NCBI GenBank assembly: GCA_022824395.1
Contig: JAJDZX010000073.1
Coordinates: 1-45,017, forward strand
DNA from: Alphaproteobacteria bacterium
Lineage (GTDB): Bacteria; Pseudomonadota; Alphaproteobacteria; TMED109
Direction: 5' to 3'
Length of the DNA: 45,017 bases
Made by a program: the position numbers and the translations under genes. The stretch's first letter is position 1. Every line of letters begins with the position of its first letter. Of the stretch, positions 1 to 45,017 are shown piece by piece. Under the pieces are notes generated by a model. It was not told the DNA's origin and searched no databases. It was given only the letters and a program-made list of their open reading frames with translations.

Positions 1-169
1 ATACAAGCCTCTGCCTGAACACAAGTGGGGATATTACATGGAGCTAATAATCCCGGCCCCGAGACCGCCCCGGACGCCTCTACCCCCACAGCTTCAGTAA
101 CTTACGGGCTGTCGCGCCCGGCCCTACCCCGTGAAGTTCCGTTTAACCCGGAACAGGAGTTGCTTGACT

Positions 170-1015
170 ATGAAATCCACCTTCGCAGGGACCGCAAGAA
201 GCGAGCGCCACTTCAGTGCGTTGTTGTTGCCCCATCTCTTGATGTGCAACGACTTTGCGGGATGCCGCGCATTGTTTAAGAAACTCCGCCTGTCCGAAGA
301 GGAAGCAACCGCCCCCGTCGAGATCGTTGCCGAGGTGAACCCGGTCCGCGATGTGGCCATGCGGGCCGACGATGCAGCAGCGGAGATGCCACGGAGTGAA
401 GGCCAGGTAGTGCCTGACCTGTTCCTACGCATAGGCGACACTGCGGTGGTCATCGAAGCGAAGTTCTTCACCCATCCTTCTGCTTCGGACCTGGCGGATC
501 AACTGCATGCCCAGCGCAGCGCCATCGCAAGTGCGTTGCCCCTCACCGTTTACGAGGATTGCGTGTTCCACTACGTCGCGCTGACGGTGAAGCCGCTGGA
601 GGGTTCCGACGACTGGGCTAAGGATATCTCTTGCTTGACTTGGTCCGAGGTCATTGAGGCCATGGAACCCGTCGTCCGCGCGGCCGACCGCGCGGACATG
701 GACTACGCGTTGGCGCAACTCAGGTGCGCCGTGCAGCGCAGCCTCGCGGAAGCCGCTACCGGATCCGTGGAGATCGGGCGCTGTAAGTCAATCACGGATC
801 TGCTTCGCCAGGCGGCGGCGCTATTGGGCAAAGGGAACCGGTACGTCGGCTTTATGGGCGGCAACAAGGCCCTGGCTCAGGCGACTCTTGAGGATCTGGA
901 GAAGCGAGACCATTACAAGTACTCCGATCAAAATCCAAACGCGAACTGGATTCCGTTGCACGAGGTCGTCGCGCGTTACCTGGAGTTGATGGCCAAGGAA
1001 CACCCCGGCGACTGA
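170..1015 (+). CDS. PD-(D/E)XK nuclease-like protein
   Basis: Predicted 281-residue soluble protein. An early amphipathic helix (SERHFSALLLPHLL, about residues 11-24) is followed by a Pro-Asp at residues 82-83 and Glu-Ala-Lys at 96-98, the spacing of the PD-(D/E)XK nuclease core. The flanking hydrophobic strands (LFLRI, AVVIEA) fit that fold. I chose the ATG at 170 because AGGAG lies 10 nt upstream; an in-frame GTG at 131 has no such site. The C-terminal half (about 130-281) is helical and not recognised. It lies inside the integrated element whose integrase is at 1692-2888, so a defence or restriction-type cargo role is plausible. Substrate and partner are unknown. The motif is visible, the nuclease role is family inference, and activity is not shown. 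Confidence 0.65.
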   Translation: MKSTFAGTARSERHFSALLLPHLLMCNDFAGCRALFKKLRLSEEEATAPVEIVAEVNPVRDVAMRADDAAAEMPRSEGQVVPDLFLRIGDTAVVIEAKFFTHPSASDLADQLHAQRSAIASALPLTVYEDCVFHYVALTVKPLEGSDDWAKDISCLTWSEVIEAMEPVVRAADRADMDYALAQLRCAVQRSLAEAATGSVEIGRCKSITDLLRQAAALLGKGNRYVGFMGGNKALAQATLEDLEKRDHYKYSDQNPNANWIPLHEVVARYLELMAKEHPGD

Positions 1016-1691
1016 TCGGGGCCACATCATGCGGCTGGTCGCAGACTCAGACGTGAAGATGCCGCACGCGTCCTGTTCCGGGATGGAGCGCATCAGGGAC
1101 GGACGGGAAGCGAGTGCGTTTCGTCGTGCTCGAGGTAAATGTCTTCACCGTCCTCACGACCTCCGTTAGACAGATTCGATACAAAGCGACATTGATTGCC
1201 GCGCGTAGCGGTAACGCGCCCGCCGCGCGCTTCCCCAGCGCACAGGTTGGCGGCGCGACTGCCGCTGAGTCTGCACGCGGCGGGCGTTGCAACCGGACAC
1301 TCGCATCCGCGGTAACGTGTGAAGGGATGCTCAATGCGGAGCGGTAACGTGTGCGCCAGCATCGGGTGCGTGGCCAGAAGTGTGGGTTGTGACACCCAGC
1401 GCTTGCCTGGCGTGTATCGAACGGTTGCCTTTGCGCCCGGGAGGGCGATGCGGACCGCGCGGGCAACCGCGGCCCTGTCGCCTCGCTCAGTCGCTACGAT
1501 GGCTTCAAGCCCTTGCGGCGGCGGCCGTTTCCGAGCGGTCACCTCAACGGTGTCGGCCAGTCGATCCGAACGACCTGCGGAAATTCGAGGTCACACCTTC
1601 GACATTCGCTGACCGCCACGCCCCCTATATCGCCACGCGCAAATCGGCACATTCAGGTCTTGCGCATGGATGCTCTGACGAAAAACGAGCA
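1016..1691. other. 676-bp gap without a recognisable gene
   Basis: Open frames exist on both strands (for example 1093-1542 minus), but none gives a recognisable motif, a good ribosome binding site or a plausible composition. Nothing supported here. It separates the nuclease-like gene from the 3' end of the integrase gene, so it may hold decayed element cargo. Confidence 0.4.
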
Positions 1692-2888
1692 TTACGCCGC
1701 GTTCTGCTCCGCAGACGTCGGGTCCAACTCCAGATCACCATCAATGCTGTCGCCAATGCGGGCAACTGACGCCTTCATTGTGTCGCGGGCGAGGTGCGCG
1801 TACCGTGCGGTTGTCTGCACCTGGGTGTGACCGAGCAGTTTTCCGATCATCGGCAGCCCTTCGCCGAGCGCGAGCGCCCGGGAGGCGAAACTGTGCCGGA
1901 GGTCGTGGAGCCGCACGTCGTGAAGGGCTGCACGAGCGCGGATCCGTCGCCACGGGCGTTCCAGGTCCGTGAGGTGGGCTCCCCTTCTGCGACCGACGAT
2001 GACCCACGGATTGTCGTCCTGGCGAGGAAGGGATGCGAGCAGACGTACAGCCGAGGGAGCCAGCGGAATCGTCCGCCCCCCGGTCTTGGTGTCGGGCAAC
2101 CGTAGTTCGCCTGCATGCAGATCCACATGCTCCCAGCGCAACCGCTGGATTTCTGACCGTCGGCATCCGGTCAACATGAGCAGCCGGATCGCCGCGACCG
2201 CTGAGCTGGACTCGGAGCCCTCCTCGAGAATCTCGTCGAGCATGGTCCCGAGTCGCTGAAACTCTTCGGAACTCAGAAAGCGCTCGCGCGGTCTCTCCTT
2301 GTAGCGCGCGACGTGCCGGCAAGGATTGGAGCCGTCCGGGCGGACCCCCCACAGCTCCGCCAGGTTGAACATCTTCGACAGCACGCTCAATGTGCGGTTT
2401 GCCTGGTAGGGAGCGGCGCGCATTGCGTGGTGAAGCTCGGCGATGTCACTCCTTTGGATGTCCGTCGCGGTCCGGCTGCCGATCTTCGGTCGAATTCCGA
2501 GATCGATCAGCCGGCGATATTCGTAGGCCGTACCGGACTTGCAGTGGGTCGCGACATACTCCTCAAGAAATCGATCGCACAGGTCCGCTACCGTGACCAC
2601 CGTCCGATCGGCATCCCGGCGCGGCGTCGGATCGCGGCCGGCCTTGGCTTCGGAGATGAGCTCCCTTGCCCGCTGACGCGCCACGTCGGGCGACATTGCG
2701 CCATGCGGGCCAAGTGTCATCCGGCGCAGGCGCCCCTTCGCACGGAACTGCGCAACGTAGTACTTCCGTCCCGATGCACGAATCCGCAAGCCAAATCCCG
2801 GCAGAGCGTGGTCCCAATAGAAGCGATCCGTTCCGTCTCCGTTCAGGCGATCAACTGTCCGTTTCGTGATCCTGATTCGAGCCGACAT
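1692..2888 (-). CDS. Tyrosine recombinase (P4-type integrase)
   Basis: Site-specific recombinase of 398 residues that would integrate and excise the surrounding element. The N-terminal arm-binding region (about 1-90, with GFGLRIRASGRKYYVAQFR) and core-binding region (about 95-190) precede the catalytic domain. The catalytic set is complete: Arg243 in TGCRRSEI, Lys268, His328 and Arg331 in HDLRHSF, His354 in LGHTQ and the nucleophile Tyr363 in ARYAHL. AGGAGG lies 5 nt before the ATG. The gene begins about 220 bp from a tRNA-Arg 3' fragment at 3107-3151, the expected position for an integrase beside its own att site. A decayed relative of the same integrase lies near 12.3 kb. Family call is firm; the target tRNA is inferred from the adjacent fragment. 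Confidence 0.93.
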   Translation of the reverse strand: MSARIRITKRTVDRLNGDGTDRFYWDHALPGFGLRIRASGRKYYVAQFRAKGRLRRMTLGPHGAMSPDVARQRARELISEAKAGRDPTPRRDADRTVVTVADLCDRFLEEYVATHCKSGTAYEYRRLIDLGIRPKIGSRTATDIQRSDIAELHHAMRAAPYQANRTLSVLSKMFNLAELWGVRPDGSNPCRHVARYKERPRERFLSSEEFQRLGTMLDEILEEGSESSSAVAAIRLLMLTGCRRSEIQRLRWEHVDLHAGELRLPDTKTGGRTIPLAPSAVRLLASLPRQDDNPWVIVGRRRGAHLTDLERPWRRIRARAALHDVRLHDLRHSFASRALALGEGLPMIGKLLGHTQVQTTARYAHLARDTMKASVARIGDSIDGDLELDPTSAEQNAA

Positions 2889-3106
2889 GACACCTCCTGA
2901 GCCCTTCTCATTTGGTGTTCATGGTACCACGTTGGGAATCGTATGGGAATCACTTTGACGCCAATTTGTGGCACTGGGCATGTGGTGACTGTCCCTCTTT
3001 GTCGCAACAGGTCCTTTCTAACCACTTGTCTACATGACATTAATGTCGCCCAGAGTCGATAAGTTGCGACATTAGGGGAAACGTGGCAAAGTGGGGTGCT
3101 GGAAGA

Positions 3107-3151
3107 CTACGGATCAGGAGGTTGAGGGTTCGAATCCTTCCGGGCGCGCCA
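3107..3151 (+). other. att site: 3' fragment of tRNA-Arg(ACG)
   Basis: The 45 nt read as a tRNA from the anticodon loop onward: loop CTACGGA (anticodon ACG), 3' anticodon strand TCAGG, variable AGGTT, T arm GAGGG-TTCGAAT-CCTTC, acceptor strand CGGGCGC, discriminator G and CCA. No matching 5' acceptor (GCGCCCG), D arm or 5' anticodon strand (CCTGA) exists upstream, so this is a 3' fragment, not a gene. It is what tRNA-targeting integrases leave at the far end of an element. With this orientation the element lies to the left and the intact tRNA-Arg should be at its other end, outside the window. Confidence 0.8.
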
Positions 3152-3159
3152 ATCATTTC

Positions 3160-3432
3160 AATGACTTATATCGAAAGTTTCTGGATCGGTCCTTGCTCCA
3201 GGTAACATATAGGTAACTGTCAGCTTCGTAGTTCGGCGGTGTTCCGCGCGGTCCCGAGCCTGCGCTAAACCTGTTCGATTGCGGGCCACGACACATCGCG
3301 CTCGCATTTTCAGGTCCGACCTCCCTCAAAGTGAGGCCGGCAGAAGCGGGCACAGATCGAGCAGGAACCGCGGATGTGCCAGCTTGGCAACATCCGCTTC
3401 TGGGGCTCGGCCCAAGGGATGGTCTTTAGTGA
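3160..3432. other. Gap just outside the att site
   Basis: No gene recognised. At 3201-3217 the sequence GGTAACATATAGGTAAC shares its first 10 nt with the palindromic operator found upstream of the toxin-antitoxin genes at 7591-7608; this may be chance or a degraded operator copy. Confidence 0.3.
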
Positions 3433-4011
3433 GCAGGACCACCGGCCGAACCAATCTGGGAATCCGTCTCTCCTGACGGCGAGTACAGGTACAGGCTCGA
3501 GATCAAGCTGTCGGGCAAAGCGAGCGTCTGTCTGTTCCTGATGCTGAACCCCGGCACCCGGGACGAGCGCACGCAGACCGGCTATCACCTGACGAGGGAA
3601 CGCTGCAAGGCACCCGCGAGAGCGCGCGACTGCGGCACCCTCGTAACGTGCAATTTGTTTGCGTACCGGTGTTCCAGACCCCGTGAGCTCCGCGAGACGG
3701 ACAATCCGGTCGGGCCGCCTGAGAACGACCGACACATCCGGGCAGCGATCCGGCAGGCAGACATGATCGTTTGTGCCTGGGGCGACAGCGGTCGGCGGGC
3801 ACTTCCCGACGTGTTCTGCGACCGTGTCCGGCAAGTCATCGCGCTACTCGAAGAAGAAGGAGCTGGCGGCAGGCTGTATGCGTTGGCCCCGGAATTAACG
3901 AGAAAAGGCCACCAACCGATTCACCCCGGTTGGCGCCAGTTGCCGAGCAAATCCGAATGCAGGCGGCTCGACATTCGAAGCAGCAGGCTGCAACTCGCGT
4001 CCTCGACATAG
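3433..4011 (+). pseudogene. DUF1643 family protein, start lost
   Basis: Recognisable as DUF1643, small proteins of unknown function often found near mobile DNA. Family features in order: EYRYRLEIKL, FLMLNPGT, TCNLFAYR, DNPVGPPENDRHI, ADMIVCAWGDSG and LTRKGHQPIHP near the end. Similarity begins at about 3481, upstream of the first in-frame ATG (3541). The frame is open back to adjacent TAG and TGA codons at 3427-3432 but contains no ATG, GTG or TTG before 3541. Either translation starts at 3541 and lacks about 20 conserved residues, or the gene is dead. It lies just outside the att fragment. Family assignment is from remembered motif pattern; pseudogene status is inferred from the missing start. 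Confidence 0.6.
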
Positions 4012-4233
4012 TCACGTTGGCTGTCGCTGCCGGGACTCCGGGCCGGGATAGGCGCGACGTCGACGCTGAGCCGGAGTCCTTGCCCGTGGGCTGCCCGTTG
4101 TCAGAGCCAGCTACAGGGGAAGCCCGCTGGGCCGTCACTAGGTGACGCGTCCGCAAGCGGTCAGGTTCTTGGCGGTACCTTGGAATGTGACATGGTTCGG
4201 ACCGAGGCCGCTTAACGGATTCCGATCATGCTC

Positions 4234-4974
4234 CTAAGTGACTAAGGGCGTAAAATCCTCTCCCTGCATCGGTTCATGCCCGTTCCAAACCCCCGTCATC
4301 TCAACCAAAAGTCGCTGGCTTCGTGGAACTGGAGCAGGGTTGACCCGTACCACGCGTGCGAAATAGGTCGGCGAGTGGCGCCTGGCCGCCTCCAGGTCTG
4401 AGACCAGATAACGGGGGGCCCACCCAAGCATGTGATAGTCCGTTGACTGGATTTGCACTGCCAGTCCGGTCGCCGGATTGGTTAGCTCCAGCGTCACATA
4501 AACCGATTCTCCCTCCTTCAAACGGGAAACTCGTTCCCACGATGCCGGAAGGACATGCCCGGCACCATGCACGAAAAAACGGCAGGAGAAGCTTCCGTCC
4601 TCGCGTTTCACGAGCCTGGGGAAGACCTCGTAGATGTCCGTGACGCGCCGTCCGCCGTTGACCGAGAGAATGGCCACGGGATCAGCATCTTCCGGAAGTC
4701 CAAGGCAACGCAAGTACGCACTGCGGTCCGGTCGTCCCGCCGCAATGACCCGGTTCCGGAACAGTGCGAATAGCCTCTCGGAGCGGTAGTCGCGATCAAC
4801 CCTTGGGAAGTCGGGCAGCAGAGGGAAACGCGCCTCGACCTGGGCCCGCTGCGCTCCCTTGGTGTAACGGAATCGATACTCCGGGCCTCGGACATCGGCA
4901 TCCAGTCTGCCTACCGGGAACCACTGACGCTTGTCCTGGTCCTGCCAAGCGAGAAACAGTGTCTCGGCGCTCAT
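4234..4974 (-). CDS. HIRAN-like partner of HipA-like kinase
   Basis: 246-residue protein. The N-terminal part (about 1-100) has FPVGRL and LFALFRNRV, and the region near 105-195 (VTDIYEVFP, FFVHGAGH, LGWAPRYLVSDL) resembles the HIRAN-like module that accompanies HipA-type kinases; LGWAPRYL matches the HIRAN terminal motif LGYxPRxL. The start is the ATG at 4974, which overlaps the TAA of the upstream kinase gene by one base (TAATG), so the two are translationally coupled. An upstream extension of the frame to 5094 lies within the kinase gene and is not used. Role unknown; the coupling suggests a complex or regulatory pair. The gene appears intact although its partner carries a stop codon. Confidence 0.65.
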   Translation of the reverse strand: MSAETLFLAWQDQDKRQWFPVGRLDADVRGPEYRFRYTKGAQRAQVEARFPLLPDFPRVDRDYRSERLFALFRNRVIAAGRPDRSAYLRCLGLPEDADPVAILSVNGGRRVTDIYEVFPRLVKREDGSFSCRFFVHGAGHVLPASWERVSRLKEGESVYVTLELTNPATGLAVQIQSTDYHMLGWAPRYLVSDLEAARRHSPTYFARVVRVNPAPVPRSQRLLVEMTGVWNGHEPMQGEDFTPLVT

Positions 4975-5864
4975 TACTCCAGTCCCTTTAGCTGCTCGTG
5001 GCTGTACGACACGAGTGCTGTTGCAAATTCCTGCGCCGGATGTGTCATCCATCCCTCTGGAACCCGGCTGACCAGCCGACTGAACGCTTCGCACTCAATG
5101 TGCTCCAGCCGCCTTAACGCCGGCCGGAAGAATTCAGGGGAAGACCGTGACGCTCGCCTCACCAATTCGAGAGGGCTGGGTCCATGCGGTTCCTCTTCCG
5201 ACCAATACAAGCCTCCTCGACCCCGTTCGACGTACCATCCTACGCGTCCTTCTTTCAGATACGTAGTGCGGAGCTTGTCTTGAAGCTCGCATCCCAGAGA
5301 TGATGCGTGATCGAACGTCGGCGCCACTGACGGATACCGTTCAGCATCAGTCGGCCAAAACACCAAGCCCCAGTTTTCGTGGTGGCGGTCGGTGTTGCCT
5401 ACCAACGCATCAAGCATCAGGAACTCTGCGATGCAAACCTTGGCTTGTTCCGCCTACTCCGTCGCAGGGCGGAATACGACATCCATCGCCTGAAAGATAA
5501 GAGCCAGCGTGTGTCTCGACTGACCAAGCCGCAAGTCACGGTCATAGTCTTCATCGACCGCCGCCAAGATCTGATTGCCGTGGAGCAGCTGCCAGCCCCC
5601 AGCCGTAAACGACTCGGTCGCCGAACCTTGCGTGCCTTGGAATTCAGCGAGTTCCACTCGAGCATGGGGAATTCCGAGCATGGCTGCTGCCTGTTCAACG
5701 AGCTTTTCTGCCCAATGCTGGCCAGTCAGCGACTGCGGGTACTTGAACAGCCAGTCTGATCGTCCCTCCGGTGGCCGGTACCAGAATTTTTCCTTGCTGC
5801 CCATTTCTTCTGGATGAAGTACCCATTCCGGGTCCACGCTCAAGACAGGATACACCTCGTCCAT
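4974..5864 (-). pseudogene. HipA-like kinase interrupted by in-frame TAG
   Basis: Two open segments (5864-5457 and 5453-4974) lie in the same frame and are separated only by a TAG at 5454-5456, codon 137 of 297. The first half carries KFWYRPPE, DWLFKYPQS and GQHWAEKLVEQ, the ATP-binding side. The second half carries MLDALVGNTDRHHENWG, matching the HipA-type catalytic motif NxDRHxxN(F/W)G, and ATFDHASSLG, the metal-binding Asp. Reading through TAG restores a continuous kinase with no loss of residues. Known relatives phosphorylate protein targets or act as toxins. Most likely a nonsense mutation that inactivates the kinase; amber suppression or sequencing error are alternatives. Its 3' end overlaps the HIRAN-like gene. 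Confidence 0.75.
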
Positions 5865-6036
5865 GCACCCAACTCCACGCTACGCTGCCGGTCAACATTA
5901 TCGCCAGCTTCACCTGCCAACTCGACGAGTCGTGCCGTGCGTAGACAGGCTTCCCCACGAATTCCGCTACGACGGGCACCGCTCTGGCCGACATTCCTGC
6001 TATTGATTCTATATATGAACCCACTACTGTCCCATT

Positions 6037-6699
6037 GATAGTCAAGCAGATTCAACTGGTTACTGGGGCTGCTCTGTGAGATCTGCGGTGTCTTCGTGTC
6101 AAACAGTTGATTCAATGGAGTTTTCTCGAAGATCGTGAGGCTCAGGATCTGTAGGATTGTGTGAAGGCTTTCCTCGATGTGCAGGCGCTTGCGGATGATG
6201 GCGACGAGGACGTAGACCGACACCGCGATCCAAATCTGGGTCTTGACGGCGTTTTCGGAGGTGCCGAAGAAGGACTTGATCCGGAGGTGCTGCTTGATCC
6301 ACTTGGAGAACAACTCGACCTGCCAGCAGGCACGGTAGAGTTCGGTGATCGTCAGGGCGGGCAGGACGAAGTTGTTGGTGAGGAAGACGAGGGTCTTGTC
6401 GCGCTCGGCGTCCCGGTAGCGGATGCGCCTTAGCTGGTCTGGATGTCGGTAGCGCTGTCGACGCCGCTGGGCCGTACGATCTGGTCGCAGATGAGACCGG
6501 TGGTGCGGTCGACGGGCCGGGAATAGAGGCGACGGAGCCTGGTGTTGGATTTTGCCCGCAAGACAAAGAAGCTGCCCCGGTGATGCCGGTGATGGAGTCG
6601 GCCGAAGTCGAGATAGGCCCGATCCATGATGTAGAAGGCGCCGGCCTCCGGGAGGAGCATGTCCAGCACGTTGATGTCGTGGAGCTTGCCGGAGTACAT
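6037..6699 (-). pseudogene. IS4-family transposase remnant
   Basis: Two frames together give the middle and C-terminal part of an IS4-type transposase. 6430-6699 encodes KLHDINVLDMLLPEAGAFY, IMDRAYLDF and FVLRAKSN; the frame then shifts near 6430-6450 and continues with KTLVFLTNNF, LPALTITELYRACWQVE, LFSKWIKQHL, FFGTSENAVKTQIW and SLTIFEKTP, ending near LNLLDY at about 6040. The WQVE...FxKWIKQ segment holds the conserved Glu of the DDE triad. About 200 N-terminal residues are absent and no terminal inverted repeats were found. The element is truncated and frameshifted, so inactive. Some surviving frame runs on past the natural C-terminus into unrelated sequence. Confidence 0.8.
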
Positions 6700-7070
6700 C
6701 GCTTCCCCTTCCTGACGGCAGATGGGACAGGAAAAGCCTGCCGAACCGGTGTCGGGGTCTCAAGTCGGTGACTCCCCTCAACAGGGGGTTATCAAATGAT
6801 TATCAATCCTTTAGCCGAACCTGCCTCAAAAACGTTGGGACACCAGTGGGATCCATGCTTTCCTGTCAAATTTCTCAGTCGTTGCGGTCATCGGACTGCT
6901 GCACGGCGTTTGGTCCCGTCCCCATAAGCTGCTCCGTTCGCGCGGCGGGCGCGTTCGCTTGCGAGCGATACGGCAGGTGCCCATATATCGGTCAAAGGAT
7001 TGGGAAGTTCCCAGTCGACAGAAGGGCTCTGGAACTTCCGGGGCCCTTTTGTTTTCCCGGCCTCGGGCGT
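6700..7070. other. Gap between two pseudogenes
   Basis: No gene recognised on either strand. It contains the break where the N-terminal half of the IS4 transposase should lie; the sequence there shows no transposase-like reading. Confidence 0.35.
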
Positions 7071-7440
7071 TCACGGTAGTTGAGCCAATCCGCCCAGCTT
7101 CGGTTGCACGATCTCGAATGCGCGGTTGGGCTGGTTCGGACGCAGGTGCGAAAGCGCGATGGGCTGCGCCGTCAAGTCCGCCAGCTGCAGCCCGACGGCG
7201 TCCACCGCCTTCGGCACGAACACCGGCTGGAAATCGAACAGGCTGAAGTCTTGCCGGCGCGGACCCGAACTGCCGTCGTTGGCGGCGATCCGACGAAACT
7301 CCAGTTCGAGTGCGCGGTCCTCCTTGTCGTTGCCTGTGTTGTGGATGTGCGCGGGAAACAGGAATTCGTTTTGCGGTCTGTGACTGACCGATACTCCAAG
7401 GGACTCGCCACGGCCGGGGCAGGAAAAGTCCTCAGGAATA
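7071..7440 (-). pseudogene. C-terminal fragment of DUF3800 protein
   Basis: Reading the minus strand from about 7390 gives FLFPAHIHNTGNDKEDRALE, LEFRRIAAN, FQPVFVPKAVDAVGLQLADL, TAQPIALSHLRPNQPNRAFE and a TGA at 7071-7073. This matches the C-terminal half of DUF3800 proteins, where LELEFRRI, GLQLADL and LRPxQPNRAF are conserved. The N-terminal half, which carries the first acidic motif of the fold, is missing: upstream of about 7440 the frame shows no similarity. DUF3800 proteins are RNase H-like and are common in mobile and defence regions. Call rests on remembered motifs. Confidence 0.6.
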
Positions 7441-7590
7441 CGTCGGCTCTACCCGGCTCTGAACCGGCCGCTTAGTGAGACGTGCTCGGCCGACCACCAT
7501 CGAACGAAGGGCTGTCGTGCTGAAATTACGATGCTCTCTGGTCGAGCCAACGTCCCTTCCCGAGCAATTCTGCAAAGGAGCTTGATCGTT

Positions 7591-7608
7591 GGTAACATAT
7601 ATGTTACC
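7591..7608. promoter_or_regulatory. Perfect 18-bp palindromic operator
   Basis: GGTAACATATATGTTACC is its own reverse complement across all 18 positions. It ends 8 bp before the GTG start of the toxin gene, where a toxin-antitoxin repressor would bind to autoregulate the operon. Binding by the antitoxin at 7952-8269 is inference. Confidence 0.7.
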
Positions 7609-7616
7609 ATTCTCGG

Positions 7617-7946
7617 GTGTTCGAGATCAGGGAGTATGTCGATGCCCGAGGCCACAGCCGCTTTGTGCGATGGTTCCATCGTCTCAATGCAAGTGCGGCG
7701 GCGAAGGGGGCAACGGCTCTGGTACGCGTGGAACATGCCAACCTCTCCAACGCCAAGCGGGTCGGGGCTGGTGTTTCTGAATATCGCATTGACTTCGGGC
7801 CTGGCTACCGAATTTATTTTGGCATGGACGGTCCGACACTGATCATTCTTCTGGGCGGGGGCACAAAGAACCGTCAACAACGGGATGTGGAATCCGCCCG
7901 GACCCTGTGGCGCGAATACAAGCTTCGAAAGCGAACGGAGGGATGA
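7617..7946 (+). CDS. RelE/ParE-family toxin
   Basis: 109-residue protein of the RelE/HigB-like addiction-module killer group. It has the N-terminal FVRWFHRLN segment, then VRVEHANLSNAKRVGAGVSE and the core YRIDFGPGYRIYF followed by LIILLGGGTK, typical of this subgroup. Relatives are ribosome-dependent mRNA interferases or gyrase poisons. It starts with GTG directly after the palindromic operator and its TGA overlaps the first possible start of the antitoxin (ATGA), so the two are one operon in toxin-first order as in higBA. It looks complete and is probably functional. AT content is higher than in the neighbouring housekeeping genes. Confidence 0.85.
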   Translation: MFEIREYVDARGHSRFVRWFHRLNASAAAKGATALVRVEHANLSNAKRVGAGVSEYRIDFGPGYRIYFGMDGPTLIILLGGGTKNRQQRDVESARTLWREYKLRKRTEG

Positions 7947-7951
7947 GCTCC

Positions 7952-8269
7952 ATGTCTTTAACCCGTGACTTCAAGGAAACTGTCCGAGCGCGTATTGAAC
8001 GCGACCCGGAATTTCGCGAATTGCTCCTGGAGGAAGGCGTTGAGTGCCTGCTTGCCGGTGAAGTGGAAACCGGGAAGTCAATATTGCGCAACTACGTCAA
8101 TGCGACCGTCGGATTCCAGGAACTCGCCGGGCTTACGAACAAGTCTTCAAAGAGTCTGATGCGCATGCTTGGGCCGCACGGCAACCCGCAGGCGCGCAAC
8201 CTGTTCCAGATCATTGGCTGCCTGCAGAAGCACGAGGGCTTTCAGCTCAAAGTCCAAACTGTCCGCTAG
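7952..8269 (+). CDS. HTH antitoxin of RelE-type toxin
   Basis: 105-residue helix-turn-helix antitoxin. The N-terminal stretch SLTRDFKETVRARIERDPEF and LLLEEGVECLLAGEVETGK are typical; the HTH covers VGFQELAGLTNKSSKSLMR and the tail has LGPHGNPQARNLFQIIGCL, a hallmark of antitoxins paired with this toxin family. Of two in-frame ATGs, 7952 is preferred because GGAGGG lies 9 nt upstream; the ATG at 7943 sits next to that site. It should neutralise the upstream toxin and repress the operon through the palindrome at 7591-7608. Confidence 0.85.
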   Translation: MSLTRDFKETVRARIERDPEFRELLLEEGVECLLAGEVETGKSILRNYVNATVGFQELAGLTNKSSKSLMRMLGPHGNPQARNLFQIIGCLQKHEGFQLKVQTVR

Positions 8270-8386
8270 AGACAAGGAATTATATGTGCGGGTCGACTTA
8301 GCCCTAGCATCGCGCCTCCCGGCCACCCAAAGGGAGGACGTGACGGTGGACAAGCCGATGGATCTATCAAAAGTGGTAGTTGGGCT

Positions 8387-8416
8387 GAGCCTGCCCCCAA
8401 AGTTAGCGGCAGGCTC
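8387..8416. terminator. 9-bp stem-loop downstream of the TA operon
   Basis: GAGCCTGCC at 8387-8395 pairs perfectly with GGCAGGCTC at 8408-8416 around a 12-nt loop. There is no immediate T run, only TTTTT about 10 nt later, so terminator function is uncertain. Confidence 0.3.
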
Positions 8417-8477
8417 CGAGCCCGGATTTTTCCGTTATCCGTGGTCTAACTTCCGGAGGCTAGGTCCTCGCAGGTAA

Positions 8478-8768
8478 CTTCGTGAGATTCCGCAATGGTA
8501 CGGTCGCCGTGAAGGTGCTGATCGCATGGCACTGAAGCTCAACGGCAAGGACGACCGGCTGCGTCGCCGGGATTTCCTCATGCTGGCGCGAACCATCGGA
8601 CTGCCAGGCGCCGAAGCCGAGGTCGCATTGGCGGACCTGACGGCGCAGCTTTCCCGGCGCGCAGGCACCTTGGACCTGCCCGAATTCGCACAAGGGTGGC
8701 AACCCGCAAACACAATGCGAGACAGGGTGATCAGTATTGTCGCGGAACGATCAGCCGCACTGATGTAA
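8478..8768 (+). pseudogene. C-terminal fragment of HipA kinase
   Basis: The frame opens after a TAA at 8475-8477 and encodes EIPQWYGRREGADRMALKLN, DRLRRRDFLMLARTIGLPG and an IxxR-type tail ending at 8768. The MAL-LNG plus DF-LAR--GL pattern is that of the extreme C-terminus of HipA toxins. Everything carrying kinase chemistry is absent, so this is a relic and not a gene, although an ATG at 8526 leaves an 80-residue frame. It is distinct from the HipA-like kinase at 4974-5864. Confidence 0.55.
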
Positions 8769-9368
8769 ACCTGTCCGGAAGGGAAATTCCGCGATTGGGC
8801 CCGTGGTGATGGGTTACAGGATCGATGCGCTGGCAAGGCATATCTGCATCCAGTGCAGCGCCCGGACGACGCCCATCGCTATCCGGCCGGGCGCGATCGA
8901 AGGGCCTGGCTCTACCTGCCGGTGTCAGGTGATGTTGCCATCCGCCCGTCGCCCAACGGAGGTGCCGCCGTCGGAGGCCTGTGTCGAGGTGCATGCTGTG
9001 CGCCGTCTGCCCGTCAACTGTTAGGCCGCATCGAGGCACCGCAAACCGGAGACTACGTAATTTTATGATGTATCTATGAATTAATCGCAAATCCACACGT
9101 TATATCCACATAAAGTGGGTGTCTTTGGTGGCGCATCGTGGCACTCTAGGGCCATGAATGGTGCCACCCATCAAGGACCGCTGCACCGCATCGGGCCCGC
9201 CGGCAGTCCGGGGGAAGCCGGGGAACCAAGCCAGACGTGCCCTGGAGTGCCGCCGCAGCGAGGTCCGGTTCGCGGCATGACATTGCACGCTTCACTGAGC
9301 CTGCCCTGTGCCCGCGGAGATCGTCGTGCGGTGACCGAATGGCGCCTTCAAGCCGGAGACGCGCACCG
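8769..9368. other. 600-bp gap with an AT-rich patch
   Basis: No gene recognised. About 9055-9115 is markedly AT-rich compared with the surroundings and may mark the edge of an inserted segment ahead of the IS1595-type remnant. No inverted repeats matching a downstream end were found. Confidence 0.35.
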
Positions 9369-9908
9369 ATGACCATGAGCCTTCACCAGCTGACGCTGCC
9401 AGAATTTCTCGCCAGCTACGGTACGGAGGAGCAGTGCCTCGACGCGCTTCTTCAGTGGCGTTGGCCCGACGGCTTCGTCTGCCCTGCCTGCGGCCACGAC
9501 CAGTGCCACCGGCTCGCCCGTCGCGACCTCCACCAGTGCAACCGCTGTCGTCGGCAGACATCGGTAACCGCACGCACGTTGCTTGCTTCGACCAAACTCC
9601 CCCTCACAACATGGTTCTATGCCTTGTATGCGGTCGGCAAGGGAGGCCAAGCTAGTACCTCGATTGAACTGAGCCGGGCGCTCCAGATCTCGTACTACGC
9701 CGCCCGGCGTTTGCGGCTCAACGTACTGCAGCTCCTGAACGACGCTGAGCGGCCGCTGGCTCTGAATGGCGCGGCAGCAGGTCTGGGCAGCAGCATTGCC
9801 GGGACGAGGCGACACGCTGGCAAGGACCATCCCGGACGGTCGAGGTTGCGCTCCACGGCGCATCCTGGTTCATCTCCCGTGAAAAGCGGCCAAAATCCGC
9901 CGCACTAG
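9369..9908 (+). pseudogene. IS1595-family transposase, N-terminal part only
   Basis: Starts MTMSLHQLTLPEFLASYGTE and carries the zinc ribbon expected at the front of IS1595 transposases: CPACGH and CNRC with WRWPDGFVCP before it. Then follow LPLTTWFYALYAV and an HTH-like ALQISYYAARRLR. Similarity stops at about residue 134 (near 9770); the remaining frame to 9908 is low-complexity Gly/Arg-rich and lacks the DDE-like catalytic domain of about 170 residues. It is therefore a truncated, inactive transposase. The partner end of the insertion sequence was not found. Confidence 0.8.
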
Positions 9909-10264
9909 CCGAGGCGTCATCGGCGCCTGTTCCGCCCCGCCAGCACACGAACCCAACTCCTAGCACAGCGGACGGAATGGCTCGAGGAGTGTTGTGCGCA
10001 AGCGGCCTCGGGCCGCACGGCTCGGCCGTCGCGCCGACGCAACTTCGGATTCTCGTGTGCGCGTGTGAGCCCGGCGGTCGATGGGCTGCGTGCGAACGTT
10101 GCGCGGTGGATGAGCGCCGCTCCGAGGCCGTCCTCGGGCCTGGGCGGAACTGCGAACCTGATGGACCGAGCCTCGCCGGAGTTCCGATCACATGATGTCG
10201 GTGATGCTTGCTGCAGCCCATCGGATCGACGCCTCGAAAGGGAGCGCCGTCGAGGTACGAGGTA
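9909..10264. other. Gap, nothing recognised
   Basis: No supported gene or repeat. It lies between the truncated IS1595-type transposase and the 3' end of the LysR regulator gene. Confidence 0.4.
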
Positions 10265-11182
10265 CTAGGAGCCCTTTCCCTCCACTAGAAGCGAGACACA
10301 CTTTTGCGCCGCCGGCTTGCGGCGCCCCTGCGCTGTCAGCATCCCGCAAAAGCGGTTTCCGAATGTCGCAAATCCGCTAGCGAGCGGAACCAGTGCCCCG
10401 GATTCCAGATGCTCCTCGATGTAATGGCGCCACCCCATGGCGATTCCCAAACCGTGGATCGCTGCGTTCAGCACGTAGCTATAGCTGTCAAACTGCTTGA
10501 AGCGCGGGGCAATTTCCGGGGCGCCGGCCATCCGGAACCAGTCATCCCACGACACCCATCCCAAATTCGGACGAGCAAGCTCAAGGAACGGCAATGCGTC
10601 CCAGTCACTCACGGGCAGCTTGAGCAAGTCCCGATGCCGGGCGGCAAACTCAGGAGAGCAGACCGGTCCCGCGCTTTCCTCGTGAATGACCACATAGTCT
10701 TCGGTGTCGATGCTGGCTTCCCATGTCAACACTACGTCGGCGGGCGAGTGGGCGGGGAGCTGGCCAAAGTGCTGGGGAAAGGTGATGATGCGTACTTCGG
10801 TTTGGTCGCCGAGTGCCGTCTGGAGAGCGTGGTGCCTCGGCAGAAGGAAGAAATTCGAAGAATCTTCTGAACACGCGATGACAACCTGTTCGCCGTGCGG
10901 AAACAGGCTTGCTTTGACAGCCGCCGCCTGAATCACGCTCAACCCCGCCTTCACGGCATCCCGAAATTGAGCTCCGGCGGCGGTCAGCGTGACGCCCTCA
11001 GGGGAACGGTCAAACAACCGGACTGCAAGCTGCTTTTCCAGACCAGCTATCTGGCGGCTCACGGCCGGCTGCGAAATCGCCATCTCCTTGGCCGCACGTG
11101 AGAAATTCTCGTGCCGCGCAGCGCTTTCGAACGTGACCAAGGCGGCCATTGTGGGAGTTCGGGGAGGCCGGATTCTGGCCAT
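10265..11182 (-). CDS. LysR-family transcriptional regulator
   Basis: 305 residues. The N-terminal winged HTH (about 12-70) shows ALVTFESAARHENFSRAAKE, ISQPAVSRQIAGLE and LFDRSPEGVTLTAAG, the standard LysR pattern. The effector-binding domain (about 95-300) resembles the GcvA-like subgroup, with a WDDWF segment near residue 210 and GLGIAMGWRHYIEEHL late in the domain. Target genes are not evident: nothing divergently transcribed lies within 400 bp, and the nearest gene upstream (11632-12144) runs the same way. It may act on its own promoter or at a distance. Confidence 0.92.
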   Translation of the reverse strand: MARIRPPRTPTMAALVTFESAARHENFSRAAKEMAISQPAVSRQIAGLEKQLAVRLFDRSPEGVTLTAAGAQFRDAVKAGLSVIQAAAVKASLFPHGEQVVIACSEDSSNFFLLPRHHALQTALGDQTEVRIITFPQHFGQLPAHSPADVVLTWEASIDTEDYVVIHEESAGPVCSPEFAARHRDLLKLPVSDWDALPFLELARPNLGWVSWDDWFRMAGAPEIAPRFKQFDSYSYVLNAAIHGLGIAMGWRHYIEEHLESGALVPLASGFATFGNRFCGMLTAQGRRKPAAQKCVSLLVEGKGS

Positions 11183-11631
11183 CTATTTCGAAGTTTGCCG
11201 AAATGAAGAAGGGAACTTTGATCATAAATCAGCCTCTCGCTCGAGGCTACAGTATGCAAGTCAGCTATTTGCCTATGCTGGAGACTTATGTCGTTGCCTG
11301 GCTATCAAGCCGGAAGGCCGATTGCCGGAGCGCGACGCAGGACGGATCGAACAGCGCGGGTGGGCTTGCCGATGACGGTCGATCAGTAGGCCGGCCGGCA
11401 CGGGACCGACGGGGGATGCAATCCGTAGCGGCGCTCAACGCGGCCCATCTCCGGCGCACTGTTCAGGCCACGACATTCGCTGCGACCGCTACGTCAGGCA
11501 ACTTGCTCGTGAGGAGTCACGCACTGAGACCTTGGCCACCATTCGCCGTGCGACGGCCGCTACGCGATTACCGAGCCGGAAAAAGTTGCCGGCGCACTCC
11601 ACGAGGATTCAGTGTCGAGCGAAAAGCGGGA
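11183..11631. other. 449-bp gap upstream of the LysR gene
   Basis: No gene recognised on either strand. It should contain the LysR promoter near its left end; an AT-rich stretch lies at about 11180-11260. Confidence 0.35.
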
Positions 11632-12144
11632 TCAACGGGAGCTGCACGCCTGCTCGTTCACCGCCTGATACTCGGCAAGAAACTTCTCCATGGACTGGTC
11701 GACCAAGGCCAGAATGGCGTCGGGGACCCCGTCGTGGGTTCCGGTGGCGCCCGTTGCCCAAGTTGTGGCGAAGCTGCTTTCTCCGGAATATTCATCATAC
11801 AGGCGCTTCTTAAAGGCCACGATGATGTCAAAGGCCTCGCTCATGAAATTCACGTTGACAAACAGATAAGTGTGAGCCTCGGGATCATGGAGGCTGGCGG
11901 CGCGCAGGTGACCCTCTGCGGCGGCCACAATCGCTTCCCTCGAGAGATTGATGGCTTCAGCTTCCGGGTGCAGCCCTCCAACACGAAGGCTGAAAGGCTC
12001 GCAGTTGGTGGACAGCTTGAACGCTGCCAAGCGCTCGTCCGTTTCCTCGGCTCTTACCGTGCCGGCCAACAGCAGCGAGACCGCCAAAACGGCCAGTCCG
12101 GATACCACGTTCGGGCCGTACCATGTGTTTAGTGCTCTCATCAT
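11632..12144 (-). CDS. Exported hypothetical protein
   Basis: 170 residues. A signal peptide is evident: a short polar start, hydrophobic LAVLAVSLLLAG and a likely cleavage site after TVRA-EE near residue 32. The mature part contains LHDPEAHTYLFVNVNFMSEA and two cysteines (TNCEPF near residue 47 and C167). No family recognised. It is probably periplasmic. The downstream gap before the LysR gene argues against a tight operon. Function unknown. Confidence 0.6.
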   Translation of the reverse strand: MMRALNTWYGPNVVSGLAVLAVSLLLAGTVRAEETDERLAAFKLSTNCEPFSLRVGGLHPEAEAINLSREAIVAAAEGHLRAASLHDPEAHTYLFVNVNFMSEAFDIIVAFKKRLYDEYSGESSFATTWATGATGTHDGVPDAILALVDQSMEKFLAEYQAVNEQACSSR

Positions 12145-12249
12145 TTGTCAGTACGCCTACGAGACAGCCGGCAGCATCTGCGGACAAGCGAATCGGGATC
12201 CCGACACACTACCAAGCGGATGTTCCGCGCGTGCTTGCCGAACTCGAAG

Positions 12250-12450
12250 GCGCGCCATGGCAGCGGTCATTGTGAAGCTCCGCGCGGGCGCTGATTCGCC
12301 GCCACGGGTTCTCCAGGCCCGTGAGATGGGCTCCCAGCCTGCGTCCGGCGATCACCGGCGGGATGCCGCCACCGCGAGGAAGGAATACGGGCAGACGCCG
12401 TCCGGAATCGCGATCCGTCCGTCTCGCGGCACGCCTTGACACGCCCAGCC
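12250..12450 (-). pseudogene. Decayed integrase fragment
   Basis: On the minus strand VIAGRRLGAHLTGLE and NPWRRISARAELH align closely with VIVGRRRGAHLTDLERPWRR of the intact integrase (its residues 297-315). Nucleotide similarity continues on both sides but in shifted frames. Catalytic motifs are lost: where HDLRHSF should follow, the frame gives unrelated residues. This is a relic of a second, related integrase. No att fragment was found beside it. Confidence 0.7.
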
Positions 12451-12608
12451 GCCGCCGCCGCGACCATGATCCGCTGGGGCGGTGGTCGAGGGGGGCAGCC
12501 GTTCACGGGCGCATCCGGTCACCCGATTGATCTCCTTCGAACGACCAAGCTGTTCCTGCAGATTCGATCATGTGGGGACGGCCGTGCGCGTGGCAGCCTA
12601 CCCGGGCG

Positions 12609-13967
12609 CTAGCCCATGGTTCTTGGAAGCCACAACACGATCCCCGGGAACGCCAGCAGGACGGCAACCGTGAGCAGGTCGGCGATGAAGAACGGCCCAA
12701 TGCCCCGAAAGACGTCCTGCAGCGGAATGGCGAGCGAGCGTCCCTCCGCATCGCGGAGCTCGCGTGAAACGCCTGCGACGACGAAGCAGTTGAGGCCAAT
12801 CGGCGGGGTGATCAGGCAGATCTCGGCCATCTTGACGACGATGATGCCGAACCAGATCGGATCGTAACCAAGGGCCACAACCGCCGGAAAGACGACCGGA
12901 AGCGTCAGCACCAGCATCCCGATCGCGTCCATGAACATGCCAAGCACGGCATACGCAAGGAGGATGCAGATCATGATCAGCACTGGCGGCATGTCGAGGG
13001 TGACGACCCAATCCGCAAACACGCTCGGCAGACCGGCGAACCCGAGGAACCGGACAAACAGGAACACGCCCCAGATCAGCGTGAAGATCATGACGGTGAG
13101 CTTCGCGGTCTCCATCAGCGCTGTCCGGATTCTTCCGCCCATCTCGCGGATCGCGCGTTCGCGATAAGCCCTGATCGCGTAAAAGCAGAACACCACCATT
13201 GCGCCGAGCGCGCCCGCCTCGGTCGGAGTCGCCGCACCGGTATAGAGAGCGCCGAAAATGACGCCGATGACAATGAAGATGGGGAGCGTTCCCGGCAGGC
13301 TCTCCAGGCGCTGTCGCCAGGTGAAGCCGGTGATCGACCGGCCAAGGTCGGGGCGGATCCTGCACATGCCGATGATCAGGCCCGCGTAGATCAGGGCCGA
13401 GACGATCCCGGGAAGGAATCCGGCAAGCAGGAGCCGCCCCACGGACTCCTCGACGATGATCGCGTAGACGACGAGGATCGCCGACGGCGGTATCAGAGAG
13501 GCCAGCGTGCCGCCCGCCGCGATGACCCCCGCCGTCAGCCGACGGTCATAGGCATTGCGCATCATGTCGGGGATGGCAATCCTGGAAAACACGGCCGCCG
13601 TCGCGGTTGAAGCGCCAGACACCGCCGCAAAGCCCGCGGCCGCAAACACGGTCGCAACGGCGAGCCCGCCGGGAACCCAGCCGAACCAGCGCCGCGCGGC
13701 CTCGAACAGCCGCGCCGTCAGACCGGCGTGAAAGGCGAGAAAGCCGATCAGGATGAAGAGCGGCAGCACGGAGAGCGGGTAAGTGACCGCCTTCGAATGC
13801 GGGATCGTGCCGGCGATTCCCGCGGCCACGTCCCAGTTCCTGAGCGCCAATAGACCGAGAAAGCCGGTCAGCGCCGCCGCGACATAGACGCGGACGCCGA
13901 TGACCACCAGCGCGATGAGCAGGCCAACCCCGGCAATCCCGATGGTGACGTTGTCCAGGCCGAACAT
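12609..13967 (-). CDS. dctM: TRAP transporter large permease
   Basis: 452-residue polytopic membrane protein, about 12 hydrophobic segments, forming the ion-coupled channel of a tripartite TRAP carboxylate importer. Typical DctM features are AAVSGASTATAAVFSRIAIPDM, LIPPSAILVVYAIIVEESVG, FGALYTGAATPTEAGALGA and LITPPIGLNCFVVAGVS. Its ATG overlaps the TGA of the upstream dctQ by one base, so the two are coupled. Length is normal. The operon order on the minus strand is dctP, dctQ, dctM. The substrate, probably an organic acid or related anion, cannot be told from the sequence. Confidence 0.93.
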   Translation of the reverse strand: MFGLDNVTIGIAGVGLLIALVVIGVRVYVAAALTGFLGLLALRNWDVAAGIAGTIPHSKAVTYPLSVLPLFILIGFLAFHAGLTARLFEAARRWFGWVPGGLAVATVFAAAGFAAVSGASTATAAVFSRIAIPDMMRNAYDRRLTAGVIAAGGTLASLIPPSAILVVYAIIVEESVGRLLLAGFLPGIVSALIYAGLIIGMCRIRPDLGRSITGFTWRQRLESLPGTLPIFIVIGVIFGALYTGAATPTEAGALGAMVVFCFYAIRAYRERAIREMGGRIRTALMETAKLTVMIFTLIWGVFLFVRFLGFAGLPSVFADWVVTLDMPPVLIMICILLAYAVLGMFMDAIGMLVLTLPVVFPAVVALGYDPIWFGIIVVKMAEICLITPPIGLNCFVVAGVSRELRDAEGRSLAIPLQDVFRGIGPFFIADLLTVAVLLAFPGIVLWLPRTMG

Positions 13968-14605
13968 CAGGCGGCGTTCTCGCCCGGGCCCGCGCGAGGC
14001 CGGTCATCCGGTACCGCGTCCTCGGTGTGGCGGATGTTCTCGGCCGCTGTTTCCTCCACCTCCTTCAGCAACGGTACGGCTACCGGTTCCCGATCGGGGT
14101 GGATGACGAGGCGGACGTAGCCCGCCAGCTGCACTGCGAGGCGTCCCAAGAGGATGGTGAGTGCCACCGGCACCACGAGCTTGGCCGGCCACGTGACGAT
14201 CTCAATGTCGATCGTCGAGTCGCCGAATTCGAAGGCGCGCTCGAAGTGGCGGTACGAGTACGGAATCAGCACCGCGACGATGAAGAGGGCGAGCGTCGTC
14301 CCGACGGCTTCCGCCACCCAGAGCGTTCGCCCCTTGAGGCGCCCGACCAGGAGTTCCATCCGCACGTGGCCGCCCACACGCTGGACGAAGGAGACCGCGA
14401 GCACGGCGAACCCGACCATGGAAACCTCGACGATGTCGATGTAGCCGAAGATCGGCGCCCGAAACACGGTCCGGAGCGCGATCTGGGCGACACCCAGCAG
14501 CATCAGCGCAAATATCAGCAGGCCCGCCACCAGATTGAGGCGGGTCTCGACCCAGCCGAGCCACCGATCGACCGTCGCCAGGCCGCGCCCGAAGCCGTCG
14601 CTCAT
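13967..14605 (-). CDS. dctQ: TRAP transporter small permease
   Basis: 212 residues with four predicted membrane helices in the first about 170 residues (LVAGLLIFALMLLGVAQIAL, IVEVSMVGFAVLAVSF, TTLALFIVAVLIPYSY and VVPVALTILLGRLAVQLAGY) and a charged cytoplasmic tail. The VGGHVRMELL motif after the second helix is typical of DctQ. It links the binding protein to the DctM channel. It lies 72 bp downstream of dctP and overlaps dctM by one base. The long acidic/Pro tail (about 40 residues) is somewhat longer than usual. Confidence 0.9.
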   Translation of the reverse strand: MSDGFGRGLATVDRWLGWVETRLNLVAGLLIFALMLLGVAQIALRTVFRAPIFGYIDIVEVSMVGFAVLAVSFVQRVGGHVRMELLVGRLKGRTLWVAEAVGTTLALFIVAVLIPYSYRHFERAFEFGDSTIDIEIVTWPAKLVVPVALTILLGRLAVQLAGYVRLVIHPDREPVAVPLLKEVEETAAENIRHTEDAVPDDRPRAGPGENAA

Positions 14606-14677
14606 CGAGGCGCCCGGTTCAGCAGCGGATGCACCGGAGCCGAGGCAGACATGACCGACCGGGGCACGCGAAACCCG

Positions 14678-15715
14678 CTAGTAGGACTGCCCCACGGCGC
14701 CGAAGATCGCCTCGATCACTCCGCGGGCGTCAAACCGATCCTGGTTCTCTTCAATCCAGGCATCGATTACCGGCCTGCCCGCAGCGGCCCGGAACTTGGC
14801 AAGCTCGGCATCCGAATAGCGGACCTCCTGCAACACCCGCCGGAGCATGGGCAGGTTCTGCTCGTCCATCGCGATGTAGGCCTGGATCTGCACCTCCACG
14901 ACTTCGTCCTTCACTTCCTCGAGCAGGACCTTGTATTGATCGGGCAGGCTTTCATGCGCGCTGATCGAAAACGCTATGGGGCAGTCGGAGGTGCCCGGCG
15001 TCAGGTTTGAGGTGAACCAGTCCGTCACCTCGTGGATCTTGTAATCGACGTGGCCGTACGAGAACGGAAACGACACCGCGTCCATCGTTCCCTGCTGGAC
15101 ACCGGTGTAGACCTCGGTAGCAGTGGAGCTCGTGGGCGTCGAGCCCAGCACTTTCATGGCGCGCCCGAGCCCGCCACCGGCACGCACAGTGAGCCCATTC
15201 CAGTCTTCCAGCGTCAGGGGGGCCTTCCCTCGGCCGAGGAACTCGTATTGGGGCAGGTAGGAAGAGACGTACGTCATCGCATTCCAGCGGGCGAGCTCCC
15301 GCCTGACCGCGGGATGCGCATAGACCGCGTCACGCGCCTTCCGATTGTCCTCCCAACTGCGCAGCGGCAGGAACGGCATGGTGAGCGCCATCAGTGCCGG
15401 GTTCTTCCTGGGGTGGTAGAAGTTGCAGAACATCGCCGCCTGAAACGCGTCGACCGATAGGCCGTCAAGGTTCTCGCGGGCCTTCGACAGGGCTTCGCCA
15501 TAGTGAAGCACCATGGTCCAGTTACCGTCGGTCTTCTCGGCGATCAGCTGAGCGAGCCGCTCGACACCAGCCGTAAAGGCACGTTCCTTGCCCCAGAGCG
15601 AAACGTCCCAGGTCAGTTTCGGCCCGGGGACCTCCGCCGCCCGCGACACGGAGGCGGCCAGCACCAGCGCAAGAGCCGACAGCAGTGCCAAGCCCGTTCC
15701 ACCCTTTGTCTTCAC
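14678..15715 (-). CDS. dctP: TRAP periplasmic binding protein
   Basis: 345 residues with a signal peptide (TKGG, then LALLSALALVLAASVSRAAE). The frame extends to 15916 but GTG at 15715 is chosen because AGGAGG lies 9 nt upstream and the signal peptide begins there. The core includes LTVRAGGGLGRAMKVLGSTP, whose Arg corresponds to the conserved carboxylate-binding Arg of DctP proteins, and GTMDAVSFPFSY. It captures substrate in the periplasm and delivers it to DctQM, encoded directly downstream. Substrate unknown. Confidence 0.9.
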   Translation of the reverse strand: MKTKGGTGLALLSALALVLAASVSRAAEVPGPKLTWDVSLWGKERAFTAGVERLAQLIAEKTDGNWTMVLHYGEALSKARENLDGLSVDAFQAAMFCNFYHPRKNPALMALTMPFLPLRSWEDNRKARDAVYAHPAVRRELARWNAMTYVSSYLPQYEFLGRGKAPLTLEDWNGLTVRAGGGLGRAMKVLGSTPTSSTATEVYTGVQQGTMDAVSFPFSYGHVDYKIHEVTDWFTSNLTPGTSDCPIAFSISAHESLPDQYKVLLEEVKDEVVEVQIQAYIAMDEQNLPMLRRVLQEVRYSDAELAKFRAAAGRPVIDAWIEENQDRFDARGVIEAIFGAVGQSY

Positions 15716-16007
15716 TGCACCTGGCCTCCTGTTGCCACCGGCCTCTCGTGATGCCGGCGCCCCAACCGCGGACCCGAAGCATATCTGGCCCCGGAACCGC
15801 GCGGTGACTCCAAACCGCCGGCCATCCCGATCAACCACGAGGCGCCCGGCAACTCGATATTCCGTAGACCGGTAACTCGCGCCCGAGGAGGCCCGTGCGC
15901 CGGCGGGACCGACCAAATCACTCCATCGAGTGTGCCCGTTCTACGTCACTCCCCGTGCGTCAGCCTCGAAACGGGCGGGCCCCTCGTCCCGACCGACACC
16001 AGAGTTC

Positions 16008-16571
16008 TCACATCGTGGTCACGAGGGCGCCGGCGATTGCCGCGCAGGCCCAGCCAAGCGACGTCCAGACGATCGCCCGGCGCAGCAAGAACACAGGTGC
16101 CGGCTGGCCGGGGGACAGGATTCGCGTCGCTCGCCAGGCCGCCAGCGGCGCGAGATATGCCGGAAAAAACAAACCGAACGACAGTAAGCCCAACAACGTG
16201 GAGATCTGGATGCCGACAAGTGCTCCGCACAGTGGCTCGGCGATTCCGCATCCGGAAGCCGCGCTGGCGTCAAACACCGCCAGGATGATTGTCGCGAGGA
16301 TGATTCCCGGCAGCAGTCCGGCGGTGGTGAGCAGGCAGGTGTGCAGGAAACGGTTCGGCGCCCGCAGGGAGCCGAACCGGCCTCGGGCCGTCTGGATCCC
16401 GTACCAGAGCACCACACCCCAAAACAGGTCGGAGCCCGCATACAGAGCCACCAGAACCCCCGGCCTTCCCTCGCCGACCAGGTCCCATGGGGCCGTGTAG
16501 CCGATGGCGGCGGCCCAGGCCGCGATACACGAAACCGCGACGGAGGCGAACAGAAGTTGGTGGCGATGCAT
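16008..16571 (-). CDS. Polytopic membrane protein of unknown function
   Basis: 187 residues with about five hydrophobic helices: LLFASVAVSCIAAWAAAIG, VALYAGSDLFWGVVLWYG, LLPGIILATIILAVF, ISTLLGLLSFGLFFPAYLAP and IVWTSLGWACAAIAGALV. Two cysteines lie between helices 3 and 4 (GCGIAEPLC). No family recognised. Coding is supported by the strong membrane pattern over the full length, but no clear ribosome binding site was found. It may be inner-membrane; neighbours give no hint of function. Confidence 0.5.
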   Translation of the reverse strand: MHRHQLLFASVAVSCIAAWAAAIGYTAPWDLVGEGRPGVLVALYAGSDLFWGVVLWYGIQTARGRFGSLRAPNRFLHTCLLTTAGLLPGIILATIILAVFDASAASGCGIAEPLCGALVGIQISTLLGLLSFGLFFPAYLAPLAAWRATRILSPGQPAPVFLLRRAIVWTSLGWACAAIAGALVTTM

Positions 16572-17085
16572 CGTAGTTCAGCGGACAGTGATCGACGTGC
16601 GCGGCAAGCAGTTCCACCAGGTCGGGAAGCGAGCAGAATCAGGACAACGATAGCCCGGATCAAGACCGGGGCCCTTCTTGGCACCGTATGACATGAAAGG
16701 AGTCGAAATTCGTGACCGAAAGACAACATGCGAACGCCCGATGGCAGACGATCGAATTCTCGGCATCGCCGGCTCCACGGAGGGCGGCGGCGTACAGTCA
16801 CCGCACGCGAACGAGCGCCCAAACCGGCGAACTGGGGCGCCGGGACAACCGGCAAAGCGAGGTCTCCCGGTATCGGCACGGTTTCCCGGCAGGGCCCCTG
16901 TAACGCTGGCGGCCTTCCGCGAATTGTCGGCCCCATCAGCGCCGGCCGGCGGAGCCCATCGGATGATGAGCCCCGCCATCCCGCCCCTTCGAGCATTCGT
17001 CAGATCAGGAGACCAAGCCCAACTCTTCCACTTGCCACCGCTTCAGAAGGAACGATCCGGCCGGTCTCCGTTTCCGGAACGAGCG
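16572..17085. other. 514-bp gap, nothing recognised
   Basis: Open frames on the plus strand here are Arg/Gly/Pro-rich shadows without motifs. No RNA gene or repeat was detected by eye. Confidence 0.4.
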
Positions 17086-18099
17086 CTACGCCGGCTTCAT
17101 CGCTTCCCGACCCATCGTCTGCGACGGCAATTCGCCAAACTGCAGTTTGTAGAGCTGCGCGAAGCGACTGTGACTCCAGAAACCGCATTCGGCGGCGATG
17201 TCGCCCACCGTCTTCTGTCCCTTGCGGCACGACAACAACGTCCGCCTCGCTTCAGTAAGCTTCACCGCCCGGAAGTAGCGTAGCGGCGTGGTGCCGGCGT
17301 GCCTGAGGAAGGCCGACTGGATGGACCTGACACTTCGGGAAGTGGCTTCGGAAAGGCGGGCGTAGTCGAACTCCGCCATCGTGCCTCCTGCCATGATGTC
17401 CTTGGCCTTCAAGTAGGTCTGATAGTCGCCTGATCGGGATTCGCTGGGCCACTGGTCGAGAACGGCCTCGTGCAGCGCAAATTCGGCCTCGATCACCGCA
17501 GCTAGCGGACGGGCCACGTTCCGCCGAACCGCCCGGCCCTTAGAGCGGGCACGGATCGCCCGCAGCAGGTCAATCGAGGCCCCACGCAGTCTCGCCGCCA
17601 ATACCGGCGCCTGCAGCACCGTGATCCGGCCGGCTGAGGGGTCGAGCGGCTGGGGAAGTTCCCCGCCGGGCGCCACCCGGTCGAGGGCCGATTGCTCGAT
17701 GCAGACGGCGAGAATCTTGCCGCCTGCCGGACTGCTGAGACTCAGCTCACACCCGGGATTGGTGACCAGCAATCGGTCCCGGCTGAGTTCGACACCGTTG
17801 GCTCGGAACGGAGGGCTCTTGCCGACCACGAGCCCGAGGCTGATCATCCCGTTCGGGCAGCCCACCCGTTGTTCCAGCGCCTGGTTGGCCGCTTCCAGGT
17901 GGAGGGAGATTCCCCCGCCCAGAAAGGCCGAGACAAATCGCCCCCGAAATGCCCCGGGCGACATCTGGACGTACTCCTGGTCATGCCCGGCCAGTTGCTC
18001 CGACTGGGCATCGAAGTCATCGAAGCACCGGTCCACGCAGGCAGGCAGGAATTCGCCATCGGCGCGTTCGGAAGGGGAAGGTAAAGACCGCTCGCCCAC
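17086..18099 (-). CDS. AraC-family transcriptional regulator
   Basis: About 337 residues. The C-terminal AraC DNA-binding domain (last about 105 residues) shows SVRSIQSAFLRHAGTTPLRY, LTEARRTLLS and TVGDIAAECGFWSHSRFAQL with the two HTH motifs. The N-terminal ligand domain (from CFDDFDAQSEQ) resembles the cupin-like sensor of AraC relatives. The start is unsure: the frame is open to 18306, with GTG at 18186 (inside the divergent gene's leader) or 18099. I prefer 18099, which leaves about 100 bp for promoters between this gene and the divergent hydrolase. The arrangement suggests it regulates that hydrolase. Confidence 0.85.
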   Translation of the reverse strand: MGERSLPSPSERADGEFLPACVDRCFDDFDAQSEQLAGHDQEYVQMSPGAFRGRFVSAFLGGGISLHLEAANQALEQRVGCPNGMISLGLVVGKSPPFRANGVELSRDRLLVTNPGCELSLSSPAGGKILAVCIEQSALDRVAPGGELPQPLDPSAGRITVLQAPVLAARLRGASIDLLRAIRARSKGRAVRRNVARPLAAVIEAEFALHEAVLDQWPSESRSGDYQTYLKAKDIMAGGTMAEFDYARLSEATSRSVRSIQSAFLRHAGTTPLRYFRAVKLTEARRTLLSCRKGQKTVGDIAAECGFWSHSRFAQLYKLQFGELPSQTMGREAMKPA

Positions 18100-18203
18100 C
18101 GTTACGACACCAACCGAGAAATGCGTTGCGCGAATGGCATAACCGTTCGAACTCCCGGCCCATAGTCTAACGGGATCGTTGCCCACGAAAACGGAGGACC
18201 GCC

Positions 18204-19157
18204 ATGCTTCGACGAACACTCTTCCAGGGCGCGGCGGCGGCACTCGCAGGGGGTACCGCGGTGCGCGTGGCGCCGGCACGGGCGGACGCGGCGCCCAGGA
18301 CGGCATTCGTGCTGGTGCACGGCTCGTGGCATGGCGGCTGGTGCTGGGGGCTCGTCCGCCCGAAGCTGCACGCGGCAGGCATGCTTTCCGTGGCTTTGGA
18401 CCTGCCTGGCCACGGGCTCAACGCGATCCTTCCGCAGTCGTACCTACGACGTCCCCTCGATACGGAGGCTTTTGCCACGGAGCCGTGGGCGCTGGCCGAC
18501 GTCGGCGTCCACAGCTACGCGGATGCCGTGCTCGAGGCCGCGCAGACCGCGCGCGCCATGGGGGCGGAACGCGTCTTTGCCGTGGCCCACTCCATGGGCG
18601 GCGTGCCGGCCACGTTCGCAGCGGCCAAGGCGCCGGACGCGTTTACCGGACTGATCTACGTCGCTGCCCTCGTCCCGACTCCCCACAAGCCCGCCGGCGC
18701 CTATCTCGCGCTGGAGGACCAGCAGGCCAACAGCCTGGTGGTCCGGGTGATCATGGCAAACCCGGGCGTGGTCGGGTCGCTGCGCATGGATCCCCGATCA
18801 GACGATCCGGCTTACATAGCGGGCGCCAAGGAAGCGGTCGCCGCCGACGTCGATGACGCCCTCTGGTCAGCCGCGGTCAACATGCTGACACCCGATGCGC
18901 CCGTATCGCTCTATGGGGACGAAGCCACGTTTGATCCCGCCTTCGGCCGGCTCCAACGAACCTATATCCGTGCGACCCGTGACCGCACCGTGGTCCCCTC
19001 CACGTGCGAGGCGATCGTGGCCGACCTGAACCATGCGTGGCCGGACAATCCCACTGCCCTCGTCGACATCGATACGTCGCACGAGGCGATGTTGGCGCAG
19101 CCGGACCGGCTGGCCGAACTGATGATCGCCGCCGCGGAAGGAACACCGCATCCGTAA
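18204..19157 (+). CDS. Secreted alpha/beta hydrolase
   Basis: 317 residues. The N-terminus MLRRTLFQGAAAALAGGTAV with ARADA afterwards is a Tat-like signal (twin Arg at 3-4). The fold follows: LVHGSWHGGWCW (oxyanion region HG), DLPGHG, nucleophile elbow AHSMGG, a likely acid Asp in RATRDRTV and the catalytic His in DTSHEAM. The pattern matches the esterase/hydroxynitrile-lyase-like group, in which HGxWHGxWCW and SHxxMLxxP are conserved. GGAGG precedes the ATG. It is divergent from the AraC regulator at 17086-18099. Probably a periplasmic esterase or amidase; substrate unknown. Confidence 0.88.
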   Translation: MLRRTLFQGAAAALAGGTAVRVAPARADAAPRTAFVLVHGSWHGGWCWGLVRPKLHAAGMLSVALDLPGHGLNAILPQSYLRRPLDTEAFATEPWALADVGVHSYADAVLEAAQTARAMGAERVFAVAHSMGGVPATFAAAKAPDAFTGLIYVAALVPTPHKPAGAYLALEDQQANSLVVRVIMANPGVVGSLRMDPRSDDPAYIAGAKEAVAADVDDALWSAAVNMLTPDAPVSLYGDEATFDPAFGRLQRTYIRATRDRTVVPSTCEAIVADLNHAWPDNPTALVDIDTSHEAMLAQPDRLAELMIAAAEGTPHP

Positions 19158-19277
19158 CGAACGGCGCGACCCTCCACGGTCGATGCAGCCTTCGCGGGAG
19201 CCATGAGCCGCCGGCACATCACGCGGGCCCCGAGGCCCCCGTCGCCGTGAAGCTTTCGCCGCGGACGGAGCAGCCCT

Positions 19278-19673
19278 TCACGGGGCCGGAGGACGGGACG
19301 GGCGCGAGACGATCCAGACCAGAACGCACCCCAGCATCGCGGCCATCACCGCGTAGACCCAGAGCGGCCAGTCACGAGACACCGTCAACCACGCGAAGCT
19401 GCCCGCGATGGCCACCGACGCGGCACCCTTGGCCCACGGCGGAATGACGTGATGGTCCTGCCAGCCCCGGATCAACGGCCCGAACTGCGGGTGCCGTCGG
19501 AGCCAGTGCCGCCAGCGTGCTGAACTCCGTCCGAAGGCCCATGCCGCCAGCAGGAGGAACGGGGTTGTCGGGAGCAACGGCAGCAGCAGTCCGAGGCAGC
19601 CCAGACCGACGCAGATCCATCCGATCCCGAGGAACACAGACCGCCCGGGCTTGCTTCCGGGTGGATGCGTCAT
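19278..19673 (-). CDS. YbaN-like DUF454 membrane protein
   Basis: 131 residues, with ATG at 19673 chosen over the longer frame to 19760. Helices: FLGIGWICVGLGCLGLLLPL with LPTTPFLLLAAWAFGRSS directly after, the diagnostic DUF454 motif; then HPQFGPLIRGWQDH and two further helices (ASVAIAGSFAWLTVS, WVYAVMAAMLGCVLVWIV). Small inner-membrane proteins of this family have no firmly known function. No operon partner is apparent. Confidence 0.85.
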   Translation of the reverse strand: MTHPPGSKPGRSVFLGIGWICVGLGCLGLLLPLLPTTPFLLLAAWAFGRSSARWRHWLRRHPQFGPLIRGWQDHHVIPPWAKGAASVAIAGSFAWLTVSRDWPLWVYAVMAAMLGCVLVWIVSRPSRPPAP

Positions 19674-19867
19674 TGGGACCGCGCTTCGATCCGGCGGGGT
19701 CCGGGATCGCACGGCCAGCCGGTGGCGCGGTGCCGCGAGGTCAGGCCGCGGCAGACCCACGACATCGGCAGCTGGCGCTGCCCCGCAACGAAGGCGGCAC
19801 AGGAACGGACCTGAACCCGGTGGGCATGACCACGGCCGCGCATGCGGCTAACGGTGTTCTGCGAAGC

Positions 19868-19910
19868 GGCGGGCCGCGGCTCGTTTGACCGCCCCGCCGC
19901 GGCCCCCGCC
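19868..19910. terminator. GC-rich hairpin downstream of the TakP-like gene
   Basis: GGCGGGCCGCGG at 19868-19879 pairs with CCGCGGCCCCCGCC at 19897-19910 with a two-base bulge. On the minus strand it follows the stop of the TRAP binding protein at 19991. There is no U tract, so termination is uncertain. The rest of 19674-19990 holds nothing recognisable. Confidence 0.3.
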
Positions 19911-19990
19911 AGCCAGGGGCCAACTCGACGAAATGCTGCGGTTAGCTCAGCCAACTGCGGCGCACGGCCGCCCGCCGGGCCCCGCGGACA

Positions 19991-21094
19991 CTACCGCAGA
20001 TAACCGTATTCCGCCCACTTGCGGTACGCCTCATGAAAGGCGAAATACGACTCCGCCACCCGCGCAAAGTCCGCATCTTTCGCCGATTCCTCGGCGACGA
20101 CCTCCTGCCAGCCCTGGCGCATCGCCTCCAGGATCTCGGGTGACCAGTGGTGAAACTGGACTCCGAGCGCCTCCAGTTCGGCCAGCGCCTTCGACTGCGC
20201 CGCCTCTCCCAGCGCCGCGCCGCGCACAAAATTGGCCTCGCAGACGATCTCGATCTGGGCCTGCTGTACCAGCGACAGCTCGGCCCAGCGATCGCTCGAA
20301 ACCAGCAATTCGAACAGGCTCGTCTGCTGGTGCCAGCCGGGGAAGTAGTAGTGCTTGGCGACCTGATAGAACCCCTGATTGAGGTCGATGACGGGCATGG
20401 AGTACTCGGCGGCGTCAATGGCCCCGAGCTCCAGGGCAGGGAAGATGTCGCCGCCGGCAAGCAGTTGGGTCGACACACCCAGCTTTTCCATCACCCGCGC
20501 ACCCAGCCCGAAGAAACGCATCTTCAGCCCGCGAAGATCCTCGATCGATTCGATTTCCTCCCGGAACCAGCCGGATCCCTCCGGGGAGTGCAGCCCGCAG
20601 TGCATCGCGTGGATGCCGTGCGGCGCGTAGAGCGCCCGATAGGTCTCCTCGGCGCCGTCCGCATACAGCCACCCGAGGTATTCGCCAATCCCGGGACCAA
20701 ATGGCACTGCGGTAAAGAACTGCAGGGCGGGGATCTTGCCGGCCCAGAGACCTGCCGATGCCCAAGCTGCGTCGATCGAGCCCTGTGAGACCGCATCGAA
20801 CATCTCGAGCGGCGGGACCAGCGCGTTGGGCTCGAAGAACTGAATCTTGACGGTCCCCCCGGTGACCTCCTCCACCTGCTCCACCAGATGGGTCCCAAGC
20901 TCGCCCTGTATCGGCCACTGGCTGCCGAAGGCGCTCGCCATCTTCCACCGGACCTGGGCGGCGTCGCCGCCCGCCGTGCTCGCGACAGGTTCTGGACCTG
21001 GTTGTCCCGGCTCACCCGAATCCCGAGGTGCCGCGAGAAATCCGCCGACCGCACCCACCAGGAGAGCGCAGACGACTATGACAATTCGTCCCAT
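19991..21094 (-). CDS. TakP-like TRAP binding protein (orphan)
   Basis: 367 residues. Signal/anchor MGRIVIVVCALLVGAVGGFL, then a Pro/Gly-rich spacer and the binding domain. Key segments are LKMRFFGLGARVMEKLGV, whose Arg matches the carboxylate-binding Arg, GGDIFPALELGAIDAAEYSM and KHYYFPGWHQQ; these resemble TakP-type binding proteins for 2-oxo acids. ATG 21094 is used because GGAG lies 8 nt upstream; the frame extends to 21325 without cause. No dctQ or dctM lies beside it, and the nearest set at 12609-14605 has its own dctP. It may share permeases encoded elsewhere. Confidence 0.85.
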   Translation of the reverse strand: MGRIVIVVCALLVGAVGGFLAAPRDSGEPGQPGPEPVASTAGGDAAQVRWKMASAFGSQWPIQGELGTHLVEQVEEVTGGTVKIQFFEPNALVPPLEMFDAVSQGSIDAAWASAGLWAGKIPALQFFTAVPFGPGIGEYLGWLYADGAEETYRALYAPHGIHAMHCGLHSPEGSGWFREEIESIEDLRGLKMRFFGLGARVMEKLGVSTQLLAGGDIFPALELGAIDAAEYSMPVIDLNQGFYQVAKHYYFPGWHQQTSLFELLVSSDRWAELSLVQQAQIEIVCEANFVRGAALGEAAQSKALAELEALGVQFHHWSPEILEAMRQGWQEVVAEESAKDADFARVAESYFAFHEAYRKWAEYGYLR

Positions 21095-21819
21095 GGCGAT
21101 GGCTCCGCTGTACCCTGCGTGAAACGACCCTATCACACCCCCTTTCCGCTCAAGCCTGCGCCAATCAATGCGGTAGCCGCCGAATTCCCTAGCGCCTCGC
21201 CGGCGACCGATGAACGCGAGGTGTCGGCAGACATCCGGGCGGCCCCCCTCTACGGGGACGCCCGTCAGGCGGGGAAGTGCATCGATCCCATCAGCCCTTG
21301 CGCAGCGTCGCCGAGACCCTGCCATCCCCGCCAGTCGGCATCGGTGTCAATGCCAGCCGAAAACTGCGTATTTCGGACAACAGGAAACTGCGCGCTTCGG
21401 GGGTACGGGCGAAGGGCCGGGGAGCGCCTGGCGGGCGGCTAGGCCCGCAGGGGCGTGGGAGCTCGCAAGCAACAACCCCGCGGTCGCGCCGTAGCCGTGG
21501 CCGACGGACGCGGAAACGTTCGGCGAGGTTGTCTGGGTCGCGCGGACGCTATTCGTACCGCGGCGGGGATGGCGGGGTTCAGGCCGGAACCGCCTGAGCA
21601 TGCCAAAGGCCTGCTCCGCCATCCAGCACCAGCGCGTCACCAGACGGTTGAACTGCTTCTGCCGGGTGGTCGGTACATGCTCCGACGCCCGGTCCAAGAC
21701 GCGTGCCCACGAGGGACGATACGCGGACGGTTCAGGGCCCGGAGTCAGTCTTCGAACCGGGGACCGATACGCAACTTTCCGGGCTGAACGACGACGAACC
21801 TCCCGACAAGGTCATCGCC
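21095..21819. other. 725-bp gap with possible transposase debris
   Basis: No intact gene. On the minus strand near 21590-21660 the reading FNRLVTRWCWMAEQAFGMLR resembles the C-terminal helix of IS5-type transposases (NRLVxRxRWVVEQAFG), but nothing on either side supports it. A short imperfect repeat lies at 21361-21400. Confidence 0.3.
21361..21400. repeat. Two 16-nt near-identical direct repeats
   Basis: AAACTGCGTATTTCGG (21361-21376) and AAACTGCGCGCTTCGG (21385-21400) differ at three positions and are spaced 24 nt apart. Tandem short repeats of this kind occur near the ends of some insertion sequences; here they sit next to possible transposase debris. Confidence 0.35.
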
Positions 21820-22104
21820 TCATCGTTCGACCAACTCGGCCACGACTTCACCGATGTGTGATCTGGCATCCGCCGGAAACCGTACCAAGATCACGCCGAC
21901 AAAACGCGCTCCACTCGCATGCACGAACTGGCCAAAGTCCTTGTCTTCCGTCAGCAGAATGCATCTCTCCCGCAGAGCCAGTTCGATCACCCACTCGTCA
22001 CTGGCCCCCGGAGAAAGATCCGCAACTGCCAAAACCTCGTGGCTAGTGCGCGACAGCGCTCGAACCACGGCGTAATCACAACTCTCGTCGGCGAGAAATC
22101 GCAC
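21820..22104 (-). CDS. DUF5615 PIN-like toxin
   Basis: 94 residues. MRFLADESCDYAVVRAL carries the first acidic cluster (Asp6, Glu7), ASDEWVIELA the second and LLTEDKDFGQFVH the third, with the final GVILVRFP strand: the arrangement of the DUF5615 PIN-like family. PIN domains are metal-dependent RNases. It follows the DUF433 gene by 21 bp on the same strand, the usual antitoxin-toxin order, so the pair is probably a VapBC-like module. Length is normal and no defect is visible. Confidence 0.85.
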   Translation of the reverse strand: MRFLADESCDYAVVRALSRTSHEVLAVADLSPGASDEWVIELALRERCILLTEDKDFGQFVHASGARFVGVILVRFPADARSHIGEVVAELVER

Positions 22105-22125
22105 TACCGAAGGCTCGTCAAAAGA

Positions 22126-22356
22126 CTAGGCAGACTCCAACGACAGGGTTTCTTCGTGGGCGATGGTGTTTGCTGCGTAGACAAGGCAGGCGTGTATGTC
22201 GTGTTCGGTCAGCCGCGGATAAGCGCTGAGTAAGTCAGCCGTGGTCGCGCCTTCACCAAGCTTTCGGAGTATCAATTCCACGGGGATGCGGGTACCAGCG
22301 ACCACGGGTTTACCCAACATCACACCGGCTTTGGTCTCTATGCGGTCTGTCTGCAT
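22126..22356 (-). CDS. DUF433 antitoxin
   Basis: 76 residues. GKPVVAGTRIPVELILRKLG and TTADLLSAYPRLTEHDI are the classical DUF433 motifs, a short winged-helix-like module found with DUF5615 toxins. It should bind the toxin encoded just downstream (21820-22104) and repress the operon. The promoter must lie within about 22357-22480, which is AT-richer than its surroundings. Confidence 0.85.
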   Translation of the reverse strand: MQTDRIETKAGVMLGKPVVAGTRIPVELILRKLGEGATTADLLSAYPRLTEHDIHACLVYAANTIAHEETLSLESA

Positions 22357-22922
22357 GGCAGAATGCTCCCGAACCGATTGTGCTCCCTATCCTATCCCGC
22401 CAAGTCACTTCTAGCACTCTACCTGGGCCAAACAGCTCTGTTTTTCTGGTCGCTGTGTCCGTACCACATCGCGGCGGGGATGCGCGTGCCCTGCACCGGA
22501 TCATCTGCGTCCCAAAAGCAAGGCAGATGGAAGCAGCGGGCGATCGATTGGACGCGGATTGCGGCGCAGATTCGGCAAAGTTGAGAAAAACCTGGAGGGT
22601 TTGGTCAACGCCGCGGTCGCGGACGGCGGCAACCCCTTCCCACCCCACCTGCAGGACAAGACGCTCACGCGCCTAGTCATAACGCACAATGCGACGCCCG
22701 GTGCGGGCCCGGCCGACATCTCAGAGTTCGAGGCGGCGGAGGGTGGCGGTGAGTCCGTGCGGGGGCATGCAACCGTGGGGGATGGCTGCACCCCCCCCTT
22801 TCCTCGCCAGTCGCGTGCAGCGACGAAACCGCCGCTCGACGCGAGCGAACGGCCGCTACGTGAGGCGAGAGCGCTTGCGACCGGGCTAAGCCGCTTTCGA
22901 CCTTGGCCTCCGGGCGCGCCAA
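22357..22922. other. Gap between glnA and the TA pair
   Basis: No gene supported. Long plus-strand frames running through here continue antisense to glnA and are shadows. The left part should contain the promoter of the DUF433/DUF5615 operon. Confidence 0.4.
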
Positions 22923-22951
22923 CGCCGCCGGCCAGAGCCTGGCCGGCGGCG
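22923..22951 (-). terminator. Strong hairpin 50 bp past glnA stop
   Basis: A 13-bp perfect GC-rich stem (arm CGCCGCCGGCCAG at 22923-22935, complementary arm 22939-22951) closes on a 3-nt loop. It lies 52 bp after the glnA stop at 23003. There is no U tract. It is a likely transcript end or stabilising structure of the glnBA mRNA. Confidence 0.5.
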
Positions 22952-23002
22952 CGACACGGGCGACAGGGCTGCCATGAGCCCATCACCCCGGGGAGGAATC
23001 CC

Positions 23003-24415
23003 CTAGACGGCGTAGTACATGTCGAACTCGGCGGGATGCGGGGAGTAGTCCAGTCGCTGGATCTCCTCGCGCCGAAGCTCGATGTACCCCTCGATGGCAT
23101 CTTTCGCGAACACGCCGCCTTCGGTCAGGAAACCGTGATCGCTCTCCAGCGAATCGACGGCTTCCTTGAGGCTCTCCGACAGCGTCGCAATCCCGCTGCG
23201 CTCCTCGGGATCCAGGTCGTACAGGTTCTTGTCCAGCGGGTCGCCGGGATCGATCCGGTTGCGGATTCCGTCAAGGCCCGCCATCAGCATCGCCGCAAAC
23301 GCCAGGTACGGATTGGACGATGGGTCGGGGAACCGCACTTCGACCCGCTTGCCGTTGGGGCCCGTCGTGAACGGAATCCGGCAGCTGGCCGACCGGTTCC
23401 GGGCGGAATAGGCGAGAAGCGTCGGCGCCTCGAAGCCCGGCACCAGCCGCTTGTAGCTGTTGGTGGTCGGGTTCGTGAACGCGTTCAGCGTGCGCGCGTG
23501 CTTGATGATTCCGCCGATGTAGTGCAGGCACATTTCGGAGAGCCCGGCGTAGCCGTCGCCCGCAAACAGCGGTGCGCCCCCCTTCCACACCGACTGGTGC
23601 ACGTGCATGCCGGAGCCGTTGTCGTCGACGACCGGCTTCGGCATGAAGGTCGCGGTCTTGCCGTAGGAGTGCGCCACCATGTGGACGCAGTACTTGTAGA
23701 TCTGCAGCGCGTCGGCGGCCTGCACCAGGGGGCTGAACTTCAATCCGAGCTCGTGCTGGGAAGGCGCCACCTCGTGGTGGTGCTTCTCCATCTCGAGCCC
23801 CATCTCCGCCATGGTCGTCACCATCTCGGAACGGAGATCGTGGGCGGAATCCACCGGCGGCACGGGGAAGTAGCCGCCCTTGGCGACGGGGCGGTGCCCC
23901 ACGTTGCCGCCTTCGAACTCCTCGCCGGAGTTGTACGGGCCTTCCTCGGAATCGATCCGATAGAAGGTGTGGTTCATCGACACGTCCCAGCGCACGTCGT
24001 CGAACACGAAGAACTCGGCCTCCGGGCCGAAGTACGCGGTCTCGCCGATGCCGGACGATTTCAGGAAGGCCTCGGCACGGAGCGCCGTGGAACGCGGGTC
24101 GCGCTCGTAGGACTCGCCCGTCGTGGGCTCGAGGATGTTGCAGAACAAGATCAGGGTCGGCTGGGCCGTGAACGGATCCATCACGGCGGTGGACGGATCC
24201 GGCATCATGCACATGTCGGACTGGCTGATGTCCTTCCAACCGGCGATCGACGAACCGTCGAACATGACGCCGTCGGTGAACGTGTCCTCACCCACGATGG
24301 CCGTGGTCTGGGAGACGTGCTGCCATTTTCCGCGCGGATCCGTGAAACGAAAGTCGACGAACTCGACATTTTTTTCACGGATCAGTTCAAGAACGTTTTC
24401 TACATCAGAAGCCAT
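23003..24415 (-). CDS. glnA: Glutamine synthetase type I
   Basis: 470-residue GSI-beta type enzyme that joins glutamate and ammonia with ATP hydrolysis. Landmarks: [13 protein letters not shown] (beta-grasp), [18 protein letters not shown] (metal ligands), [41 protein letters not shown] and RSASCRIP. The adenylylation site is Tyr399 in NLYDLDPEE, so it is likely controlled by GlnE. ATG 24415 has GGAGGG 5 nt upstream; the frame extends to 24439 without need. It follows glnB by 67 bp in one operon under the sigma-54 promoter at 24881-24896. A GC-rich hairpin lies after the stop. Confidence 0.98.
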
Positions 24416-24482
24416 GTGGTCCCTCCACGGCATGCTCACAGAAGAAGTTGGGAGAACGGGCCGGACGCTGCCGGCGGCGCGG

Positions 24483-24959
<477 letters not shown>

Positions 24960-25020
24960 TTATGCATACCTGCGCCTAGTTCGTGGGCGTTTCTCGGGGA
25001 CGCCGCCAGCCGACGGGCAT

Positions 25021-25037
25021 TGCACCCGGTTGTTGCA
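25021..25037. promoter_or_regulatory. Possible NtrC binding site
   Basis: TGCACCCGGTTGTTGCA fits the 17-bp NtrC dyad (TGCACC-N5-GGTGCA) at most conserved positions. It is about 160 bp upstream of the inferred glnB start site and about 80 bp upstream of livH, so it could serve as enhancer for glnBA and perhaps influence livH. Confidence 0.5.
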
Positions 25038-25107
25038 GTCCCCACGCCCGCAGGCGATCATGAACGACGAGAGCGGTCGGGACAGTGGTCGGATACGTAT
25101 CAGAGTT

Positions 25108-26025
25108 ATGGACTATTTCGCCCAGCAATTCATCAACGGTGTCAGTCTCGGAGCAATCTACGGCCTGATCGCGATCGGGTACACGATGGTCTACGGGATC
25201 ATCGGCATGATCAATTTCGCCCATGGCGAGATCTACATGATCGGCGCCTTCATCGCGCTCATGGTCGTGGTGGCGTTCGGGATCAGCGAGGGCGGCCTGG
25301 TGGTCCTGGCGCTGCTGTCGGCGCTGCTGGTGTCGATGGCCCTGACCTCGCTCTACGGCTGGGTGCTGGAGCGCGTCGCCTACCGGCCCCTCCGGGGCAC
25401 GCAGCGGCTGGCCGCGCTCATCTCGGCGATCGGCATGTCGATCGCGCTGCAGAACTACGTCCAGCTCACGCAGGGCGCGCGCGTCAAGACGCTGCCGCCG
25501 ATTATTCGGGGCGGGTTCGAATTCCAGTTCGGCAACACGGAGTTCATCGTCCGCCTGAGCACGCTCCAGATCCTGATCGTGGTGGTGACACTCGCGCTGA
25601 TGGCCATCTTCGCGCTGCTGATCGCCAAGACGGCGCTCGGCCGCGCGCAGCGCGCCTGCCAGCAGGACCAGAGCATGGCCGCACTGCTCGGAGTCAACGT
25701 GGACCGAACGATCTCGCTCACATTCGTCATGGGGGCGGCCCTCGCCTCGGTGGCGGGACTGATGGTGACGCTCTACTACGGCGTGATCGACTTCTTCGTG
25801 GGTTTCATCGCCGGCGTGAAGGCATTCACCGCCGCGGTGCTGGGCGGCATCGGCTCCATCCCGGGGGCCATGCTGGGCGGGCTCCTGATCGGCCTGACGG
25901 AAGCCATGTGGTCGGGCTACTTCAGCATCGAGTACAAGGACGTGGCAACCTTCTCCATCCTGGTGATCGTGCTGATCTTCCTGCCGACCGGCATCCTGGG
26001 CACCCCCGAAGTGGAGAAGGTGTGA
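25108..26025 (+). CDS. livH: Branched-chain-type ABC permease LivH
   Basis: 305-residue inner-membrane permease. The opening [20 protein letters not shown] and [19 protein letters not shown] are diagnostic for LivH; near the C-terminus [20 protein letters not shown] contains the ATPase-contacting EAA-like loop. About eight hydrophobic helices. ATG 25108 is chosen by family alignment; the frame extends to 25030. First gene of livHMGF-DUF6867-livJ and divergent from glnB. The substrate is a branched-chain or other amino acid; exact specificity is unknown. Confidence 0.95.
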
Positions 26026-27467
26026 ATTCGCCGCACGCCGCGTCGCTGCGCGACGCCGCCCTGGTAGCGGGAATCGCCGGGATCCTGGCATTTCCGTTCG
26101 TCGGCCTGCTGCTGACCACCGAGGGAACCGCACCGACCCTCAGCACCCGCTTCCCCGAATTCGCCGGCGCGGTCGTCGTGATCTTCTTCGGCCGGTTGGG
26201 CGTCAGCGCTGCGCGCCGGGGGCAGGGGCTTCTCCCGCTCGTGCTCGGCCTGGCCATGGCCGTCGGCGGCGCGTTGTCGCTCGTTGTCGAAGCGACCGGC
26301 CTGGGGGCTTCCGGCGCGGCCGCCTGGCATGCGTTCGTCCCGGGCACGTTCCTGTCGACCGTCGCCTGTGCCGGCGGCATCGCCATCGCGGGCCTGGCCG
26401 GCCGCAACTACCTAATGCAGGATCGCAAGCCCGCTGAACGGACCCCGCTCCCCATGGGCCAGCTGCTGCTCTGGCTCGGAATCGCGCTTGCGGGCTTCGC
26501 CATCCTGCTCCCGCTGCTGCCCGGAGTGGACCGCCGGCTGATCGACGTCGCGACACTGGTCCTGACGTACGTGATGCTTGGGTGGGGCCTCAATATCGTG
26601 GTCGGCCTGGCGGGCCTCCTCGACCTCGGGTACGTGGCCTTCTATGCGGTGGGCGCGTACTCGTACGCCCTGCTCTCGGTCACGTTCGGCTGGAGCTTCT
26701 GGGTGTGCCTGCCGGTGGCCGGTACCCTTGCGGCCCTGTTCGGGATCCTCCTCGGCTTTCCTGTGCTGCGGCTCCGGGGCGACTACCTGGCGATCGTCAC
26801 GCTCGGCTTCGGCGAGATGATCCGGATCATCCTGCTCAACTGGTACGACTTCACCAACGGCCCGGACGGCATCACCAACATCGGCCGACCGAGCTTCTTC
26901 GGCCTGCCGTTCAAGTCCGAACCGGAACAAGGCACCGAGTCGTTCCACACGTTCTTCGGTGTCACCTATGACCCGGTGCATCGCCTGATATTCATGTACT
27001 ACCTGATTCTCGCGCTCGCCTTCGTGACCAACGCGTTCACGCTCCGAATCCGGCGCCTGCCCATCGGCCGTGCCTGGGAAGCGCTCCGGGAAGACGAGAT
27101 CGCGTGCCGGTCGCTGGGCGTCAATCCGCGCAACACCAAGCTCTCCGCCTTCGCGATCGGCGCGATGTTCGCCGGGTTCGCCGGCTCGTTCTTCGCCACG
27201 CGTCAGGGGTTCGTGAGCCCCGAGAGCTTCACGTTCATCGAATCCGCCATCCTGGTGGCGATCGTGGTCCTGGGCGGCATGGGGAGCCAGATCGGCGTCG
27301 CGGTGGCAGCCATCATCCTGGTCGGGCTGCCCGAGTACTTCCGCGAGCTGCAGGAATACCGGATGCTGGCCTTCGGGATGGGCATGGTGCTGATCATGCT
27401 GTGGCGGCCCGGCGGCCTGCTTACGCATCGCGAACCCACGATCCGCACCCGGCCCGCCCCGGCATGA
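26022..27467 (+). CDS. livM: Branched-chain-type ABC permease LivM
   Basis: 481 residues starting at GTG 26022, which overlaps the livH TGA (GTGA); GGAG lies just upstream. An N-terminal region of about 170 residues with four extra hydrophobic helices precedes the LivM core. The core shows [76 protein letters not shown] and [10 protein letters not shown]. It pairs with LivH to form the pore. An N-terminal extension of this type is known in some LivM proteins. Confidence 0.95.
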
Positions 27468-28303
27468 ATCCGCCCACGCTGCTCAGTGTCGAGCATCTCA
27501 CCATGCGCTTCGGCGGCCTGATCGCGGTCGACGACGTCAGCTTCTCGGTGGAACAGGGCGCCATCCACGCCCTGATCGGCCCCAACGGCGCCGGCAAGAC
27601 CACGGTGTTCAACTGCCTGACGGGCTTCTACAAGCCAAGCGTCGGACGGATCACGCTGCACTCGCCGGAGTCCCGGACGCCGTTCCTCCTTGAGCAGATG
27701 GACGACTACCGGATCGTGCGCGAGGCCAAGGTCGTGCGCACGTTCCAGAACATCCGCACGTTTCCCAAGATGTCCGTCCTCGAAAACCTGATGGTGGCGC
27801 AGCACAACCACCTGATGCGCGCGTCCGGATGGACGTTCCTCGGACTGATCGGCGCGCCGTCCTTCCGCCACGCCGAGGCGGAATCCGTGGAGCGGGCCGA
27901 GTACTGGATCGGCCGGACCGGGCTGGCCGACTACGCCGATACGGAAGCGGGCGCCCTCCCCTACGGCGAACAGCGGCGCCTCGAAATCGCGCGCGCCATG
28001 TGCTGCGATCCCGTCCTGCTCTGCCTGGACGAGCCGGCGGCCGGCCTGAACCCGAGCGAAACCGAGGAGTTGAGCGAACTCATCGGCTACATCCGGGACC
28101 ACCACCACATCAGCGTCCTGCTGATCGAGCACGACATGTCCATGGTCATGGGCGTCTCGGATCACATCGTGGTGCTGGACTACGGCCAGAAGATTGCGGA
28201 AGGCGCGCCCGAGGCCGTCCGCAACGACCCGGCGGTCGTCCAGGCCTACCTCGGGAGTGACGATGAGGACGAGGCCGGCGAGCGCGCGGACTCGACGCCA
28301 TGA
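27464..28303 (+). CDS. livG: ABC transporter ATPase LivG
   Basis: 279 residues. Walker A GPNGAGKT (about 41-48), LivG-type insertion, ABC signature replaced by [15 protein letters not shown], Walker [14 protein letters not shown] and the LivG hallmark [12 protein letters not shown] with the H-loop His. ATG overlaps the livM TGA (ATGA) and the stop overlaps the livF ATG, so translation is coupled throughout. It energises amino-acid import with LivF. Confidence 0.96.
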
Positions 28304-29022
28304 CGCCACTGCTCAAGGTCACGGGCGTGCGCACCTTCTACGGCGCGATCGAAGCCCTGCGCGGAGTCGATGTCGAGGTCGCCGAGGGCGAGATTGTCAC
28401 GTTGATCGGCTCGAACGGTGCCGGCAAGTCCACCCTTCTCATGACCATCTGCGGCAATCCGCGGGCGCGCACCGGCGAGATCCAGTTCGCCGACCAGGAC
28501 ATCACGCGCCTGCGCACCTGGGACATCGTGCGGCTCGGGATCGCGCAGACGCCGGAGGGAAGACGGATCTTCCCGCGCATGACCGTGCTGGAGAATCTGC
28601 AGATGGGCGCCGTCGCGAATCCGGCCGTCGACTTCGACGACGGCGTCCGGCACGCCTTCGAGTTGTTCCCGGTGCTGGGCCGGCGCCGCAATCAGAGCGG
28701 CGGGACCCTCTCCGGCGGGGAGCAGCAGATGCTGGCCATCGCACGGGCGCTCATCAGTCAGCCCAGACTGCTGCTGCTCGATGAGCCCTCGCTGGGCCTC
28801 GCGCCACGGCTGGCGCGCCAGATCTTCGCCGTACTGCGCGAGATCAACCGAACGAGCGGCACCACGATCTTCCTGGTGGAACAGAACGCCTACCACGCGT
28901 TGCGGCTCTGCCACCGGGGGTACGTGCTCGCAAACGGCCTGGTCACGCTGGAAGGCACCGGCAGCGAGCTGCTGGCAAACCCCGCGGTGCAGGCGGCCTA
29001 CCTCGGGGGCACCGGGCAGTGA
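28300..29022 (+). CDS. livF: ABC transporter ATPase LivF
   Basis: 240 residues. Walker A GSNGAGKST, Q-loop region RLGIAQTPEGRRIFPRMTVL, signature TLSGGEQQMLAIARAL, Walker B LLLLDEPSLGLAP and IFLVEQNAYHAL, the LivF-type switch region with Gln in place of His. It forms the ATPase dimer with LivG. Overlaps livG by 4 bp and the next small membrane gene by 3 bp (GTGA). Confidence 0.96.
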   Translation: MTPLLKVTGVRTFYGAIEALRGVDVEVAEGEIVTLIGSNGAGKSTLLMTICGNPRARTGEIQFADQDITRLRTWDIVRLGIAQTPEGRRIFPRMTVLENLQMGAVANPAVDFDDGVRHAFELFPVLGRRRNQSGGTLSGGEQQMLAIARALISQPRLLLLDEPSLGLAPRLARQIFAVLREINRTSGTTIFLVEQNAYHALRLCHRGYVLANGLVTLEGTGSELLANPAVQAAYLGGTGQ

Positions 29023-29390
29023 TCGAAACCCTGCTCGGCATGTCGCTCGGCGTCTATGTCGGGGTCACCGTCGTGATCGGCGGCGGCGCCTCGTGGTTGT
29101 CCGGGCGCGCCCTGGCCCTCGGCTGGCGACCGGTCTGGATGGTCGTGCCGACCGCACTGGGACTGGCGCTCGCCGACCGGTTCTTCGTGTGGGCCCTGTT
29201 CGCCGGCGAGTTCTACCCCGCAATCGGCACCCTGGCGGAGTTCGCCACCCTCCTCGGCCTCGGGCTGCTGGCGCACCGCCACACCCGGACCCGACGCATG
29301 GTGCAGCAGTACCCCTGGCTGTACGAGCGCGCCGGTCCGCTCACGTGGCGCCGCCTGACCCGCGATTCCGACCGCGAAACCGCTGGCTAG
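29019..29390 (+). CDS. Small membrane protein of liv operon (DUF6867-like)
   Basis: 123 residues with three hydrophobic helices (LGVYVGVTVVIGGGASWLSG, VWMVVPTALGLALADRFFVW and AIGTLAEFATLLGLGLLAHR) and a basic C-terminal tail with QQYPWLYER. It starts at GTG 29019 overlapping the livF TGA, so it belongs to the transporter operon. I recognise it as the small protein (recalled as DUF6867) found at this place in alphaproteobacterial liv operons. Its role is unknown; an accessory part of the transporter is a reasonable guess. Confidence 0.75.
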   Translation: MIETLLGMSLGVYVGVTVVIGGGASWLSGRALALGWRPVWMVVPTALGLALADRFFVWALFAGEFYPAIGTLAEFATLLGLGLLAHRHTRTRRMVQQYPWLYERAGPLTWRRLTRDSDRETAG

Positions 29391-29501
29391 GAGCCTGCGC
29401 TTCAGAACGGTTTTGACGCGCTCCAGATCCATATATGGTATGCAATTGCCTGTGCGGCATACAATATGCGGTAGCAACTTTTTCTACCGCGCAGGCTCCT
29501 A
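29389..29501. repeat. 113-bp element with 13-bp perfect terminal inverted repeats
   Basis: TAGGAGCCTGCGC at 29389-29401 is exactly complementary to GCGCAGGCTCCTA at 29489-29501. Inside are CCATATATGG (palindrome), GTATGC...GCATAC and a 7-bp stem GCGGTAG (29468-29474)/CTACCGC (29484-29490). The interior is AT-rich. The first arm begins with the stop codon of the upstream gene. It could be a MITE-like insertion or an RNA structure controlling livJ expression. Confidence 0.6.
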
Positions 29502-29521
29502 GGGGCGCCTTGTCCCCCTGA

Positions 29522-29527
29522 TATAAT
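29522..29527 (+). promoter_or_regulatory. Possible -10 box for livJ
   Basis: A perfect TATAAT lies 64 bp before the livJ start and just after the inverted-repeat element. No convincing -35 hexamer is present at the right spacing, so an internal promoter for livJ is only suggested. Confidence 0.35.
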
Positions 29528-29590
29528 GCGGGCGCGGACGCAGTCGGGCGCGGTGGCGGCCTGGAGGCGCGTCAAGGGAGGATGGGACCA

Positions 29591-30727
29591 ATGAAGCAGA
29601 TCATTTACGGGATCCTGGTCGCGGTGGCGGCCGTGATTGTCGTGATCATCGCCATGGACCAGTTTGGGGGTGACGATGGCGGTTCCGACCAACCGATTTC
29701 CATCGCCGCGGTGGGGCCGCTCACGGGCCAGTACGCGTCGTTCGGCCAGCAACTGGAGCAGGGGGCGGCCGCAGCCGTCGCCGACATGAACGCCCAGGGC
29801 GGCGTGCTCGGACGGCAATTGGTGCTGGAAGCCGAGGACGACGCCTGCGACCCGAAGCAGGCCGTCGCGGTCGCCAACAGCCTGGCGTCCAAGGGTGTGC
29901 CGATCGTGATCGGTCACTTCTGCTCGGGCTCGTCGATCCCGGCGTCCAACGTCTACGCCGAGGAGCAGATGATCCAGATTTCGCCGGCGTCGACCAACCC
30001 GCAACTCACCGAGCGTGGGCTGGACAACGTGTTCCGCACGTGCGGGCGCGACGACGCGCAGGGGCTGATTGCCGGCGCCTATCTCGCTGAGCACCACGGC
30101 GGCGACAACATCGCCATCGTCCATGACAAGACCGCGTACGGAAAAGGTCTGGCCGACGAGACCCGGGCAGCGCTGAACGCCCAGGGGGTGACCGAAGCGC
30201 TCTACGAGGCGTACACGGCCGGCGAAAAGGACTATTCCACGTTGGTGTCCAAGCTCAAGCTGGAGCAGATCGACGTGCTCTATGTGGGCGGCTACCACTC
30301 GGAGGCTGGTTTGATCGTGCGCCAGATGCGCGATCAGGGCCTCGACACGCAGTTGATCTCCGGTGATGCGCTGGTGTCCCAGGAGTACTGGGCCATCACC
30401 GGCGAGGCGGGCGAGGGCACCCGGATGACCTTCTCGCCTGACCCTCGGAACAACCCGGAAGCAGCTGACGTCGTGCAGCGGTTCCGCGAGGAGATGAATT
30501 ACGAGCCCGAGGGCTACACGCTCTACACCTACGCGGCGATCCAGGCGTGGGCGCAGGCGGCCGAAAGCGCCGGGTCGCTCGAGCCGGACGCCGTCACGGC
30601 CGCGCTCAAGGGCGGGACCTTCGAGACGGTGCTTGGCACGCTGAGTTTCGATGACAAGGGGGACATCGAAGGGCCGTCGTACGTCTTCTACGAGTGGAGC
30701 AACGGCGAATACCAGGAAATCAACTGA
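29591..30727 (+). CDS. livJ: Branched-chain-type amino-acid binding protein
   Basis: 378 residues. N-terminal hydrophobic segment IIYGILVAVAAVIVVIIAMD with an acidic spacer suggests a signal anchor. Type I periplasmic binding fold: ISIAAVGPLTGQYASFGQQL, GGVLGRQLVLEAEDDACDPK, IGHFCSGSSIPASNVYAEE, ISPASTNPQLTERG, FRTCGRDDAQG, DKTAYGKGLAD. These match LivJ/LivK. ATG 29591 has GGGAGG 9 nt upstream; the ATG at 29582 abuts that site. It delivers substrate to LivHMGF encoded upstream. Confidence 0.95.
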   Translation: MKQIIYGILVAVAAVIVVIIAMDQFGGDDGGSDQPISIAAVGPLTGQYASFGQQLEQGAAAAVADMNAQGGVLGRQLVLEAEDDACDPKQAVAVANSLASKGVPIVIGHFCSGSSIPASNVYAEEQMIQISPASTNPQLTERGLDNVFRTCGRDDAQGLIAGAYLAEHHGGDNIAIVHDKTAYGKGLADETRAALNAQGVTEALYEAYTAGEKDYSTLVSKLKLEQIDVLYVGGYHSEAGLIVRQMRDQGLDTQLISGDALVSQEYWAITGEAGEGTRMTFSPDPRNNPEAADVVQRFREEMNYEPEGYTLYTYAAIQAWAQAAESAGSLEPDAVTAALKGGTFETVLGTLSFDDKGDIEGPSYVFYEWSNGEYQEIN

Positions 30728-30776
30728 CGACTGGATGCGACTGAAGTTCCCCGCACGAAGCGGACAGCACCTTCTC

Positions 30777-30800
30777 CGGGCGGCTCGGCCGAGTCGCCCG
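30777..30800. terminator. Hairpin between livJ and tRNA-Ser
   Basis: A self-complementary 24-nt stretch, CGGGCGGCTC followed by GGCC and GAGTCGCCCG, forms a 10-bp stem with one G-U pair. It is 50 bp after the livJ stop and 23 bp before the tRNA. There is no T tract, so it is only a candidate terminator. Confidence 0.4.
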
Positions 30801-30822
30801 ACGAAGGTCTGTCGACTTCACG

Positions 30823-30912
30823 GGAGGGATGCCGGAGTGGTCGAACGGGGCGGTCTCGAAAACCGTTGTGCGCGTCAGCGTACCGAGGGTTCGAATCCCT
30901 CTCCCTCCGCCA
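30823..30912 (+). tRNA. tRNA-Ser(CGA)
   Basis: 90 nt. Acceptor GGAGGGA pairs with TCCCTCC, with discriminator G and encoded CCA. The anticodon arm is GCGGT-CTCGAAA-ACCGT (anticodon CGA), a long variable arm typical of class II tRNAs follows (GTGCGCGTCAGCGTAC), and the T arm is GAGGG-TTCGAAT-CCCTC. Complete and probably functional. It borders the defence-type island to its right. Confidence 0.95.
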
Positions 30913-31122
30913 ACTTCAATGGACCACAAAGATCGACCGCCTCACGTAGCCAAATTCGATTGCAGTCCAACCTGTCTTCCCCTTTGAGTTGGCGATACAA
31001 CAGGTCTCATGCTCATCGCCGTACGCAAGCCAAGCGATTTCGACCTACGGGTTATGGATGCAATCCTCTTGCACCGGTATGAATGCGTACTTGTCGCTGT
31101 AGTCATTGTAGGAAGCGAAAAA

Positions 31123-31347
31123 ATGCCAGGAAAAGGACAACATGTCGTTCCCCAGGAGGGCAAGTGGGCTGTGCGGAAGTCTGGTGCCGACAAAGTAACA
31201 AGGACGTATGATACCCAACACGAAGCCATTGATGCAGCGCGCGGCATTGCCCGGAATCAGGGAGCCGAAGTGTACATTCATGGACGTGATGGCCGCATTC
31301 GTGAACGTGACTCCTACGGAAATGATCCTTATCCGCCAAAGGGATAG
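31123..31347 (+). CDS. DUF2188 protein
   Basis: 74 residues. KGQHVVPQEGKWAVRKSGAD, DTQHEAIDAARGIARNQGAE and VYIHGRDGRIRERDSYGNDP with a PPKG end are the full DUF2188 pattern. ATG 31123 has GGAAG 7 nt upstream, and the family begins there; the frame extends to 31009 without support. The family is small, of unknown function, and often near mobile or defence genes. It is followed after about 10 bp by the TIR-like gene, so the two are probably one operon. Confidence 0.85.
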   Translation: MPGKGQHVVPQEGKWAVRKSGADKVTRTYDTQHEAIDAARGIARNQGAEVYIHGRDGRIRERDSYGNDPYPPKG

Positions 31348-31355
31348 AGATCACG

Positions 31356-31988
31356 TTGGTGGACTCCGATTTTGGCCGTAACGCCTTTGTCAATTGCCTA
31401 TTTGATAAAGCCTACGAGCCGATTCTCCAGGCTCTCCTATTCTGCCTCATGCGCTTCGGGTTACGGCCACGCATAGCGTCTGAGCAAAGTGATGCAGGGA
31501 CGCCACGGCTCGAGCGAATACTTGAGCTGATCAAGTCGTCTCGGTACTCCATTCATGACCTTAGTCGTTGTCAAGCCAGCCGGGTGAACGAGCATTACCG
31601 CCTGAACATGCCGTTCGAACTCGGAATGGATTTTGGATGCCTCCATTACGGAGGACCGCCTTATTCGGACAAACTCATTCTGATACTCGAAGAAAAACCG
31701 TATCGCTATCAGGCTGCAATTTCTGACCTTGCAGGAAGCGATATTGAGGCGCACGAAGGCGACTACGCAACCGCCGTGCGGAAGGTGCGTAACTGGCTAG
31801 CTGGACACGGCGAGTTCGAATTCATAGGTGCCGCTCAGATCTTGGCGGAATACGAGGATTTCCAGCAGTGGTACTACCAGCGGCAACTCAGCGCAGGCTT
31901 TTCCGACGATGATATCCAGGACTATTCTACCGCAGATCTCTTGAGGGCAATGTTCGATTGGGTTGATCAGGGTATGCCGAGACATTAG
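31356..31988 (+). CDS. TIR-like nucleotide-binding domain protein
   Basis: 210 residues, starting at TTG 31356 or GTG 31359. Conserved pieces: AFVNCLFDKAYEPILQALLF, FGLRPRIASEQSDAG, RLERILELIKSSRYSIHDLS and LNMPFELGMDFGCLHYGG, then KLILILEEKPYRYQAAISDL and AGSDIEAHEGD. The order F-N-x-x-F-D, S-x-x-x-IHDLSR, N-MPFELG is that of a family I regard as TIR/SEFIR-like Rossmannoid proteins, which in other systems cleave or bind NAD-type nucleotides. No membrane segment. The pair with DUF2188 next to tRNA-Ser suggests a small defence cassette. Function is inference. Confidence 0.6.
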   Translation: MVDSDFGRNAFVNCLFDKAYEPILQALLFCLMRFGLRPRIASEQSDAGTPRLERILELIKSSRYSIHDLSRCQASRVNEHYRLNMPFELGMDFGCLHYGGPPYSDKLILILEEKPYRYQAAISDLAGSDIEAHEGDYATAVRKVRNWLAGHGEFEFIGAAQILAEYEDFQQWYYQRQLSAGFSDDDIQDYSTADLLRAMFDWVDQGMPRH

Positions 31989-32260
31989 TCGCGGAAGGGA
32001 ACCGGGTTACCGTGGTCACTGAAGCTGCGATCCCTCCGGCACGACCCGAAGCAAGGTCATCATGGACATGACGCAATATGCCGAGGTCCGCATTCGCGCA
32101 AAGGCGCCAAGCTACTCTTTGAGCGACTGAGTTAAGCCAAATCCCCGGCAGCGCTCTCGCCGCAGGACATTGTGCCGAGCTTCGGAAGCACAACGACGTT
32201 GAACAAGACGTTCCCGAGGAGTCAGCTGATCACAACTGAAAGCCGGCTGGCCGATGCCCC
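31989..32260. other. Gap between TIR-like gene and TIR relic
   Basis: No gene recognised. Base composition is less GC-rich than in the flanking housekeeping operons, consistent with imported DNA. Confidence 0.35.
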
Positions 32261-32518
32261 TTCCCCGCCCCCGAGGACAATGCTTACACGATCTGGCTGG
32301 GCCCAAGCTTGCCACCATGGGCTACGAAGTTTGGGGCCGACGTGACCCTGATCAAGGGTGGTGACGATTGGCAACGCAAGCTGGAGGACACCCTGCGTGA
32401 ACGGGCCTGCAAGATTGAACTGCCCCCGATGAATTGGTCCTCCGTTAAAGTGAGTAGTCGGAGGCGCCTGGAAATCCTCCCTGGCGATCCCGAGGTCGGC
32501 GAGCATCTTGCCGAGTAG
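32261..32518 (+). pseudogene. Decayed TIR-domain gene
   Basis: FPAPEDNAYTIWLG, then in the next frame KLATMGYEVWG, then back in the first frame ADVTLIKGGDDWQRKLEDTL and RERACKIE. Together this reads as the first half of the TIR family whose proteins run SRPENxxYTxWLAxKLxxxGYEVFADxxxLxxGDxWRRExxxALxxRACKM. The two frame changes compensate over about 40 nt. After RERACK the similarity stops, and the start and the C-terminal half are missing. A relic, not a working gene. Confidence 0.55.
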
Positions 32519-32576
32519 TCCCCCGCCGGTCTCCTTCTTCCGGCCCTTCACGGTTGTTTCCCGCAGTGTGACGTCA

Positions 32577-35099
32577 TCACACGTCCGGCAAGCCTGGGCG
32601 ACTGAACAGGTCGTTGCCGGCTGCCTCGGGCGACGCGGCGCCCGGCCTCTCAACGGTATAACCCAGCCCTTCATACCCCCGGACGCGCCTGGCACTCATT
32701 CGCACGAGCGTGGGCACGGCGCGATCCACATAGTCGTGGACCAGCACTTCGCGCTTCGCCGCATGCAGCCGGTGGAGGCGGCCGACATCTTGCGCGAGCG
32801 TGCCCTTCCACGAAACGGGCATCGTCAGGAACAGGGTGTCTAGGCGGGCGTCGTCGAAGCCTTCGCCGACATAACGTCCCGTCGCGATCAGCACCCGCTC
32901 TTCCGTCTCGGGGATGTCCTCGAGACGCTGCATGATCTCGCGGCGCTGCCGGGTCCCCATGCCCCCGCGGAGAACGAGCACGTTCCGGGCAAAGCGGGCG
33001 ACCCGCTCCGCCAGGCGGTGGGCATGGTCCTTGCGTTCGGTGAGCAGGATCGGTGAGCGGCCCGCCTCCAGCGCCCTGAGTACGTCGTCGAAGATGATGT
33101 CGTTGCGATCCTCGTCCGCGGCCAGCGCGGCGTAGATATGCTGGATCGGCTGGCGCTCCGCGTCCATGCCGGCCGGCAGCCTGAATTCCGTCGGACGCAG
33201 AATCGCTCGGTGTCCGAAGGGTCGTTGCCGGGCCTGTGCCTTCGCGCTGGTCCGGAACCGGACAGGGCCGCACTGCATGAAGACGATCGGATGGTGACCG
33301 TCCCGGCGCGTGACCGTCGCGGACAGGCCGAGGACGTATTTCGCCTTCGCCCGGCGCGCGACCGCCTCGAAGCTGACGGCGGAAATATGGTGGCACTCGT
33401 CGACCACGAGATGCCCGTAGTCGGCGACGATGTCGTCGACCTCGCCCTTGCGCACCAGGCTCTGGAGGACACCGACCCCTATGAGCCCGCCCGGCCGGCG
33501 CCGGCCGGCGCCGATCTGCCCGATCCCGGTGGCCGGGAGATCGAGAAACGCCGCGAGCCGCGCGATCCACTGTTCCATGAGCTGGCGGCGGTGGACCAGC
33601 ACCAGCGTGTTGATCCCTCTGGCGGCGATGACAGATGCGGCGATGACCGTCTTGCCGAACCCGGTCGCCGCCGCGAGCACGCCGGTCTCTCGTTCCAGCA
33701 GTGCATCGGCGGCGGTTTGCTGTTCCGGGGTCAGGCTTCCGAGAAACGTCGTTGCAACCGGACGGCCGGGATTGCGCTCGTCGCGCAGGTCCAAGGGGAT
33801 GCCCAGTTCTTCCAGCAACCCTTCCATCGCCTCGCCGCAGCCGCGCGGCAGGGCGACGTGGTGGGAAAGCAACTCGGCGCAGGCGACGATGCGCGGGATG
33901 CCGAAGGTGGAGCGCCGCATCGCCTGGGCGCTGTAGAAGGCCGGGTTCTGGAAGGCCGCGAGACGGATGAGCCGGTTGACCAGACCGGGCGGCAGACCGG
34001 CGCGCGGGATGTAGATCTGGTCGCCCAGAACCGCGTCGATCCGCTCCGGCAGCAGCCCCGCCATCTCGGGCAGCTGCGGCCGGCGCCGTGACGGCGGCGC
34101 GCTCCAGGGCTCGTCGTCCTCCTCATCAAGCGGCAGGCGCAGCCCGACAACACGGCCCTGCCGGCCGGCCTCGTCGGCGATGGCGGCCGCCTCGGCCGGG
34201 GCGAGGCGGCGCAAGGACGAGAGAAACGCCCACTGGTCGGCATGGGGCTCGAAACGGTCGTCCAGAAAGACGCTGTTGCCACTCTCCCGTGGACCGCCTT
34301 GCAGCGGCAACGCGATGAGATTGCCGAAGCCGCCGGCCGCCACGGAGTCCTGGCTCGGGAAGAACCGGTCGTACGACGCGAACCCGATATCCGGATGGCG
34401 CTCCATCGTCTCGGTGACCAGATGTGCGCCGAGTCGGCGGGCGAGGGCTGCGGGCACCGGCCCGGCGAAGAAGATCCAGACATGCCCGCCATGGCCCGAA
34501 CGCGAGCGTTCGAGAGCCGCCGGCACGTTCTTTGCGCGACAGGCTTCAAGAAAGGCACCGGCGTCCCGCTGCCAGCTCGGCCCGTCGAAGTCGGCGGCAA
34601 GAAACCGGCAGGCGTCGTCCGGAAGCAACGGATAGACGCCGACCGTGTGGCGGCCACGGAGATGCCCGTCGATCGCCTCGTCCGTCACCTCCCGGAAGGC
34701 CTGGTTGGGACAGGCGCCGCACTTGACGCGCGGCTTGCCGCAGATGCGGGGCGCCCACTCGTTGGCGCAGACCGGCGCATAGCCCGCCTTGCCCTTCCCG
34801 GTGTTCTCCCAGCGCTTCGGATAGACGTCCTCGCGGCCCCGAAACAGGGATCTGAACAGCGCGATCTTGTCGCGCTCCGACGAACGGCTGGTGATCGGTC
34901 CCGCGGACGGCAGGCCATCGTTCAACGCGGTGGGCAGAGCCCCGATCTCAGTGAGACGGGCCTTGAGGGCCGCTTTCTCGGCCTCAAGGCGCGCAAGCCG
35001 CTCCTGTATGAGCGCGGCTTCCTCGTCGTGGGATGACGCGTGCGCCAACTTGTCCCGGTTTCGTCGATAGACCAGCGAATGCCGGAGAGGGTGCAGCAT
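32577..35099 (-). CDS. TOTE-type primase-helicase
   Basis: 840 residues. A coiled segment (about 25-56) and a Cys-rich region (CANEW at 111, C120, CGAC 127-130) precede an archaeo-eukaryotic primase-like domain: FLAADFDGPSW (Asp170, Asp172) and RSRSGHGGHVWIFF (His206). A superfamily 2 helicase follows: Walker A ATGFGKT (478-484), DECH (567-570), SAT (593-595), and late GRYVGEGFDDARLDTL and QDVGRLHR. This architecture is that of TOTE conflict-system proteins, thought to act against invading DNA or in mobile-element replication. ATG 35099 has GAGG 7 nt upstream. It appears intact. Confidence 0.85.
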   Translation of the reverse strand: MLHPLRHSLVYRRNRDKLAHASSHDEEAALIQERLARLEAEKAALKARLTEIGALPTALNDGLPSAGPITSRSSERDKIALFRSLFRGREDVYPKRWENTGKGKAGYAPVCANEWAPRICGKPRVKCGACPNQAFREVTDEAIDGHLRGRHTVGVYPLLPDDACRFLAADFDGPSWQRDAGAFLEACRAKNVPAALERSRSGHGGHVWIFFAGPVPAALARRLGAHLVTETMERHPDIGFASYDRFFPSQDSVAAGGFGNLIALPLQGGPRESGNSVFLDDRFEPHADQWAFLSSLRRLAPAEAAAIADEAGRQGRVVGLRLPLDEEDDEPWSAPPSRRRPQLPEMAGLLPERIDAVLGDQIYIPRAGLPPGLVNRLIRLAAFQNPAFYSAQAMRRSTFGIPRIVACAELLSHHVALPRGCGEAMEGLLEELGIPLDLRDERNPGRPVATTFLGSLTPEQQTAADALLERETGVLAAATGFGKTVIAASVIAARGINTLVLVHRRQLMEQWIARLAAFLDLPATGIGQIGAGRRRPGGLIGVGVLQSLVRKGEVDDIVADYGHLVVDECHHISAVSFEAVARRAKAKYVLGLSATVTRRDGHHPIVFMQCGPVRFRTSAKAQARQRPFGHRAILRPTEFRLPAGMDAERQPIQHIYAALAADEDRNDIIFDDVLRALEAGRSPILLTERKDHAHRLAERVARFARNVLVLRGGMGTRQRREIMQRLEDIPETEERVLIATGRYVGEGFDDARLDTLFLTMPVSWKGTLAQDVGRLHRLHAAKREVLVHDYVDRAVPTLVRMSARRVRGYEGLGYTVERPGAASPEAAGNDLFSRPGLPDV

Positions 35100-35123
35100 A
35101 GTGCGCCTCGAAAACCCCGATAA

Positions 35124-35267
35124 ATGCCCGCCTACGCGCGTAGCAGATACCGTGTCGAGATCGTCCGATGCGCAAACTGCAACTATCCGAAGCAGATGGC
35201 CCCGGCCGAATGGGTGTACGAGGCATTGCCCGACATGCACCGAGCCGAACCGCACGCCGCGTTATGA
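35124..35267 (+). CDS. Small CxxC protein, tentative
   Basis: 47 codons, divergent from the primase-helicase by 24 bp. It reads MPAYARSRYRVEIVRCANCN with YPKQMAPAEWVYEALPDMHR after it; one CxxC knuckle is visible (CANC). No family recognised and no good ribosome binding site. It is listed because the codon choice and residue mix look protein-like. Could be spurious. Confidence 0.25.
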   Translation: MPAYARSRYRVEIVRCANCNYPKQMAPAEWVYEALPDMHRAEPHAAL

Positions 35268-35390
35268 CCTTCGATCGTAGGGATGCCGGAACTGCGGCGC
35301 CCGCGTGTCGGGACGCGGGTAGTGAAATGCCGTAGCGCTGCGCCCGCGGCGCCGAGCCCGACCGGGTTGCGACTCTCGCCTACCCGTCGA

Positions 35391-35695
35391 TCATGCCAGC
35401 TGGTAGCGCCGGACGTCGATCTCGTCGGCGCGCGCCTGCATCCGCGTCGCGTCGTGCCAGGCCTGCATCCTCAACAGCAGGTCCATGATGAGGCCGAACG
35501 CCTTCTCGACCCGCAACGCCACCTCGGGCAACAGAGAGGCGTTGCCGTTCACCAGGTCGGAGAGCATCGCCCGGCGCACGCCGTGAATCCGCGCCGCCGC
35601 CGACACGCTCAACCCCAGTTCCTCGAGGGCCTCAATCCGGATGAAGGTTCCGGGATGCAGGGGGTCATCCCCCTCTTGATGCCGCCGCTGGTCAT
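35391..35695 (-). pseudogene. higA antitoxin with frameshift
   Basis: The ATG at 35695 overlaps the toxin TGA (ATGA) and encodes MTSGGIKRGMTP. The frame then breaks at a run of five G on the plus strand (35660-35664): with one extra base it would continue HPGTFIRIEALEELGLSVSA, the HigA start. The remaining frame gives AARIHGVRRAMLSDLVNG, LLPEVALRVEKAFGL and MDLLLRMQAWHDATRM, the HigA/XRE HTH antitoxin. A single-base loss in a homopolymer is likely; sequencing error is possible. Confidence 0.7.
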
Positions 35696-35949
35696 CAGTG
35701 GTAGTCCTCCAGGTTCACGCGCTCGATGCCGCCGTTCAGTTCCTCAAAGGTGATCCGCCAGTTGCCCGACACCGACACGCTCCACTCGTGGCGCCGCCCG
35801 CGGGACAGCCGGTGGACCCGCCAGCCGGGCGTCGCCTCGCGCATGCAGCCGTCCATCGTCTCCGCGATGGCCTGCACGGCCAGGATGCCGCGCACGCGCT
35901 CCACGAGGTCCGTCTTCAGCAGCCGGGGCAAGTCGTTTTCGAAGAGTTG
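35695..35949 (-). pseudogene. higB-type toxin, 5' end missing
   Basis: QLFENDLPRLLKTDLVERVR, GWRVHRLSRGRRHEWSVSVS and GNWRITFEELN with the terminal NLEDYH are the HigB/RelE-type toxin motifs. Similarity starts in mid-protein: the first about 13 residues, including the start codon and the usual HKGL segment, are replaced by unrelated sequence beyond 35949. An in-frame TTG at 35931 is the only nearby start. The toxin is probably inactive. It precedes the broken higA gene. Confidence 0.65.
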
Positions 35950-36119
35950 GGAACCTCGACCAACCTGGTTTCAGAAGTTGGTGGCCCACCGCGTGCGGGG
36001 ACGTGCCGAATCGCGATCGAACGCTATGGGCCGCGAGTGGGATCTGCGGCTCTCGCAGCGAGGCGCCTACGACCGGGCTGGCGACCTGTTCCACAACCAG
36101 GCAGCATTCGACGGAACCG

Positions 36120-37907
36120 TCAGGGCCGCGAGCGAGGCTGTCGCTGGGCCATGTCGTGGCCGGGACCAAGTTCATCGACCATCATTTGTCGCATTCGGAA
36201 TTTCTGCGGTTTGCCCGTGACGGTCATGGGTACTTCCGCAACCACGCGGATGAAGCGGGGAATCTTGTAATGCGCGATGTTCCCCTGACAGAAACTGCGG
36301 ACGTCTTGTTCTGACAACTCGAAGCCCGCGGTCGGAATGACCCAGGCACACACCTCTTCTCCGAAGCCGGCATCCGGGATCCCGAACACGTGCGCCTCGC
36401 GAATCTGCGGATGGCGAAACAGGTACTCCTCGATTTCGCGCGGGTAGATGTTCTCGCCCCCCCGGATGATCATGTCCTTGACCCGACCGGTGATGGTGCA
36501 GAACCCGCCGGCGTCCAGGCGGGCCAGATCGCCGGTATGCATCCAGCCGTCGCGGACGCTCGCCCGTGTCGCTTTCTCGTCATCCCAGTACCCCTTCATG
36601 ACGGAGTAACCACGGGTACACAATTCACCTTCTTCGCCGACCGGGAGCACCCTTCCGCCCGAATCGACGACCCGGGCCTCCAGGTGCGGATGGATCCGTC
36701 CGACGGTGTTGCAGCGCTGCTCGACCGGGTCGTCAACCATGCTCTGAAACGACACTGGCGAGGTCTCGGTCATGCCGTAACAGATGGTGAGTTCCGGCAT
36801 GTGCATCTCGTTCAGGACCCGGTCCATCACCACCTTCGGGCACGGTGCACCGGCCATGATCCCGGTCCGCATCCCGGCGAGTTGCAGGTCGAGCGTGGGA
36901 AGCTGATCGAGCATGGCGACAAACATCGTCGGCACGCCGTAGAGCGCGCTGCAACGCTCATCGGACACCGTGGAGAGGGTGGCCCCGGCGTCGAAGCCTT
37001 CACCGGGGAACACCATTGCGGCGCCCTTGCTGATCGCGCCGAGGACCCCCATCACCATGCCGAAACAGTGGTAGAGGGGAACAGGGATGCAAAGGCGGTC
37101 CGCCTCGGTGAGATGGATCCGGTCGGTGACAAACCGCGCATTGTTCACGATGTTCCGGTGAGTCAGCGTCGCACCCTTCGGCTCTCCGGTCGTGCCGGAA
37201 GTGAACTGGATGTTGATCGCGTCATCTGGGTCCAGGGTCGAATCGACAGCAGCGAGCCGCAGGGCTTGCGCCGGTCCCGCGAGACCGGCCAGGCTTGCGA
37301 ACGCGTGGATTCCCGGCCCCGGGTCATCGCACAGGGCAATGACGCTCCGGAGATGCGGCAGCTGCTCCGAGCGCAGGCCGCCCGGCTGGCACCGGTCAAG
37401 CTCCGGGGCCAGGCTCCGCAGCATTCGCAGGTATTGTGACGACTTGAAGCTCTCGGCCAGCACCAGCGCGCGACAACCGGAACGGTTGAGCGCGAACTTG
37501 AGTTCCGCCGACCGATAGGCGGGGTTGATGGTGACCAATATCACGCCGATGCGCGCGGTGGCGAGCTGAGTCAACACCCACTCGTACCGGTTGGGCGACC
37601 AGATTCCGACCCGATCGCCTTTCTCCAGCCCGATGGCGAGGAGCCCGGCCGCGAGAGCGTCGGTTTCACGGCAGAGGTCGCGGTAGCTCCGCCGGATCGG
37701 CTGGTGCGCACAGATCACGGCCTCCCGCGGCCCGAACCGCGAGGCCGCGCGCCCGAGCAGGTGCGGGACCGTGATCGCCTCGAGTGGCGGCGCGGCGGGC
37801 CCTCGCACGTACGACTCGCCGTGGACGGGAACGAGGTCAGGTGACGGGGATGGTGCGGTACCGAAATCGGCGATTCGGCCTGCCAGGCTCTGGGTCAGGA
37901 TGTTCAC
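36120..37907 (-). CDS. AMP-dependent acyl-CoA ligase
   Basis: 595 residues from GTG 37907, 10 bp after the amidase stop. Activates a carboxylic acid with ATP and CoA. Landmarks: FTSGTTGEPKGATLTHRN (AMP/P-loop motif), ICYGMTETSP, GYWDDEKAT, DGWMHTGDLARLDAGGF, TGRVKDMIIRGGENIYPREI and the catalytic Lys in TGKPQKFRM near the end. It belongs to the medium/long-chain acyl-CoA synthetase group; the substrate is not fixed by sequence. Last gene of the operon with the transporter and amidase, where the acid released by the amidase would be its natural substrate. The start codon is by operon context; the ribosome binding site is weak. Confidence 0.88.
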   Translation of the reverse strand: MNILTQSLAGRIADFGTAPSPSPDLVPVHGESYVRGPAAPPLEAITVPHLLGRAASRFGPREAVICAHQPIRRSYRDLCRETDALAAGLLAIGLEKGDRVGIWSPNRYEWVLTQLATARIGVILVTINPAYRSAELKFALNRSGCRALVLAESFKSSQYLRMLRSLAPELDRCQPGGLRSEQLPHLRSVIALCDDPGPGIHAFASLAGLAGPAQALRLAAVDSTLDPDDAINIQFTSGTTGEPKGATLTHRNIVNNARFVTDRIHLTEADRLCIPVPLYHCFGMVMGVLGAISKGAAMVFPGEGFDAGATLSTVSDERCSALYGVPTMFVAMLDQLPTLDLQLAGMRTGIMAGAPCPKVVMDRVLNEMHMPELTICYGMTETSPVSFQSMVDDPVEQRCNTVGRIHPHLEARVVDSGGRVLPVGEEGELCTRGYSVMKGYWDDEKATRASVRDGWMHTGDLARLDAGGFCTITGRVKDMIIRGGENIYPREIEEYLFRHPQIREAHVFGIPDAGFGEEVCAWVIPTAGFELSEQDVRSFCQGNIAHYKIPRFIRVVAEVPMTVTGKPQKFRMRQMMVDELGPGHDMAQRQPRSRP

Positions 37908-37917
37908 GGGCGCATCG

Positions 37918-40326
37918 CTACATCGTCCGCCAGTCGCCGGTCTGCTCGAAGGCGTGGGCGGCACGGTAGATCGTGGTTTCCTGATGGGAGCCCCCGACCA
38001 GCATCATGCCGATCGGCAGTCCCTCGCTCATCCCGCAGGGGACGTTCATCGCCGGCAGGCCCCCGTTGAACGGGGCCGTATTGCCGATGTTCTCGAACGC
38101 CCGCTGGATGTACAGCGCGATCGAGCAACCCGGCGGCGGGAGTTCCTGCGCCTTCATCGGCAGCGTCGGCAGCAGGAGAAGGTCGTGCGCCTCGAGCGCG
38201 CGTGCGTAGGCCGCGTTCGCCTTCCGCATCAGGTTCTGCGCCTTGCCGTAGAACCGGCCGCGATACTGCCGGCGGAAGTGTTCACCGAGAAACATGCAGA
38301 CCTTCAGGGAGTGGCTGAGTTCGTCCGCCCGCGTCCGCCACTGGGCCATGTGATCGATCATCGACGGCAGGAACAGGCCGCGGCAGTTCGTGCCGGCCGC
38401 GTTGCCGTGCATCATCTGGTCCTGCAGCCCTTCGACGGCGATCGCCGTCCAGCAGTCAAGCGCCAGGAAATGCTCGGGGACCGACACCTCCTGGACGCTC
38501 GCACCCAGCTCGCGGAAGCGGTCGGCAGCTTCGCGTACCTTGCGGTCGACGTCCGGCTCGCTCTCCGTACGGTCGAAGCCCTCCTTGAGCACGCCGATCC
38601 GAAGCCCGCGGACACTCTGGCCGAGCGCCTCGGTGTAGCGGGCAGTCTCCGGATTGCGCTGCCGGGGATCGAGCCCGTCGTCGCCCGCCAGCACCTCCAG
38701 CAAGACCGCATTGTCAGCCACGGTGCTGGTGACCGGCCCCACGTGGTCGATCGTGCGCTCGATCGGCATGATCCCGGTGTACGGGACCAGGCCGTGCGTG
38801 GCCTTCATGCCGTACACGCCGCAGTTTGCCGAGGGGATCCGGATGGAGCCCCCCTGGTCGCCGGCAATCGCCATGTCGACTTCCCCGGCGGCGACGAGCG
38901 CCGCCGAGCCGCTCGACGAGCCGCCCGCCATGTAGCCGCGCTTCCACGGGTTCTGGACCGGCCCCTTGGCGCCGGTGTGCGAGCCCGCCGACAGGCAGAA
39001 ATTCTCGCAGTGGGCCTTGCCTGCAATCGTGGCGCCGGCGTCGAGCATGCGGGTGACGATGGTGGCGTCGACCTCCGGCGTATAGCCCTCCATGATGGCC
39101 GAGCCGTTCATCATCGGCACGCCGGCGAGACACACGGTGTCCTTCAGGACGACCCGCTTGCCGCGGAGCGGACCATCCGGGGCGCCGCGCACGTCGGTCT
39201 TGACGTACCAGGCGTTCAATTGATTTTCGGACGGTTCGGGGAAGTGCCCCGGCGCTCTCGGATAGCGCACCGGCGGCAGGTGGTCGGGCGCGGCATCGAG
39301 CCGGTCGTAGGCCTGGACATAGGGCTCCATGACTTCCCGGTACTGTTCGAGTTCGTGGTCGGTGAGGCCCATGCCGAACCGGTCGGCCATGGTGCGCATC
39401 TGCGCGAGCGAGGGTCGGTTGACGGTCATGGTATTCGCTGTTCCGGGGGAGCCACTGGCAACATCAATTGCTGGGGGCGGCGCCCGTTCCTCCGGGACAC
39501 GTCCGTGGACCGGGGCGGCAGCCCGCTCCACGGGGTACGCGTTCCCCGCCGGGCCGGGGCGAGGCGACGGAGAGGAAGACGAGGCGGTGCGCGCCGGGCC
39601 GAGACCGAGAAGCGTCTCGATTTCGGCCGGGTTCGAGAGGTCGCTGCGCCCAAGCTCACCCGTGACACGGCCCCGTTCCAGGATGAGGACCCGGTCGGAC
39701 AGGGCGGCGACGAAATCGAAATTCTGCTCAACCAGCAGGACGGACAGTGCCGAACGCTCCTGCAGGCCGCGCAGGGTTTCGGCGATCTCGTCGACGATCG
39801 AGGGCTGAATGCCTTCGGTCGGTTCATCGAGCATCAGGAAATCGGGCTCGCCCATCAGGCAGCGCGCAAGCGTCAGGAGCTGCTGCTCCCCGCCGGACAG
39901 GGCGCCGCCCTTGCGGTCGAGCAGATCGGCAAGGCGGGGGAAGGCGGCGACAACCGTGTCCAGCACATCGTCTTCGTGCGCGCCGGTGAAGCCCTGCCAG
40001 CCGAAGCGCAAATTGTCCCGGACGGTGAGTTGCGGAAAGATCCCCCGTTCCTGGGGGACGAAGCCGAGCCCCGAGCGTGCCCGCTCGAACGCCGGCAGTG
40101 CGGTGATCTCACTGCCGCGGTACCGGATGACACCGGACGTAGCGGGCAGCAGGCCCATGAGCAGCCGCAGCAGGGTGGACTTCCCCATGCCGTTGTGACC
40201 GAGGATTCCGACCACTTCGTCATCGAACACCCGGAGGTCCACCCCGTGCAGGATGGGCACCTTTCCGTAGCCGCCCGTGAGGCCCTTGACCTCCAGGGCC
40301 GGTACCGATTCCGGGACCTCGGTCAC
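37918..40326 (-). CDS. ABC ATPase (UrtE/LivF-like)-amidase fusion
   Basis: 802 codons without a stop. Residues 1-243 are a LivF/UrtE-type ATPase: Walker A GHNGMGKS (43-50), LSGGEQQ (143-149), FLMLDEPT (163-170), LLVEQN. Residues 244-299 are a Ser/Pro/Ala-rich linker. Residues 300-802 are a complete amidase-signature enzyme. Counted from its own Met, the triad is Lys96, cis-Ser171 in GGSSSGSAA and Ser195 in GDQGGSIRIP, the numbering I recall for the Rhodococcus enantioselective amidase. GTG 40326 overlaps the upstream ATPase TGA. An internal ATG at 39429 could start free amidase but has only a weak Shine-Dalgarno. Substrate: an amide imported by this transporter. Confidence 0.85.
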   Translation of the reverse strand: MTEVPESVPALEVKGLTGGYGKVPILHGVDLRVFDDEVVGILGHNGMGKSTLLRLLMGLLPATSGVIRYRGSEITALPAFERARSGLGFVPQERGIFPQLTVRDNLRFGWQGFTGAHEDDVLDTVVAAFPRLADLLDRKGGALSGGEQQLLTLARCLMGEPDFLMLDEPTEGIQPSIVDEIAETLRGLQERSALSVLLVEQNFDFVAALSDRVLILERGRVTGELGRSDLSNPAEIETLLGLGPARTASSSSPSPRPGPAGNAYPVERAAAPVHGRVPEERAPPPAIDVASGSPGTANTMTVNRPSLAQMRTMADRFGMGLTDHELEQYREVMEPYVQAYDRLDAAPDHLPPVRYPRAPGHFPEPSENQLNAWYVKTDVRGAPDGPLRGKRVVLKDTVCLAGVPMMNGSAIMEGYTPEVDATIVTRMLDAGATIAGKAHCENFCLSAGSHTGAKGPVQNPWKRGYMAGGSSSGSAALVAAGEVDMAIAGDQGGSIRIPSANCGVYGMKATHGLVPYTGIMPIERTIDHVGPVTSTVADNAVLLEVLAGDDGLDPRQRNPETARYTEALGQSVRGLRIGVLKEGFDRTESEPDVDRKVREAADRFRELGASVQEVSVPEHFLALDCWTAIAVEGLQDQMMHGNAAGTNCRGLFLPSMIDHMAQWRTRADELSHSLKVCMFLGEHFRRQYRGRFYGKAQNLMRKANAAYARALEAHDLLLLPTLPMKAQELPPPGCSIALYIQRAFENIGNTAPFNGGLPAMNVPCGMSEGLPIGMMLVGGSHQETTIYRAAHAFEQTGDWRTM

Positions 40327-41039
40327 GCGGCCTGCCCCAGATAGACGCTGCGGACGGCCGGATCCGCCAGCACCGCGTCCACGTGACCCTCGAGCAGCAC
40401 GGCGCCCCGATGAAAGACCGTGACGATTCTCGCAATCGAGCGGATGAACTGCATGTCGTGTTCGACCACGACCACGGCCGCCGTCCGCGTGAACTCTTCC
40501 ACGATTTCGGTGAGGCGTTCGACGTCGCCGCCGGTCATCCCTGCCGCGGGCTCGTCGAGCAGCACCAGCCAGGGATCTCCTGCCATGACCATGCCGAGTT
40601 CGACATGCTGGCGCTCGCCATGGGCGAGCCTGCCAGGCGAGCCGCGCGCAATGGGTCCCAGCGCCAGCCGGGTGATGGTTTCGTCGGCTTTTCGGGTAGC
40701 AGCCTGCGGCGGCAGGAACCGGCGGGCGGCGAGCCAGATGTTCTCGAAGACGCTGAGCCCGTCCATGACGCTCGGTACCTGGGTCTTGGTGCCGACGCCG
40801 CGACTTGCCACCTGGTGGGCGGGCCAGCGCGTGGTTTCCCGGCCGCGCATGAAGATCTGCCCCTCCGTGGGCTGAAGCAGCCCCGTGATGCACTTGAAGA
40901 ACGTCGACTTCCCGGCACCGTTCGGGCCGATGAGGCACCGGAGCTCGTGGGAAGCCAGCCTGAAGTCAACCTGGGCAACCGCCAGCACCCCACCGAAGCG
41001 CATGGTGAGACCCTGCGTCTCCAGGACCGTTTCAGGCAT
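40323..41039 (-). CDS. ABC transporter ATPase (LivG/UrtD-like)
   Basis: 238 residues. Walker A GPNGAGKS, FKCITGLLQPTEGQIFM, GVGTKTQVPSVMDGLSVFEN, a signature region LAHGERQHVELGMVM (the usual SGG is replaced by AHG, as in UrtD/LivG proteins), Walker B LVLLDEPAAGMTG and VVVVEHDMQFIR. ATG 41039 is chosen by family alignment; upstream frame to 41255 overlaps the permease. It overlaps the permease stop by 8 bp and the fusion gene start by 4 bp. Partner of the ATPase domain in the fusion. Confidence 0.92.
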   Translation of the reverse strand: MPETVLETQGLTMRFGGVLAVAQVDFRLASHELRCLIGPNGAGKSTFFKCITGLLQPTEGQIFMRGRETTRWPAHQVASRGVGTKTQVPSVMDGLSVFENIWLAARRFLPPQAATRKADETITRLALGPIARGSPGRLAHGERQHVELGMVMAGDPWLVLLDEPAAGMTGGDVERLTEIVEEFTRTAAVVVVEHDMQFIRSIARIVTVFHRGAVLLEGHVDAVLADPAVRSVYLGQAA

Positions 41040-42075
41040 CGCCTGATGCCAGGGACGACCGCGGCCCGCGACGTCGCGGGGATCGGCGCCGGGGGCGCCT
41101 CTGCGTGACCGAACGCCAGGCGTTCGCCAGCACGGGCGCAATCCCTCCCGGGAGAAAGAGCACGAAGAGGACCAGGATGGCGCCGGACACGACGGAATTG
41201 TGAATGAGCCCCTGCTGGCCCAGGAGAAACTTGAGGTAGGAGAGGCCGGCTGCACCCAGCACCGGCCCGATGCGGGTGCCGAGGCCGCCCACGATGCACC
41301 AGATGATGATGTCTGCCGACTGGCCGAGGGAGAACAGGCGCGGGGTGACGATCTCCGCCCAGTTCGCGAACAACGCGCCGGCCAGTCCGGCGATCGCGGC
41401 GCCGGCCGTGAACATGACGGTCTTGCGGGCCGGCACGTCGTAGCCCATCAGGGCTGCGCGCGTTTCGTTCTCGCGGATGCCGACCGCTATGCGTCCGAAT
41501 GACGACCGGAGCAGCGCGCTCACGAGCAGATACACCAGCAGCAGGCAGGCCGCACAGAAGTAGTAGAGCGAGTCCCCCCAGACGTATGAAGCGGGGTGTC
41601 CGGGGACGTTCAGGGTCTGGAAGCCCGGAATTCCGTTGAAGCCGCCAAGCCGAGCGTTGCCGATGACATAGTCCGACCCGGCGGTGGCGTTCATGAACCG
41701 GTGGAGGATCAGCGTGACCACGAGGGTGATGACGCCAAGGTAGACATCGGTCAGCCGACCATAGAACAGCATGGCGCCAAGCAGCGCGGCGAAACCCGCC
41801 GGAATCGCCACCGCGAGGAGCATCGGCACCGTGCTCTCGCCGATGTTGATCGCGGCAATGGCGTAGGTGTAGGCGCCAAGGCCGAAAAAGGCCGCCTGGC
41901 CGAAACAGAGGATCCCCCCGAACCCCCAGACGAGACCCAGACTGAGACCGAGCATCCCGTAGATGACGAGGACGGTCAGCGTGTAGGTGCTGACCAGCAT
42001 GGGCAGGACACCAACGGCGCATGCGGCCGCAACCAGCGTGCCGGTGAGTTCGCGACTCCAGCCGGCTTCCCTCAC
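41032..42075 (-). CDS. ABC permease (LivM/UrtC-like)
   Basis: 347 residues, about nine hydrophobic helices. YGMLGLSLGLVWGFGGILCF, GQAAFFGLGAYTYAI, RLTDVYLGVITLVVTLILHR, NGIPGFQ, RIAVGIRENETRAALMGYDV and CIVGGLGTRIGPVLGA are the LivM/UrtC features. The very basic C-terminal tail (RRPRRRSPRRRGPRSS) is not part of the fold. It overlaps the upstream permease gene by 4 bp (ATGA). Together with it forms the transmembrane channel. Confidence 0.93.
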   Translation of the reverse strand: MREAGWSRELTGTLVAAACAVGVLPMLVSTYTLTVLVIYGMLGLSLGLVWGFGGILCFGQAAFFGLGAYTYAIAAINIGESTVPMLLAVAIPAGFAALLGAMLFYGRLTDVYLGVITLVVTLILHRFMNATAGSDYVIGNARLGGFNGIPGFQTLNVPGHPASYVWGDSLYYFCAACLLLVYLLVSALLRSSFGRIAVGIRENETRAALMGYDVPARKTVMFTAGAAIAGLAGALFANWAEIVTPRLFSLGQSADIIIWCIVGGLGTRIGPVLGAAGLSYLKFLLGQQGLIHNSVVSGAILVLFVLFLPGGIAPVLANAWRSVTQRRPRRRSPRRRGPRSSLASGDA

Positions 42076-42938
42076 AGCGATTCTCTGAACAGCCGGTCGG
42101 TGATGCCCCGGGGCAGGAGGCGAAGGAGGACGACGGCCGCCACCAGGAGCGCGACTTCGCCGACAACCGGCGAAACCGCGAAGCTGAAGATCTGGTTGAT
42201 CAGACCGAAGACGCCAGCGCTGCTCGCCAGGCCCGCGATGAGCGCGGGACCGCCGGCGATGACCGTGATGAAGGCCTTCGCGATGTAGGCGCCACCGGAC
42301 GTGGGGACCAGCCCGACGAGCGGCGCGAGGACAGCGCCCGCCAGCCCCGACAGCGCGGAACCGCAGGCGAACGTCAGCATGTAGATGCGGTCAGGGTTGT
42401 AGCCGAGCGACGCGGCCATGTCCGCGTGCTGCATAGTCCCGCGGGCGATTAACCCGGACCGGGTCGATCTCAGCACGGCCAGCATGAGGAAAAGGAGTGC
42501 GGCTGCCACCAGGACAATGAAGAAATTGTACCCGTTGACCTGGTAGTCCCCGAGCGCGAAACCGGGAATGGGAGTCGATATGCCGGTCGTCGTGTTGCCG
42601 AACACCATCGTCACGATGCCGACGAACAGCAGGCTCAACCCCCAGGTGGCGAGCATCGTGTCGATGAGACGGCCGTAGAGGTGCCGGATCACCAGACGCT
42701 CGACGACGAGGCCCAGCACGCCGACGACCGCCGGCGCCAGGACGAGCATGGCAAGAAAGACGTTCACGCCGAGATCGACGGCGGTGATCGTGGCGTATCC
42801 CCCGAGCATCATGAACTCGCCGTGCGCGAGGTTGATGACTCGCATCATGCCGAAGATCACGGCCAGGCCGGCGCTGATCAGAACCAGTGCGCCGATCGCG
42901 TACAGCACTTCGACGACGATGACGAGAATGAAATCCAT
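42072..42938 (-). CDS. ABC permease (LivH/UrtB-like)
   Basis: 288 residues from ATG 42938. Typical LivH/UrtB signature: GLAVIFGMMRVINLAHGEFM, MLATWGLSLLFVGIVTMVFG, GTMQHADMAASLGYNPDRIY, GAYIAKAFITVIAGGPALIA. About eight helices. The frame reaches 43001 but the family begins at MDFILVIVVEVL. No clear Shine-Dalgarno precedes it. It lies 79 bp downstream of the binding-protein gene in the same operon. Confidence 0.93.
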   Translation of the reverse strand: MDFILVIVVEVLYAIGALVLISAGLAVIFGMMRVINLAHGEFMMLGGYATITAVDLGVNVFLAMLVLAPAVVGVLGLVVERLVIRHLYGRLIDTMLATWGLSLLFVGIVTMVFGNTTTGISTPIPGFALGDYQVNGYNFFIVLVAAALLFLMLAVLRSTRSGLIARGTMQHADMAASLGYNPDRIYMLTFACGSALSGLAGAVLAPLVGLVPTSGGAYIAKAFITVIAGGPALIAGLASSAGVFGLINQIFSFAVSPVVGEVALLVAAVVLLRLLPRGITDRLFRESL

Positions 42939-43017
42939 GTCAGTGGCGTGGGGCCGTCCGGGTCGAAGCTGCGGGGGCGGCGTGGCCGGGCACGCTGACA
43001 CCCCCGCGTCGCAGGGC

Positions 43018-44241
43018 TCAGATCTCGATTTCGTACTGCTGGTTGTCGTCCGGGTTGGCCTCCAGATCGCACACGGCCTGGGTGTCGATGGGCTGACGCC
43101 GCGGCAAGGTGTCGATGACCGTCATCCCCTGGTTCTCGATCTCCATCAGATGGACGTCGAGGACAGCGTGGTGGGTCCTCGGGTCGACCGTCACCGTGCC
43201 GCCCGGACCCTGGACGGAAATCCCGGTCTCGAGCGCCGCGACGACCGAATCACGCTCGAGCGAGCCGGCTTCCCGCACGGCGGCCGCCCACGTCAGCACG
43301 CCCTGGTAGTTCGATACCGCGATCTCGTGGATGGCCGTGTCGTCGCCGTAGGCGGCCGCCCATTTCCGTTTGAACTCCGCGTTCTTGGGCGTGTCGAGCT
43401 CCTGGCTGTAGTTGTAGGCAACCATGATCCCGTTGCCCTCATCCGCGGTCAGGACCTTGTGTTCATTGCCGACGCCGAGGGTCGTCGAAGCAAGGGGGAT
43501 CCGGGCCTTCATGCCTGCCGCGGCCCATTGCCGGAAGAACGACAGGTGGGCGCCGCCCACCAGCGGCGCGATGACCAGGTCCGGGGCAGTCGACTGGATC
43601 TTCGCGATCGTCGATCCGAAGTCCGAGACATCGAGCGGGAAGAAGTCGACAGAGACGGTTTCGCCGCCGTTGTCGCCGACGTACTTCTGGATCCACTTGG
43701 CCGTGATCTGGCCGTAGTTGTAGTCGGCCGCAAGGATGTAGACGGTACGGGCACCCACCTTGTTCATGGCGTAGGGCACAAGTGCCTCCACCTGCTGGGC
43801 CGGCGTGACACCGTTGATGAAGATGTTGCGGTCGCAGACCCCACCTTCGTACAGCACGTTGTAGAAGTACAGCGTCCCGCTCTTGCGCAGGATTTGGCGA
43901 ATGGCCTCGCGGGAGGCCGACAGGATGCCGCCATGGACGACGTCGACCTGGTCCTCGCGGGTGAGCTGCTGCGCATACTGCGAATACAGCGCCATGTCCG
44001 ATTGCGTGTCGTAGGCGACCACTTCGATAGGGCGCCCCAGCAAGCCGCCGGCATTGTTGATGTCGGCCACGGCGAGACGCATCGCCATGTCCATCGGCTT
44101 GCCGTAGGCGTCGAAGATGCCGGAGCTGTCGAGGACGGATCCGAGCTTGATGGCGTCGGCTGCGGCCGCGGGGTACCCCAGAACCGCGGCACCCGTCAAT
44201 GCGGCGCTGCCACCGAGAAAGTGGCGACGGTTGATGGACAT
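43018..44241 (-). CDS. Amide/urea-type ABC binding protein (UrtA/FmdD-like)
   Basis: 407 residues. Tat-like signal MSINRRHFLGGSAALTGAAV with the twin Arg at 5-6 and cleavage near AAAADA. The mature type I binding fold shows IKLGSVLDSSGIFDAYGKPM, NNAGGLLGRPIEVVAYDTQS, GGILSASREAI and YNVLYEGGVCDRNIFING, followed by ILAADYNYGQ. The VLYEGGVCD region matches the urea/short-chain-amide binding proteins UrtA/FmdD more than LivJ. AGGAGG lies 8 nt before ATG 44241. First gene of the operon ending in amidase and acyl-CoA ligase, which supports an amide substrate. Confidence 0.9.
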   Translation of the reverse strand: MSINRRHFLGGSAALTGAAVLGYPAAAADAIKLGSVLDSSGIFDAYGKPMDMAMRLAVADINNAGGLLGRPIEVVAYDTQSDMALYSQYAQQLTREDQVDVVHGGILSASREAIRQILRKSGTLYFYNVLYEGGVCDRNIFINGVTPAQQVEALVPYAMNKVGARTVYILAADYNYGQITAKWIQKYVGDNGGETVSVDFFPLDVSDFGSTIAKIQSTAPDLVIAPLVGGAHLSFFRQWAAAGMKARIPLASTTLGVGNEHKVLTADEGNGIMVAYNYSQELDTPKNAEFKRKWAAAYGDDTAIHEIAVSNYQGVLTWAAAVREAGSLERDSVVAALETGISVQGPGGTVTVDPRTHHAVLDVHLMEIENQGMTVIDTLPRRQPIDTQAVCDLEANPDDNQQYEIEI

Positions 44242-44302
44242 ACGGAATTCCTCCTGTCGGAGCCCGCGCGGCCCCGTCATGGGTTGCTGACAGGCACGGC
44301 TG

Positions 44303-44878
44303 TCATGCCTTGCCCTTGTCCTTGGACTTGATTCGATTCGCGTAGTCGGCAGTGCGGCCGGCAAGGTTGGGATCAAAGTCGAGGCCGATTTCGGCCCCCA
44401 TCTGCTTCATGGCCGGCAGTCGGACGGCCATGCCGAGGATCTGTTCCATCGCGGCGCCAAAGGCGTTTTCCGCCGTGTCCGAACCTCCCGCCCCCGGTCC
44501 GGCCCCGCCGATCTGATTGATCCGGATGGATTCGATCTTTTCGACCGGCTTCATCATCTGCGCCATGATCTCGGGGAGGCGATCGAGCTTGCGTTCCTCC
44601 AGGCGCATGCGGATCACGGAGTCACTCAGCAGGTTCTCGGCCTTGTTCAGCGCCGTGCGTCCGTCAGCCTCTGCCTCCATGCGGGCCTTTTCGGCTGATG
44701 CGGCGGTTGCCGTTGCGGTGGCCTCGGCCTTGGCTTTCGCGAGCACCGTGTCGACATCGGTCTGCACGCGCGCGTTCTCGCGGGCGAGGTCCTGTTCCTG
44801 GCGCATCCAGGCGATTTCTCCCTCGCGCTCGGCGGCGGAACGTTCCTTCTGTGCCAGCACATTTTCGGAGGCGAGCAC
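44303..44878 (-). pseudogene. Flotillin C-terminal fragment
   Basis: About 191 residues of a flotillin-like protein. Long Ala/Glu-rich coiled coil (KAEATATATAASAEKARMEA), then RLEERKLDRLPEIMAQMMKP, VEKIESIRINQIGG, FGAAMEQILGMAVRLPAMKQ and DFDPNLAGRTADYANRIKS, the C-terminal half of flotillins. The N-terminal membrane hairpin and SPFH domain (about 300 residues) are missing: at 44879 the sequence changes to a different unit. The frame opens at a GTG that probably has no meaning. It may once have been cotranscribed with the transporter operon, which starts 61 bp downstream. Confidence 0.75.
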
Positions 44879-44918
44879 TAGTGTCGTGTCACAGAGATTT
44901 TGACAGTTTGAGGCGCGT

Positions 44919-45017
44919 TCATTTCAGTTTGGGGAGCTGTTCGGGATCGACGAGAACGCGGATGCTCCGTGGCTCGCCGGGGACGCGTTCGATCAGGCGT
45001 GCCTGGTGGAGATTGAG
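44919..45017 (-). CDS. C-terminal end of an unidentified protein
   Basis: The minus strand encodes HQARLIERVPGEPRSIRVLV and DPEQLPKLK then TGA at 44919. The pattern is like the winged-helix wing of LexA-type DNA-binding domains (G-I-R-x-G-x-x-RSIxVL), but with only 32 residues the family is open. Its 3' end, followed by a sharp change into the truncated flotillin at 44879, suggests this is part of an inserted unit. The rest is outside the window. Confidence 0.4.
   Translation of the reverse strand, partial: LNLHQARLIERVPGEPRSIRVLVDPEQLPKLK

Follow-up and report, generated by a model that had tools for sequence, protein, structure and literature searches.

The window analysed here, a 45,017-nucleotide contig from the draft genome of an alphaproteobacterium, carries on its minus strand a gene in which an ABC import ATPase appears to be joined to an amidase. 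As a rule, the ATPase of an importer and the enzyme acting on the imported cargo are two separate proteins, and this locus raises the question of whether the join is real, whether it yields one protein or two, and what it might do for the cell.

A LivF-type ATPase and an amidase in a single reading frame

The minus strand at positions 37918-40326 is a single open frame of 802 residues with a terminal stop only; the preliminary description of this DNA had claimed such a frame without giving its strand. The parts of the gene are as follows.

37918..40326, minus strand: fused gene, LivF-type ABC ATPase, linker and amidase, 802 residues, GTG start at 40326
39601..40326, minus strand: LivF-type ATPase part, residues 1-242, placed by domain profiles and structure model
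39430..39600, minus strand: disordered linker, residues 243-299, placed by low model confidence
37918..39429, minus strand: amidase part, residues 300-802 and the stop codon, placed by NF005565 score and catalytic triad

Both domains were found to be complete, again in agreement with the earlier claim. Pfam models placed ABC_tran at residues 26-170 (PF00005, 109.5 bits against a cut-off of 25) and Amidase at residues 377-786, and the amidase part passed the NCBIfam NF005565 (PRK07235) cut-off over residues 300-801 with 761.7 bits against 545. In the alignment of the 79 fused loci described below, the ATPase residues K49, Q92, S144 and E168 (Walker A, Q-loop, signature and Walker B) were present in every locus, and so were, in their alignment columns, the residues of the Ser-cisSer-Lys catalytic triad (K395, S470 and S494), for which the numbering Lys96-Ser171-Ser195 from the amidase's own Met had been given correctly. 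Narrower triad motif patterns matched 45 and 76 of the 79, because adjacent residues vary. Foldseek returned 3a1k as the top structural match, for the amidase, and 1ji0 for the ATPase; the former is the amidase of Rhodococcus sp. N-771 (3a1k, 3a1i), which belongs to the same family over its full length (468 bits). Judged by sequence, the amidase part is a complete enzyme of the Rhodococcus N-771 type and a predicted carboxamide hydrolase, although the Rhodococcus enzyme is free-standing, with no ATPase, whereas that of the window is joined to one.

The linker is flexible, as had been proposed, with pLDDT below 50 at residues 242-301 of the second model described below and an abundance of Ala, Pro, Thr and Ser across the 79 loci. 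It is 35-74 residues long (median 48, by BLAST boundaries) and varies freely, with a mean majority share of 0.41 in the 79-locus alignment compared to 0.79 and 0.83 in the two domains. A first structure model of the fusion was poor (mean pLDDT 53.7), while a second AlphaFold2 model, built on a 71-row alignment with unfused amidases included, reached a mean pLDDT of 74.7 with both domains mostly folded; both models bear on the fold of each domain and not on contact between domains.

Spread of the fusion across genomes

A database search for the two-domain architecture, the check that the preliminary description had proposed, gave 7806 homologues within the E-value limit, and the ATPase-amidase pair (PF01425 and PF00005) was present in 120 of the 120 matches listed, one of which (P0002) is the window's own cluster, in proteins of 781-838 residues. 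All displayed database names for the protein were just "amidase". We gathered 79 fused loci with 55-100% identity to the window, a main group of 63 and a deep group of 16 at 55-59% identity, and the frame is uninterrupted in all 79. The working set, after removal of cut and duplicate loci, held these 79 and 38 unfused loci. Dropped from it were L081 and the contig-cut L057, which was also left out of the wobble scan; L127-L135 repeat loci already counted and were used for neighbour genes, and L100, a contig-end copy of the fused type mislabelled unfused, is among the 38 but was kept out of the quick amidase tree.

When named genomes were scanned, the best 80 of 99 relatives were retained; together with the first whole-genome matches they make up 82 loci in which the amidase matched strongly, and 62 of these are fused while 20 are not. 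Among the carriers that have a name are Ruegeria, Phaeobacter, Sulfitobacter, Roseobacter, Hoeflea, Roseibium and Shimia, and in Sulfitobacter sp. THAF37 the fusion lies on a complete plasmid as a single gene, annotated 'amidase'. In a class sample of 385 genomes, 43 gave matches with an E-value of 1e-150 or lower, and 11 of these, the window's own included, carried the uninterrupted full-length fusion. The fusion is patchy within the window's own family (2 of 28 genomes, an order search giving the same 28), and family searches around the deep matches found it in 4 of 23, 6 of 9, 5 of 11 and 1 of 14 genomes.

The idea that these are two ordinary genes whose separating stop codon was lost to an assembly or sequencing error was rejected as extremely improbable, since its sole favourable point is a draft genome in 133 contigs, against which stand the 120 listed matches, the complete THAF37 plasmid and the same join in 79 loci, with no missed stop or base error of the kind the preliminary description had allowed for in the linker. 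The fusion is thus real, as that description held, but it is not peculiar to this genome, being an old, conserved architecture.

One fused locus, L051 (VXPS01000431.1), is 92% identical to the window's fusion and is filed as 'MAG: Chloroflexi bacterium'; all of its kin in the quick amidase tree are alphaproteobacterial, and it is probably a mis-binned contig.

Origin of the fusion

Among the 38 unfused loci, 28 have a LivF-like gene upstream of the amidase and in the same orientation. The distance from the last sense codon of that gene to the amidase start is 21-376 nt, and 21-35 nt in 17 of the 28; the remaining ten loci include short or cut ones. This agrees with the earlier statement that amidase genes beside amide/urea-type importers are known, the 28 having the LivF-like gene within 400 nt. 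The unfused amidases have strong Shine-Dalgarno (SD) sites (mean anti-SD energy -10.96, weakest -3.9, in 20 loci). With a LivF-like gene just upstream and a strong SD site, loss of the intervening stop would be a natural route to the fusion, and it is reasonable to suppose that the fusion arose in this way from neighbouring genes. The preliminary description had put forward the same origin; the unfused neighbours make it a reasonable one, but the event was ancient and is shared by 79 loci.

The fusion is ancient and conserved, and the trees fit one or two origins. In the quick amidase tree the 32 fused rows used, of 79, all lay to the same side of a branch whose support was 56, and the LivF tree, also with 32 of 79, needed two changes between the fused and unfused states. 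A careful tree, with 15 of the 79, likewise needed two changes and gave p-AU 0.374 for a single fused clade. The flotillin and the acyl-CoA ligase common to the fused loci speak for a single origin.

The importer and its neighbours

The fused gene lies in a conserved order: flotillin, binding protein, LivH, LivM, LivG, LivF-amidase, acyl-CoA ligase. The other genes of the window's operon are given below with their counts in 60 fused loci that exceed 12 kb in length and do not include that of the window.

44303..44884, minus strand: flotillin gene, C-terminal part (Flot domain), the rest on another contig; 58/60
43018..44241, minus strand: substrate-binding protein with Tat signal; 59/60
42072..42938, minus strand: permease, LivH/UrtB-like, start codon inferred; 60/60
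41032..42075, minus strand: permease, LivM/UrtC-like, by profile match; 60/60
40323..41039, minus strand: second importer ATPase, LivG/UrtD-like, its stop overlapping the start of the fusion; 60/60
36120..37907, minus strand: acyl-CoA ligase (AMP-binding), after the fusion, GTG start inferred; 59/60

The flotillin and acyl-CoA ligase, absent from the preliminary description, are conserved with the fusion, and a search of 20 long unfused loci, some of them contig-cut, with identical score limits detected neither gene. In the two fused loci that lack flotillin (L022 and L054) the contig ends near that place, and L130, of the deep group, has flotillin without the ligase. Recurrent ORFs of 153 and 189 residues (31/60 and 11/60) had no Pfam match, look like chance frames and were set aside as spurious.

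The flotillin was identified from the SPFH (Band_7) and Flot domains in L080, the window holding the Flot part only. In the window's genome this gene is split over two contigs, with residues 358-550 here and 15-361 on contig C81. At the junctions (window 44876-45017; L139, G000:C81, 2010-2149), read by eye, CTAG stands beside matching inverted-repeat ends, and both contigs end inside an inserted element, a pattern as after transposon insertion. As its gene appears interrupted, flotillin would not be essential in this genome.

The five HAAT-type importer parts stand side by side (binding protein, two permeases and two ATPases) and are the same parts as those of UrtABCDE and LivFGHMJ of the HAAT family. 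The nearest curated models are those of urea importers, and all fell below cut-off. The ATPase part scored 250.8 against UrtE (TIGR03410, equivalog cut-off 285.8) and 139.5 against LivF (NF008626, equivalog cut-off 441), and the binding protein and permeases reached 335.0 of 494.8, 240 of 374.25 and 252.6 of 575.55 for their urea models. Identity as a urea importer was rejected on these scores. The system differs from UrtABCDE and LivFGHMJ in that its parts lie under both the urea and the Liv cut-offs and in that its LivF-type ATPase carries an amidase. The binding protein is related to AmiC (1pea, 95 bits), the amide sensor of the aliphatic amidase operon and a cytoplasmic regulator, though it is closer to the urea-binding protein 7s6e (150 bits) and to 8tg1 (186 bits). 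Taken together, the urea models below cut-off and the kinship with AmiC suggest that the cargo is amide-like and probably not urea. A Tat signal in the binding protein (TIGR01409, 20.9 bits against 16.7; also PF10518) points to its export in folded form. A second pair of LivF/LivG-like ATPase matches, at 27920-29031 on the plus strand, lies outside this operon.

A conserved start codon within the fused frame

The first codon of the amidase part has been kept as a start codon throughout the family.

39427..39429, minus strand: retained internal amidase start codon, ATG (residue 300), ATG in 78 and GTG in one of the 79 fused loci

The exception, L037, has GTG, itself a start codon, and the site stands at the end of the freely varying linker. 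An SD word of at least 5 nt precedes it in 58 of the 79 loci, compared to a mean of 15.3 and a maximum of 25 in 500 synonymous shuffles. In the main group, 48 of 63 loci have GGTGA, which is complementary to the 3' end of 16S rRNA, at precisely positions -10 to -6. Across the group the codon that contains the first G of this word stands for nine amino acids, and still 58 of the 63 loci have G as the third base of that codon; from the amino acids and codon use, 27.5 of 61 loci would be expected to have this G, and 56 do, while for the wobble base of the next codon 54 were seen against 25.5 expected. Of 678 windows of codons, the one made up of the 13 codons from -5 to +7 is the most strongly biased in synonymous codon choice (62.4; mean per codon 16.0), the best non-overlapping window elsewhere reaching 34.1. 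Anti-SD energy at the internal site is -7.57 compared to -4.80 in shuffles, with 0 of 300 shuffles as low. The mRNA at the internal start is also more open than in synonymous shuffles, by 3.24 kcal/mol in the main group and 4.55 in the deep group, while nine control positions ranged from -1.83 to +0.84. Because of their common descent, the loci do not count as independent trials; as controls for kinship we used the remaining alignment positions and a set thinned at 80% identity, and both the anti-SD effect (-7.17 versus -4.39 in 20 thinned loci) and the openness (+3.28 kcal/mol) hold in the thinned set.

The deep group has other SD words at the same place, AGGAGG in 6 of 16 loci and GGAGG (as GGGAGG or CGGGAGG) in 3 of 16, the other seven having shorter or doubtful words, and its mean anti-SD energy is -10.19 compared to -6.22 in shuffles. 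These observations suggest that the internal start of the amidase has been selected as a translation start in the family. The question of one protein or two, raised in the preliminary description, would then probably be answered 'both' in most members, since the internal start looks selected, and their fused genes probably yield a tethered and a free amidase.

Single measures separate the site less sharply: 45 of 690 codon offsets were better by anti-SD energy alone and 8 of 660 by SD word alone. In the wobble scan, sites +7 and +3, near the Met, and +116, far from it, exceed sites -4 and -3. At the Met at +185 the SD word equals that of the internal start (0.75), for which the protein motif there can account, and the mRNA is not open; the Met at +10 shares the open mRNA without an SD word. 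Two true starts of the operon are likewise weak in SD. The fused frame's own start, with an anti-SD energy of -4.56, is weaker than the internal site, though the benchmark operon starts were picked by rule, as the ATG or GTG lying closest to the aligned start, and their means are rough. As the frame's own start pairs less well, free amidase may be the more abundant product.

The window's own copy makes a weaker case. No SD word of at least 4 nt precedes the internal start there or in the same-genus locus L009, and such a word is lacking in 10 of the 79 loci, the window's included, with four more having GATC only, which is not convincing as an SD word. The close relative L051 keeps GTGA. Anti-SD energy in the window is ordinary (-3.5, with 56% of shuffles as strong), although the mRNA is open (-5.0 versus -11.5 kcal/mol, with 2% of 500 synonymous shuffles as open). 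With no recognisable SD word, the argument for two products is weaker for the window, in whose own genome a second product is possible.

These weaker copies bear on the chief alternative, that the gene makes the fusion only, a single protein of about 85 kDa, and that the bias at the junction serves something else or is an old ribosome-binding-site relic; in one variant, a pause or unstructured mRNA would give the ATPase time to fold ahead of amidase synthesis. The copies without an SD word (the window's and nine others) fit this alternative, as does open mRNA that extends past the start to include the Met at +10. A relic, however, would be expected to decay in a linker as variable as this one, and the different SD words of the deep group at the same place, as well as the fact that the single non-ATG codon is GTG, speak for a start in use. 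We regard production of the fusion alone as rather unlikely, though a serious alternative.

Proposed function of the fusion

Our preferred reading, to which we assign a probability of roughly 0.55, is that the fusion holds the amidase at the predicted cytoplasmic mouth of the importer and that most relatives also make the free enzyme. Tethering of the hydrolase at the importer's cytoplasmic face, as suggested in the preliminary description, is plausible. The binding protein would capture a carboxamide, the importer would carry it in, and the tethered amidase would cut it at the channel mouth to an acid and ammonia. Free amidase from the internal start could catch amide that escapes and may pair with tethered copies, and an internal start would allow more amidase than importer. 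The acyl-CoA ligase would turn the product acid into acyl-CoA for catabolism, flotillin would gather the importer in a membrane patch, and the long disordered linker would leave the LivF-type ATPase free to pair with the second ATPase. The whole of this scheme, an amide-eating membrane machine with a flotillin-gathered importer, an ATPase-borne enzyme, a set ratio of tethered to free amidase and passage of the acid to acyl-CoA, is put forward tentatively, as less likely than not.

Alternatively, the joining might only fix co-expression, with the amidase free or clipped and no gain from tethering. Unfused neighbours of the same kind exist, in the 28 of 38 loci described above, and Ala/Pro-rich linkers can be protease-sensitive. 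A fusion of mere convenience is harder to reconcile with a frame that stays uninterrupted in 79 of 79 loci down to 55-59% identity, and with a careful tree that allows few changes of state at most, and we consider it improbable.

Internal starts of this kind have been shown by experiment for Cas11b, made from inside cas8b (PMC11899642), and for the Rpn genes-within-genes (PMC10327210). One frame there gives a long protein and its C-terminal part, as we propose for the fusion; here the start is predicted from sequence, and the shorter protein would be a complete enzyme. No earlier report of the fusion, the internal start or the flotillin link was found in the open-access papers searched.

Each part of this system is known; for the combination, an import ATPase joined to the enzyme that would use its cargo and retained alongside an internal start, a flotillin and a ligase, those papers gave no precedent. 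If the full scheme is true, the fusion would be a natural example of an importer ATPase in one chain with the enzyme that consumes the cargo, and we know of no other. To our knowledge, the physical coupling of uptake and first metabolism in bacteria has been little examined. Since this natural fusion is old, widespread and present in marine bacteria that can be cultured, such coupling could be put to a direct test by severing a single linker, and the proportion of tethered to free enzyme could be adjusted simply through the internal start codon. The finding also mends the annotation: these importers seem to be without a second ATPase because records call the whole fusion 'amidase', and the entries so named also hold the importer ATPase.
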